A stretch of DNA of 43,605 nt from a virus, in IMG/VR virus record IMGVR_UViG_3300041809_002110, positions 1 to 43,605 of that record. One strand, 5' to 3'. The position numbers were made by a program, and so were the translations under genes. Below, one piece after another: positions 1 through 43,605 of the stretch. The first letter of the stretch is position 1. Each line of letters starts with the position of its first letter. The notes beneath the pieces are model-generated. The model did not search any database, had not been told where the DNA came from, and worked only from the letters and a program-made list of their open reading frames with translations.

Positions 1-85
1 CACGACCACGACCCCGACCACGACCACGACCGCGACCCCGACCACGACCACGACCGCGACCCCGACCCCGACCGCGACCGCGACC
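1..85. repeat. Degenerate hexanucleotide array, left end
   Basis: A run of 6-nt units of form CCNCGA (N = A, C or G) fills the first 85 bases and stops at an AT-richer stretch before the stop codon of the first gene. The same units form the last ~93 bases of the window. The last 7 bases of the window equal the first 7, so the simplest reading is one array cut by assembly in a circular or circularly permuted molecule. Array length is therefore unreliable. It lies between the gene ending at 116 and the operon starting at 43475, both on the minus strand. Its function is unknown. Confidence 0.9.
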
Positions 86-115
86 AATCAAAACCTGTCC
101 TGAGAATTGACTGGT

Positions 116-439
116 TCATTTTTGGTCTCGCGGTAGCGGGTGCTTCCACTCGGTCGCGTCAACGATACAGCCGCGCGGCACGATCACCGGGTCGCAAAAC
201 GGTTCGACCTCGTTAAAAGTGCCGCTTTTCAGGCAGGTCGCAAAACGGCCCGTGTCGGCAATCCAGGCGGCCTCTTCCAGCAGCAGGTCCGTCTCTGTGA
301 CTGCCACGAGCCGTCCCGTGTAGTAAAGGGTGACCGTCCGGATCAGGTAACTTTTCCCGACCTCAAAGGAATGATTTTTCTCTTGGTTTTTGGCCGGCGA
401 ATCGCTTGCCGCGGCCCGTGACTTCGTTTTGGTGGCCAT
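116..439 (-). CDS. Small phage-associated protein of unknown function
   Basis: The product is 107 residues with a charged, Ala/Lys-rich N-terminus (about 25 residues). The globular part begins FEVGKSYLIRTV and contains AAWIADTGRF, ending in a conserved-looking EWKHPLPR tail. From memory this layout (short beta-rich domain, GK-Y-IRTVT, AAWIADTGRF) recurs in proteins of uncultured tailed phages with no known role. The fold looks small and beta-rich. The ATG at 439 has GGAG about 12 nt upstream. It is the first minus-strand gene after the attachment-site region and, on a closed circle, would lead through the hexanucleotide array into the integrase operon. Confidence 0.75.
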   Translation of the reverse strand: MATKTKSRAAASDSPAKNQEKNHSFEVGKSYLIRTVTLYYTGRLVAVTETDLLLEEAAWIADTGRFATCLKSGTFNEVEPFCDPVIVPRGCIVDATEWKHPLPRDQK

Positions 440-497
440 GAGTGAAACAACTCCAGTGCTAAAGATTGTTGAGCTTTGCGGCTCGTTTCCCTCCGTG

Positions 498-532
498 CCC
501 CGGCGGCGCGCGGATACGGCGCGCCGCCGGGG
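498..532. other. Strong GC hairpin, 14-bp perfect stem
   Basis: Bases 498-511 and 519-532 are perfect reverse complements (14 bp, all G/C) around a 7-nt loop. No T-run follows on either strand, so it is not a textbook intrinsic terminator. It sits between the attachment-site candidate and the 116-439 gene, where it could insulate transcription or act on the 5' leader of that gene. Confidence 0.7.
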
Positions 533-725
533 TCATCGCGACGATGAAACAACACGCAAAAGGGCGCAGGAGGCAGGTAGTCAGCCTGCTTTCAGGGGCC
601 CGGTCGGCTTCCGCCCAACCGCGGCCTCCCGGCCCGCAAGACGCGGGACAAAGAGCGTGGGAGCGAAAGCGTTACGCACTACAGTGTTCCCAAGTATGCG
701 CGCCGCCCAAGAGCTGTCAACATTT

Positions 726-746
726 CGCCGGAAAGAATTCTTTTGC
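726..746. repeat. Inverted arm repeat A, left of att site
   Basis: The stretch contains the perfect 12-bp palindrome AAAGAATTCTTT (732-743). Its reading CGCCGG-AAAGAATT...TTTTGC recurs, inverted and lacking a few bases, at 1151-1169. The pair flanks the tRNA-Cys fragment at 1007-1047, as arm-type integrase or accessory-factor sites flank a core site. That role is inference. Confidence 0.4.
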
Positions 747-1006
747 AATCGGCGGCGGGCGGCCTCGGCGCAGAAAAAGGGCCGGCGGGAGAGTTACTGG
801 GCGTTCGTGGGCGCTTTCGACCCTTTGGACCCCGGCGCGCCTCGCGGTCGCGTCGATTCTCCCGTCCGGCCTGGCTCGGGCGGCCCGGAGCGGCTTGGTT
901 GATGTCCGGCCGCTCCGGAACGACTCTAAGACGGTTGCCCGTCGTGGTTTGTGCGACCGTTGGCCGACCGTCAGATCGTGAAAGCGGACTGTTGATCCTC
1001 TTTCAA

Positions 1007-1047
1007 AGGCGCCGGTGGGAGTCGAACCCACGATGGCGGATTTGCAA
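1007..1047 (-). other. Candidate attP core: 3' half of tRNA-Cys(GCA)
   Basis: Read on the minus strand this is the anticodon loop TTGCAAA (anticodon GCA, Cys), the 3' anticodon strand TCCGC, a 4-nt variable loop, a perfect T-arm (GTGGG-TTCGACT-CCCAC), the acceptor strand CGGCGCC and a T at the discriminator position, as expected for tRNA-Cys. CCA is not encoded. The sequence upstream does not pair with the anticodon or acceptor strands, so the 5' half is absent. A lone 3' tRNA half is the usual signature of a tRNA-targeting integrase's attP, or of the distal att of an integrated element. On a closed circle the integrase gene lies about 2 kb away. Confidence 0.8.
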
Positions 1048-1150
1048 CACGACAGCGCGAGGGGACGTGACAGCGGCGCTCGCTGAGGCCAATTATGACA
1101 GACAAAACCTTCCGACCGATGCCGGGGCGCCGGACCCCTAGAAAGATACC

Positions 1151-1169
1151 GCAAAATTCTTTCCCGGCG
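1151..1169. repeat. Inverted arm repeat B, right of att site
   Basis: The reverse complement reads CGCCGGGAAAGAATTTTGC, matching 726-746 apart from one extra G and a short deletion. It lies about 100 bp from the tRNA-Cys fragment on the other side from repeat A. Confidence 0.4.
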
Positions 1170-1181
1170 TCGGCAAATGAT

Positions 1182-1190
1182 TGTGGATAA
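1182..1190 (-). promoter_or_regulatory. Perfect DnaA box (TTATCCACA)
   Basis: The minus strand reads TTATCCACA, the strict consensus 9-mer for DnaA binding. It is single: I saw no cluster and no AT-rich unwinding stretch beside it. It could be a chance hit or a host-protein site near the att region. The stretch 440-1384 holds no credible gene; beyond the hairpin, arm repeats, tRNA fragment and this box I see nothing. Confidence 0.4.
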
Positions 1191-1384
1191 CTTGTTCATG
1201 GATTGGGGGCGGGCAATTTTGCACGCGGCGCTTGACGCGGCCGCCCGCGGCGCGAGAGAATCAAGGCATCACCGGGAGGGCCGGCGGGTTGCAAACCGCC
1301 GGCCAAGCGGATCCGGCGGCGAGCACGCATCTTTCGCCTTCGCGGCTTTCGGCCGCGGGTCCGGCCCGGCGCCGGGAGCCCCCA

Positions 1385-2005
1385 ATGTCGGTGTTTTTCT
1401 GTCGATGCGGGAGCCCGCTGGTATGCGATCCGCGCTTGGCAGGTCAGGAACTCGTCTGCCCGGCCTGCCGGCAGCCGGTGACCATGCCGGCGGAGCCACC
1501 TCCGGTTCGCCGGAATGCGACCGCTCCCGGAGCGGCCCCGGCAGCCGCCAACCACCGGCTGTTCGGCGGAAGGGGCCGGTTGGTCATTGTGGCACTCGTG
1601 GCGGTCGCGGCGATCATCGCCGCCGCCTGGTACTGGCGGTCGACCAGGGAGCGGACCGAGTACTCGTGGTACGTCGGCAACCGGGGCGCGCCGGTGAGCT
1701 TCGAGGCGTGGCCGGCGATTCCGATCCCCGAGGGGGGACTGATTCGCTACGCCACCACGTTCCGCGGCGAGCTGCCGATCCGGGAGGAGCGAAAGATGTT
1801 CCTGCTCCACAGCGGCGAGCTGCCGGCGGACGTCCATCCGTACATGGTCCAGGAGGGCCCGCTGGATCGGGCGGGGCACCGGCACGGCCGCTGGACCGTG
1901 ATCGAAGGGTCGCCCGATCATCCATCCATCTGGTACTTTTGGGCCTGGCATGGCGAGCGCGTCGAGGCGGACGAGTGGCTCCGCCGTCCCGAGGAAGCCA
2001 ACTGA
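1385..2005 (+). CDS. Zinc-ribbon single-pass membrane protein
   Basis: The product is 206 residues. An N-terminal zinc ribbon (C-x-C at residues 6-8, then CPAC) is followed by a Pro/Ala linker, one transmembrane helix (LVIVALVAVAAIIAAAWYW) and an exposed C-terminal domain with GRWTVI, WYFWAWHGE and ADEW. Such zinc-ribbon-plus-helix proteins are common and poorly characterised in planctomycetes. The ATG at 1385 has GGGAG 6 nt upstream. It is plus-strand against a minus-strand genome and sits beside the att candidate, a usual place for lysogenic-conversion genes. Its stop overlaps the next start (TGATG). A specific function cannot be given. Confidence 0.75.
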   Translation: MSVFFCRCGSPLVCDPRLAGQELVCPACRQPVTMPAEPPPVRRNATAPGAAPAAANHRLFGGRGRLVIVALVAVAAIIAAAWYWRSTRERTEYSWYVGNRGAPVSFEAWPAIPIPEGGLIRYATTFRGELPIREERKMFLLHSGELPADVHPYMVQEGPLDRAGHRHGRWTVIEGSPDHPSIWYFWAWHGERVEADEWLRRPEEAN

Positions 2006-2097
2006 TGTCGCCGCGCGCCCAACTCGTGGTGGCGATCGTCACAACCGGTTCGCTTGCGATCCTCGGCCTGGCCTGGTGGCTGGGCTGGATCCACTAG
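2005..2097 (+). CDS. 30-residue membrane peptide
   Basis: ATG at 2005 overlaps the upstream stop as TGATG, so translation is probably coupled. The 30 residues are MSPR, then a hydrophobic stretch (LVVAIVTTGSLAILGLAWWL) and a short WIH tail, which predicts one transmembrane helix. No family is recognised. It could be a partner of the zinc-ribbon membrane protein or a small effector. The coupling and strong hydrophobic core argue that it is real. Confidence 0.55.
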   Translation: MSPRAQLVVAIVTTGSLAILGLAWWLGWIH

Positions 2098-2125
2098 TGA
2101 TTGAGGAGGGTCAGCCTTTCCGAAG

Positions 2126-2156
2126 GTCGTGGTACGTTTCACGCACCCTACAAACT
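2126..2156. repeat. GTGCG hairpin repeat, copy 1 (degenerate)
   Basis: The sequence GGTACGTTTCACGCACC followed by CTACAAACT is a degenerate copy of a short hairpin repeat also seen at 12368-12401, 32566-32595 and 33582-33619. Here it lies between convergent genes (stops at 2097 and 2187). The arms pair around TTTC, so it may act as a bidirectional terminator. Confidence 0.7.
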
Positions 2157-2169
2157 CCAACCCGTCGCC

Positions 2170-2183
2170 ATTTCGCGCGAAAT
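2170..2183. promoter_or_regulatory. 14-bp palindrome ATTTCGCGCGAAAT
   Basis: This is a perfect 14-bp palindrome. An identical copy lies at 21191-21204 inside the portal gene and a copy with one mismatch (ATTCCGCGCGAAAT) at 23118-23131, just before a promoter-like site. The shape suits a dimeric regulator or methylation target. Binding is inference. Confidence 0.35.
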
Positions 2184-2186
2184 GAG

Positions 2187-2513
2187 TCAGCGGCGGTACT
2201 TCTCGGGCACCAGCGGCACGCGGGCGACGCTCGCCACGGGGGCGGGGATCGGCGGCGATCGCGTGGTGTTCCGGCCGGGCGGCGGCGCCTCGCCAAACTG
2301 GTTGCAACCGCCGCTGACAAGCCATTTTCGCCAGCGGGTCCAGCGGTCGCTGCACCGCCCGCAGCCGCCGCAGCCGTCGGCCTGCAACAGCGGACAGGCG
2401 TCGCAGATGGCCAGCCGCCGGGCAATATCCGCCCGCGCGCGGGAGGTCTCCGCGGGCATGAGAACTTCGGTGCCCTGGGCCATCGTCTCGACAATCGGAT
2501 GTTGATAGGGCAT
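2187..2513 (-). CDS. Cys-rich putative zinc-binding protein
   Basis: The product is 108 residues. A central segment, RRLAICDACPLLQADGC, continues with GGCGRC, then a W-x-x-WL stretch and GGC, giving at least seven cysteines in zinc-knuckle-like pairs. Many tailed phages carry a small protein of this type (R-x-x-ICxxCP...CxxCxC) next to tail-tip genes, function unknown. The ATG at 2513 comes right after the upstream gene's TGA (TGA-A-ATG), so the two are probably translationally coupled. It is the last gene of the tail block. Confidence 0.7.
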   Translation of the reverse strand: MPYQHPIVETMAQGTEVLMPAETSRARADIARRLAICDACPLLQADGCGGCGRCSDRWTRWRKWLVSGGCNQFGEAPPPGRNTTRSPPIPAPVASVARVPLVPEKYRR

Positions 2514-2514
2514 T

Positions 2515-5500
2515 TCACTCCGCCGTCAGATGGACCAGGCCGTAGGAGTTCACCCCATCGCTCAATTCAAGCGGCAGGGCAGCCATCGTCAGGCAGTCCC
2601 GCAGGCCGTCGTCCGGGTCGCCAAAGGGCCGGCCGATGGTGAGGGCGCCGGCCAGGTCGATCGACAGCAAAAAGCGACCATGCCCGCCGGCGTCGGCCAG
2701 CTCGGTAAGCGTGAGCCCAAGGGTGCCCACGTTCTGCCAGCCGGTCCCCGAGAAGGTAAACGTCTTCCAGGGCATCTCGATCGACCAGTCGCCCTCGCTC
2801 TGGGAGATAATCGTGCCGGGCCAGGTGATCGAGTCGCTGCCGGTGAGCGTGACAACGGCCGGCAGGTTCGTGGTATCGACCGTCGCGCTCCAGGTCAAGT
2901 AATTCGTGCCGTCGCACCAGGCCCAGTCGATCCGGTATTGCGTGCCCGAGAGCAAGACGGCCTCGGCCTGAAGGCTGCCGGCGGCCGTCCAGCCGGCCGA
3001 CTGGCTCCCGGAGAGCGTAAAGCTCAAGGGCCCGCGGGTGAGGGTCCAGGCGTCGGCCGTGCAGACCTCAAGGCACTGCGGCATGATGTCGACCGTGATA
3101 TCGGTCGCGTCGCGGCAGCCGGCGACGGACGGGTCCGGGGCGTAGAGGGCCTCGCCATTCATCTGGCCGCCTAAGGCGCAGCAGTCCTCGCTCAAGGTGA
3201 GGAGGCAGTAGAGGTGGTGCCAGCGGCTCACGCCGTCGGTGTCGGCGTAGTACTGGCTGCGGATGAGCATCAGTTGGCCGCCATAGACCCGCAGGACGTC
3301 GACGACCGTGGTGTCCTCGTCGTTGACCTCCTGGCCCGGCAGCCGGTCCGGCCAATGCCACCAGCCGGCGTGGGCCGGCACCAAAACGGGCGTGGCGGAG
3401 ATCGCCCCGCTCGGGTCGTGGAAGGTGACCGTGAAGCTCACCGCGTCGCAGCTCAATCCGCCGTAGGGCTCGATCCAGGGGGCGGCCAGGCCGGGCAGGG
3501 CGACGGGCAGATCGCCGGCGAGCAAACAGTCGATATGGTTGCCGGTCGAGAACTGGGCAGAGTAGTTCTGGGGCCCGGTAATCGCAATCTGGAACTCGGC
3601 CGTGCCGTCGGCATTGTCCGCCTGGCGGGTGACGGCATACGTCCACTCGCCCACGGTGACGCTGCCGTTGGCGGCGCCGCCGCTCACGGGAATGTTCACG
3701 TCGCCCCATGGCGTGCCAAAAAGATTCCAGCCGGCCAGGATGCACTGGGTGGCGGGGTACGTGGGGCAGCCGTCCGTCTTGCAGATCGGGGTGACCGTCA
3801 ACGGACTGTCCGGCAGCAGGCCCGACAAGAGGAAGTTATAGCGGCTGTCCAGCTCGAGGCTGCCCATCGGAATGAGGTTGGTGATCGTCGCCGATAGCAC
3901 GTCGCCCGTGCAGTTGCCGGCATGGCACGGGTTGTAGGCCGTATCGTTGCCGCTGCCGTCGTCGTAGCTCGTGGGGATCGCGAATCCCCGGTCGAAGCCC
4001 CAGCGATGCCCCAGGCCCTCGAGGGCCAGCAGGTCGGCCCCGGGGCGTTTTGCGGGTGAGGGGCTAATGCGGGCGCCCAGCGGTACCAGCGGGTGGGTCC
4101 AGTGCAGGGCCGCGCTGGTCCGGAAAAGTTCGGCCTGCTGCGGCCGGCCATCGAGCGAATCGAAGGCCACGAGCCAGTTGCAGGCCTCGGCGTAGCCCGG
4201 CGAGGGCTCGTCGTTGTTGCAGGTAAAGAAGCTCCCCGGCCCCACGCCGGCGCCCAAGCCGCTGGTGCGGAGCGTGGCGGTGGCCGCGCTGTAGTCCGGT
4301 CCGCGGTAGTCGGCGCAGGGGCTCACGACCAGGAGCGTGGTGCCCACCGGGTAGGCGGCGGCGGACGGCAGCGTGGTGAGCCAGGTGGGGCCGGTCGGTA
4401 TGGGGACCTGCTTGCCGCCGATGGTCTGCGTTACCACCGGCTGGCCGATCTGGTAGCGGAGTCCGCTGGGCGGGTCGCCCACCACTCCGGCCGCGTTGGC
4501 CCAGGCCTGGGGACTGCCGCCCACGCCGGCTACGACGTGGTAGAGCGTCGTGCCGCCAAAGAAGTCCAGGCCCAGCACCAGGCCGTCGAGCATTTCGAGG
4601 GTCACAAACGGGCCGGGGATGCCGGCCGTGTATTTCAAGAGCATCCCGCCGTTGGTCCCACCGAAGCATGTCCGAGAGACGAGCCCCGAGGTGGACGACT
4701 CGTCGCCGCTGGCGGCCACATCCGTAACCGGCAGCCGCGAGTCGATATAGATCCCCAGGGCGTTGTTGTTGATGTCGTCGACCGTGATATTGGCGTCGGT
4801 CAGCGTATAGCCGGCGGCCAGCATGGCCTGGAGCTGCGCATTTCCATTGCTCGCTCCGAAGACCGAGGCGGGCAGGTCCAAAACAAAGCCCACCGCCTGC
4901 GGCACCATGTCGGAGACGGGCACCGGCGTGCAATCGGCTATGTCGTACGCACCCAGGGCCGGCGCCGGCGGCGGGCAGACCATCACGTCCTGGCCCGCCT
5001 CGGTGGCGATCTTCTCCTGCCCGGTGAGCGTAATTTGAACGCGGTAGCCGACGAAGCCGACCGAGACGGTATTTTCGGCGTCTCCGCAATTGTACGGGCC
5101 ATCGGCCGGCGTGCCGTTTTGTCCGATGCAGCACGTGCACGGGCCACCGCCCAGCGACTCGCAGGTCGTGCCGTTGCAGTCAATGCAGTCGGCGATGCTC
5201 ATCGGGGCATCGGTTTTCGTGAGCACCCCGACGATGGGCTGGAGCGAAATCGTCAGCGTGGCCGGGAACGGATTGATGGCCCCGTAGTCGCGGGCGTCCC
5301 ATATGTCGGCCGGGGCGTACTCGCCGGCCGCACAGTAGCTGTCGGCGTTGAGGCACTGGCTCCGGCGGTACTTCAGCCGGCGGTTGAGGAAGCTGCTGCC
5401 CGTGGGAAGCGGCGGCTGGTCGGCCCCGTTGGCCGTGGGGTAGCCGTACTGGTAGCCGTAATAAGAAACCTCGTCGCCCGGCTTGATGCCGGCGAACTCG

Positions 5501-6495
5501 ATTTCCAGGCAACAGACGTTCGTGGCGTCCGACTGGGGAATGATCTGGCTGTCGCAGCCGTCGGCGCCCGGGCTGGCCGGCCGGCTCTCCGTGTCGGTCT
5601 GCTGCGCCCCGCAGCACAATGCGATCACGTCGGCGTCGGTCCACACAAAGCCGCTCCCGACGGATCCGCCGGGCGCCACGTAGGCGGGCACCGTCACGCT
5701 TTCGCCGTCGTAGAGCTGCGAATAATAGTCGAAGCCGCCCGAGAGCGACAGGTTCAAGCTGGCCGGGGGCGGGTTGCCCGGGCCGTAGGGCACCAGGTTG
5801 TTGCTCGGGCACTCGCACAGCGCCGCCATGTAGTCCTGCACCCGCCAGTACAGGGTCGGGCACCAGCCGTAGTCGGTCTTGAACGTCAGCCCGGCGCTTC
5901 CGGGCGAGGGCAAGAGCCCCAGCAGCCCCGAAAACGTGCTGCTGGTCTGGCCGTAGGCCGGGTTCCAGGCCCCATCCGTGCACGGCGGGCAGGCCGGGAA
6001 CCAGCCGCTGTAGGCATTGATCCCGGCCGGGGCCGGGTAGCGGGTGCCGTTGCTGATGCACTCGTCGTTCTCCCAGGCGACCGTTAGTTGCCAACAATAG
6101 ACATGGTGCGGGTAAGCTCCGGGACAGCCGGCGGGATACGACACACCATCCCACGCGCCGTCCGAGCCGGGCGGGTTCAAATCCAGCGGTTTGAGGGTGA
6201 TCGACCAGCCAAAGTCGTAGCCGCCGCTGGTGCAATTCTGCATCCCGCAGCGGCCCAGGAGGTACACGCCGCTGCCCGCGTGCGTCAGCCGGTACGTGCC
6301 CGAGAGCGGGTATCCGCCGGGGATCGACAGATCCACGAACGGCGGAAACCAGAGCGTGGTGTCGGGATTGCCGTCCACCGCGTCCGAGACCGCGCAGGCG
6401 CGCTGGGTCGGGTCGTAGCCGACGGCCTTGTAGCTGGGGCCACCGGCCCCTCCGCCGCCGAGCCGCAACTGGATGGGAGCGTTGTAGATCTGCAT
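2515..6495 (-). CDS. Large cysteine-rich tail tip or adhesion protein
   Basis: The product is 1326 residues, the largest in the tail block. It is rich in Gly, Pro, Tyr and especially Cys, with many pairs and clusters (CPPC, CECP, CCGA, DCIDCNG, CTCC, CCAL) spread along the length. No enzymatic motif was seen. The C-terminal third has beta-sandwich-like repeats (WSATVDTTNLPAVVTLTG and similar). Size and place at the distal end of the tail operon fit a tail tip, fibre or receptor-binding role. The cysteine density is unusual for a cytoplasmically assembled phage protein. The ATG at 6495 abuts repeat element 1, with no clear Shine-Dalgarno. Confidence 0.7.
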   Translation of the reverse strand: MQIYNAPIQLRLGGGGAGGPSYKAVGYDPTQRACAVSDAVDGNPDTTLWFPPFVDLSIPGGYPLSGTYRLTHAGSGVYLLGRCGMQNCTSGGYDFGWSITLKPLDLNPPGSDGAWDGVSYPAGCPGAYPHHVYCWQLTVAWENDECISNGTRYPAPAGINAYSGWFPACPPCTDGAWNPAYGQTSSTFSGLLGLLPSPGSAGLTFKTDYGWCPTLYWRVQDYMAALCECPSNNLVPYGPGNPPPASLNLSLSGGFDYYSQLYDGESVTVPAYVAPGGSVGSGFVWTDADVIALCCGAQQTDTESRPASPGADGCDSQIIPQSDATNVCCLEIEFAGIKPGDEVSYYGYQYGYPTANGADQPPLPTGSSFLNRRLKYRRSQCLNADSYCAAGEYAPADIWDARDYGAINPFPATLTISLQPIVGVLTKTDAPMSIADCIDCNGTTCESLGGGPCTCCIGQNGTPADGPYNCGDAENTVSVGFVGYRVQITLTGQEKIATEAGQDVMVCPPPAPALGAYDIADCTPVPVSDMVPQAVGFVLDLPASVFGASNGNAQLQAMLAAGYTLTDANITVDDINNNALGIYIDSRLPVTDVAASGDESSTSGLVSRTCFGGTNGGMLLKYTAGIPGPFVTLEMLDGLVLGLDFFGGTTLYHVVAGVGGSPQAWANAAGVVGDPPSGLRYQIGQPVVTQTIGGKQVPIPTGPTWLTTLPSAAAYPVGTTLLVVSPCADYRGPDYSAATATLRTSGLGAGVGPGSFFTCNNDEPSPGYAEACNWLVAFDSLDGRPQQAELFRTSAALHWTHPLVPLGARISPSPAKRPGADLLALEGLGHRWGFDRGFAIPTSYDDGSGNDTAYNPCHAGNCTGDVLSATITNLIPMGSLELDSRYNFLLSGLLPDSPLTVTPICKTDGCPTYPATQCILAGWNLFGTPWGDVNIPVSGGAANGSVTVGEWTYAVTRQADNADGTAEFQIAITGPQNYSAQFSTGNHIDCLLAGDLPVALPGLAAPWIEPYGGLSCDAVSFTVTFHDPSGAISATPVLVPAHAGWWHWPDRLPGQEVNDEDTTVVDVLRVYGGQLMLIRSQYYADTDGVSRWHHLYCLLTLSEDCCALGGQMNGEALYAPDPSVAGCRDATDITVDIMPQCLEVCTADAWTLTRGPLSFTLSGSQSAGWTAAGSLQAEAVLLSGTQYRIDWAWCDGTNYLTWSATVDTTNLPAVVTLTGSDSITWPGTIISQSEGDWSIEMPWKTFTFSGTGWQNVGTLGLTLTELADAGGHGRFLLSIDLAGALTIGRPFGDPDDGLRDCLTMAALPLELSDGVNSYGLVHLTAE

Positions 6496-6498
6496 GGG

Positions 6499-6618
6499 CT
6501 GAGGTTAGAGGTGAGAGGCAATAGGTGAGAGGCAATAGGTGAGAGGTGAGAGGCGATAGGTCACGCGCTCGGGGCTCTCCTATTACCTATTGCCTATTCC
6601 CTCTTGCCTCTCGCCTCT
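6499..6618. repeat. Heptad-arm element 1
   Basis: Left arm 6499-6562 is built of 7-nt units (TTAGAGG, TGAGAGG, CAATAGG). The core ends in CGGGGCTCTCCTAT, and the right arm 6580-6618 consists of complementary units (ACCTATT, GCCTATT, GCCTCTC). The arms would pair as a long hairpin. It fills the gap between the genes starting at 6495 and ending at 6619. Confidence 0.9.
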
Positions 6619-7623
6619 TTACGATCCCGCGTCGTCGTAGCAGATCACCCCATTGATCGTCCAGGTGCGGGTCTCGCTATCATAATGGGCATCGACCGTG
6701 GCGCCGGCGGCGATCGACTGCCCGACATCCACGATGTAGGTCCCGATCGTGACGCGGATCGAAGTGGCCGGCAGTTGGCTGTTGATGGTGATGTCGCACC
6801 AGACGGTCGTGTCGCCACCGCTGTCCTGAACGAGGGTCTGGACCAATTCGCCCTGATAGTCCACCTTGTTGCTGGGCCGGTCGACGACCTCCCAGACCTG
6901 AAATTGCACGCCGCCGCTGATCGCCGCCGTCGCCGTGGCCCCGGTTCCATCTCCGCCGGAGATCGTCACCGTAGGCGCGCTGGTAAAGCCGCTTCCGCCG
7001 GCAGTCAGCGTCAAGCCCGTCACGACGCCCCCGGAAACGGTCGCCGTTGCCGTGGCCCCGATGCCCCCGCCGCCGGAAATCGTCACCGTGGGCTCGGACG
7101 TGTAGCCGCTCCCGCCGGCGGTCAGCAGCAGCGAACTGACTGTGACGCTCTCACTGCTCCCGTTGAGCGCGAATCCGACCATCATCCCCGTGTTTTGGGC
7201 CTGCACCCAGTCGCCGAACATCGAGCAGAGCTGCCCGCTGGGATCGATGAGGATCACGCTGTATGCCGGGTCGGTCTTCGGGAACCCGGCCAGGGTGGCG
7301 CCGGCGGGCCAAATCTGGCTGGTCGGCTGGGCGAGCTGCAAAGTGGAGGAGCTGATGCTGCCGGGATTTCCGAAGGCCCCGCGGATGTTTACCGAATTGC
7401 CGCCCAGGATCACCGGCATCATCGGGTCGCCAATGGTCCCGTTCGTGCCGACGATGGATCCGGCCAGGAACCCCAGGTACAGCCCCGGCCCTCCGTCGGG
7501 GATCGTCTGGTCGGTCCCGAGCTGGAACCACGATACGGTCTGGTCGGCGGGCACGACCTGGGCGGGGCGGACGAGGTACCCGCAATCCCGCTCGTCCGCG
7601 TCATAGTGGTCCAGATCGGCCAT
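6619..7623 (-). CDS. Tail fibre-like protein with Gly-rich beta repeats
   Basis: The product is 334 residues. Two tandem beta repeats of about 38 residues ([31 protein letters not shown], then [19 protein letters not shown]) occupy roughly residues 165-240. This [14 protein letters not shown] repeat is common in phage and bacterial surface fibres. The rest is beta-rich with no enzyme motif. The ATG at 7623 lies 8 nt after the stop of the upstream tail-hub candidate, so they share a transcript. A structural role near the tail tip is the best reading. Confidence 0.7.
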
Positions 7624-7631
7624 TATTGGTG

Positions 7632-9719
7632 TTACCCTCGGTTGGCAAAACCCGCCTCAAGGCGAGTCGTCGGGCGCTGGCCGCCGGTCCAGGTAATGCG
7701 GGTGATGGGGGAGTTGATCTGCTGGCTGTCGCCGCCGGCCTGGATCACGGAGAGCATCTGGCCCAGCAGTGCCTGCCACGGCAGGAGCGCGGCGGCAACC
7801 ACCTCGGCCCGGGCGCGGGTGCTATTGTAGCGGGCCACTGCTCCGGCCATCACCTGCGCCAGCCGCGGCGTATCGTCGCGGAGGACTACGGGGACGTTGG
7901 GGCTGAGCTGCTCCTGGGTGGCGTCGCTGGCCAGCACGCCGATCATCGTATTGGCCGCCAGGATCCACAGCTCGGCGTCGGGGACCACGATTTCCTCGAC
8001 GCCGTCAACGCCCGGCTGGCCGTAGTCGCCGGTCCCATATTCCATCATCAGCCGAAGGTCGCTCTCGAAGGCCACCGTGGCGGTGCCCCAGTTCATGCCC
8101 CACTTGGGCGGCGTCAAGGTGTTTGTCACCGCCTGATCGGCAGCCACCAGGTGGGCCGGGGTACAGTGCAGCCGGATGCCGAGCCCCTGTTTGGGCACGG
8201 CCACGGCGACGCCCACGCTGTCCGCGGTGATCCAGCCGTCCGTCTCGCTCCATAGCCAGGCGGCCGGCGGGATAAACTGCGGGGCAAAATCGTCATCGTC
8301 GTTGGGATCCGGGTTGGGGTTTGTCGGCGGGTTCACGCTGTAGTTGAAACCCGATTGCATGGGCGTCCAGCGGAGCGTCTTGCGGTGCTGCGACTGCCAG
8401 GGCGTATCCGGCCCCGTGCTGCCATCGGCCTGGATCTGGGTCACGTTGGCGGTCCCCGAGCTGGTGTCGATCTTGAGCACGGCGCCGAGCTTGTGCAGGT
8501 CGTATCCGGCCGGCATCAGCCACAGCCGGAACACGTCGCGGTAGCGATCGCGGCGGCGGTTGTAGTCGGCGGCGGCGGCCGAGCCGGCGGGGTATTGGGC
8601 CGGCGGCGGGACGGTTGCCGTGCCGGCCAGGTAGGCGGTTTGCAGCGCGGTCGCCCAGGCCGGCGCCAGCGATCCGCGGCGGGCATAGAGCGGAGATCCG
8701 CTGGCGATCGCGGCGTCGGGGGCCACCAGCGTGGTGGCGATCACCACCTGCTTGCCCAGCACGCGAATCGTGCCGTAGAGCTGGTCGCTGTTGAGGCTGA
8801 TGCGGGTGGTCAGGTTCTGCGTCGTGACACCCGCGTTGTGCGTGACCGTGTCGGGATTCGCCGGGAGCGTCACGCCGCCGATCGTGGTGGCCGATGCCTG
8901 CAAGGCAAAGACGGTGACCGTGAATCCGCCGTCGTCGGCCGCGATCAGGTAGTCAATCCCCAGCCGGGGCGAGATCAGCTCCTGGATCATCTCGGCGGCG
9001 GTCGTGGTCTCCGGCCAGCTCTTGCAGATCTTCAGCGCGGCCAGCACGCCGGTCGGGTCGGAGAGTGACCAGGACGGGCCGCCCGAGCTGCTCTCGTCCA
9101 TGAAGTAGTTGAGCAGGTACTGAATGAAGTCGTTGGCCGACCAGGCCGAGTTGCCGCCGAAGCAGTACACGCCGTTGATTTTCGAGCTCGAGCGGTTTCC
9201 GACGACCCAGCCATGGCGGATGATGCGGCTGTTCATGGGCGCCGACCAGGCCACCAGGTCGGTGGTGATGCCCTGGGCGGCCGTGGGCAGTTGCCAGACC
9301 GATTGCGAGATCGCCCGGCGCCGCAGAAACACACCGCCGCCGTGGCACTGGAAGCGCTGGTGGCCCGTTTCCTGGACCGAGGCCCCAAAGACTTCGCGCC
9401 CGTCGTTGAAGACCATCCCGGTAAACACGGGCGTGAAGCCGCTGGAAAGGTTGATACCGATCTGGATCCAGAGCTGGTCGAGGTTTTCCGGGGACTCCGC
9501 CGCAAACGACGAATTGTACGGCTGCTTGAGGTAACCGTAGCGGTGCCGGACGACGGCCGAGTCGAGGTCGTGCCCCCCGGCCGCCAGCGTGACGTGTTCG
9601 AGCTCGAGCTCCGGCCTGGGGGTCCACGAATCCGACCAGTTGACCTTCGTCTGGACCACCGCGGGGTAGGCCGGCCAGGGAATCGCCGAGGAGGCAAACG
9701 GCAGGGCAGTACTGGCCAT
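7632..9719 (-). CDS. Tail hub / baseplate-like protein
   Basis: The product is 695 residues. The N-terminal part ([18 protein letters not shown]) and middle ([28 protein letters not shown]) suggest the beta-domain arrangement of phage late-control/hub proteins. The C-terminus ([40 protein letters not shown]) resembles the final barrel of such proteins. This is a weak, pattern-level match. A linker rich in Pro, Asn and Asp sits near residue 455. The ATG at 9719 has GGGGAG 8 nt upstream. Its position between tape measure and fibre genes supports a distal tail role. Confidence 0.6.
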
Positions 9720-9730
9720 GAAAAGCTCCC

Positions 9731-10093
9731 CTACTGCGTGGTGACGCCGGAGATCTGGATCTCGCCCCGCTGGCTGATGCCCCCGGCCGCCACGACGGGC
9801 GTGTTGCGGAGGTTGCTGATCTTCGTGACCAGGCAGTTCGCATAGGTGATGCCCAGGTCGTTGACCACCGAAATGATCTGGCCCTGCTGGGCCTCGATCG
9901 AGAGCTTCCATTCGAGCAACCCGGCATCGTCCGAATAGAGCACAGCCGTGAACTCGAACTCGCTGTCGTTGGCGCCGAGCGCCAGGGCGCCATAGCCGTT
10001 GATGCCCGGCACGGTCCATAGCTCGAGCCGCTGCTTGACGGCCGGTGCGTGGCCGCGGACGAACGTGCAGGAGACGGAGCCGATGCTGGCCAT
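9731..10093 (-). CDS. Small tail protein
   Basis: The product is 120 residues and beta-rich. It opens MASIGSVSCTFVRG and carries NDSEFEFTAVLYSDDAGLLEW. It lies directly downstream of the tape measure gene, where siphophages encode tail-tip or minor tail proteins. The ATG at 10093 is immediately preceded on the minus strand by repeat element 2 (TTAGTGG-type units), so no Shine-Dalgarno is present. The stop is 11 nt before the hub gene's start. Confidence 0.6.
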   Translation of the reverse strand: MASIGSVSCTFVRGHAPAVKQRLELWTVPGINGYGALALGANDSEFEFTAVLYSDDAGLLEWKLSIEAQQGQIISVVNDLGITYANCLVTKISNLRNTPVVAAGGISQRGEIQISGVTTQ

Positions 10094-10216
10094 GGTTAGT
10101 GGCGAGTGGTTAGTGGTTAGTGGCGGAGAGGGGATAGGCAATAGGCAATAGGTCATAGGCCGCGGGTTCGGGGCTCTCCTATTGCCTATTGCCTCTCACC
10201 TCTCACCTATTGCCTG
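10094..10216. repeat. Heptad-arm element 2
   Basis: It has TTAGTGG and CGAGTGG units, then CAATAGG and TCATAGG units, the core AGGCCGCGGGTTCGGGGCTC and a complementary right arm of CCTATTG and CTCTCAC units. It runs from the start codon at 10093 into the last codons of the tape measure gene, whose Arg-Gln-stop (TAG) is encoded by the element. Confidence 0.9.
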
Positions 10217-12243
10217 TCCCCCTTGTCTTTGTGGCCAATCATCGGGTTGGCGCGGTGGGACCGGGCCAGCTCGGCGGCCGATTGCTTGAGGTCTTTGGCC
10301 GCCTCGCCGAGGTCGTCGATCGCCTGCCGCATCGCCGACGTGTTTTCCCCGAAGTGACCGCCCAGAATCAGGCCGCGGGTGTCGCGGATGTAGCGTTGGG
10401 CCGGCTCGCTCTGGATGTCTCCGTAGGCCGCCTGCACGCCTCCCAGGGCATGAACGGCAAGCTGCCGGGTCTCGCGATCCCAATCGAGGAATCCGCCGCG
10501 TAAAAACTGCTGCATCTTCCTCCGCTCCACAAAAGGGAGGTAATCCAGCGGCCGAGCTATTTGTATTAAGGCTTTCCCCCCCGGGCCCGACTGCCGGTAC
10601 GCCGCATTCGTTACGGCCTGGTAGGTGTTCTCCCACGTGCCAGCCTCCTGGTCAGACTCGTGGGCAGCCTCCTCGGTCCGGCGCGCGGCAGCGGCGGCCC
10701 GAAGGCTCGGGTCCGCGGCGGGCATACTCAGTATTTGTCCGAAAAGCCCCTCACGGGCGGCCGTTCCCTGTCGACCCAAAGAGGAAGCATAATCACCTTC
10801 GCCGTCCAGAATGTTCTTATAGGCGAGCAGTCCCTCCTGGCGGCCGAAAAGCTTCTGCAATTCGGCATCATTGAAGCCGCCTGCGCGAATTTGGTGCAGA
10901 CGTTCCAGCAGCGTGCCGTGCAGGTGCAGCCGGGCCTGGAGCGCCTTCACGTCCTCACCCAGCGGGCGGCCCTCTTCGTCGGTAAGTTCCCCTCCGGTCT
11001 TAGGGAGCGCCTGTCTTCGCGCGGCGAAGGCCGCGTGCAGGCCGGCCATGCGCTCGGTTTCCGCGGCCTTCGCGCGGGCCGTCTCGATTTCAAATTTCTC
11101 CCGGTCCGGCCGGGCGTGCTTGACGGCGGCAAAGCGAATCGTCTTTTCCCGCTCGGTCTCCTCCCATTGGCGGTGCTGCTTTTCGGCCGCCTGCTCGTCG
11201 GATACGAGCTGTTTTTTCAGGCGCTCGCGCTCGTGCCGCTGTTTGCCGTAGGTTTCCGTCTCGCCTCCGGAGATCCGCACAAGGGCCCGCATCAGGGCCC
11301 GCATCGACGTTCCGCCGCGGGTCGCGCCGCCCTTAGAGTCGAGCACGGTCGCATTCACGGCCACGCCGGCCAGCAGCTCCTGCTCGGTGACGCCGGCTGC
11401 GCGGGCGTGGGCACCGCCCTCCGCCGCGGAGGAAAGCAGGTCGGCGGCCTTGCTTGGCGAGGACTCGGCGGCGCCAAAGGCAATGTCCAAGAGTTGCCGG
11501 TTGGTCATCTGACCGCCGAACGCCTTGCGCATGGCGGTCGACGCCCGTAAAAGTTGGGCCGGCTCTGAGATCACGCCCGCCTTTTTCGCGCCGGCAAAGA
11601 CGTCGGCCTCGCCCTCGGCGCCGGCCGATAAGAGTGCAAACGTGAGCGCCGCCGCCTCGTTTTCCTTCATGCCGGCGGTGGCGGCAATATGTCGGGCCAG
11701 CTCGAGGTTATGTGCGAACCGCTTCGTGCTGCCGCCCGATACCTCGGCCAGGGAACCGAAAGAGAACTCCGATTCTCTCGCGCGGTTGGCCGCCTCCTGC
11801 TGAGCGGCGTGCAATGCTTCAAGGCCGCGCTTAGCCAGGTCGATGGCCGCGTGCAGGCTGACCATGCCGGTGATGTAGCTCTTGAGATCGCCGACGGCCT
11901 TGGCGCCGAACGCCTCGGTGCCTTTCTTGCCGACCCCTTCCAGCTCGTCGCCGGCCTGCTTTGCGGCCCGGCCGAATTGGTCCTGGGTCAGCTTTCCCGC
12001 TTCCAGCAGCTTGTTGAGTTCGGCCAGTTTTGCATTATAGCGCTCCTGCGGAGTCTCGATCTCCCTCATCACCCGCTGTGCGGCCCGCCCCATCTCCTCC
12101 TGGTCTTTGCTGAGCTGCTTGGTGGCGTCGGTCATCTTCTTGACCGCGCCCTCGCCGCCGGCGAACGCCTCGGCAATCCGCTTGATCGCCTCGAGGGCCT
12201 GCTTCTCCTCGGCCGTCAGTTTGTAGGCGATTTCACCGGCCAT
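10207..12243 (-). CDS. Tail tape measure protein
   Basis: The product is 678 residues, mostly alpha-helical, rich in Ala, Glu, Lys and Arg, with long coiled-coil segments (residues 1-120 and about 325-400). A more globular stretch with phage tail tape-measure character (TAGMKENEAAALTFALLSAGAE, VTEQELLAGVAVNATVLDS) lies between. It is the longest helical protein in the tail block and follows the frameshifted chaperone, the canonical position. At this size the tail would be short for a siphovirus. The last three codons (Arg-Gln-stop) lie in repeat element 2. The start at 12243 abuts the GATTAGG repeats, without a clear Shine-Dalgarno. Confidence 0.85.
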   Translation of the reverse strand: MAGEIAYKLTAEEKQALEAIKRIAEAFAGGEGAVKKMTDATKQLSKDQEEMGRAAQRVMREIETPQERYNAKLAELNKLLEAGKLTQDQFGRAAKQAGDELEGVGKKGTEAFGAKAVGDLKSYITGMVSLHAAIDLAKRGLEALHAAQQEAANRARESEFSFGSLAEVSGGSTKRFAHNLELARHIAATAGMKENEAAALTFALLSAGAEGEADVFAGAKKAGVISEPAQLLRASTAMRKAFGGQMTNRQLLDIAFGAAESSPSKAADLLSSAAEGGAHARAAGVTEQELLAGVAVNATVLDSKGGATRGGTSMRALMRALVRISGGETETYGKQRHERERLKKQLVSDEQAAEKQHRQWEETEREKTIRFAAVKHARPDREKFEIETARAKAAETERMAGLHAAFAARRQALPKTGGELTDEEGRPLGEDVKALQARLHLHGTLLERLHQIRAGGFNDAELQKLFGRQEGLLAYKNILDGEGDYASSLGRQGTAAREGLFGQILSMPAADPSLRAAAAARRTEEAAHESDQEAGTWENTYQAVTNAAYRQSGPGGKALIQIARPLDYLPFVERRKMQQFLRGGFLDWDRETRQLAVHALGGVQAAYGDIQSEPAQRYIRDTRGLILGGHFGENTSAMRQAIDDLGEAAKDLKQSAAELARSHRANPMIGHKDKGDRQ

Positions 12244-12450
12244 TGGAGAGAGGGATTAGGGATTAGGGATTGGGGATTAGACTCGCGCGTCACGCGATTA
12301 CACGATTATCACGCGATTACACGATCATCCTAATCGCGTGACAACAATGAAAACGAACCATTTTCCGCGGGTCATGGTGCGTTTCACGCACCCTACAAAC
12401 TATTGCCTATTGCCTATTGCCTCTTCCTCTTCCCTCTCGCCCAATGCCCC
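12244..12450. repeat. Composite repeat patch (heptads, inverted repeat, GTGCG hairpin)
   Basis: Four repeat types are stacked in 200 bp: GATTAGG heptads (12253-12280); a 12-bp perfect inverted repeat GTCACGCGATTA / TAATCGCGTGAC (12289-12300, 12331-12342) enclosing a partial direct copy of ATCACGCGATTACACGAT; a GTGCG hairpin (12368-12401); and a lone right arm of CTATTGC heptads (12401-12440). It separates the tail chaperone from the tape measure gene and looks like successive insertions. Confidence 0.85.
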
Positions 12451-12453
12451 CCC

Positions 12454-13259
12454 TCACATTCGCTCCAGCAGCCACAAATCGGCCATCGTCGGCCGGTAGC
12501 TGATTCGTCCTGCCGCCCAGGACCGGGCTACGAGCTGGCGGGCGCTGGGGACGCTGTTTTTTTTTGCAGTTCGGCGCCCAGCGCCAGCACGGTGGGCAGG
12601 TCGACCAGGGCGTCGAGCACGTCGCGGGCCGTGTCTGACTCGAAGAGCCCCAGCCGGGAGATCTCGGCGGGCCCCAGGCGGTAGTTGGCCGCCAGGCAGC
12701 CGGCAGCCGCATTGTGCACGCGATCGTCGTCCCAGGGCTCGGCGGCGGTCTGGGCGCTGGCAACCTCCATCCGCAGGTTCCACCAGGCCGCGGCCGTCTC
12801 CCAGAGCGCAGCGCAGGAGGGCACCACCGGTCCGGGCTGCCACCGGCCGTCGATCCATTGCATCTTTCGCGGCAGCGCCCGCTGCCAGCGGATCTCGCCG
12901 CCATCGAGCACGTGGAAGCGGGCGGCCGGGCAGAGCCATTTTTGGCCGTCGCCCAGCTCGAGCAGGTGGCCGTCGAGTTGCTTTTTCCGGGCCAGCTCCT
13001 CGGGGCCGGGTGCAGGCTCCTCGATCCCGATCCAGTACCCGCCGGCCTGCTGCCACTGCTGGCGATCGGGGGCGAATCGGACGCTGCTGGGCTCGGATGA
13101 GACGGCTGCCACTACGCCGGGCCCGCCCCCGGGCCCGCGGAGGGTGTGCTGCTGGACGATCGGACCCTCGCACAACACGCCGGCCAGCCGCGCGGCGGCG
13201 ATCGCCTTCGCGTCGAGCCCCGCGGAGGCCCCGGGGATGAAATACAGGAATCCGGCCAT
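12454..13259 (-). CDS. Tail assembly chaperone, -1 frameshift fusion form
   Basis: The fusion starts at 13259 like the short form and shifts -1 at the A9 run 12557-12565. In the zero frame the run reads C-AA AAA AAA A-CA, so it contains the ideal X-XXY-YYZ heptamer A-AAA-AAA. After slippage the -1 frame stays open for 34 more codons (NSVPSARQ... ending ADLWLLERM) and stops at 12454, giving about 268 residues instead of 243. Many tailed phages make their tail chaperones this way (lambda G/GT), in the gene just before the tape measure. The extension is shorter than lambda's T domain. An alternative is that the A9 run is simply an error-prone homopolymer. Confidence 0.65.
12528..13259 (-). CDS. 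Tail assembly chaperone, zero-frame form
   Basis: The product is 243 residues with an N-terminal MAGFLYFIPGASAGLDAK segment. The middle is Trp-rich (WQQAGGYWIG, WLCPAARF, WQRALPRKMQWIDGRWQ) and the C-terminal half helical (RRLGPAEISRLGLFESD, DALVDLPTVLALGAELQKK). It ends nine codons past the slippery A9 run. It has no recognised catalytic motif. Its place between tail tube and tape measure defines it as the chaperone candidate. The ATG at 13259 abuts repeat element 3. Confidence 0.65.
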   Translation of the reverse strand: MAGFLYFIPGASAGLDAKAIAAARLAGVLCEGPIVQQHTLRGPGGGPGVVAAVSSEPSSVRFAPDRQQWQQAGGYWIGIEEPAPGPEELARKKQLDGHLLELGDGQKWLCPAARFHVLDGGEIRWQRALPRKMQWIDGRWQPGPVVPSCAALWETAAAWWNLRMEVASAQTAAEPWDDDRVHNAAAGCLAANYRLGPAEISRLGLFESDTARDVLDALVDLPTVLALGAELQKKTASPAPASS

Positions 13260-13377
13260 TGGAGTGGCGAGTGGTTAGTGGTTAGTGGCGTGGGGAGAGG
13301 CAATAGGTCATAGGTCATAGGCCGCCGGTTCGCACTCTCCTATCGCCTATTGCCTATTGCCTCTTCCCTCTGACCTC
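13260..13377. repeat. Heptad-arm element 3
   Basis: CGAGTGG and TTAGTGG units begin 5 nt from the start codon at 13259. They are followed by CAATAGG and TCATAGG units, the core AGGCCGCCGGTTCGCACTC, and right-arm CCTATCG and CCTATTG units up to the stop of the tail-tube gene at 13378. Confidence 0.9.
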
Positions 13378-14442
13378 TCAGTACGCTCCCCCGCTGGGGG
13401 TGAACGTGACCGGGGCGTTCGTGCCGTCCCATTGGACGTGGCCCTGGACGGTCAACTCACCCGGGCGGTGGCCGCTGGCCGAGAAGGGCTGCTCTTGCAT
13501 GGCCAGGCCCTCCGTGGCGGTAAATGTCAGCGTGCTGGAGCCGAAGGCCCCGCCGCTCACGCGGTTGCGGAGCACCAGCGTGAACCCGCCCGAGACGCCC
13601 AGCAGGGCCAAAATTGCGCCCTGGTTGCTGCTGGCGATCGTGATCCGCGGCTCAACGGCCGTGATCGACACGATCTGGTCGCGGACCTGGCTGTCGGCCC
13701 CCTCGCCCTGGCAGCGGATGCCGAAATCGACACTGACGCGGACCTCCTGGTAGATCTGCTGCGAGCCGATCTCGACATAATCCAGGGCCCACTTCGACCA
13801 GGGATGCGGAATCGTCGGCAACGTGGCCGTGGTGATGATCGTGAACGGATCGGCGGCGCCGTCGGAGGAGTAAAAGAGGGCCTCGTAGTCGAGCACGGCA
13901 TCGCCCTGGTGGGCGGCCGTCAGGGTCCGCGGAAAGACGATGCCCAGCGGACACGAAATCGACAGGTGGTCTCCTGCCGAGTCGATCCCGCCGCCGGCGA
14001 GCCACTTCGAGCCGAAAAGCACCAGCGGCGACCCGGCGGAGAGCGCCAGGCCCAGCGGTCCCACGGACGACATGGCCTCCTCAATGGCCTCCGTCTGGAA
14101 GCCGGCGGTCGGCTTCTGGCCGTAGAGGGCGACGATCGGCGAGTAGATCTGCCCGCTACTGGGCTCGCCCCGGACGGTGCTGCCGAGGTTGCTGGCCACG
14201 TTCCGGATGCCGGGGAGCACCGCGCTGCCGATCTGCACCGGCCCGGTCGTGTAAATCGAAAACGGCGGGCTGCTGCCGACCCCGCCCTTTCCTGGCAGAA
14301 TCAGCTTTTTCTCTGCCGGCTTGGCCAACGCCGGCGTCGCGGTGATCTTTTCCTTTTCGGCGATCACCGCCAGTGCCGCCGTAGTGTTTTGGTTTTCGGC
14401 CGTCGCTCCCGGCGCCGCCGCGGTTTTCTCGTTTTCGGCCAT
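13378..14442 (-). CDS. Putative major tail tube protein
   Basis: The product is 354 residues. The first ~50 are Ala/Glu/Lys-rich and loosely repetitive (AENEKTAAAPGATAEN, AEKEKITATPALAKPAEKK) and look disordered. The rest is beta-rich (SSTLTFTATEGLAMQEQPF, GELTVQGHVQWDGTNAPVTF near the end). Size, beta content and position after the connector genes and before the tail chaperone fit the tail tube. The ATG at 14442 follows AAAGGA about 11 nt upstream. A disordered Ala-rich N-terminus is unusual for tube proteins. Confidence 0.6.
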   Translation of the reverse strand: MAENEKTAAAPGATAENQNTTAALAVIAEKEKITATPALAKPAEKKLILPGKGGVGSSPPFSIYTTGPVQIGSAVLPGIRNVASNLGSTVRGEPSSGQIYSPIVALYGQKPTAGFQTEAIEEAMSSVGPLGLALSAGSPLVLFGSKWLAGGGIDSAGDHLSISCPLGIVFPRTLTAAHQGDAVLDYEALFYSSDGAADPFTIITTATLPTIPHPWSKWALDYVEIGSQQIYQEVRVSVDFGIRCQGEGADSQVRDQIVSITAVEPRITIASSNQGAILALLGVSGGFTLVLRNRVSGGAFGSSTLTFTATEGLAMQEQPFSASGHRPGELTVQGHVQWDGTNAPVTFTPSGGAY

Positions 14443-14471
14443 TGCAGGGGATCCTTTGCGGTTGCGCGGGC

Positions 14472-15068
14472 CTATCCGGCCCGCTGAATGTCGTACGTAT
14501 CGAGCCCGGCGCCCATCCGCTCGACCATCACCTTTTCGTGCAACGGCGGAACGGTATCCCGTTCGGCGCGGCTGATGGCCAGCATGTCGCCTCGCAGGTC
14601 CAGCGGCGGCTCGCCGGCATGGGGACCGTATTTCTTGGGCCGCGGCTTGTACTGGTTCAGGTGGACCACTCCGGGCAGGGCGACCCGCACGCCGCCGCGC
14701 GTGGAGTAGATCGAGGCCCGCTTGGCGCCATCGCGGGTCTGGCCGGAAAACACCATCGCCAGCGTCTGTCCCAACTGCCGTTGCTTCCGCCCGTTGTACG
14801 ATCGCCAAAACGCCTTGCCCGATTGGCCCTCGCCGCTGCGGGCCCGGTAGGCCGGATCGCCCGCCACGTTGCCGGCCCGGTATTCCTCGGCGCCGGCGGA
14901 GGTGAAGTGCTTGGCCACAAAATCCTCGAACCACTTCCACCCGACGGCGGCCCAGGCCGCCTTCGAGGCCGCGTTGAACTGGGCGGGGAGCATCTGCGCG
15001 ACCTCGGGGAATGCCTGATTCCGGGAGATTTTCGAGCCGTAGCGGACTTCGCAAAAAATCTGTGGCAT
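14472..15068 (-). CDS. Putative tail completion / head-tail joining protein
   Basis: The product is 198 residues, helical N-terminal half (WAAVGWKWFEDFVAKHF) and a basic middle (YNGRKQRQLGQTLAMVF). No named domain was recognised. It is the third gene after the major capsid, where lambda-like phages encode tail completion or connector proteins (Z or gp10 type). The start at 15068 lies 10 nt after the stop of the preceding gene, so it is co-transcribed. Confidence 0.5.
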   Translation of the reverse strand: MPQIFCEVRYGSKISRNQAFPEVAQMLPAQFNAASKAAWAAVGWKWFEDFVAKHFTSAGAEEYRAGNVAGDPAYRARSGEGQSGKAFWRSYNGRKQRQLGQTLAMVFSGQTRDGAKRASIYSTRGGVRVALPGVVHLNQYKPRPKKYGPHAGEPPLDLRGDMLAISRAERDTVPPLHEKVMVERMGAGLDTYDIQRAG

Positions 15069-15078
15069 CGTTCTGGCT

Positions 15079-15642
15079 CTACTCCGTGGCCCCGTAGAGG
15101 ATCTCCAACAGCACCCAGTAATAAAATCCGCTGCCTGGTTCCTCCTCGGGTTTCTCGCGGGATGGGCCCATCACGACCTCGACCGACTGCACGTCGAGGT
15201 TTCCGGGCGTGCCGCCCAAGTTGCAAAAGTCCTCGATCACCGGGCCCAATTGGTTCAAAATCCAGCGGTCCGACTGCTCGGGGTAATCCCAGAGCATCAG
15301 GGCCGGTCCGCCCTCGGGCGGAGTCCACGTCTCGGGGACCGTCACCTCGATCTCGCAAAACAGCCGCCCGTTCTCCCGCCAGGCGTACAATCCGGTCCGC
15401 GATCGCCCGTAGCCCTGCCGGCTGGACGTATACAGCACGGCCAGCGGGCGGAGGCTACTTTCCCATTCGGCCGGCGAGTACTCCTCGCGGTTCGCCGGCG
15501 GCGGCAGGCCGGCCAGGTAGATCCGCCCGGCGGCCGTCGGCTGGTCGGTCGCAGCGACCAGCGCCTGGAAGGATGGGCAGGACGCCAGTTGCTGGCGCGC
15601 CGTTTCCAGGGCCGTCGAAAGTGGACCGATGGGTGCTTGCAT
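15079..15642 (-). CDS. Putative head-tail connector protein
   Basis: The product is 187 residues with mixed alpha/beta composition. Helix at the N-terminus (LSTALETARQQLASCPSF), then beta-rich (GRLFCEIEVTVPETW) and a C-terminal FYYWVLLEILYG. Function is inferred only from its place between capsid and tail-tube genes. The ATG at 15642 follows the upstream stop by three bases, suggesting coupled translation. Confidence 0.5.
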   Translation of the reverse strand: MQAPIGPLSTALETARQQLASCPSFQALVAATDQPTAAGRIYLAGLPPPANREEYSPAEWESSLRPLAVLYTSSRQGYGRSRTGLYAWRENGRLFCEIEVTVPETWTPPEGGPALMLWDYPEQSDRWILNQLGPVIEDFCNLGGTPGNLDVQSVEVVMGPSREKPEEEPGSGFYYWVLLEILYGATE

Positions 15643-15645
15643 GAC

Positions 15646-16029
15646 CTACTGCTGCCTTCGGTAGCCCTCGCGGGCCTTTTCGTGGACCGCGATCCGCACG
15701 GCCTTGACCCGCGCGATGCTGGCGGTCATCGTCAAAATCTGCTCGATCTTGAAATCCTCGCCGCGAAACACGAATCGGTCGTGGATCGACGGGGAAAACA
15801 CGCTCCCATCGCCGCCGGCCGCGGCGGACGTCCTGGGGATCGTCACCTCGCGCGTGTGGTGGCGCTTCATTCCGTTGCTTTCCTGGCGTTCCTCCACCTG
15901 CTCGGTCGAGAGGATTACCGACAGGAAAAACGGCTCCTGCGGGGCCAGCGCCGAGAAGTACTCGACCTCATCGGCCAGTTCTGCGGCCAGTTGTGCGGCC
16001 CCATCGGCGAATTCGGAGTCGTATTGCAT
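15646..16029 (-). CDS. Putative head completion protein
   Basis: The product is 127 residues. It contains FFLSVILSTEQVEERQESNG and a GEDFKIEQILTMTASIARVK segment that looks like a beta-barrel connector or stopper. It is the first gene after the major capsid, the position of lambda FI/FII-type or SPP1 gp16-type proteins. The start at 16029 lies about 18 nt from repeat element 4. Confidence 0.5.
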   Translation of the reverse strand: MQYDSEFADGAAQLAAELADEVEYFSALAPQEPFFLSVILSTEQVEERQESNGMKRHHTREVTIPRTSAAAGGDGSVFSPSIHDRFVFRGEDFKIEQILTMTASIARVKAVRIAVHEKAREGYRRQQ

Positions 16030-16046
16030 GGCCAGGGGGAAAACGG

Positions 16047-16112
16047 GGGCAATAGGCAATAGGTCAGAGGGTAGCGCTCCGAACCTATCGCCTATTGCCT
16101 ATTGCCTATCGC
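16047..16112. repeat. Heptad-arm element 4 (short)
   Basis: Left arm of CAATAGG units (16047-16062), a short core containing GTAGCGCTCCGAACC, and right arm of CCTATTG units (16085-16112). It fills the gap between the capsid stop (16116) and the next start (16029). Confidence 0.85.
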
Positions 16113-16115
16113 CGC

Positions 16116-17255
16116 TCAGCTCGTGGGGCTGGCGACGAACGCGTCGCTGTTGCTGGGGATCGCCACGTCGGTCAGCAAAAAGCCGGCCTGCGGGTGGAAG
16201 ACCTGCGTCTGCCAATCGGCCCGCGCGCGGATCGTTCCGCCCCGGCGGGCCTCCTCGCGGTATTCCTCGACGATCACCGCCACGGGCTCTTCCGAGTCGC
16301 CGCCCGGCAGGGCCGCGTTTTCTTCGCTGAACATGAACGTCCGACCGATCGTGGGCTCGGCCGCGGCCACGTCCTCTTCGCGGCTGATGTGCGCCACCAT
16401 GGCCATGGACGGATCCCACAGACGGCTCAAGAGGGGCTGTTCGGTCCCCGCGTCGTCGGCGTCGAAGTCGTCGCTGGTGGACGTGTTCGACACGTTTTTC
16501 CAGCCCTTGCCGACGATGATCTCTTCGAGCTGCAACAGCTCGCAGAGGGCCGGCAGGGCCTTCATCAGCCGGGTGGGGTCCTCCCAGCCCGAGTATTTCA
16601 GGAGGTTTTGGACCTCGGCCGTCCGCACCAGGGCCAACAGGGTCCAGTCGGTGAGGATCAGGGCGTTGGGCGGCGATCCGGAGTTGGCCAGCACCTGCTC
16701 GCGGGCGAAATCGATGTCCTCGATCGGCGTCGCGTTCGCCTTGTTCTGGGCCGAGCCGTTCCACGGGCACCCCTCGCCGGCGCTGCTGCCGCTGCCGGTC
16801 GTGTTGCCGCTGACGGCGCCGGCCAGGCCGGTCAAGGTCGAGCCGGTGAAGGTCGTGGTGTCGAAGACGGTCTGCGCCACGTTGCTTTCGAGGACCTGGA
16901 GCACGCGATTGATGGCGCGCTTCAGGGCAAAGACCTCTTGCTTGATGATCGCACCGTACATCGCGATTTCGCGGTCGTCTACCAGTTCCTCCGCTCCCCT
17001 CTCAACCGTGGCGAAGGGCGCTTGGTCGAACTCGAAGCTGGTGCGGTTGTAGCCGCCGTCGGCATTGCGGCGGAGGTCCTCGATCGGCGTCAAGAGGCTG
17101 GCGATTTTCAGTCGCAGGAAGTTTCCCGACTGGAGGGTCATCGGGGCGATCGGCAACACGCGGTGGCCGATGAACCCCCGCCGATTGGCCTCGAGGCTGA
17201 ATTCGCCGTAGCTGAAGGAAAGGTCGAAACGCTGAATTGCGCTCCTGGGAACCAT
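16116..17255 (-). CDS. Major capsid protein
   Basis: The product is 379 residues, the size of lambda E-type or HK97-type capsid proteins. It opens with a beta segment (SAIQRFDLSFSYGEFSLEAN), then RRGFIGHRVLPIAPM, a long region with a helix carrying REIAMYGAIIKQEVFALKRAI (spine-helix-like) and a C-terminal beta part (WDPSMAMVAHIS, VFHPQAGFLLTDVA). No signal peptide or catalytic motif. It follows protease/scaffold and decoration genes and precedes the connectors. The ATG at 17255 has GGAG about 8 nt upstream. Two enzyme genes lie between it and the decoration gene, which is unusual. Confidence 0.8.
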   Translation of the reverse strand: MVPRSAIQRFDLSFSYGEFSLEANRRGFIGHRVLPIAPMTLQSGNFLRLKIASLLTPIEDLRRNADGGYNRTSFEFDQAPFATVERGAEELVDDREIAMYGAIIKQEVFALKRAINRVLQVLESNVAQTVFDTTTFTGSTLTGLAGAVSGNTTGSGSSAGEGCPWNGSAQNKANATPIEDIDFAREQVLANSGSPPNALILTDWTLLALVRTAEVQNLLKYSGWEDPTRLMKALPALCELLQLEEIIVGKGWKNVSNTSTSDDFDADDAGTEQPLLSRLWDPSMAMVAHISREEDVAAAEPTIGRTFMFSEENAALPGGDSEEPVAVIVEEYREEARRGGTIRARADWQTQVFHPQAGFLLTDVAIPSNSDAFVASPTS

Positions 17256-17289
17256 GGTACTACTCCAAAAAAGGTGGTGAAACTGTTAG

Positions 17290-17430
17290 TGGAGGTGGCG
17301 AGTGGCAATCGGAGAGAGGCAATAGGCAATAGGCAATAGGAGAGCCGTGGGGTCCGAACCAGCGGCCTATGACCTATGACCTATGACCTTTCACCTCTTA
17401 CCTATTGCCTCTGACCCATTGCCTCCGTAG
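17290..17430. repeat. Heptad-arm element 5 (inverted orientation)
   Basis: CGAGTGG units, then CAATAGG units, then AGGAGAGCCGTGGGGTCCG and AACCAGCGGCCTATG, which is the reverse orientation of the core found in most copies. A right arm of ACCTATG and CCTATTG units follows. It encodes the last codons of the upstream gene (Met-Gly-Gln-Arg-Gln-stop at 17402). Confidence 0.9.
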
Positions 17431-18535
17431 GAGCAGCGTTTCGACGCTCGGCGCCGCCGGTAGCTGCCACCGGCGGCGATGCTTTTTCATGTCGACTCGC
17501 ACAAATGACCTGTCGCCGCGGGGTTTCGGCCGACGCCAGGCGGTGATCGATGCGGTATCCCGCGCGCTCCAGCCGCTGCTCAACCGCGTACCCCAGTTCG
17601 TAGCCGTGACACTCGACGCCGTAAAGCGCCGGCTTGGCCAATAGATCCAAAGGCACGTCGAGGAGCATCTTTTCGACGCCGGCGACGCCAATCCGAACGG
17701 CTGCCGGCCCGACCCGAAGGAGATTCGCCAACTGGATCGGGCGCTCGATCCGGATCCGGTCGTCGGCCAGGTCCAGCACGGATCCCGCCGGGCAGGCGGC
17801 TCGAAACGGCTCCCACTTGTCGGCTGGGTCGCCGTCGTAGGTCCGTTCGACGGTCCGCCGGGGCACGATCCGCGTCGCCTGGGTGTGGGGGTGAAAGCGC
17901 ACGCCGTGCTCGCGCGTGATCGCGCGGCCCTCGTCGCGGGGCCATTTTCCCCCGGGCGTCTGGCGGTTTCCGGAGCCTAGCGGGCGGGTGTGGACCAGGT
18001 GCACCTCGTCGAGCACCGCGATCCCATCGTGATCCAGAATCTGGCCCCAGAGGTGGTCCAGGCCGTGCCCCGATTCGTTCAACCCAAACGTATCCCAGCA
18101 CTGATCGAGCCCGTAGGGTCCGAAAAACGGCGCCAAAAGCTCGACGAAGCCTACCGGGCGGATCGTGCTGCCGGCCGCGGGCGAGGGCCGGAGCTGCTGA
18201 TAGAGGCACTCGCCGGCATAGCCCTGGGCCGGCTGCAGCAGGTCGCAGCAGTACTCGTCAAGGGCCGAGAAACAGCGATTGATCTCGGCGGTCGAGAGCA
18301 CGACGTCGTCGTCCAAGAGCCCGATTGCCCGATAATCGCGGCGGATCGCGGCCAGTTGCCCATAGGCCCCCAGGAATTTCCAGAGATCGTCCGTGAACCA
18401 ATATTCCGCCTCGCCGCGGCGCGGACCCCTGCCGGTCCAGTCGTTGATGGCCACGTCGAAGGTCCGCGCAGCACCGAAGACGTCCGCCTCGCAGCGGCCC
18501 TCTTTCGCGTTCACGTAGAGCAGGCAATCACGCAT
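17402..18535 (-). CDS. DUF707-like glycosyltransferase with degenerate FkbM-like tail
   Basis: The product is 377 residues. Residues about 70-180 carry the pattern I associate with DUF707 (glycosyltransferase-like): RAIGLLDDDVVLSTAEI with a DDD metal-binding motif, DLLQPAQG, VGFVELLAPFFG and SGHGLDHLW. The C-terminal part (VRIGVAGVEKMLLDVPLDLL..YGVECHGYE..LERAGYRID) resembles the end of FkbM methyltransferases but lacks the usual acidic residues (Gly-Val-Ala-Gly-Val in place of a D-x-E-G-E motif). Its start overlaps the methyltransferase stop (TGATG), so the two are one unit. Its likely role is sugar transfer onto virion, nucleic acid or host surface. The last codons come from repeat element 5. 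Confidence 0.55.
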   Translation of the reverse strand: MRDCLLYVNAKEGRCEADVFGAARTFDVAINDWTGRGPRRGEAEYWFTDDLWKFLGAYGQLAAIRRDYRAIGLLDDDVVLSTAEINRCFSALDEYCCDLLQPAQGYAGECLYQQLRPSPAAGSTIRPVGFVELLAPFFGPYGLDQCWDTFGLNESGHGLDHLWGQILDHDGIAVLDEVHLVHTRPLGSGNRQTPGGKWPRDEGRAITREHGVRFHPHTQATRIVPRRTVERTYDGDPADKWEPFRAACPAGSVLDLADDRIRIERPIQLANLLRVGPAAVRIGVAGVEKMLLDVPLDLLAKPALYGVECHGYELGYAVEQRLERAGYRIDHRLASAETPRRQVICASRHEKASPPVAATGGAERRNAAPTEAMGQRQ

Positions 18536-19104
18536 CAGAGTTGCACCAGCCAACTGGAATCCGCAAAAAGCTGTTTCGGAGGTCCCAAGATCTCCTCGAC
18601 GGCCCGGTCGACTCCCGGCCAGGTCGTGCGGTAATCGTGGCCCCCGATGAGGCCGCCCGGGCGGACCTTCGGTTTCCAGGCCACCAGATCCTCGCGCACG
18701 GACGCGTATTCATGGTCCGCGTCGACGTACACCAGGTCGAACAATTTGTCCGGGAAGCCGGCCGCCGCCTGGATCGAGCTCAGCCGCAGCTTCTCGATCT
18801 CGACTCCCGCCCGGACGTAGGGAGCGATCCGCAGGTCAAACTGGCGTTCGATCTCGGGTTCGGCCCAAAGGTCGATTGCCCAGACTCGTTGGGCGACAAG
18901 CGACAGCAGGACCGTCGCCTCGCCCGTATAGGCCCCGACCTCGGCCACCAGCAACCTGCGCGGCAGGACCTCGAGCAGATCCAGGAAGCCCGAATAAAGC
19001 GGGCTCCCCGGATAGCGCTGAATCCACACGCCGTCCTCCAGGATCGGCCAAAACAGCAGATCCCGTGCGGCGGGCGTGCGCAGGATGGCTTCGGCTCGTG
19101 GCAT
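18535..19104 (-). CDS. SAM-dependent methyltransferase (class I)
   Basis: The product is 189 residues. Motif I is VAEVGAYTGEATVLLS (E-x-G-x-x-x-G), followed by an acidic AIDLWAEPE and by DLVYVDADHEY, then LVAWKPKVRPGGLIGGHDY. This is the Methyltransf_24-like layout with a DxDH-type metal or active site, common among small-molecule and sugar methyltransferases. It sits in the head module between the decoration and capsid genes and is translationally coupled to the DUF707-like gene. The substrate is unknown. The ATG at 19104 lies 10 nt after the upstream stop; the Shine-Dalgarno is poor. Confidence 0.8.
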   Translation of the reverse strand: MPRAEAILRTPAARDLLFWPILEDGVWIQRYPGSPLYSGFLDLLEVLPRRLLVAEVGAYTGEATVLLSLVAQRVWAIDLWAEPEIERQFDLRIAPYVRAGVEIEKLRLSSIQAAAGFPDKLFDLVYVDADHEYASVREDLVAWKPKVRPGGLIGGHDYRTTWPGVDRAVEEILGPPKQLFADSSWLVQL

Positions 19105-19114
19105 GGCTCGAGGC

Positions 19115-19492
19115 TCAATAGGTGGCGCCAGAGCCCGCTTTGAACGGCAAGTATTGGAACCAACTGCCGGCGCCGGCGGCGGCGGTCATGGACAACCCGC
19201 GCAACTGGGCGGGGGTGCCCGTGGGGCCGAGCTGGCCGTTGGCCGCGGCGTAGACGTAGGCGTACTGCAGGATGGCCGCCGAGGCCACGCCGTCGCGCTG
19301 GGCCGGGTCGCCCTGCGGGATCACGGCCGCCATCGGAAACTGCGGCGGCCCGATGGCCCGATCGTTCAACACGCCGATCTCGTCGTCGTTGGCACCGGCC
19401 AAGGCCAGCGCGCCGCCCGACATGATGACCCGCAGGAACGGGTCGAAGGCCCCGGAGACGGGGAGGCTCAATAGTCCAATTACGCGTCGCAT
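19115..19492 (-). CDS. Putative capsid decoration protein
   Basis: The product is 125 residues. It is rich in Ala and Gly, with ALALAGANDDEIGVLNDRAI and VASAAILQYAYVYAAANGQ. Small proteins of this composition directly after the protease/scaffold gene are head decoration (lambda D-like or DUF2190-like). The assignment is by place and composition only. The ATG at 19492 has GGAG 8 nt upstream. Confidence 0.5.
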   Translation of the reverse strand: MRRVIGLLSLPVSGAFDPFLRVIMSGGALALAGANDDEIGVLNDRAIGPPQFPMAAVIPQGDPAQRDGVASAAILQYAYVYAAANGQLGPTGTPAQLRGLSMTAAAGAGSWFQYLPFKAGSGATY

Positions 19493-19524
19493 GGAACGTT
19501 CTCCAAGGTGGAGGGTGGTGAAAG

Positions 19525-19617
19525 TGGTTAGTGGCGAGTGGCGAGTGATTAGTGGCGAGTGGTTAGTCAGCCGCGGCCGGCGAGTCTCGCCACTGGCCAC
19601 TCGCCACCCGCCACTTT
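19525..19617. repeat. Heptad-arm element 6 (TTAGTGG/CGAGTGG type only)
   Basis: Left arm of TTAGTGG, CGAGTGG and CGAGTGA units and right arm of complementary CCACTCG and CCACCCG units, around GCCGCGGCCGGCGAGTC. No CAATAGG units. It fills the gap between the decoration start (19492) and the protease stop (19622). Confidence 0.85.
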
Positions 19618-19621
19618 TTCC

Positions 19622-20191
19622 CTACTGCCGCCGGCGGGGCGGGTCGGGCATCTGCTCGTATTTTTCGGACACCATCCGCTTGGCGCGGTTGCTATTGCCC
19701 GAGGTGGCCACCAGGTAGGCCTGGTGCAGTTCCGGCCGCTTGTTGGCGGCGGCGACTACGGCGGCTATGCGGTCGGCCTTGCGACCCATGGCCACCTGAC
19801 GTTTGACCTCCTGGCTCACCAGGGCGTCGAAGGCGTCGATCACGTCGTCCGGCTCGCCCTCGTCGCCGTGGCCGTCGTCGTCGTGGCAGTCCTCCGCCTC
19901 GTCGCCGTCCTCGTCGTCGGCCTTCTTGCCGTCCTTCTTTGGGCCCTTCTTGGGGGCCTTGCCGGCGGTGGGCTGGCCCGGCTTGCCGGCCTTGAGGGTC
20001 TTGATTTCCTCTTCGGCCGCCCGGGTGCGGTCGGCCAGGGCCTGCATCCAGGCGGTCGAGGCGGAGGCCACGGTGGCCTCGCCCTCGAGCTGGGCGACCA
20101 GAAACTTCTCGTCGGCGCCCGGGCAGGCGGTTTTCAACTCTTTCAACGTGGCCGCCTTGGGGGCGGCCGGGGCGGCTACGTCATTAGCCAT
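19622..20191 (-). CDS. Nested scaffold protein, in-frame internal start
   Basis: Within the protease gene an in-frame ATG at 20191 (MANDVAAPAAPKAATLKEL) has GGAG about 10 nt upstream and begins exactly where the protease domain ends. It would give a 189-residue scaffold alone. Lambda makes Nu3 scaffold from an internal start in the C protease gene in the same way. The start is visible; its use is inference. Confidence 0.5.
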   Translation of the reverse strand: MANDVAAPAAPKAATLKELKTACPGADEKFLVAQLEGEATVASASTAWMQALADRTRAAEEEIKTLKAGKPGQPTAGKAPKKGPKKDGKKADDEDGDEAEDCHDDDGHGDEGEPDDVIDAFDALVSQEVKRQVAMGRKADRIAAVVAAANKRPELHQAYLVATSGNSNRAKRMVSEKYEQMPDPPRRRQ

Positions 20192-20965
20192 GGTCGTGAC
20201 TCCGGAATGGGTGACAGGGGTGGAAATTTGAGCGGTCGGGCCGCGGCCGAGCTTGGCGATCGCCCGGCCCAGCCTCGGAAAGCGGGCGGCCCAGTCGACG
20301 GCCACCGAGGCGGCCTGTTCGACGGCCCCGGTGCAGCGGTCGCAGAGCCCCAGCTCCGCGCAGCGCTCGCCCGCCAGGAGCGTCTCGTCGTCCATCAGGG
20401 CGGCGATCGCCTCGGCGGTCTGCCCGCTGCGGCGGGCGTAGATGCCCACGATCTGCTGCTCGACCTGGTCGAGCATCTCGGCGGTGCGGCGCATTTCGTC
20501 GGCGTCGCCGATGCACAGGTCGGCCGGGTTGTGGATCAGCATGAACGCGTTCTGGGGCATCTCGATCTCGTCGCCGGCCATGGCGATCACGCTGGCCATC
20601 GAGGCGGCGATGCCGTCGACGTGCACGATCTTCTTGGCCGGGTGGCTGGTCAACAGCGAGTGGATGGTCATCCCGTCGTAGACCTGCCCGCCGGGCGAGT
20701 TCAGCCGCAGGTGGAGCGTGGTGGTGTCCGCCGGCAGGCTCCGGAGCTGGGCGTAGAAATCCTCGGCCCGGGTGCCGAAGTAGCCGATCTCGCCGTAGAG
20801 CGCGATCTCGGCCTCGGCGCCGGCCAGCGCCTTGGCGGTGATCGTGCCGCGGCATTCGGCCTGCTCGGCCAGGCTCGCGCGGGGCAGAGCGGCCGGCGGC
20901 GCCGGGGTTTTGGCAGGGTCGCCGGCGGCGGGCGTGCCCGTTTTCGACGTGGGTTCAGTCGCCAT
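19622..20965 (-). CDS. Prohead protease (ClpP-type) fused to scaffold
   Basis: The product is 447 residues. Residues about 50-220 are a ClpP-fold peptidase: LRLNSPGGQVYDGM, GIAASMASVIAMAG (nucleophile Ser122) and FMLIHNP (His145). The C-terminal ~190 residues are helical, then very acidic (residues about 350-385, DDEDGDEAED and DDDGHGDEGEPDD) and end in a basic helix, as in phage scaffolds. Role: cleaves head proteins and shapes the procapsid. The ATG at 20965 has GAGG 6 nt upstream and lies 17 nt after the portal stop. The gene contains an internal scaffold start (separate entry). Confidence 0.85.
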   Translation of the reverse strand: MATEPTSKTGTPAAGDPAKTPAPPAALPRASLAEQAECRGTITAKALAGAEAEIALYGEIGYFGTRAEDFYAQLRSLPADTTTLHLRLNSPGGQVYDGMTIHSLLTSHPAKKIVHVDGIAASMASVIAMAGDEIEMPQNAFMLIHNPADLCIGDADEMRRTAEMLDQVEQQIVGIYARRSGQTAEAIAALMDDETLLAGERCAELGLCDRCTGAVEQAASVAVDWAARFPRLGRAIAKLGRGPTAQISTPVTHSGVTTMANDVAAPAAPKAATLKELKTACPGADEKFLVAQLEGEATVASASTAWMQALADRTRAAEEEIKTLKAGKPGQPTAGKAPKKGPKKDGKKADDEDGDEAEDCHDDDGHGDEGEPDDVIDAFDALVSQEVKRQVAMGRKADRIAAVVAAANKRPELHQAYLVATSGNSNRAKRMVSEKYEQMPDPPRRRQ

Positions 20966-20982
20966 GATGACCTCGCTCTGGT

Positions 20983-22608
20983 TCAGGGTGCATTGGCCGC
21001 CGGCGCCGGTTCGGCGCCCGGCTTGTCCTCGACGCCCTCGGGGCCCTCGGCCCCCATCAGCCGGATGTTGAAGCCCTGCGGCAGCGGCTTGGCCAGGATC
21101 TCGTGCCAGTCCACGTCCACGCCGAACTTCTCCCTGATCGCCTGGCTGGCCCGGATCGCCCGGCTGATCCGCCGCACGTTGTCGCCCACTATTTCGCGCG
21201 AAATGTCGTCGATGTCGAGCCCCTTGCGGGCCATGATCCGCCGCGGACTGTTCAGGCAGGCGGCCTCCTCGCTGGCGTCCGCCTTGACGTCCTCGCCCGG
21301 CTGGACGTAGGGCCAGGCCGGCGGCTGCCAGAGGCACTCGAAGATCTTCTGGCCGAACCGCGCGAAGAGGTGCCGCAGCGGCGGGCTCCGGCGGAGCTGG
21401 ATCCGGACCCTCCACCGCCAGACCTCCCGGTGGAGGTGTGCCGCGAGCCAGTCCTGGAAGAGGCGCAGGCAGATTTTCATCTGGTCGGTCGCCCCTCTCC
21501 ACCCCGAAAAGTTGGTCTGCCGGGGGTCCATCAGAAACACGCACAGCGGCAAGTCCAGATTGATCGAGAGCAAGGTCAACAGCAGGCTGGCGTGGGCGAA
21601 AAACTCGGCATTGGGTATGTTGGGCGAAAAGCCCTCGATCTTCTCGCCCGCTATCCGCGTGTAGACGTCGGAGCCCGGCTGGATGCCGTCGATCGGACGG
21701 CTGTAGGGGACCGGCGGCCAGAGGTCCGCGGCCGGATCCGTGGGCTGGCCCGGCGCGCCGATCGGCGGCGCCGCGTCGGCCGCCAGCGAGTGCAAGAACG
21801 CATAGCAACTGGCGACCTGGGCCTTCACGAGTTGCGCGAACATGAGGTCGTCGGTCATGCCCGCCATGTCGGCCACGGCCGCCAGGGCCGTCACGCCGCG
21901 GGTCTGGCTGAGCCGGTCCGGACGGTAGAGGTGGTAGACCTCGCGCTCGCGGGTCCCGGTGATCTCGTCGCGGCGGTAGGCCGGGAACTTGTCCACCTCG
22001 CTCACCAGGCGGACCGCCATGTGGATGTCCCAATCCCGCTTGGTGATCCAGTACTTCACCCGCTCGAGCCGGTCGGTGCACTCGATCCCGTGGATCACGT
22101 GGTACTTGCGGTTGCTGGCGATCGAGCTGGGCGTCCGGCAGCGGTGGTTTTCGACCGGCCAGATCCGCTCCTCGTCCAGCGGAATGTAAAACAGGTCGCC
22201 GTCGGTCACCACGTGCTTGATGGCCAAGACCTCGAGGTCGCGCCAGGTCTTCTCGCCGTCGGTGCTCACGGCCTTGGCGTCGTTGGCCCAGGCGTTCCAG
22301 TTGGCCTTGAGGTCCTTGTCGCAAGCCCGGTCGCCCGTTTTGGGGTGCGGGACAAAGCCGCCCTGGATCACGTTGGACGCCAGGCGGCGGATACCCTGCG
22401 CGACGAACGGATTGTTGCGCACGAGCTCGCGGGCCAGCTCGACCATCTGAAAATACGCGACCTGAATCCGGATGTGCCAGTCGGCCGACGTGCCCGTGTA
22501 GAGGATCCCCGGTTTCGGCTTGCGATAGATGCTGGGGCGCGCGAGGTCGTAGTCGTTTCGCAACGTAAAAAACTGCTCGGCGATCGACCTGGCGTCTTTT
22601 CTTGCCAC
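20983..22608 (-). CDS. Portal protein, lambda family
   Basis: The product is 541 residues, close to lambda B (533). Recognisable stretches: RELVRNNPFVAQGIRRLASNV near the N-terminus, FYIPLDEERIWPVENHRC, GTREREVYHLYRPDR followed by LSQTRGVTALA (the hallmark V-H-x-x-x-x-R-x-Q-x-R-G portal stretch) and NFSGWRGATDQ. It forms the dodecameric DNA entry ring. The start is taken as GTG at 22608 (VARKDARSI), 6 nt after the preceding stop; upstream residues in this frame read through another gene. It contains the second copy of the palindrome ATTTCGCGCGAAAT (21191-21204) as codons. Confidence 0.85.
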   Translation of the reverse strand: MARKDARSIAEQFFTLRNDYDLARPSIYRKPKPGILYTGTSADWHIRIQVAYFQMVELARELVRNNPFVAQGIRRLASNVIQGGFVPHPKTGDRACDKDLKANWNAWANDAKAVSTDGEKTWRDLEVLAIKHVVTDGDLFYIPLDEERIWPVENHRCRTPSSIASNRKYHVIHGIECTDRLERVKYWITKRDWDIHMAVRLVSEVDKFPAYRRDEITGTREREVYHLYRPDRLSQTRGVTALAAVADMAGMTDDLMFAQLVKAQVASCYAFLHSLAADAAPPIGAPGQPTDPAADLWPPVPYSRPIDGIQPGSDVYTRIAGEKIEGFSPNIPNAEFFAHASLLLTLLSINLDLPLCVFLMDPRQTNFSGWRGATDQMKICLRLFQDWLAAHLHREVWRWRVRIQLRRSPPLRHLFARFGQKIFECLWQPPAWPYVQPGEDVKADASEEAACLNSPRRIMARKGLDIDDISREIVGDNVRRISRAIRASQAIREKFGVDVDWHEILAKPLPQGFNIRLMGAEGPEGVEDKPGAEPAPAANAP

Positions 22609-22613
22609 TTCGG

Positions 22614-22943
22614 CTAGTCCCCGTAGTACGGGCCCGGATAGATCGGGATGAACGGTTCCCCCCGCCGCATGACGCGGATGTTCTGGCTCTGCTGGGCTCC
22701 CTGCTGGAAGTAGATCCACCGCTGGCAGGCGGCGATCTGTCGCTCCAGCAGCGTCTGGTCGACCTCGATTTCCTCCGCCCGGCCGCCGTGGGCCACGTGG
22801 TGCGATTGCAGCACCAGGAGCTGCCGGGCGGCCTTGATAAAGGCGTAGGCCATCGTCAGGCCGCCATCCGGCAGGTCGTAGCCGGCGTTCATCACATACG
22901 CCAGCTTCACGTCGCGGATGGTGAGCGGAACCGTGTCGGGCAT
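22614..22943 (-). CDS. Putative gpW-like head-tail joining protein
   Basis: The product is 109 residues: short beta start (DTVPLTIRDVKLAYVMNAGYD), two helices (YAFIKAARQLLVLQSHH, LLERQIAACQRWIYFQQGA) and a Pro/Tyr-rich tail (IPIYPGPYYGD). It lies between terminase-side genes and portal, where lambda W sits, and is followed by the portal gene after 5 nt. The homology claim is synteny only. Confidence 0.45.
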   Translation of the reverse strand: MPDTVPLTIRDVKLAYVMNAGYDLPDGGLTMAYAFIKAARQLLVLQSHHVAHGGRAEEIEVDQTLLERQIAACQRWIYFQQGAQQSQNIRVMRRGEPFIPIYPGPYYGD

Positions 22944-23267
22944 GGCGTCCGTGCCAGGGGGGCCGGCAGTAAAGCGCCGGGGGCGAGTATCGGTCGCCCC
23001 ACAGCGCCCAGGGCAGAAGGCGCAATCGTAGCCAGGCCGCCGGCGCTAAGGCAAGCAAAATCGCCGGCCGGCGGGACGGATTGTCGGTACGCTCGCCCTA
23101 CTGGCAGAGGGGCCGGCATTCCGCGCGAAATGACTGGATTGTGTGCCCCTTGATGGGGCCAGCCCTCGCGGTAGAATAGACCAATCAAAATCTCGCCGAA
23201 GGGTAAAATCCCTACCTGCCGGTGGTCGGCAGTGCGGCCCCAGTCCTAGTAGTGAAGGACCGCCGCC
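22944..23267. other. Intergenic gap around the inserted nuclease
   Basis: No convincing gene lies here. A third, mismatched copy of the 14-bp palindrome is at 23118-23131, followed by the promoter-like pair at 23150-23177. The plus-strand gene that follows breaks the minus-strand head operon, so a promoter for the plus strand is expected here. Confidence 0.5.
23150..23177 (+). promoter_or_regulatory. Sigma-70-like promoter for the GIY-YIG gene
   Basis: TTGATG (23150-23155) and TAGAAT (23172-23177) are separated by 16 bp, matching 4 and 5 of 6 consensus positions. The nuclease ATG is about 90 nt further on. It is the best promoter candidate I saw by eye in the window. Confidence 0.4.
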
Positions 23268-23960
23268 ATGGGATTACCCGCGCCGCCGCAATTATTATCC
23301 GTACTACCACCCGCTTCGGTCACGGTCCAAATCGACGGCGAGCCCATCACGTTTATTCATGCCCGAGCCAATCAGTTTATGGTCGAGGGGGGGCAGGGGT
23401 TTGCGTCGTCCGCACTTGTCGGCGCGCTTCTTAAAATGGAGCCAACTGCGTCCATTGCGTGGCTTCTGGGCGCGCTGGCCGGTGCCCAGGCAGCACGCGA
23501 CGAGCGCCGGGAGGATCGCCTTTCCGAAGCCGCCTCAATTCAACGGCGCCACGAGGCGGTCCGAAAGCGTAGTCTGAGTCTCAGCCGGACGATATCGGGA
23601 AACATCGATGCGGTAGTACGCGATGGACCGGAGGAGTTAGGAAATCTTAAACCGCTCTTTCGCATGGGCCCGAAGGCCAGCGTTACGGGGATTTACTTTC
23701 TCGTCAAGCGCGAGAACGGTCGGCATCGGGTGATGTACGTCGGACAGTCCCGCAACCTCCCTACACGCGTTCGCGCACACGCAAGGTCGGGTCGCGTTGC
23801 CGACTATATTCTTTTCCATCCGTGCGCGCCGGCGGACCTGGAGCTAGCGGAACGGGCCTGGATTTGGGCGCTGAAGCCTGCTTGGAACACAGTCGGGGTT
23901 AACAATCCCAGCGGCAAAGCGGTCTGGGATCAGTATCTCGAAGAACAGTTCGGCATTTAG
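23268..23960 (+). CDS. GIY-YIG endonuclease, inserted in head module
   Basis: The product is 230 residues. N-terminal 130: unknown, with a hydrophobic stretch (about 57-72) and a basic helix. C-terminal GIY-YIG domain: G-I-Y at 141-143, Y-V-G at 157-159, then R167/R169, H171, the catalytic E195 in LAERAWIWALKP and N207. The family cuts DNA as homing, repair or restriction nucleases. It is plus-strand within a minus-strand packaging operon, a common sign of a selfish insertion, and its base usage is less GC-rich than its neighbours. The ATG at 23268 has AAGGA about 11 nt upstream. Its stop overlaps, convergently, the stop of the next gene (TTAG). Confidence 0.8.
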   Translation: MGLPAPPQLLSVLPPASVTVQIDGEPITFIHARANQFMVEGGQGFASSALVGALLKMEPTASIAWLLGALAGAQAARDERREDRLSEAASIQRRHEAVRKRSLSLSRTISGNIDAVVRDGPEELGNLKPLFRMGPKASVTGIYFLVKRENGRHRVMYVGQSRNLPTRVRAHARSGRVADYILFHPCAPADLELAERAWIWALKPAWNTVGVNNPSGKAVWDQYLEEQFGI

Positions 23961-24364
23961 GGCGAGTGCAGGCCCTCGGCGATCCGCTCGACGATCCACT
24001 GGACCGCCTCGCTCATCGCGATCACCGGCCGGCCGGATGCCAGCCGGGCCTTGTCGCGCAGCAAAGCCGACCAGACCGCCTTGAACGCCCGCCGGGAGTC
24101 GACGCGGCGGAGCTGCACGTTCAGGTGCAGCTCGGCCGCCACCGTGGCGTTGGGCGGCAGTTGCGCGTCGTAGGGGATCACGATCGTCATCCGGGCGGTG
24201 GGCGAGGGCGCGGGCGGGCGGGCGGGCGTCTCGGCCGCGTCGGTCGCCGCGGCGGCGGCCGGGGCCGCGTCGTCGCCGGTGCCGCTCTCGGCGGCGGGCC
24301 GGGCTGGCAGATCGATCTCGGGGCCGAAATCCTCGGCCGGTTTGCGTTTCGTTTTCGTGCTCAT
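23957..24364 (-). CDS. Hypothetical protein between terminase and portal
   Basis: The product is 135 residues. The first ~60 are basic then Ala/Pro-rich and probably disordered. The rest reads RMTIVIPYDAQLPPNATVAAELHLNVQLRRVDSRRA (beta pair) and a helix (FKAVWSALLRDKARL, EAVQWIVERIAEGL). The IVIPYD and helix pattern suggests a small DNA- or protein-binding fold, but no family is recognised. The ATG at 24364 has GGAG 5 nt upstream, 14 nt after the terminase stop. Confidence 0.65.
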   Translation of the reverse strand: MSTKTKRKPAEDFGPEIDLPARPAAESGTGDDAAPAAAAATDAAETPARPPAPSPTARMTIVIPYDAQLPPNATVAAELHLNVQLRRVDSRRAFKAVWSALLRDKARLASGRPVIAMSEAVQWIVERIAEGLHSP

Positions 24365-24377
24365 ACGATCTCCGGGG

Positions 24378-26489
24378 TTAATGGGGACCTCGCTGCGAGA
24401 CGAGGAAGGGTCGGCCGTCGGGCATCAGCGAACGCGGGCGGGAGGGATCGCCTGCGGCCTGCGGCTGGTGGCGGCTCATAATCGCCGGCACCCGGGCGAC
24501 CCGCACGATCCGCACGCCGCAGAAGTGGCCCGCGGCCACGGCCAGGTAACTGGCGTCGAAGTAGTGGTTCGCGCGGCTCTCCCGCTCCCAGCCGATCGTC
24601 TCGCCGACGCCCTTCTCGAAGCGTTTGACCGGCCGCTCGGCGGCGATGTGCTTGCAGTAGGTCACATGCTCGGTGGTGCTGCCGGCGTAGAGCGTGACGG
24701 CGCCCGCGTTCGGGGCGCCGACCGCATCCAGCGACGGAATCGAGAGCCGCTCCTGGAGTTGGACCTTCCAATAGTCGCTGTTGATCTTGCAGACGTGGCA
24801 GCCGCTGTCCCGCTCCCATTCGAGGTAGTATTGCTCTCCGAGGTATTTGACCGTTTTTTCTTTCTTGTGAGGATGAGAGTAGACCGCGCCATGGAGCTGC
24901 GAGGCGCCAAACCCCAGGCAGGGCCGGTAGCGCTGGCCGTGCAGACCCTGGCTCTCGGAGATGAAATCGTAGACCACGCCTACGCCCGAGGGGCGCCGGC
25001 CCTTTGTCTCGCCCTGGTAGCGGGCGTCGATCCACACCTGGTCGGGCACGCGGGGATCGTGGCCCGGCCAGTTCCAACCGCACTCGACCCGCTCCCGGAA
25101 ATCGCGGAGCGCCACGAGGATGGCCCGCTGTTCGCCCAGGTCGTCGCTGGGGACCTCGATCGTACCGTAATCGACGATATGTCCCCGCCCGTCCGGCAGC
25201 CAGGCCATCGCCACCCAGTACCCGACTCGCTTTCCCAGGTCGAGACCGACCGTGAAATGCACGGCCTCCGGCGGAAACTGGCCCTTGGGCCATTGTCCGA
25301 ACCGCTTGCGGGCGGCGTCGGCGCGGAAGTGCACCAGGTCGAGCTCCGGCGGTTGGTGCGGCACGGCCCAATAAAACTGATCCAGCTCCCGTTGGGCCGA
25401 GTCCTCATCATCGGCCCGCAGGGCCTGCCACTCCTTCCAGCCAATGGCGCCGACGGTCCAGAACAAATTGTTAAAAGCATTCCAGCGAAATCCGAGTGTC
25501 AATGTCTCCGGCGGATCGCCGGTGATGCGGCCCCGGCGGTCGATCGACTGGCCGCGGTGGAGGACCTTCGCCAGGAGGTTCATCACGCGGCGCTCGTCTT
25601 CGCTGATCTCGTGGCCGCACGCGGGGCAACAAAAATGAGATTGGCGGATCGCCGCCAGCTCGGTCTCAGCCTCGCGCCACCCCGCCAGGTGCTCTCGCTC
25701 CGGGCATACAAACTCGCGGCAGTGCGGGCACGGACACATGATCTTGCTGGCCGTCCCCGCAAGGTACTCTCGCCATACGCGGCCCTCGGGCACCGAAACC
25801 GTGCACTCGCCGTAAAACCGCCGCTCGAAAATGTCGTTGCTCGCCAGCCGGGCCTCCATCTGCGATACGGGATCCGCCTCCCGCGACGCCCCCGCCGCCG
25901 TATCGTACTTGTCGAGCTCGGTGGCTACGAGTACTCGGGACGTGTAGCTGCTGCGTTTTTCGTCCCCGCCGCCGGCGCTCATAAACTTGAGTTCCATCCC
26001 GTTCTGAAACTGCACCTTTTCGAGATTCCCGACGCCCTGGCGGCTGCCGGGACCTTTCGACGGCAATAGCGCGCGGTATTTCACGTTGGCGCGGATGGCC
26101 GGAAGAATTTCTTTGGACCACTTGTCGTGCGCGAGGTCCATGGTCGGGATCCCGTTGACCACGTTTTCGCCCTGCTCAAAGAGGTGGTACAGGGTGGGCG
26201 CGACGTAATCGTGAAGCGATTTCCCCGATTGCACGCACCCGGTCACCACGTGCCGCGGCCACCGGTGCGAGTCGATCAGGTCGAAGAGCAGCGCGCCAAA
26301 CGGTTGCGTCTCCGCGCTCCACCGCTGGCCGACGTAACGGCCCTCCGGGATTACCAGCTCCTCCTCGGCCCACTGCCGCAGCGGGCGGATGATCCGCGTG
26401 AGTGCGCCGGCGGTAGCTTGGCGGAAATCGAGCTCAGCGTTTCTTTGGACCGGCGTCACGATCGCCACCAAAAGTAGAAGCCACCTCAC
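24378..26489 (-). CDS. Terminase large subunit, GpA family
   Basis: The product is about 703 residues from GTG 26489. WAEEELVIPEGRYVGQRW near the N-terminus is typical of lambda A-type terminases. Walker A is GCVQSGKS (about 84-91). The Walker B-like strand is SRVLVATELDKYD (about 185-196). A zinc-finger insert has CPCPHC and CCPACGHE, and the nuclease part includes VGLDLGKRVGYW and WIDARYQG. The enzyme cuts and pumps phage DNA into the procapsid. The start is uncertain: GTG at 26489 has GAGGAC upstream and overlaps the small subunit by 56 nt; GTG at 26468 is an alternative. Confidence 0.9.
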   Translation of the reverse strand: MRWLLLLVAIVTPVQRNAELDFRQATAGALTRIIRPLRQWAEEELVIPEGRYVGQRWSAETQPFGALLFDLIDSHRWPRHVVTGCVQSGKSLHDYVAPTLYHLFEQGENVVNGIPTMDLAHDKWSKEILPAIRANVKYRALLPSKGPGSRQGVGNLEKVQFQNGMELKFMSAGGGDEKRSSYTSRVLVATELDKYDTAAGASREADPVSQMEARLASNDIFERRFYGECTVSVPEGRVWREYLAGTASKIMCPCPHCREFVCPEREHLAGWREAETELAAIRQSHFCCPACGHEISEDERRVMNLLAKVLHRGQSIDRRGRITGDPPETLTLGFRWNAFNNLFWTVGAIGWKEWQALRADDEDSAQRELDQFYWAVPHQPPELDLVHFRADAARKRFGQWPKGQFPPEAVHFTVGLDLGKRVGYWVAMAWLPDGRGHIVDYGTIEVPSDDLGEQRAILVALRDFRERVECGWNWPGHDPRVPDQVWIDARYQGETKGRRPSGVGVVYDFISESQGLHGQRYRPCLGFGASQLHGAVYSHPHKKEKTVKYLGEQYYLEWERDSGCHVCKINSDYWKVQLQERLSIPSLDAVGAPNAGAVTLYAGSTTEHVTYCKHIAAERPVKRFEKGVGETIGWERESRANHYFDASYLAVAAGHFCGVRIVRVARVPAIMSRHQPQAAGDPSRPRSLMPDGRPFLVSQRGPH

Positions 26490-26985
26490 GATTGCAGTCC
26501 TCGATCGCGTAGTTGATGATTTTTGCCGCCGGGGGCCCGAATGTTTTCTGGAGCGCGGTGCCGGCCTGCTGCAGCCTCCGCGCCAGGATCGCCCAGCAAA
26601 GCAGCGCCGCCTGGCGGTCGACCAGCTCACTCTCGCGCCGCCGCCGGTCTAACCGTGCGATTCGCGCCTTCTCCCGCTTTAGTCTCCACTCCCAGTCGAT
26701 GGCCGGTGCTTTTTTCCGACTTTCTTTCCACGCTCGAATCGCCGCCACGTCATATCCCGCGCGCCCTTTTTCTGGCGCGCCACGTCTCAGCCACTCCTCG
26801 AGCGTTTTCCGATTGATGCCGAGTGCCGCGCTGGCCGCGACGATCGTGCCCGGCCGTTTTTCTGCCCCCTGGTCGAGTGGTGGAGGGGTCCTTGTTTTCA
26901 CCGTCTGTATAAAAAAGGGCCCCAACAACCGGCGGTTAGCCCGTTCGGCCCGGGTCGGAAAGAACCTAACCCCCCCCCTCGGCAT
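26434..26985 (-). CDS. Terminase small subunit-like protein
   Basis: The product is 183 residues. A helix-turn-helix lies at IVAASAALGINRKTLEEWLRRG (about 46-67). A long basic helix WEWRLKREKARIARLDRRRRESE and helical C-terminus with QAALLCWAILARRL follow. This is the architecture of phage small terminases (DNA-binding HTH plus oligomerising helix), directly upstream of the large subunit. The ATG at 26985 has GGAAGG 3-9 nt upstream and overlaps the fibre gene's end by 20 nt. Confidence 0.75.
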   Translation of the reverse strand: MPRGGVRFFPTRAERANRRLLGPFFIQTVKTRTPPPLDQGAEKRPGTIVAASAALGINRKTLEEWLRRGAPEKGRAGYDVAAIRAWKESRKKAPAIDWEWRLKREKARIARLDRRRRESELVDRQAALLCWAILARRLQQAGTALQKTFGPPAAKIINYAIEDCNREVASTFGGDRDAGPKKR

Positions 26986-29900
26986 ATCCTTCCCACTTTG
27001 CCAAAACGATTACCTCGCCGCTGGATAGGACGGCCTCGGCGACGACGGAGTATTGGCAGCCTGGGGTGAGTTGTGACGTCTGCTCAGAGGTCAGCTCAAA
27101 ACTAACGGCAGAGGCGGTTAACGCCGCACCGGGGGCGACGAAAGTGGGCGACGCGGCTAACTGATCGCCGAGCCGCTCGGTCCAGCGGAGGGCAATGCCG
27201 GCCTCGCTAATGTCGGGCCACCAGGACCGGCCAATGGTGATGGCGTTGTTGGTATTCGTGCCGTAGCTCGTGCCAACGGTAACGTGGAGTTGGCCGCCGA
27301 GGGCAACGGGTGAGACTAGGGATACCTGCGCGGGCACGAATGCGGCGACCATGGAAACGAGGCTGGCGAGCTGGGCGGCCTGGCCGGAGCTGAGGCCGCC
27401 GGAGCTGATCCCCTGGGTGGCCGACAGGAGCGCGCCGGCGCTGTCGGCGACGGTGAAGTCGGCGCTGGTGGCGTCCTGCCAAACAGCGGCGGCGATCGCG
27501 GCGGCATTGGGGGGCACTTGGCCGCTGGCGTAGGCGCCGACGGTCACGTTGCCGGCGGGCTGCCGGCTGCTGACGGCCGCGTCGAGGTTGGCGAGCTTCG
27601 ATTGTTCGGCCGAGGTGAGATAGTCGGTCGGCAGCGCGCCGGCGACGGCCGCGTCGATCGCCATGGTCCACACACTCGGCAGGCTCGGCAGCGTCACCGC
27701 CGAGCCGGCCTGCTGTGTGGCGGCGATTTGGGCGTCGATCGAGCCGGCAGCCGGCGTGGTGCCGCTCGACAGGGCCAGGGCCATCGCATTGCGGACCTGT
27801 TGCGCCGTCAGCCCGCCGCCTAGCGCCGGCAGCGTGAAGTTGGTCGCGCCGACCAGCACCGGCGAACTCGTGGCGTCGGCAATGGTGTTGGTAAGCGTGC
27901 TTAATTGGGTATATCCCGATGAATCAAGCATCCCGGTGGTAGCGTTCTGAAAAACTCCGGAGGCGTAGTTATAGGCGATGAACGGTCGGTTGTTGGTTGC
28001 GTTTAGGTGAATCGGCATGTGCGGTTTCGAGGCATAGCCGTCGCTGTCCAAAAGCGCAGGCCCCGACCAGAGAAAGCCGCTCGCGTCGATAGTGCAGTTG
28101 GCCAAATCTCTCGTCAGACCCTGCGGGTCAACGAGGCAAACCACATTCCGCCTCCATACCGTGTAGGCCAGCAGCACGCTCCCGGCATTGGTCCACAGGA
28201 ACGGGTATTCGATGCGACCGAATTCGCTGGATTGGCCGACTAAAGGCGATTCGGGTGCAAGCTGAAATTGTGCCGTAGCGATCGTGCTGCCGCTTTGGGC
28301 CTGCGTTGATTTCCAGAGCGAGAACCCGGCCCGCCCGTTGGCCTGCTCGATCGTAGTGACAATGTAGACGTATCCCTCGTTCACGGCACAGGCGGAAGGC
28401 GCGGCATTGGCGAGAATTAGTGGCTGACCGCTCAGACCATTGAACGTGTTTTGCGACCAGTCTGCCGCAGTCAACGGGCTAGCATTAGAGCCGTAAGCCA
28501 AGGTTACAAAGTTGCCCTGATGGCCCACAATAATCGGCGTCCCATCCGATAGGACGGCCAGATATGGCTCTGTTGTCGAGAAGGCAAGCGACACGTAAGA
28601 CCACTCGCTTGACACGGCTGCGCCGGACGAAATTGACGGCAAACAGCTTGAGGTCGATGGATTGCAGGCCACCAGATCGAGCGAAGCGCCCGCTCCAGCG
28701 TAGAGGGCAAACAACCACAACCCATTGGGATACGACGAACCGAGCGCCGCCGAGGCTGGCAGATAAATGCCCGAAAACGGCACGCCAGAATAGGAGACCG
28801 CGAAGTGACCGCCGATGAAACTCAGGTCAACCGCCCCGCCGCCGGCAGCCCCGGTCGTCGTCCAGGTTGGCGTGGTTTGGTTTGCGTTGCTGCTGACCTT
28901 GAAAACCAACTGGCTGCCGCCCGTCGAACTGTTGACCCGATCCACGACCCCCAACACAACAGCATTGCTGCCCGCGATTGCCAAGGCCGCGTTCCATACG
29001 TTCGGGCACATGCTGAGGTAAGTGAACGTGCTATTGTTCACCGACACAGCGCCGCCGGTAGTGTCTGCAAGCCAACCAGCGGGCACGCCGAGTTCGTAGG
29101 CATTTGTTGCCGGGTCCTCGGCAATGCTGATCGTCCAGCTTGAATCGGGATGGCCGGAAGTAAAACCACCGTTTATCCACGAACCTACGCCGCTGCTGTT
29201 GGATAGAATGGCGGATAGAAGAGTAACCTCGTAGGTTGGCGTTGTTGCTCCAACCGAGAGCGTGGCGGTACTTGGACCATTGCTATCGTTCACCGTCAGC
29301 GTGCGGCTTCCATCGGAGTTGGTGACGATGCTGACGCTCGCACCGCTGTAGTTCGACTTGAGCCCGATCATGTTGTAGGCAAAGTCGCCCTGCCCGAAAA
29401 TCTCCGTTGGCGTTCCCCACGCCGTTCCAGCAGCGTTGCTCGCCTTGGCAAGCATCATGTCTACTTTGATCGTCTCGCTAATCCCACGAGAAAACATGAC
29501 TTGTGGCAGACCATCCGACGCTACACCGATACCCGTGACGAGCGATCCACCTTTAATCGAATTACTCGCCCAGTCGGCTGGCGGCAAGACCGCATTGGCG
29601 TCGGCGAGCACGGAATACACCGGCTTGTTCCGCGAGATCACGGCCGGATCGAGTGGCTCTTGTCCAGCCCCCTCGGTGCCTGCGGTCCCGAAGCGGATTA
29701 AGTTAAGCTGCACCTGCTGGGCTGCTGCCGCAGAAGTATACAGCAGCATTACCGGGTATAGCACCGTTTCATTGGCGTAGGCTTGCGACGCGGAAGCGAG
29801 CATCTCCCAATCTGGCGAATCAGAGTTGCCCAACGCCACGCCACGCCCCCAAAGTTCAACGATATAGAGGTTGGTCGTTGAAGTTGGCCGGAAAACTAGT

Positions 29901-30538
29901 TTGTATTCGAGCTTTCCGCCATAAGCATCTGGGCTACCCACGGAGAACGCTGTGCCCCCGAGTAGGTTCAATTGCGCGTCCAACATGCCAGAACTGCCCG
30001 TGCTGGGCAGCAAGCTGACATAGGTTGCCGTCGATGATCCATCAATAGCAGGACCAGCACAATGAGCAGAGTTTGAATCAACTCCCAGAAACAACTCGAA
30101 CGGTAGTTCCGATGGAATATGCGATCCAAGCGACACGGAGAAGTCGAAAACCGTCGGCGCGCCCGGACCCGAGCCGGTCGGAACAAGAGCGAGACCAAAC
30201 GGGGTCGTGCTGCTGCTTCCGGTTGTCGCAAAAACCGTCATGCGCTCGTACTCTCTACCGCCCGAATTAGGCAGCAGCACCGAGAGGGCGTTGTTGACCT
30301 GCGAGAGCGTAAAGGTGTTGCCCCACACCGTCAGCGAATAGGAAGCGATGCCGTGTGTGGTGCCTGTTGGATCGCAGTCGGCTGGCGCCGCCGCAGTAGA
30401 ATTGGAAACGAGCGTCGGCAGCGTGGTGGCCAAAAATCGGTGCCAGAAGGCGAGCGTGTCAGGGGAACCGGCACCCACGTGGCCGCGCCGGCGTCGGGGC
30501 AGGGCGAGGCGGCGATCAGGCAAGGCAAGCGTGGTCAT
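26966..30538 (-). CDS. Giant fibre or receptor-binding protein, propeller-like
   Basis: The product is 1190 residues. The middle (about 300-850) alternates short beta strands and Ser/Asn/Thr loops with sialidase/BNR-like wording (GVASDGLPQVMFSR, LAVLSDGTPIIVGHQGNF, FIAYNYASGVF), suggesting a beta-propeller. The last ~250 residues are a different, Ala-rich module (VWQDATSADFTVADSAGAL) of a kind seen in phage tail proteins. DNA of the N-terminal two thirds is visibly less GC-rich than the C-terminal third and the flanks, pointing to a mosaic. It precedes the terminase genes and has no signal peptide. An attachment role is inference. Confidence 0.55.
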   Translation of the reverse strand: MTTLALPDRRLALPRRRRGHVGAGSPDTLAFWHRFLATTLPTLVSNSTAAAPADCDPTGTTHGIASYSLTVWGNTFTLSQVNNALSVLLPNSGGREYERMTVFATTGSSSTTPFGLALVPTGSGPGAPTVFDFSVSLGSHIPSELPFELFLGVDSNSAHCAGPAIDGSSTATYVSLLPSTGSSGMLDAQLNLLGGTAFSVGSPDAYGGKLEYKLVFRPTSTTNLYIVELWGRGVALGNSDSPDWEMLASASQAYANETVLYPVMLLYTSAAAAQQVQLNLIRFGTAGTEGAGQEPLDPAVISRNKPVYSVLADANAVLPPADWASNSIKGGSLVTGIGVASDGLPQVMFSRGISETIKVDMMLAKASNAAGTAWGTPTEIFGQGDFAYNMIGLKSNYSGASVSIVTNSDGSRTLTVNDSNGPSTATLSVGATTPTYEVTLLSAILSNSSGVGSWINGGFTSGHPDSSWTISIAEDPATNAYELGVPAGWLADTTGGAVSVNNSTFTYLSMCPNVWNAALAIAGSNAVVLGVVDRVNSSTGGSQLVFKVSSNANQTTPTWTTTGAAGGGAVDLSFIGGHFAVSYSGVPFSGIYLPASAALGSSYPNGLWLFALYAGAGASLDLVACNPSTSSCLPSISSGAAVSSEWSYVSLAFSTTEPYLAVLSDGTPIIVGHQGNFVTLAYGSNASPLTAADWSQNTFNGLSGQPLILANAAPSACAVNEGYVYIVTTIEQANGRAGFSLWKSTQAQSGSTIATAQFQLAPESPLVGQSSEFGRIEYPFLWTNAGSVLLAYTVWRRNVVCLVDPQGLTRDLANCTIDASGFLWSGPALLDSDGYASKPHMPIHLNATNNRPFIAYNYASGVFQNATTGMLDSSGYTQLSTLTNTIADATSSPVLVGATNFTLPALGGGLTAQQVRNAMALALSSGTTPAAGSIDAQIAATQQAGSAVTLPSLPSVWTMAIDAAVAGALPTDYLTSAEQSKLANLDAAVSSRQPAGNVTVGAYASGQVPPNAAAIAAAVWQDATSADFTVADSAGALLSATQGISSGGLSSGQAAQLASLVSMVAAFVPAQVSLVSPVALGGQLHVTVGTSYGTNTNNAITIGRSWWPDISEAGIALRWTERLGDQLAASPTFVAPGAALTASAVSFELTSEQTSQLTPGCQYSVVAEAVLSSGEVIVLAKWEGYAEGGG

Positions 30539-30542
30539 GGCG

Positions 30543-30746
30543 TCACCAATTCCTGGCTAGTTGGTCCTCAAACTGTTCGGCGGTGGCACGCGAAAAATCG
30601 CGGTGGCACTGGGGACAGGCGGTAATCCGCTCTCCGGCGAGATTCTCGAAGCGGATGTGCCGCACGGGCGGCTTGCCGCAGGGCAGCGACACCGCGGCGA
30701 TCATCGCCGCATGACACGTCGGGCAGTAAAAGGTGGTTCGGGTCAT
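30543..30746 (-). CDS. Small zinc-ribbon protein
   Basis: The product is 67 residues with CPTCH (residues 8-12) and CPQCH (about 46-50), two CxxCH knuckles. One more Cys lies at about residue 24. The protein probably binds one zinc. No function can be given. The start at 30746 abuts repeat element 7 and the stop is 4 nt before the fibre gene's start, so it leads that gene in the same transcript. Confidence 0.65.
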   Translation of the reverse strand: MTRTTFYCPTCHAAMIAAVSLPCGKPPVRHIRFENLAGERITACPQCHRDFSRATAEQFEDQLARNW

Positions 30747-30850
30747 GGCGGAGAGGGAATAGGTGATAGGCAATAGGTCATAGGCCGCTGGTTCGGCCTC
30801 CGCGGCTCTCCTATCGCCTATCGCCTATTGCCTCTCTCCTGTGGCCAATT
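30747..30850. repeat. Heptad-arm element 7
   Basis: Left arm of GAATAGG, TGATAGG, CAATAGG and TCATAGG units, core AGGCCGCTGGTTCGGCCTCC through GGCTCTCCTAT, right arm of CGCCTAT and TGCCTCT units. It abuts the start at 30746 and runs into the last codons of the gene ending at 30811, whose C-terminus (RREAIGDRR) is repeat-encoded. Confidence 0.9.
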
Positions 30851-31029
30851 GCCTCTCCTCTCAGCTTCTTGCTCAGCGTGGCCGCGTCGAACCAATCGAA
30901 ACTCAGCTCGGGATTCGATGCGAACCGCCCGAGCGTCCGGAGCAGCTCCGCGCGGCTCGCGTCGTCGTAAAAAAAGACGTACCGCTCGGCCCCCTTCGCC
31001 AGCACCAGGATGTTCGTGTCGTCGGGCAT
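30811..31029 (-). CDS. Hypothetical protein with repeat-encoded C-terminus
   Basis: The product is 72 residues. The first ~55 form a compact sequence (NILVLAKGAERYVFFYDDA, LLRTLGRFASNPELSF). The last ~16 (RGEAIGHRREAIGDRR) are translated from heptad units of element 7, twice giving the word REAIG-x-R. Probably the ancestral stop was lost or replaced when the element arrived. No family is recognised. The start is in a weak context next to element 8. Confidence 0.55.
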   Translation of the reverse strand: MPDDTNILVLAKGAERYVFFYDDASRAELLRTLGRFASNPELSFDWFDAATLSKKLRGEAIGHRREAIGDRR

Positions 31030-31136
31030 GGTGGGGGCAGAGGCAATAGGTCATAGGTAATAGGTTATAGGTCGGAGGCGGCTGGTTCGCGCCGCGCGGC
31101 GCTCCTATCGCCTATTGCCTATCACCTATTGCCTCT
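31030..31136. repeat. Heptad-arm element 8
   Basis: CAATAGG, TCATAGG, TAATAGG and TTATAGG units, core AGGCGGCTGGTTCGCGCCGC, right arm of CGCCTAT and TGCCTAT units. It fills the space between a start codon (31029) and the upstream stop (31137). Confidence 0.9.
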
Positions 31137-31538
31137 TTACCGCGGTTGCAGCGGCCTTCCGCCGCCGCACTGCATGACCATTTTCTCGTTGAGGTCGGCC
31201 ATCCGGGTGGCGGCCGTGCTGAAGGCGGTGACGGTTTCCTGGTGGGCGGCCATCAGCTTATCGAGCCGGACCTCGCTGGCCTGGGCCATCGCCGCCCGCT
31301 CGTCGCGGGCCGCCTTCTGCTCCCGCGGGTCGGCCACGGTGAGCCGGTAGTACAGGTAAAACCCCAGCACGCCCAAGGCCCCGCCCGACTTGATGAGCGT
31401 GTCGATCCAGTCGCCCACGCCGCCCGGTGCGGCCTGCGCAATGAGCGTGCCGCTGTGGCTGGAAGGCGCCAACAGCGCGCCGGCGGCGACGGCCAAGAGG
31501 ACCCCGGGGGTCACCAGTTTCAGTGCGGTGGCGAACAT
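31137..31538 (-). CDS. Holin-like membrane protein
   Basis: The product is 133 residues. Hydrophobic N-terminus (LVTPGVLLAVAAGALLAP, signal or first helix), a loop, a second helix (GALGVLGFYLYYRLTV, about 52-67), then a charged coiled coil (DPREQKAARDERAAMAQA...) to the end. One membrane helix followed by a cytoplasmic charged coil is the layout of BhlA/UviB-type holins. It lies beside a hydrolase gene and a secreted protease gene. Holin function is inference. The start at 31538 abuts repeat element 9, with no Shine-Dalgarno. Confidence 0.5.
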   Translation of the reverse strand: MFATALKLVTPGVLLAVAAGALLAPSSHSGTLIAQAAPGGVGDWIDTLIKSGGALGVLGFYLYYRLTVADPREQKAARDERAAMAQASEVRLDKLMAAHQETVTAFSTAATRMADLNEKMVMQCGGGRPLQPR

Positions 31539-31660
31539 GGGAGTGGTTAGTGGCGAGTGGTTAGTGGCGAGAAGGGGAGAGGCAATAGGCAATAGGTCAT
31601 AGGCCGCTGGTTCGGCCTCGGAGGCTCTCCTATCGCCTATTGCCTATTGCCCCTTTTTCA
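31539..31660. repeat. Heptad-arm element 9
   Basis: TTAGTGG and CGAGTGG units next to the start codon at 31538, then CAATAGG and TCATAGG units, core AGGCCGCTGGTTCGGCCTCG with GGCTCTCCTAT, right arm of CGCCTAT and TGCCTAT units. Confidence 0.9.
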
Positions 31661-31713
31661 ACAGCCGCGGGGGGCGGAATTCTCCAGCCCGCGCGGCATC
31701 ACGGATGGAGGTC

Positions 31714-32451
31714 TCACAAAATCCACTGGCCGGTCAGCGGGTTGTACCACATGTACGTGCCGGTGGCCGGGTTTAAGAGGTACTCGAACCCGCCGTAACC
31801 GCCCCATCCGCCACCCCAGGGGTGCGGACCGGGATACGGGTGCGGGCCGGGGTGCGGACCCGCCTCGACGTCGTCTTCATCGCCGTAGTCCTCGCCATAG
31901 CCGTAGTCGTAGGGCGAAACGGCATGGCGGAAAAAGTGGTGATGGAACGGGTGCGGAAAGGCCGCCGCGTGCGGCGCCGGGGCCGGCGTAGGATACGGCG
32001 GATAATACGGCGGATAAGGCTGCGGCTGTGGGAAGGGGTTGATGAAGGGGAAGGGGAACGGGAAATGAAACCCGCCAAAGCCTCCCTTTGCACCTTTCTT
32101 GGCCACGAGCCCCTTGAGCGCGCCGCTTAAAAGCCGGTACTTCGTCACGTCGCTGGTCTGGAGCGCGTCGACGTCGGTCACCAGTTGCGTGACGGCCGTG
32201 GTGACGGCCGCGGCCGTGCCCTGCTGGGCCGTGGTGTCGGTCGCAAGCTGGGTGTTGGCGGCCGTGACGGCCGCCTGGTCGGTGGCGACCTGGGCCTGGG
32301 CGGCCTGGTCGGCAGTGACGGCCGCGGTGAGCGCGGTCACGTCGTTTTGGACTTGCTGCAACTGGGCCGGCGTCGGGTCTTGGCCGAAGGCGGAAACGCA
32401 CAGCAGCAGCACGCACGCGATGGCCCCAAGGGCCGTTTTCGCACAAAGCAT
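31714..32451 (-). CDS. Secreted His/Pro-rich surface protein
   Basis: The product is 245 residues. Signal peptide MLCAKTALGAIACVLLLCVSAFG, then a helical Ala/Thr/Gln-rich coil (about 28-105), then low-complexity Pro/Phe/His/Tyr segments (FPFPFPFINPFPQPQPYPP, FHHHFFRH) and an acidic stretch. It ends YLLNPATGTYMWYNPLTGQW, a short aromatic repeat. No enzyme motif was seen. Its role may be lysis accessory, spanin-like linker or lysogenic conversion of the host envelope. The ATG at 32451 has AGGAG about 8 nt upstream. Confidence 0.65.
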   Translation of the reverse strand: MLCAKTALGAIACVLLLCVSAFGQDPTPAQLQQVQNDVTALTAAVTADQAAQAQVATDQAAVTAANTQLATDTTAQQGTAAAVTTAVTQLVTDVDALQTSDVTKYRLLSGALKGLVAKKGAKGGFGGFHFPFPFPFINPFPQPQPYPPYYPPYPTPAPAPHAAAFPHPFHHHFFRHAVSPYDYGYGEDYGDEDDVEAGPHPGPHPYPGPHPWGGGWGGYGGFEYLLNPATGTYMWYNPLTGQWIL

Positions 32452-32498
32452 AGCACAGTCTCCTAGAGAAAAAAGGATGGTTTCTTACGAAGTTGGAA

Positions 32499-32533
32499 AG
32501 AGGGATTAGGGATTAGGGATTAGGGATTGGATT
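32499..32533. repeat. GATTAGG heptad run
   Basis: At least four GATTAGG units in tandem, upstream of the secreted protein gene on the minus strand. Similar runs lie at 12253-12280 and 39090-39112. The following GTGCG hairpin copy is at 32566-32595. Confidence 0.9.
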
Positions 32534-32565
32534 GGCGGGTTGGGTCTTTTGGTGCTGCGGGCTCC

Positions 32566-32595
32566 GTAGGGTGCGTGAAACGCACCGTTGCCCGC
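32566..32595. repeat. GTGCG hairpin repeat, inverted copy
   Basis: It reads GTAGGGTGCGTGAAACGCACC, the reverse of the copies at 12368 and 33582, and ends at the stop codon of the gene at 32595. The GGTGCGT/ACGCACC arms pair around a short loop. Confidence 0.8.
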
Positions 32596-32843
32596 TAATC
32601 GGCGTCGGTGATGTCGAGATAATAGCTCTTGCCAAGCTCAAATACGTCAGCGCGGATCGTGCTCACGTGCAGCATGCCTCCGGGAGTGGACTCAAAAAAC
32701 GCCTTGTTTTCGGGTCCGTCCTCGGCGCCCACGGCAAACAGCTCAGCGTCGTTGACTTCTTTCACCTCGCTCCGGCCGTCCTTGTATACGGACTGTTTTC
32801 TCCGGGTGATGGACAGGCACTTGAACTTGCAACGCGTCTTCAT
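32595..32843 (-). CDS. Small hypothetical protein
   Basis: The product is 82 residues, basic N-terminus (MKTRCKFKCLSITRRK) and beta-rich remainder (GGMLHVSTIRADVFELGKSYYLDITD). The FELGKSYYLDI ending recalls the FEVGKSYLIRT start of the 116-439 protein, a weak similarity. The start at 32843 overlaps the preceding stop as ATGA and has GGAGG 5 nt upstream, so it is translated with the hydrolase. Confidence 0.65.
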   Translation of the reverse strand: MKTRCKFKCLSITRRKQSVYKDGRSEVKEVNDAELFAVGAEDGPENKAFFESTPGGMLHVSTIRADVFELGKSYYLDITDAD

Positions 32844-33451
32844 AAAACCTCCATTTTCTTTGCTTCGATCGGAGTAAATGACAGGCCGAGTCTCTCGGCA
32901 CGGGCCTCCATCCGCTGGCGCAACCGGCTGTACTGCCAGCTCGAGGGCATGTAGGAGCGCAGCCCGGCGAGCCATTGGTCGAGGTCCGTGGGGCACAGGC
33001 CGTCCGGCAGCGCCAGGAGCGGGCCGTCGCACCGCTTGAGCGCGGCAATGCAGACCTCGCTGCAAAACCAGCCTAGGACGGGCTTGGGCGACGGCAGCCC
33101 GAGCACGTGTTGCAGGCCCGCGTCGATCGCGGCCCGCAGGCTGTAGGGCTGGCCCACCTGGCCGTTGCACCAGGCGATCATGGCGGGGCTTTCCCGGCAG
33201 CCGAATTGCTCCAACGGTACGACCTTCCACCGCGTGGGATCCGCTAGCTCCTGGTCGGCAAGCGGCGGCAGCCAGGCCACGCCGCTGGGCACGCCGGCGG
33301 CCCGCTGGGCCGACGACGGCCAGAGGGCCGTAAACCGGTGGCCGCTGGCGACCCGCAGCTCGGCGTGCACGTCCGGGCCGCAAAACTCGTGGATCACCGC
33401 CGCGTAGGAGCTACTCACGCCCGGCTTGTATTGCTCGAACAGGAGGTCCAT
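32840..33451 (-). CDS. Permuted papain-fold hydrolase (NlpC/YiiX-like)
   Basis: The product is 203 residues. The core is GQPYSLRAAIDAGLQH and, ~35 residues later, GWFCSEVCIAALKR, the G-x-PY and F/WCSE motifs of circularly permuted NlpC/P60-like enzymes (YiiX/YebB type), where the Cys of CSE is the nucleophile. The His partner is less clear. Such enzymes cleave amide bonds in cell-wall peptides or lipids. No lysozyme or amidase of a standard kind was recognised in the window, so this is the best endolysin candidate. The ATG at 33451 abuts the TTAGTGG repeat of element 10, with no Shine-Dalgarno. Confidence 0.6.
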   Translation of the reverse strand: MDLLFEQYKPGVSSSYAAVIHEFCGPDVHAELRVASGHRFTALWPSSAQRAAGVPSGVAWLPPLADQELADPTRWKVVPLEQFGCRESPAMIAWCNGQVGQPYSLRAAIDAGLQHVLGLPSPKPVLGWFCSEVCIAALKRCDGPLLALPDGLCPTDLDQWLAGLRSYMPSSWQYSRLRQRMEARAERLGLSFTPIEAKKMEVL

Positions 33452-33583
33452 GGGTGGCGGGTGGCGAGTGGTTAGTGGTTAGTGGCGGGGAGGCGGGCAG
33501 GTGATAGGCAATAGGTCATAGGTCATAGGCCGCTGCGTCGGCCTCCGCGGCTCTCCTATCTCCTATTGCCTATTGCCTCTTCC
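33452..33583. repeat. Heptad-arm element 10
   Basis: CGAGTGG and TTAGTGG units beside the start codon (33451), then TGATAGG, CAATAGG and TCATAGG units, core AGGCCGCTGCGTCGGCCTCC with GGCTCTCCTAT, right arm of CTCCTAT and TGCCTAT units. Confidence 0.9.
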
Positions 33584-33619
33584 CGCGGGTTGTGGTGCGT
33601 TTCACGCACCCTACAAACT
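33582..33619. repeat. GTGCG hairpin repeat, copy between two heptad elements
   Basis: CCCGCGGGTTGTGGTGCG continues TTTCACGCACC and CTACAAACT. It is the best-preserved copy, wedged exactly between elements 10 and 11. CCCGCGGG is itself an 8-bp palindrome. Confidence 0.85.
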
Positions 33620-33621
33620 GA

Positions 33622-33715
33622 GGTCATAGGTCACAGGTCATAGGCCGCCGGTTGGGGCCGCGCGGCTCTCCTATCCCCTATTGCCTATTGCCTCTCCCCT
33701 ATTGCCTCTCCGCTC
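33622..33715. repeat. Heptad-arm element 11
   Basis: TCATAGG and TCACAGG units, core AGGCCGCCGGTTGGGGCCGC with GGCTCTCCTAT, right arm of CCCCTAT and TGCCTAT units. It overlaps the end of the secreted protease gene, which takes its last Glu-Arg-Gln-stop from the element. Confidence 0.9.
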
Positions 33716-35264
33716 CGGGCGGTGAATCAAACGAATAATCTGGCGCCGCGGACACATTCACGATCACCCACAGATCGCTGTCTTGGGTGAAAAACTTGTC
33801 TTCGAGGTAGGCGTAGCCGCCCACGCCCCAAGTGCTCGACCAGCTATTGAGGATCTTCCAGAAGCACCGGCCGGGGTAGTTGGGCGAAGTGAACGTCCCG
33901 CCGCAGACGGTGATCTCGTGGTTTACGCCGTTGCCGGCGCCGGCGGCGTAGGTGATGAAGCCCTGGCTGTCCGGGTTGAACCCGTTGCCGACCGAGATCC
34001 CGCAGGTGATCGGCAGGCCCCGGGCGATCGCCGCGGCGATGTAGCCGAGGTTCTGGCTCGTGTCGTTGGGCGGCCCGTAGACGCCCAAGAGCGTGTGCTG
34101 GGCCGCGTCGCCCTGATAGCCGGCCGGCAGGTTGCCCCAGCGGGGCATCAAGGACAGGGGTATGGTGCCGGTTTGCCCGAACAGTTGAATCACGTCGCCG
34201 GCCATGCCGCCGTTGCTGCCATCGGTGGCCGCGGCGGCGTACCAGGGCGAAAACGGGTAGAAGTTGGCCGGCCCGAAGGCCCGGTAGACTGCCGCGTTAA
34301 ACAGGCTGGTGGGGGCCTCGGCATAGCAGATCCCGTACTGGCCCTGGTCGGGGACCACCTGAAACTGGGTCGAGAGGTCCACCTGGTAGGGATACTCGCC
34401 CGGGTTCAAGGGTGCTAGCACGGCCTGCATCGATTGGATCGGCTTGCCGTGAATGGCGAAGCGGAGGCCCGCAGGGGCCGGACGGAGGCCCAGGTACCGT
34501 TTCTGGCCCTTGATGGTCACGAAACCCTTGCCCTGCGGCAGGTAGCCCTTCAGGAGCGTCAGAACGTCCGTTTCGGTGGCCGTCGGCGAGATGGTCTGGG
34601 TGCCGAGGATCTTGACGACGCCGGCCGTGCGCGAATAGGCGATCACCGCGGGCTGTTTTGAAGCGGGGGCCAGGGCGACCCAGGCATCGAGCGCCGGCGG
34701 GTGCGAGACGGTGAGCATGGCCGGATCAATTACGAGCCAGGAGCCGTTCTGAGAGCCCAGGAAGGCGGCGATCGCGTGGGAGTGGGAGACCTCGGCCAAG
34801 GATTGCGAGAGGGCGAACTCCGAGCCGATACCGACGACCGAGAGCGTCGAGTCGATCGAGGCTGGCGCCGGACCGGGGGTCGGATTCGGCGTCGGGCCGG
34901 GGGCCACCGTGACCGTGACGGTTGCTGTGGCGGAGCCGCCGCGTGCGGTGCATGAAGAGCAGCCGCCCGAACAGCATCCACGGCCGCGGGTGGCCACCAG
35001 CGTGTAGGTGCAGGTTTCCGTGGGACTCACGATCGTGTAGCCCGTCGTGACTCCCTCGTCCTGGCCGGTGATGGTGACCCGATCGGCATTCGCTGTCGAC
35101 CAGGCCAGCCGCGTAGACCCGCCCGGTAAGATTTGTTGGGGCGTGGCGGTGAAACTCAGCACCCTGGGGGAGAAAAAGAATTGCTCTTGCGCGCACAACG
35201 CGGAGCCGGAAAGAATGGCCGCGAGACAAACGAGGCTAATTGCGAGTCGTTTTGGCTGCAACAT
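33699..35264 (-). CDS. Secreted papain-like (C1) cysteine protease with Ig-like domain
   Basis: The product is 521 residues. Signal peptide MLQPKRLAISLVCLAAILSG with likely cleavage after ALCA. Residues about 33-120 are an Ig-like beta domain (LSFTATPQQILPGGSTRLAWSTANADRV..YTLVATR..ATVTVTV) interrupted by a Cys-rich insert (CCSGGCSSC), then a Pro linker. The protease part has QGQYGICYAEA (Gln307/309, nucleophile Cys313), NGVNHEITVCGG (His449) and ILNSWSSTWGVGGY (Asn473), the C1 catalytic set. It is unusual for a phage. Likely role: release from, or attack on, a protein-rich envelope. The ending comes from repeat element 11. Confidence 0.75.
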   Translation of the reverse strand: MLQPKRLAISLVCLAAILSGSALCAQEQFFFSPRVLSFTATPQQILPGGSTRLAWSTANADRVTITGQDEGVTTGYTIVSPTETCTYTLVATRGRGCCSGGCSSCTARGGSATATVTVTVAPGPTPNPTPGPAPASIDSTLSVVGIGSEFALSQSLAEVSHSHAIAAFLGSQNGSWLVIDPAMLTVSHPPALDAWVALAPASKQPAVIAYSRTAGVVKILGTQTISPTATETDVLTLLKGYLPQGKGFVTIKGQKRYLGLRPAPAGLRFAIHGKPIQSMQAVLAPLNPGEYPYQVDLSTQFQVVPDQGQYGICYAEAPTSLFNAAVYRAFGPANFYPFSPWYAAAATDGSNGGMAGDVIQLFGQTGTIPLSLMPRWGNLPAGYQGDAAQHTLLGVYGPPNDTSQNLGYIAAAIARGLPITCGISVGNGFNPDSQGFITYAAGAGNGVNHEITVCGGTFTSPNYPGRCFWKILNSWSSTWGVGGYAYLEDKFFTQDSDLWVIVNVSAAPDYSFDSPPGAERQ

Positions 35265-35623
35265 GAGACGGAAGGGGGTTAGAGTGGGTGTTGCGGGGGC
35301 GATCGAGAGACGCCCCACGGAAGAAAGCGGGACACAGCGGCGTACACAAAGATCGCATCATGCGAATGATCCCTGCTAGCATCCTGCGTTGGGCCGGTGT
35401 ACACCTGAGCGGCTCATACGCCGCTGGTCCCGGAGCTGCTGCGAAAAACCCTAACCGCCGCGAAGGGATAAGTCAAGCAAAATCCGGGCGCCGTAAGTGG
35501 TTAGGGGTTAGAGGTTAGCGGCGAAAAGGCAGCACGGAAGGGGCAATAGGCAATAGGGGATAGGAGAGCCGGAAGGCCCGAACCAGCGGCCTATGACCTA
35601 TGACCTATTGCCTCTTCCCTCTT
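35265..35623. other. Intergenic gap with heptad-arm element 12
   Basis: 35265-35495 holds no gene I can support; on the minus strand there is a TTGACT hexamer near 35471-35476 but only a poor -10. The repeat element occupies 35500-35623 (separate entry). Short plus-strand ORFs here lack Shine-Dalgarno and recognisable content. Confidence 0.45.
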
Positions 35624-35630
35624 TCACGGC
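35500..35630. repeat. Heptad-arm element 12 (inverted core)
   Basis: TTAGAGG-type units, then CAATAGG units, then AGGAGAGCCGGAAGGCCCG and AACCAGCGGCCTATG, the same reversed core as element 5, and a right arm of ACCTATG and CCTATTG units. Confidence 0.9.
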
Positions 35631-36202
35631 CTCGCCCCCCGCAGATGCACCCCGTCGATCTCGTTGGCCACCTCGCCGCGGGCCTCGTGCATCGCCCGGA
35701 TGCCCAGCGTGAGCGCGATCTCGATCTCTCCTCGCGTCAGATGCTGGTTAATGTCGAGCGTCAGGCTCTGCCTCAGTATCCCGCCGGGGAGTTCGATGGC
35801 CGGCGGCAAATCAACCACCTCGAGCCGCGTCCGCCACCAGGCCTCCTTGACCTGGATCCGCCGCCGGTCGGCCTCGCGGCGCCGCTCGAAATCCTCGGGC
35901 GTGACCAGGGGGTGATCGACAGGGAGCGACGGATCAAAGACGAGGATTTCAGCGAGCCGCTTATCGCGAACGGGTTCCGAGATCGGCGGGATCGGCGCCC
36001 GGGGCTTCGTGGTGGAGGTCGCGGATTTGGTCGGCGGCAGCGGCGGAGATGAAGGTGCCACGCGGGCGCCGAGCTTGTGTAGGTGATAATACAGCCCCTG
36101 CCGCGACAGTCCCAATCGCCGGGCTGCCTCGCCGCGGCGCCCGCCGCAGGCCTCGAGTACCGCCAGAATCTCCCGACCGCGATCCGTCACGTCAGTGGCC
36201 AT
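35624..36202 (-). CDS. Fis-type helix-turn-helix regulator
   Basis: The product is 192 residues. Residues about 9-42 (REILAVLEACGGRRGEAARR and LGLSRQGLYYHLHKLG) are a Fis/NtrC-type HTH with the AARRLGLSRQGLY recognition segment. A Pro/Thr-rich linker (50-80) follows, then a helical and beta C-terminal part (EDFERRREADRRRIQVKEAWW, LTRGEIEIALTLGIRAMHEA) of unknown fold, possibly an oligomerisation or ligand domain. It stands between the late genes and the accessory cassette and could control late genes or lysogeny. The start at 36202 has no clear Shine-Dalgarno. Confidence 0.7.
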   Translation of the reverse strand: MATDVTDRGREILAVLEACGGRRGEAARRLGLSRQGLYYHLHKLGARVAPSSPPLPPTKSATSTTKPRAPIPPISEPVRDKRLAEILVFDPSLPVDHPLVTPEDFERRREADRRRIQVKEAWWRTRLEVVDLPPAIELPGGILRQSLTLDINQHLTRGEIEIALTLGIRAMHEARGEVANEIDGVHLRGARP

Positions 36203-36296
36203 GATCGGCCATTGTAACGCGCAGAAGGCGAAACCCCCCTCCCGCCGCGGTCGGCAACATGGGGAACCTGCGCGGGCGTTGTGGCCTGTGAAAGCC

Positions 36297-36310
36297 CCGC
36301 GAAAGCGGGA
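36297..36310. terminator. Short GC hairpin with GAAA loop
   Basis: CCCGC-GAAA-GCGGG forms a 5-bp stem with a stable tetraloop on the plus strand. On the minus strand it is followed by GGCTTTC rather than a T-run. It may limit read-through between the plus-strand cassette promoter and the minus-strand regulator. The remaining DNA of 36203-36439 has only a TATGAT (36411-36416) as a possible -10 for the cassette. Confidence 0.35.
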
Positions 36311-36439
36311 AACCAATGCTTCCGTGGTGGGGTTTATTGGCTTTTGTGGGGTTTCAGCGTAAATTCAATAAGGTGGGCAAGTGGGTTTGGTCGATCTTGT
36401 GTTTTTGCGATATGATTCCCGCCGGACGGAGGCATTACG

Positions 36440-36613
36440 ATGTCAAAAGTTGAGCAGCTTATTCGGGAGCCCGGGGTTGGACATCAGGTGGTCAGAGGAA
36501 TCATTGGGATTTCACCGGGCACAACGGGGAAAATCACGGTTACGAGCGGGGGCAAGAAGTACGTCGTTAACGCGACGGTCTTGCGAAAGGTCGGCACGAA
36601 GCTAACAAAGTAG
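36440..36613 (+). CDS. 57-residue protein, first gene of accessory cassette
   Basis: ATG at 36440 has GGAGG 7 nt upstream. The product has a short helix (SKVEQLIREPGVG) and a likely beta barrel (GISPGTTGKITVTSGGKKYVVNATVLRKVG), an SH3-like small basic protein. No family is recognised. It is directly upstream of the membrane protein gene and clearly less GC-rich than flanking genes. A TATGAT box at 36411-36416 may serve as -10. Confidence 0.6.
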   Translation: MSKVEQLIREPGVGHQVVRGIIGISPGTTGKITVTSGGKKYVVNATVLRKVGTKLTK

Positions 36614-36624
36614 GGCCGGCCGTC

Positions 36625-37434
36625 TTGAATATCGCTTTCCAGGCTCTCGCAATCGTCGTCCTGATTCTTCCGGGAGCCATCTTTTACAGGTTCAGGTCTG
36701 CATTTGGCCACTTTCGAGCCCAACGTCAACTGACGGACGAGATTTTGCATAGTCTCGTGGCAGCAGCAGTCGCTCATCTCGTTTGGGTGCCCCTCAGCAA
36801 TATTGTGAGTTCGTGGCTCGACCTTGGATTGTGGGTCGATCTAAGATCCGTCTGTACCTTGGTCGCCGGACGGTTGGACGAAGGCTCAAGTTCGGTGACT
36901 GCGCTGAATTCGCTCAGTGACCATCCGGTGGCGGTTTTCGTTTATTTTTCCACGTTGTTCGGGGCGTGCGCTCTATGCGGTTACGGCCTCAGAAGATTGC
37001 TTCAGTGGATTCACGGGCCTATCAAAGAGCTTCTGCTTTTCGCCGGACCCGACGAATTTCAGGCGCGTCGGTTTGCTCACTGGTCCCGCGTGTTGTCCGT
37101 TGACATTGCCACGAATCAAGTAACATGCACCACCGTAGTAGCCTCAGCCCTCCTCGGGTCCAAATCGTTCTTGTACGCTGGGCTCTTAAAAAGCGTGCTT
37201 TGGAATGAATCATCCGGGGAACCGGAGTGGTTGGAGCTATCTTCAACCATGCGCCGCGAGACAGGGGCGGCCGACGAACCGCCCGAAGGTGAAGACGAGC
37301 ACTGGTATTCCATCCAAGGTGAATCGTTCATGTTGAGGTATTCCAAAGTGGATACGCTCAATCTGATCTATTCGGCGCTGGGCGACCAACCGGCCGTAGA
37401 AGAGCCGCCACTCGATTCTGGTGCCGCGTCTTAA
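36625..37434 (+). CDS. DUF6338-like membrane protein
   Basis: The product is 269 residues. Three hydrophobic helices (about 3-20, 43-62, 100-120), then a cytoplasmic-type domain whose later part (SKSFLYAGLLKSVLWNESSGEPEWLELSS) matches my memory of DUF6338 (membrane N-terminus plus a beta domain with a G-x-L-x-S or E pattern). Function of the family is unknown. In mobile elements such genes are candidates for phage exclusion or defence, which is inference. The start is TTG at 36625 with a weak Shine-Dalgarno. It is on the plus strand, with atypical composition, and abuts the broken ASCH gene. Confidence 0.65.
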   Translation: MNIAFQALAIVVLILPGAIFYRFRSAFGHFRAQRQLTDEILHSLVAAAVAHLVWVPLSNIVSSWLDLGLWVDLRSVCTLVAGRLDEGSSSVTALNSLSDHPVAVFVYFSTLFGACALCGYGLRRLLQWIHGPIKELLLFAGPDEFQARRFAHWSRVLSVDIATNQVTCTTVVASALLGSKSFLYAGLLKSVLWNESSGEPEWLELSSTMRRETGAADEPPEGEDEHWYSIQGESFMLRYSKVDTLNLIYSALGDQPAVEEPPLDSGAAS

Positions 37435-37436
37435 CT

Positions 37437-37657
37437 GGTCGGTCGCCACGGCGACGGCGCCCGCCCCGCTGGGCAACGGCGTCCGCAACTCGCCGTCGGC
37501 CAGGGCGGCCAGCACGCGTGCCGGCATGGATCAGCAGCGGGCCGCGGTAGGCCGGCCGCCACTTGCGATTTTCGACCCGCTTCACGTCGGCCTGGTCGAT
37601 GCCCTCCCAACCGACGATCAACGAGGCGTACGGCTGGCAGACCGTAAGGCACTTCAT
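37437..37657 (-). pseudogene. Broken ASCH-domain gene
   Basis: ATG at 37657 overlaps the upstream stop (ATGA). The first ~48 residues (MKCLTVCQPYASLIVGWEG, then RVENRKWRPAYRGPLLIHAGTR) are an ASCH N-terminus, a beta-barrel fold linked to RNA or nucleotide binding. In frame the reading then becomes basic nonsense; in the frame one base away it continues VLAALADGELRTPLPSGAGAVAVATD, the expected ASCH middle. A one-base shift therefore lies near 37525-37530. Homology ends at about 37440, next to the stop of the plus-strand cassette, so the 3' part is lost. Confidence 0.7.
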
Positions 37658-37902
37658 ACGCCCACCTCCCACGGCGCGGGACAGGCGGCCCGCGCGGCGT
37701 CGTACTCGCGCTTGTAGGCCTGATACTGCGCCTCGGTCATGCCAGCAAACTGCAATCGCATGGCACAGGCAACCGTGCTGCGGGGCGGGCGCCGCACCGT
37801 CCGGGCCGCGGCCCGAAACTCCGCCAGGTGCTGCTTTCGCCGCAGCCGCGCCTCGAGCGCCCGGAGATCGTCCGCCGTTGCGTTACTGGCTGCCTGGCTC
37901 AT
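37654..37902 (-). CDS. Small early protein
   Basis: The product is 82 residues, mostly helical and basic (DDLRALEARLRRKQHLAEFR, AQYQAYKREYDAARAACPAPWE). ATG at 37902 overlaps the initiator stop (ATGA) and its own stop overlaps the ASCH start in the same way, so three genes are translationally linked. No family is recognised. By place it could be a helicase-loader-like or replication accessory, but its size argues against lambda P. Confidence 0.65.
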   Translation of the reverse strand: MSQAASNATADDLRALEARLRRKQHLAEFRAAARTVRRPPRSTVACAMRLQFAGMTEAQYQAYKREYDAARAACPAPWEVGV

Positions 37903-39062
37903 ACGGCGGCCTCCCGGGTCGTCTCCGCAGGTGCACGCCACGGCTGGGCGCAGGCATCCCACGCGATCCGCCGGAACTGGCGCTTGAGCGTCGCCAAAAC
38001 CTGTTGCGGATCGGTGCCTTCCGGGCAGACCTCAGCGAACTCCGCGGCCGTGTTCCGAAGGATCCCGATCAGGCAGGCGACCCGCGTCTTGCGGACCACC
38101 TCGCGGGCCGTTTTGCGGGCGGCGCCGTGGATCCATTCGCGGTGCTCGGCGCCCAGGAAGACCACCGCCGCGCCCAGAATCGCCAAAAACAGCCGATCGT
38201 CGCGCGGCACCGTCCAGGGCGCCGGCACACGCCCCGCCGGCCAGGTGATCCTCACGGCGCCGTCGTCGCAAAATTCCTCGACGGCGCCCAGCAGCAGGTC
38301 CTTCACGACCCGCGCGGCGATCGAGACGGCGCGCAGTGCTTCCCTGCGCTGTGTGTTGGGTAGGGTGTTGTAGTTGAATTTAGAACTACTACTACTACAA
38401 ACAAAACAAACATCAGGCGCGCGCGCCGGCGCGCCCGCGCGTTGGGAGCCCATGCCATTCAGCGAAGGGCCCTCGGGGGTGTCCCATGGATGGGACGGGG
38501 TGTCCCATGGATGGGACGGGGTGTCCCATGGATGGGACGGGGTGTCCGGCTGGTGGGACACGCTTTGGGCCGGGGTGGGCTGGTCTTGGGTGGGCTGGGG
38601 TTCGTGGTCGGCACTGGGTCGGCCGACCGAAAGAAAATGGAGCGATTCGGGCAACGGCATCCCGCAGACCGCGTAGATTCCAGCCCAGTCAATCTGGTAG
38701 GTGTTGCCGACTGGCTGTCCGCACCGCTCCGTGGCGATAACGCGCAGGATGCCAGCTCCCCGCGCGTCAGCAATGATTCGCAAAATCGTGGATCTCGAGC
38801 CCCGAGGGCCGATCGGGTCGAGCGTAAACGCCAGCCAGCCCTGGTCGGGAGCCCAGGGCTCGCCGAGCCCCCGTCGCGTATTGAAGTATACGGCGAACAT
38901 CAACCGCACGAATTTATCCTCGTGGGCACAGGTGGCGCTCATGCGGCTCACAACATACACGAACTGCCGCCAGCGGGCCGCCTCGGCCGCCTCGCTGTCC
39001 TGCCACGCCCCCGCCATCGTCTGCTGCTGCTTTTGGTTCTGGTTTCGGTTCCGTCCGCTCAT
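37899..39062 (-). CDS. Replication initiator with internal origin (lambda O-like layout)
   Basis: The product is 387 residues. The N-terminal part (about 20-130) looks like a winged helix (RQFVYVVSRM, SRSTILRIIADARGAGILRV, GNTYQIDW). Residues about 168-194 are a repeated linker (SHQPDTP then three SHPWDTP), encoded by iterons. A Ser-rich piece is encoded by the AT-rich segment. The helical C-terminus (from about 240: ALRAVSIAARVVKDLLLG and others) is the probable partner-binding part. DNA-binding head, ori-encoding linker, protein-binding tail is the lambda O plan. The ATG at 39062 has AGGAG 8 nt upstream. Confidence 0.7.
   Translation of the reverse strand: MSGRNRNQNQKQQQTMAGAWQDSEAAEAARWRQFVYVVSRMSATCAHEDKFVRLMFAVYFNTRRGLGEPWAPDQGWLAFTLDPIGPRGSRSTILRIIADARGAGILRVIATERCGQPVGNTYQIDWAGIYAVCGMPLPESLHFLSVGRPSADHEPQPTQDQPTPAQSVSHQPDTPSHPWDTPSHPWDTPSHPWDTPEGPSLNGMGSQRAGAPARAPDVCFVCSSSSSKFNYNTLPNTQRREALRAVSIAARVVKDLLLGAVEEFCDDGAVRITWPAGRVPAPWTVPRDDRLFLAILGAAVVFLGAEHREWIHGAARKTAREVVRKTRVACLIGILRNTAAEFAEVCPEGTDPQQVLATLKRQFRRIAWDACAQPWRAPAETTREAAV
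38366..38559. other. Candidate replication origin: four iterons plus AT-rich element
   Basis: Three perfect copies of GTCCCATGGATGGGAC start at 38481, 38502 and 38523, exactly 21 bp apart; each is a 7-bp dyad around GG. A degenerate fourth (GTCC...GTGGGAC) starts at 38544, in phase. On the coding-strand 3' side follow an alternating CG tract (38415-38442) and a stretch about 74% A+T (38371-38412) in otherwise GC-rich DNA, suited to unwinding. Lambda ori likewise has four dyad iterons then an AT-rich element inside gene O. Confidence 0.75.
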
Positions 39063-39089
39063 CGTGTCGCTCCTAGGTCGCAGCGTAAG

Positions 39090-39115
39090 TGGGATTAGGG
39101 ATTAGGGACTAGAGG
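39090..39115. repeat. GATTAGG heptad run
   Basis: Two GATTAGG units and a variant (GACTAGA) in tandem. They lie between the initiator start (39062) and the stop of the next gene; the TAG stop at 39109-39111 is inside the run. Confidence 0.8.
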
Positions 39116-39330
39116 ATCATCCTCAGCGGGATTGCCTCCACGGCAAACGACGGCGGGCGGCAGGATTGCAGCTCCTCATCAAACTGACTGCTGTCCTGGA
39201 CGTGTTCCACGGCGATCCGCGTAATGAAACAGTGGATCGGAATACCGCTGGACGTGTGGCCCTCCCAGACGCGGGCAGGAACGCCATTTAGGTCGACGAT
39301 TTTCGTGGTGCTTTCAACTTGGATCTGCAT
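39109..39330 (-). CDS. Small hypothetical early protein
   Basis: The product is 73 residues, beta-rich (STTKIVDLNGVPARVWEGHT, GIPIHCFITRIAVE), ending in an Ile/Leu-rich tail. No family is recognised. The stop lies in a heptad run. The ATG at 39330 has AAGGG about 10 nt upstream. The gap of 176 nt to the next gene (39331-39506) shows nothing I can name. Confidence 0.6.
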   Translation of the reverse strand: MQIQVESTTKIVDLNGVPARVWEGHTSSGIPIHCFITRIAVEHVQDSSQFDEELQSCRPPSFAVEAIPLRMIL

Positions 39331-39506
39331 GCCTCATCACCCTTTCGCTCTGCGAGCCGGCGGTCCGTCCTCGACGCGGTCCGGCCGACGGGGCCGGAGT
39401 CGAGCCGATTTGTCGAGGGGACGCCGTAGCTCCTTTCTTTTCGAGGCGGCTATTTTCCATACACAAACTCCGCGTCGAAAACGGACGGCCGGCTCGTGGC
39501 CTTGTG

Positions 39507-40298
39507 TTACGGCTTGCCGAAATAGATCGGCACGGCCTTCGCGTTGTCCTGCGGATCGTCCTCGCCCAGGGCCGCAGACAGCCGTGAGTGGATGTCGGCC
39601 TGGTGCTGCTCCTGGAGCTGGTCCAATGCCCCAGGCTCCGGCAGCAGCAGGATCCGCTGTGCCTGGCCGTCGTATTCCAACAGCAGGCGGACAGGATACT
39701 CCTCTCGCTCGCCAGTGTTCGTGTAGATCGGCACGCGGACGACGATCTCCTCGGGCAGGTCCGCCGCCCCTTGCACCTCGGCCTCGATCGTGCGGCCAAG
39801 CGACTCGCGCGACTTGCCCACGTCACCGGCGCCGCCGATGATGGCCTGAAAACTCAGTCGCCGGAAAGCGGTAATGAGGACCTCGTTGGCCTTCAAATAG
39901 AACCGCAAGAGGCGGATCAATTCCTTCTGGGTGAACGCCACCGGAGCGTCCTGATCCTCGATTTGGCGGAGCTTGTTCCAGGGGGCGCTCCAACTCAGCG
40001 TAAACACCACCAGGTCCCGCCGGTCCGAATCATCGAGGATAAGGGTCACCGCCCCGCCGCCGTGCCAGATCACCGGATCGGCCTGGCAGGTCCGGGCGTA
40101 GGTGATCAGGTCCTCAAGGGATTGCACGAAGTGCTTCCGACAGGGCGGCGGAACGGAAAAAAGCTCATGCTTGCCGGATTGGACCAGCAGCTTACTGCGC
40201 GGGTCCGGGGTGTCGATGAAGGCGACGGCCTTCGTCAGTTGCTCGGCCTCGCGGACGGGGGCCTGGATCGCCTTAATGGCTCCTTCGGTCAATTCCAC
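39507..40298 (-). CDS. Early protein, possibly DUF2303-like
   Basis: The product is 263 residues. The middle has FVQSLEDLITYARTCQADPV followed by TLILDDSDRRDLVVFTLSWSAPWNKL, then FTQKELIRLLRFYLKA. A beta hairpin with Trp-x-x-Trp-type residues ahead of helices recalls the DUF2303 (YfdQ) family of phages, a weak match. It lies in the replication block. The start is GTG at 40298 with GAGGAGA about 8 nt upstream. The C-terminus is acidic with Gln-rich helix (LDQLQEQHQADIHSRLSAAL). Confidence 0.55.
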   Translation of the reverse strand: MELTEGAIKAIQAPVREAEQLTKAVAFIDTPDPRSKLLVQSGKHELFSVPPPCRKHFVQSLEDLITYARTCQADPVIWHGGGAVTLILDDSDRRDLVVFTLSWSAPWNKLRQIEDQDAPVAFTQKELIRLLRFYLKANEVLITAFRRLSFQAIIGGAGDVGKSRESLGRTIEAEVQGAADLPEEIVVRVPIYTNTGEREEYPVRLLLEYDGQAQRILLLPEPGALDQLQEQHQADIHSRLSAALGEDDPQDNAKAVPIYFGKP

Positions 40299-40350
40299 GG
40301 AAAAATCTCCTCGGTTAAAAGGCTAATGAAAACGCATACAGCCGGCCGCA

Positions 40351-40758
40351 CTAGACCGGCTTGACGTCGCGGACCTCGCCGCGATCGACCTTGCCCGTAT
40401 CCGGGTTGAGGTCGTCGAAGGTGGTCTGTTCGAAGTTCTCCGGCGATTCGCTGCTGAAGTAGGGCCGGCCCTTCGGATCGAGCCCCAGCGAATAGGGCCG
40501 CGTGCGGCGGTCCGGAATGACGGCATTCAGGTTGAAGGTGGCCGTGAGCCCCTTGGTCCGCAGGGTGTCCTCGAACTCGGGATCCTCCGCGGCTACGGGC
40601 GTGAGTTGCAGCTCCATGACCACTTTCCGGGGCCGATCCTCCAGCGGCCGGTCGGTGCAATCCGCCACGAACTCCTCGACCAGCCGGCGAAAGGCTCGCA
40701 TTGCCTTCCCGCCGTCAAGGTCCTTCAAATTCTGCAAGTCGAACAGTAGTAGTCCCAT
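40351..40758 (-). CDS. Early protein of unknown function
   Basis: The product is 135 residues: helical N-terminus (LLFDLQNLKDLDGGKAMRAF, RRLVEEFVADC), beta-rich centre (RKVVMELQLTPVAAED, GLTATFNLNAVIPDRRT) and a C-terminal acidic segment. No family is recognised. The layout of a helix plus beta strands near a replication initiator is compatible with a recombination or DNA-binding accessory. The ATG at 40758 has GGAG 7 nt upstream. Confidence 0.65.
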   Translation of the reverse strand: MGLLLFDLQNLKDLDGGKAMRAFRRLVEEFVADCTDRPLEDRPRKVVMELQLTPVAAEDPEFEDTLRTKGLTATFNLNAVIPDRRTRPYSLGLDPKGRPYFSSESPENFEQTTFDDLNPDTGKVDRGEVRDVKPV

Positions 40759-40769
40759 GGGATTCTCCG

Positions 40770-40852
40770 CAAAAGTGGTTAGTGACTAGTGGCTGGTGGC
40801 TGGTGCTCAGCGGCTCTCGCCACTGGTCACTCGCCACTCGCCACTTCTCTAA
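40770..40852. repeat. Heptad-arm element 13 (TTAGTGG type)
   Basis: TTAGTGA, CTAGTGG and CTGGTGG units, core CTCAGCGGCTCTC, right arm of CCACTGG, TCACTCG and CCACTCG units. The right arm supplies the last residues and stop (Val-Ala-Ser-Gly-Glu-stop) of the gene ending at 40827. Confidence 0.85.
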
Positions 40853-41135
40853 GCTTCCATCGCCGGCGCCTTTTTTCCGGCCGCTCGTCGCGCAGCCGCG
40901 TCCCCAGGGCCACCTGGCGGCGCATCTGCTGCGAGCGGATCGCGGCGACCAGCAGACGCATGCTCTTGTCCAGCAGTTTGATGCCGGCTTGGAGATCCTC
41001 CTCCAGCAGGATGTCCGCCTCGCGCGCCACGAGCGCGCGGGCCAGCGTCTCGACGTGCGTCGAAATGGTAATGAAATGTGCTGGCGGCCTGCCGATCTTC
41101 CGCTCGCCGTTTACCGCGTTTGCTCCGTCAACCAT
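40827..41135 (-). CDS. Small helical early protein with repeat-encoded end
   Basis: The product is 102 residues. Predicted DNA- or protein-binding helices: HVETLARALVAREADILLEE and LLDKSMRLLVAAIRSQQMRR, then a basic tail (RPEKRRRRWKLR). The last residues come from element 13. No family is recognised. ATG at 41135 has AGGAGGG 7 nt upstream. Confidence 0.65.
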   Translation of the reverse strand: MVDGANAVNGERKIGRPPAHFITISTHVETLARALVAREADILLEEDLQAGIKLLDKSMRLLVAAIRSQQMRRQVALGTRLRDERPEKRRRRWKLREVASGE

Positions 41136-41156
41136 GCCGTATCCCTCCTGAATTGT

Positions 41157-41248
41157 GGTAAGAGGTAATAGGCAATAGGTCATAGGTCGAAGCCCGCTGC
41201 TTCGGGCCGCGAGGCTCTGCTATTGCCTATCCCCTATTGCCTCTCACC
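41157..41248. repeat. Heptad-arm element 14
   Basis: TAATAGG, CAATAGG and TCATAGG units, core CGAAGCCCGCTGCTTCGGGC with GGCTCTGCTAT, right arm of TGCCTAT and CCCCTAT units. Confidence 0.9.
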
Positions 41249-41582
41249 GTCGTAAAGTTCCCACGGCGCCGGCCCGGCCGACCCGCTCGGCGAGCAGGAA
41301 CTCCGGCCGCACCCTATCATCCAGCTAACTCACAACCACCATTTCCGGCACCGCGGGCGCGGGCCGCGTCGATTGAGCTCGGCCTGACCGGGGAGGTCGT
41401 TGAGGTCGTGAACTCTTCGGCGCGGCCCGCGATCGCGAAACCACACAACAGAAAAACAGCCGGCGGGGACGGGAAACGACCAACCGAAACCCGTCCGCGG
41501 CGCGGCGTCCGTCGCGGGACCGATGGACCGGGCCGCGGGCGGGAAGGATAGCACCCGCTCCGCCGGCCCAGAGCCCCGCGAA
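41249..41582. other. Intergenic gap between two heptad elements
   Basis: GC-rich DNA without a supportable gene. ORFs on both strands here lack Shine-Dalgarno sequences and family features. It separates the integrase from the replication block and could hold control sites, but I see no dyad or promoter worth naming. Confidence 0.4.
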
Positions 41583-41677
41583 GAGAGGTAATAGGCGATA
41601 GATTATAGGCAATAGGCGAGAGCAGAGCCCCGAACGCCAGACTATTGCCTCTGACCTATTGCCTCTTCCCTCTGACC
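41583..41677. repeat. Heptad-arm element 15 (inverted core)
   Basis: TAATAGG, CGATAGA, TTATAGG and CAATAGG units, then a core reading AGAGCCCCGAACGCC (reverse orientation), right arm of TGCCTCT and CCTATTG units up to the integrase stop at 41678. Confidence 0.85.
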
Positions 41678-42664
41678 TCACCCGCCGAAGACATCCGGCA
41701 GGTGCATCCGCTCGACCGCGGCCCGGAGATCGGCGGACGGATTGATATAGTGCCTGGAGGTGTCGATCGAGGCATGATCGAGCATCGCCTGGATCGCCCA
41801 GGGCGAGGCGCCCGAGGCGGCCAGCCGCGTGCCGCAGGCCCGCTTGAGGTCGTGCAGCCGGATATGCTGCACGATCCCCCCGGCGCGCTGGATCGCGTGC
41901 CACTGGCGATACCACGTGCCCTCGCTCGCCGGCCAGGCGAAGATCAGCCGCTCCGGGCCGCGGATCCGCAGCAGGTGTTTTACGGCCGTCTCGCACAGCG
42001 GCTTTTGGCGGTCGCCGCCCGTCTTGTCGAACTCGGCCGGCAGCCAGATCGCCGGGCCGCCCCAGTCGATCCAGGCCCACTCGAGCGCCAGCAGGGCCTC
42101 GCGCCGAAACCCCGTCGTAACGGCCGTCACAACCAGCGCCCGCCACCAGTCGGCCGGCGCCGCACCGGGCAGCAGCGGCCGATCGGCCGCCTCGGCCCCG
42201 CGGTAGATCCGATCGAGGACGTCGTCGGGCACGTCGCGCGGCAGCCGCCGCGGCTGGCGCAGCGGCTTGACCCACGGCACGGCGGCCAGCAGCCCCAACG
42301 CGTCGCGGTTCCGCGGGCCCGGCGGACCCGCCTTGTAGATCAGCGAGAGGATCTGGCGGCGGTGCTTGTTGACCGTCGCGGGCTTGAGCGGACTGCCCTT
42401 TTTCCGTTTGGCCTCCGGCTCGCAGCCGGGCGGAAACTGCTGGACGGTGCGGGCGGCCGAGGCCGGCGGGTGCGCCAGGGAATCGAGGAAGCGGGCCAGG
42501 ATCGACGGCGTGATGGACGCCAGCGGCGGGTCGCCCACCAGCCGTCGCCAGTGTTTCAACGTCGCCGAGTACTCCTTGAGCGTCCGCGGGTCGGCGCCCA
42601 GCAGGAACGTCGGCCGGTAGTGCTGATCGTAGTAGTCTTGGAGGCCGAGATCCGCTGCGCCCAT
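41678..42664 (-). CDS. int: Tyrosine-family integrase
   Basis: The product is 328 residues. The N-terminal SAM-like core-binding part is about residues 20-120. The catalytic domain has Arg in TTGFRREALLALEW (about 187), a Lys in FDKTGGDRQKPL, the box RLHDLKRACGTRLA (His271), H297 in MLDHASIDTSRHY and nucleophile Tyr306. In the H-x-x-R box the usual Arg is Lys (HDLK), followed by Arg. It inserts phage DNA at the host att site, likely tRNA-Cys. An ATG at 42664 with GGGGAGGGAG upstream was chosen over a TTG at 42682. Confidence 0.9.
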   Translation of the reverse strand: MGAADLGLQDYYDQHYRPTFLLGADPRTLKEYSATLKHWRRLVGDPPLASITPSILARFLDSLAHPPASAARTVQQFPPGCEPEAKRKKGSPLKPATVNKHRRQILSLIYKAGPPGPRNRDALGLLAAVPWVKPLRQPRRLPRDVPDDVLDRIYRGAEAADRPLLPGAAPADWWRALVVTAVTTGFRREALLALEWAWIDWGGPAIWLPAEFDKTGGDRQKPLCETAVKHLLRIRGPERLIFAWPASEGTWYRQWHAIQRAGGIVQHIRLHDLKRACGTRLAASGASPWAIQAMLDHASIDTSRHYINPSADLRAAVERMHLPDVFGG

Positions 42665-42712
42665 AAGCGACTCCCTCCCCAATGGTAGCTCCTAAACGGG
42701 GCCTCCGTGCCG

Positions 42713-42907
42713 TCATTTTTGTGACCCTCCTGCGGCCGAGGCCGCGGGCCTCGGCCGCCGCGACTCGACGCAGCACAGCCGGCCCTCGGCGGTGAGCTGA
42801 TCGAAGCGGGCCCGCATCAGGTGCAGCTCGCTGGTGTGCCACGGGCCGCTGGGGTCAAGTCGGCAGATGGGCCGTTCGAGGATCCAAATGAACCACAGCA
42901 AGTCCAT
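42713..42907 (-). CDS. Small hypothetical protein next to integrase
   Basis: The product is 64 residues. Hydrophobic/aromatic N-terminus (MDLLWFIWILERPICRLD), then a helix (WHTSELHLMRARFDQLTAEG) and a Pro/Ala tail. No family is recognised, but an excisionase-like or small regulator role is possible by place. The ATG at 42907 has GGGAGGG about 7 nt upstream, directly after the preceding stop. Confidence 0.55.
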   Translation of the reverse strand: MDLLWFIWILERPICRLDPSGPWHTSELHLMRARFDQLTAEGRLCCVESRRPRPAASAAGGSQK

Positions 42908-42909
42908 CG

Positions 42910-43194
42910 CTATTTCCCTCCCTTCGCCGCGGGTGGCTGGTTTTGTTGCTTGTGTTGCTGGCGGCTCCGCAGCCGCATCACGCGTCGGGCCACTCGCACG
43001 CCGCCCTCGCGCAGGAGGCCGTCAAGCACGTCCTGGCGGCCGGAGTCCTCGAGTTCCAGCCGGATCATGGGCCAGAGCGCCCGGATCGAGAGCCGATCGG
43101 AAATACCGGCCGCCGCGCGGCGTGCGTAGACAGCCTCGATGGCGTAGGCCACGCGCTGGCGGATCTCGTCGGTGGTGACTTGCGAGTCGCTCAC
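42910..43194 (-). CDS. Small helical protein in integrase operon
   Basis: The product is 94 residues, start GTG at 43194 overlapping the upstream stop as GTGA. Helical, basic: DEIRQRVAYAIEAVYARRAA, LSIRALWPMIRLELED, VARRVMRLRSRQQHKQQNQ. No family is recognised. The overlap fixes the start; the longer ATG form beginning at 43326 has no such support. Confidence 0.6.
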   Translation of the reverse strand: MSDSQVTTDEIRQRVAYAIEAVYARRAAAGISDRLSIRALWPMIRLELEDSGRQDVLDGLLREGGVRVARRVMRLRSRQQHKQQNQPPAAKGGK

Positions 43195-43475
43195 GCTCGA
43201 ACTCCTGGCTGGCGGTCCTCTTCGCCAAAGACGCGGTCTTGGATCTCTGCGAGCACGTCTCGTCTCGGCGTCGCTCGTGTTTCCCGCAGCTCGCGGATTG
43301 CGTCGATGGCCTTCCGGCGGCACCACCGGCCCCAGGCGAGCGGGCCGCCAAACTCCAGCAGCGTCGAGGCCGCGATCGCGTGGATCGCCCGGTACATGGT
43401 ATGAACCTGCTCGGGCGTTATCTGCGAGAGATCATCCTCGAGTTCAAGACTCAGTTGCGTCGCTTGGCCGCTCAT
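43191..43475 (-). CDS. Small helical protein, first gene of integrase operon
   Basis: The product is 94 residues from ATG 43475 with GAGGGAG 7 nt upstream. Helical, with EQVHTMYRAIHAIAASTLLE, WGRWCRRKAIDAIRELRET and a C-terminal EIQDRVFGEED. No family is recognised. An upstream extension through the hexanucleotide array would give a Val-Ala/Gly repeat of no credible function and was not used. Confidence 0.6.
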   Translation of the reverse strand: MSGQATQLSLELEDDLSQITPEQVHTMYRAIHAIAASTLLEFGGPLAWGRWCRRKAIDAIRELRETRATPRRDVLAEIQDRVFGEEDRQPGVRA

Positions 43476-43512
43476 TGATGCACTCCCTCGCCGGCGCAGC
43501 CGGCGCAAAATC

Positions 43513-43605
43513 ACCGCGACCGCGACCCCGACCGCGACCGCGACCCCGACCCCGACCGCGACCCCGACCGCGACCCCGACCCCGACCACGACCGCGACCA
43601 CGACC
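43513..43605. repeat. Degenerate hexanucleotide array, right end
   Basis: CCNCGA units continue to the last base and match the array at the left end (1-85). The first gene of the minus-strand integrase operon starts 38 nt inside it. The two arrays probably form one on the real molecule. Confidence 0.9.

Follow-up and report, generated by a model that had tools for sequence, protein, structure and literature searches.

Phage record and gene context

Does a gene of an uncultivated phage hold, within its own codons, the origin from which the phage replicates? The question is raised by a short array of 21-bp repeats in a minus-strand gene of virus record IMGVR_UViG_3300041809_002110, for which a lambda-O-like origin with a new 21-bp dyad iteron had been proposed (the original prediction). 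The window, meaning the whole stretch of DNA analysed, is this record at its full length of 43,605 bases, with a GC content of 65.5%. Genes for terminase, head protease, major head protein and integrase are present, which assigns the record to a tailed and, judging from the integrase, probably temperate phage. The gene and its neighbours are as follows (G008, G019 and G020 are records of other phages, described below).

37899..39062, minus strand: putative replication initiator gene, an open reading frame of 387 codons, with homologues in G008 and G019/G020
Probable parts of this gene: N-terminal winged helix at about codons 20-140; unstructured linker with the candidate origin at about 141-240; helical C-terminal part
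39507..40298, minus strand: early neighbour gene, weak match to PHROG_210 / DUF2303, kept near the initiator in G008
40351..40758, minus strand: early neighbour gene of 135 aa, kept near the initiator in G008 (34% identity, E 2e-18)
41678..42682, minus strand: tyrosine integrase; it has homologues in G008, G019 and G020, each lying upstream of the initiator homologue

The array-bearing gene is downstream of the integrase, on the same strand and at a distance of about 2.6 kb. Sequence searches against Pfam, PHROG, NCBIfam and the PDB returned no match naming it, so its assignment as an initiator is indirect and draws on homologues, predicted fold, synteny and related phages. Neither a helicase loader nor a helicase is recognisable in the window, the neighbouring genes being devoid of such domains, and no RNA family of Rfam was detected in it. 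Cumulative GC skew has a peak, not a minimum, near 37-38 kb; its amplitude is small, a single strand carries most genes, and the skew was judged too weak to use.

Iteron array and adjoining sequence

Within the linker codons, the repeats and the sequence 3' of them on the coding strand are arranged as follows.

38476..38559, minus strand: iteron array, four 21-bp units, GTCCCATCCATGGGAC + ACCCC on the coding strand; three are identical and the 5'-most is degenerate
38544..38559: degenerate unit GTCCGGCTGGTGGGAC, 5'-most on the coding strand, palindromic at 10/16 positions
38523..38538: exact copy of the 16-bp dyad
38502..38517: exact copy of the 16-bp dyad
38481..38496: exact copy of the 16-bp dyad, 3'-most on the coding strand, palindromic at 14/16 positions
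38415..38442: GC block, 93% GC, alternating CG, between the iterons and the A+T patch; absent from the homologues
38368..38414, minus strand: A+T-rich patch, candidate DNA-unwinding element, its coding strand including TAGTAGTAGTAG

The three perfect copies and one degenerate copy in exact 21-bp phase that had been predicted are borne out by motif positions (GTCCCATGGATGGGAC occurs exactly at 38481, 38502 and 38523) and by Tandem Repeats Finder (38476-38547, period 21, 3.4 copies, 100% matches). On the coding (minus) strand the array reads as 4x GTCCC(N7)GGAC + ACCCC, each unit of 21 bp consisting of a 16-bp dyad followed by ACCCC. The description as a 21-bp dyad iteron holds for the length of the unit but has to be amended for its symmetry, since the dyad covers 16 bp and is palindromic at 14 of them. 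The dyad does not recur elsewhere in the window, even at two or fewer mismatches; in 100 shuffles, under the same tolerance, it was found 0.11 times on average and never 3 times. The exact iteron was found across all viral contigs in four places, each time as a single copy in an unrelated setting and never in an array, and these matches are attributed to chance.

As had also been predicted, the coding strand continues 3' of the array with alternating CG (38415-38442, 93% GC) and then with a stretch of about 42 bp, GATGTTTGTTTTGTTTGTAGTAGTAGTAGTTCTAAATTC, that is 74% A+T. This stretch (38374-38415, 26% GC) falls in the region of the most A+T-rich 42-mers of the window, the next such region having 36% GC. 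When the 45-mers of the record are ranked by nearest-neighbour stability, none is less stable than 38370-38414 (z -4.3, rank 1 of 43,561), the ranks here and below being computed over records that are possibly incomplete.

The units encode the repeated peptide SHPWDTP in the minus-strand gene 37899-39062, as originally noted, and the repeats could be a coding minisatellite, i.e. a proline-rich linker whose seven-codon units were duplicated by slippage and have no function as DNA. The three exact units do not differ at any base, as a recent duplication would leave them, and most of the linker is without secondary structure in a model of the full-length protein (poor, pLDDT 38.6). In-frame 21-bp arrays also arise for protein reasons: an array of this pitch in G007, considered as a further case, was rejected as it encodes a coiled coil in the head protease, and it serves as a negative control, so the 21-bp pitch alone was not counted as evidence. 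Against a minisatellite stands the choice of codons. Equally palindromic codings are only 2.5% and 1.3% of synonymous choices, without correction for register choice, the former value being that for PSHPWD weighted by codon usage. In 300 synonymous-codon shuffles of the gene, neither the 21-bp self-match nor the A+T minimum was ever reproduced, which indicates that the amino acids force neither of them. An A+T content as high as that of the 140 nt lying 3' of the iterons arose in only 3 of 1000 synonymous shuffles.

Homologues of the array-bearing gene

Direct relatives of the gene were not found with peptide patterns in viral and genome contigs or with tblastn in phages and plasmids, nor were any reached through the DUF2303-like neighbour. 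Relatives of the terminase were found in 17 records, one of which, G008 (IMGVR_UViG_3300048558_000060), carries the gene (E 7.5e-6, residues 91-139, 43% identity). The same record also contains the DUF2303-like neighbour (E 6e-35), the 135-aa neighbour and the integrase (E 6e-20), and this common gene neighbourhood supports the homology of the initiator genes. Profile scans added G019 (IMGVR_UViG_3300038418_000390) and G020 (3300018025_000008), where the integrase precedes the initiator homologue by about 1.4 kb on the same strand; the initiator genes of these two are identical, and only two independent homologues, G008 and G019/G020, are therefore counted. The homologues are 24-28% identical to the window protein and 34% identical to each other. 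Among 287 genomes labelled Patescibacteria, one weak and broken match (E 0.001, two stops) was obtained and not used. A contig filed under a Patescibacteria genome (JAJDCE010000052.1) has a terminase belonging to this phage group (38% identity); it is probably a phage contig in the wrong bin, or else a clue to a host.

A search of homologous genes for the same iteron arrangement had been suggested, and it was positive in both cases: each independent homologue has three to four units at a pitch of 21 bp in the same place of the linker, with unrelated DNA letters and unrelated peptides. Homologues lacking iterons but keeping the length of the linker had been named as evidence against an origin; the opposite was seen, since the arrays are present and linker length is not conserved. 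In G008 the array reads TGTCGCCGGTGCGCAGCCCCC / TGTCGCCGGTGCGCTGGGGGG / TGTCGCCGGTGCGCAGCCCCC at 21 bp plus a fourth fragment, with units of the type TGTCGCCGGTGCGC(A/T) followed by a C or G run. In G019/G020 there are four units, TGCTTCCACAGAGCATCCCCC and TGCTCTCCCAGAGCACCCCCA alternating at 21 bp, of the type TGCTCTCCCAGAGCA+CCCCCA. The repeat peptides are SHPWDTP in the window, VAGAQPP/VAGALGG in G008 and ASTEHPP/ALPEHPH in G019/G020. Common to all three genes is a unit made of about 16 bp with more or less dyad symmetry and of four to six consecutive C or G. The symmetry is 14/16 in three units of the window, 12/15 in two units (half) of G019, and weak, 6/16, in G008. In the middle unit of G008 a G run replaces the C run, so that PP becomes GG in the protein; this one case suggests that the run in the DNA matters and not the prolines.

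An A+T element beside the iterons is evident in G008, where the patch CATCTATTAAAGGAATATCCTTCTTGTTTCC starts at most 14 nt from the array and ranks 2 of 30,052 45-mers in a 30-kb record, but it is not clear in G019/G020, where a weak A+T signal adjoins the array and the linker is most A+T-rich on the 5' side. The patch is likewise not exceptional in G019 or in three other phages treated below (G011, G013 and G014).

Arrays that agree in place and pitch while their letters and peptides are unrelated, and an adjoining patch that is a stability minimum in two records (rank 1 in the window, rank 2 in G008), speak against slippage in a linker, and a coding minisatellite is considered unlikely. The expectation of an origin logic carried by an unrelated iteron sequence is supported by the same arrays, which occupy one place with different DNA.

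In-gene arrays in other phages of the terminase group

Phages that share the terminase and do not have this gene were examined for in-gene arrays. In G014, a gene (L048:4879-6054) for a PHROG 'replication initiation' protein (E 3e-12) has in its linker codons 25-bp dyads, TGTGGGGCCA-ACAGG-TGGCCCCACA, with 10-bp arms and a spacing of 33/66 bp. In G011, a gene (L045:14831-15649) for a PHROG 'replisome organizer' (E 1e-7) has two clusters of GATAACAAAC repeats among its codons. A gene of G013 (L047:8077-9042) has repeats in 10-bp phase, TGCGGGGCGG / CCGCCCCGCA, which face opposite ways on either side of an A+T-richer stretch; it possibly represents a symmetric in-gene origin. This last gene has no family match, and only those of G014 and G011 are named by the libraries. 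Taken together, the three genes support the view that, in this phage group, an array in the linker codons is the mark of an initiator.

Predicted fold of the protein

The N-domain of the G008 homologue, modelled from a three-row alignment, is predicted to be a winged helix (pLDDT 84.6) with helices at 27-39, 52-58 and 67-79 and strands at 83-89 and 95-102. Its top match in the PDB is the N-domain of DnaD (2v79; E 7e-4), with no sequence match to it. The TM-score is only about 0.5, so the likeness is read as a shared type of fold and not as membership of a family; Pfam and PHROG models of DnaD_N and of replisome organizers gave no match for the window gene. Winged helices are a common fold. The model thus supports a role of the N-domain in DNA binding and is no proof of an initiator.

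The protein could instead be a transcription regulator, or a defence or self-immunity protein, that binds the repeats in its own gene as an operator or aba-like element. The winged helix by itself is also a repressor fold, and many of the PDB matches after DnaD are regulators. A precedent is found in the BstA prophage genes, which have a DNA-based self-immunity element within their locus (PMC8585504). However, PADLOC had no match in the window, and the repeats lie in the middle of the gene, about 500 bp from its start, beside the easiest-melting DNA of the record. The PHROG-annotated initiators of related phages share the arrangement, and the window has no other recognisable replication initiator. 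A regulator or defence protein is thus an improbable reading, more so than a minisatellite. DnaA-dependent unwinding, in which host DnaA would load at TAGTAGTAGTAG beside the GC block (the DnaA-trio design) with the iterons only assisting, has in its favour four TAG triplets on the coding strand at the A+T patch with the GC block adjoining, but is extremely improbable: the gene has no DnaA box at 0 or 1 mismatch and is on that ground not placed among DnaA-trio systems, and in the homologues the TAG repeats are missing, no run of three or more such triplets occurring in their genes.

Comparison with known origins

The O protein of phage lambda has an iteron-binding N-terminal part, a linker encoded by the origin, and a C-terminal part. 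The annotated lambda record has four dyad iterons in the middle of gene O, spaced at 20/24/23 bp, with an A+T element directly 3', and the window resembles it in having four dyad iterons mid-gene and an A+T element 3' on the coding strand. The spacing is exactly 21 bp in the window, and the iterons are unrelated save for a short TCCC/GGGA half-site. Lambda has gene P, whereas the window has no recognisable gene P and has the additional GC block; an adjacent loader (P) or DnaB-type helicase, as in the lambda O/P module, was not found among the neighbours in the window. A profile comparison of lambda O with the window protein by hhalign gave no alignment, and there was no O-like match in PHROG or Pfam. 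The term lambda-O-like is consequently kept for the design and dropped for membership of the O family by sequence. In lambda, dimers of O bind the iterons and the neighbouring A+T region of 40 bp opens (PMC5043065, PMC7466680).

In phage SPP1, oriL lies in gene 38, which encodes the replisome organizer gp38, and consists of direct repeats and an A+T unwinding element within the gene of the origin-binding protein (PMC6316719); for lambda and SPP1 alike, this anatomy has been established by experiment. The window is similar by description in having repeats and an A+T element inside a gene. Unlike the window, in which no second copy of the iterons occurs elsewhere, SPP1 possesses a further origin, oriR, and encodes a loader and a helicase of its own. 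In phage P22 an origin is annotated, by similarity, inside the O-like gene 18, with repeats and an A+T stretch of its own in a layout like that of the window; the repeats differ, and gp18, O-like by annotation, is encoded next to a DnaB-type helicase. Iteron plasmids have iterons in helical phase beside an A+T element (PMC5043065). The window shares this with plasmids of the RepE/RepA/pi type, but their iterons are mostly direct repeats that bind monomers, whereas those of the window are dyads and the gene has no Rep Pfam domain; no plasmid relative of the gene was found by tblastn.

Proposed origin inside the putative initiator gene

Three features of in-gene (lambda-type) origins are present in the window: repeated units inside an open reading frame, an adjacent A+T element and dyad symmetry of the iterons. 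The best reading is that the locus represents a further case of this known type, like lambda ori and SPP1 oriL. The region is very probably the origin of theta replication of the phage, located in the linker-coding part of its own initiator gene. That the gene encodes a replication initiator is indicated by the winged-helix N-domain with DnaD as its top match, by the synteny of the early region and by the repeat-bearing initiators of related phages. The initiator would be produced from the early region, and its N-terminal winged helix would bind the dyad iterons, whose spacing of 21 bp would align the bound molecules along one face of the DNA in a stacked nucleoprotein complex. Under strain and supercoiling the neighbouring A+T patch would then melt, and the C-terminal part would recruit the host helicase, either directly or via a loader of the host or the phage. 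DNA binding, melting, helicase recruitment and origin activity are all presumed functions.

A broader proposal is finely balanced, with doubt slightly prevailing. Initiator and origin may form one inseparable gene in which the letters were replaced wholesale and the layout was held (21-bp units of a dyad half and a C/G run, then an A+T patch), and unrelated initiator families in the terminase-defined group may have converged on, or kept, origins in their own linker codons. The locus provides a candidate origin and initiator, from sequence alone, for a phage group in which no cultured relative was found here. In the set of homologues the letters of the origin change completely while pitch and place are fixed, which offers a natural test of co-change between an initiator and the sites in its own gene. 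For origins of uncultivated phages in general, the rule would be to inspect the linker codons of a winged-helix early gene.

Other features of the record

The minus-strand gene at 33699-35318 has a papain-type C1 peptidase domain, and its N-terminal part weakly matches a virion structural protein family. The gene at 36625-37434 (plus strand) lies on the strand opposite to its neighbours, has a weak match to DUF6338, and is a candidate for an added cargo gene. Short arrays of 7-bp units (AGGCAAT, AGGTCAT, CCTATTG, AGGGATT, AGTGGCG) are scattered along the record, for example at 6501-6619, 17300-17425, 30754-31134, 33499-33711 and 41157-41187; many appear to be intergenic and to stand in opposed pairs. 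Both ends of the record (1-86 and 43513-43605) consist of GC-rich tandem repeats of hexamer type (CACGACCGCGAC...; ACCGCGACCCCG..., 15 copies). Probably the record breaks off within a repeat, or else a single array bridges the ends of a circular genome.
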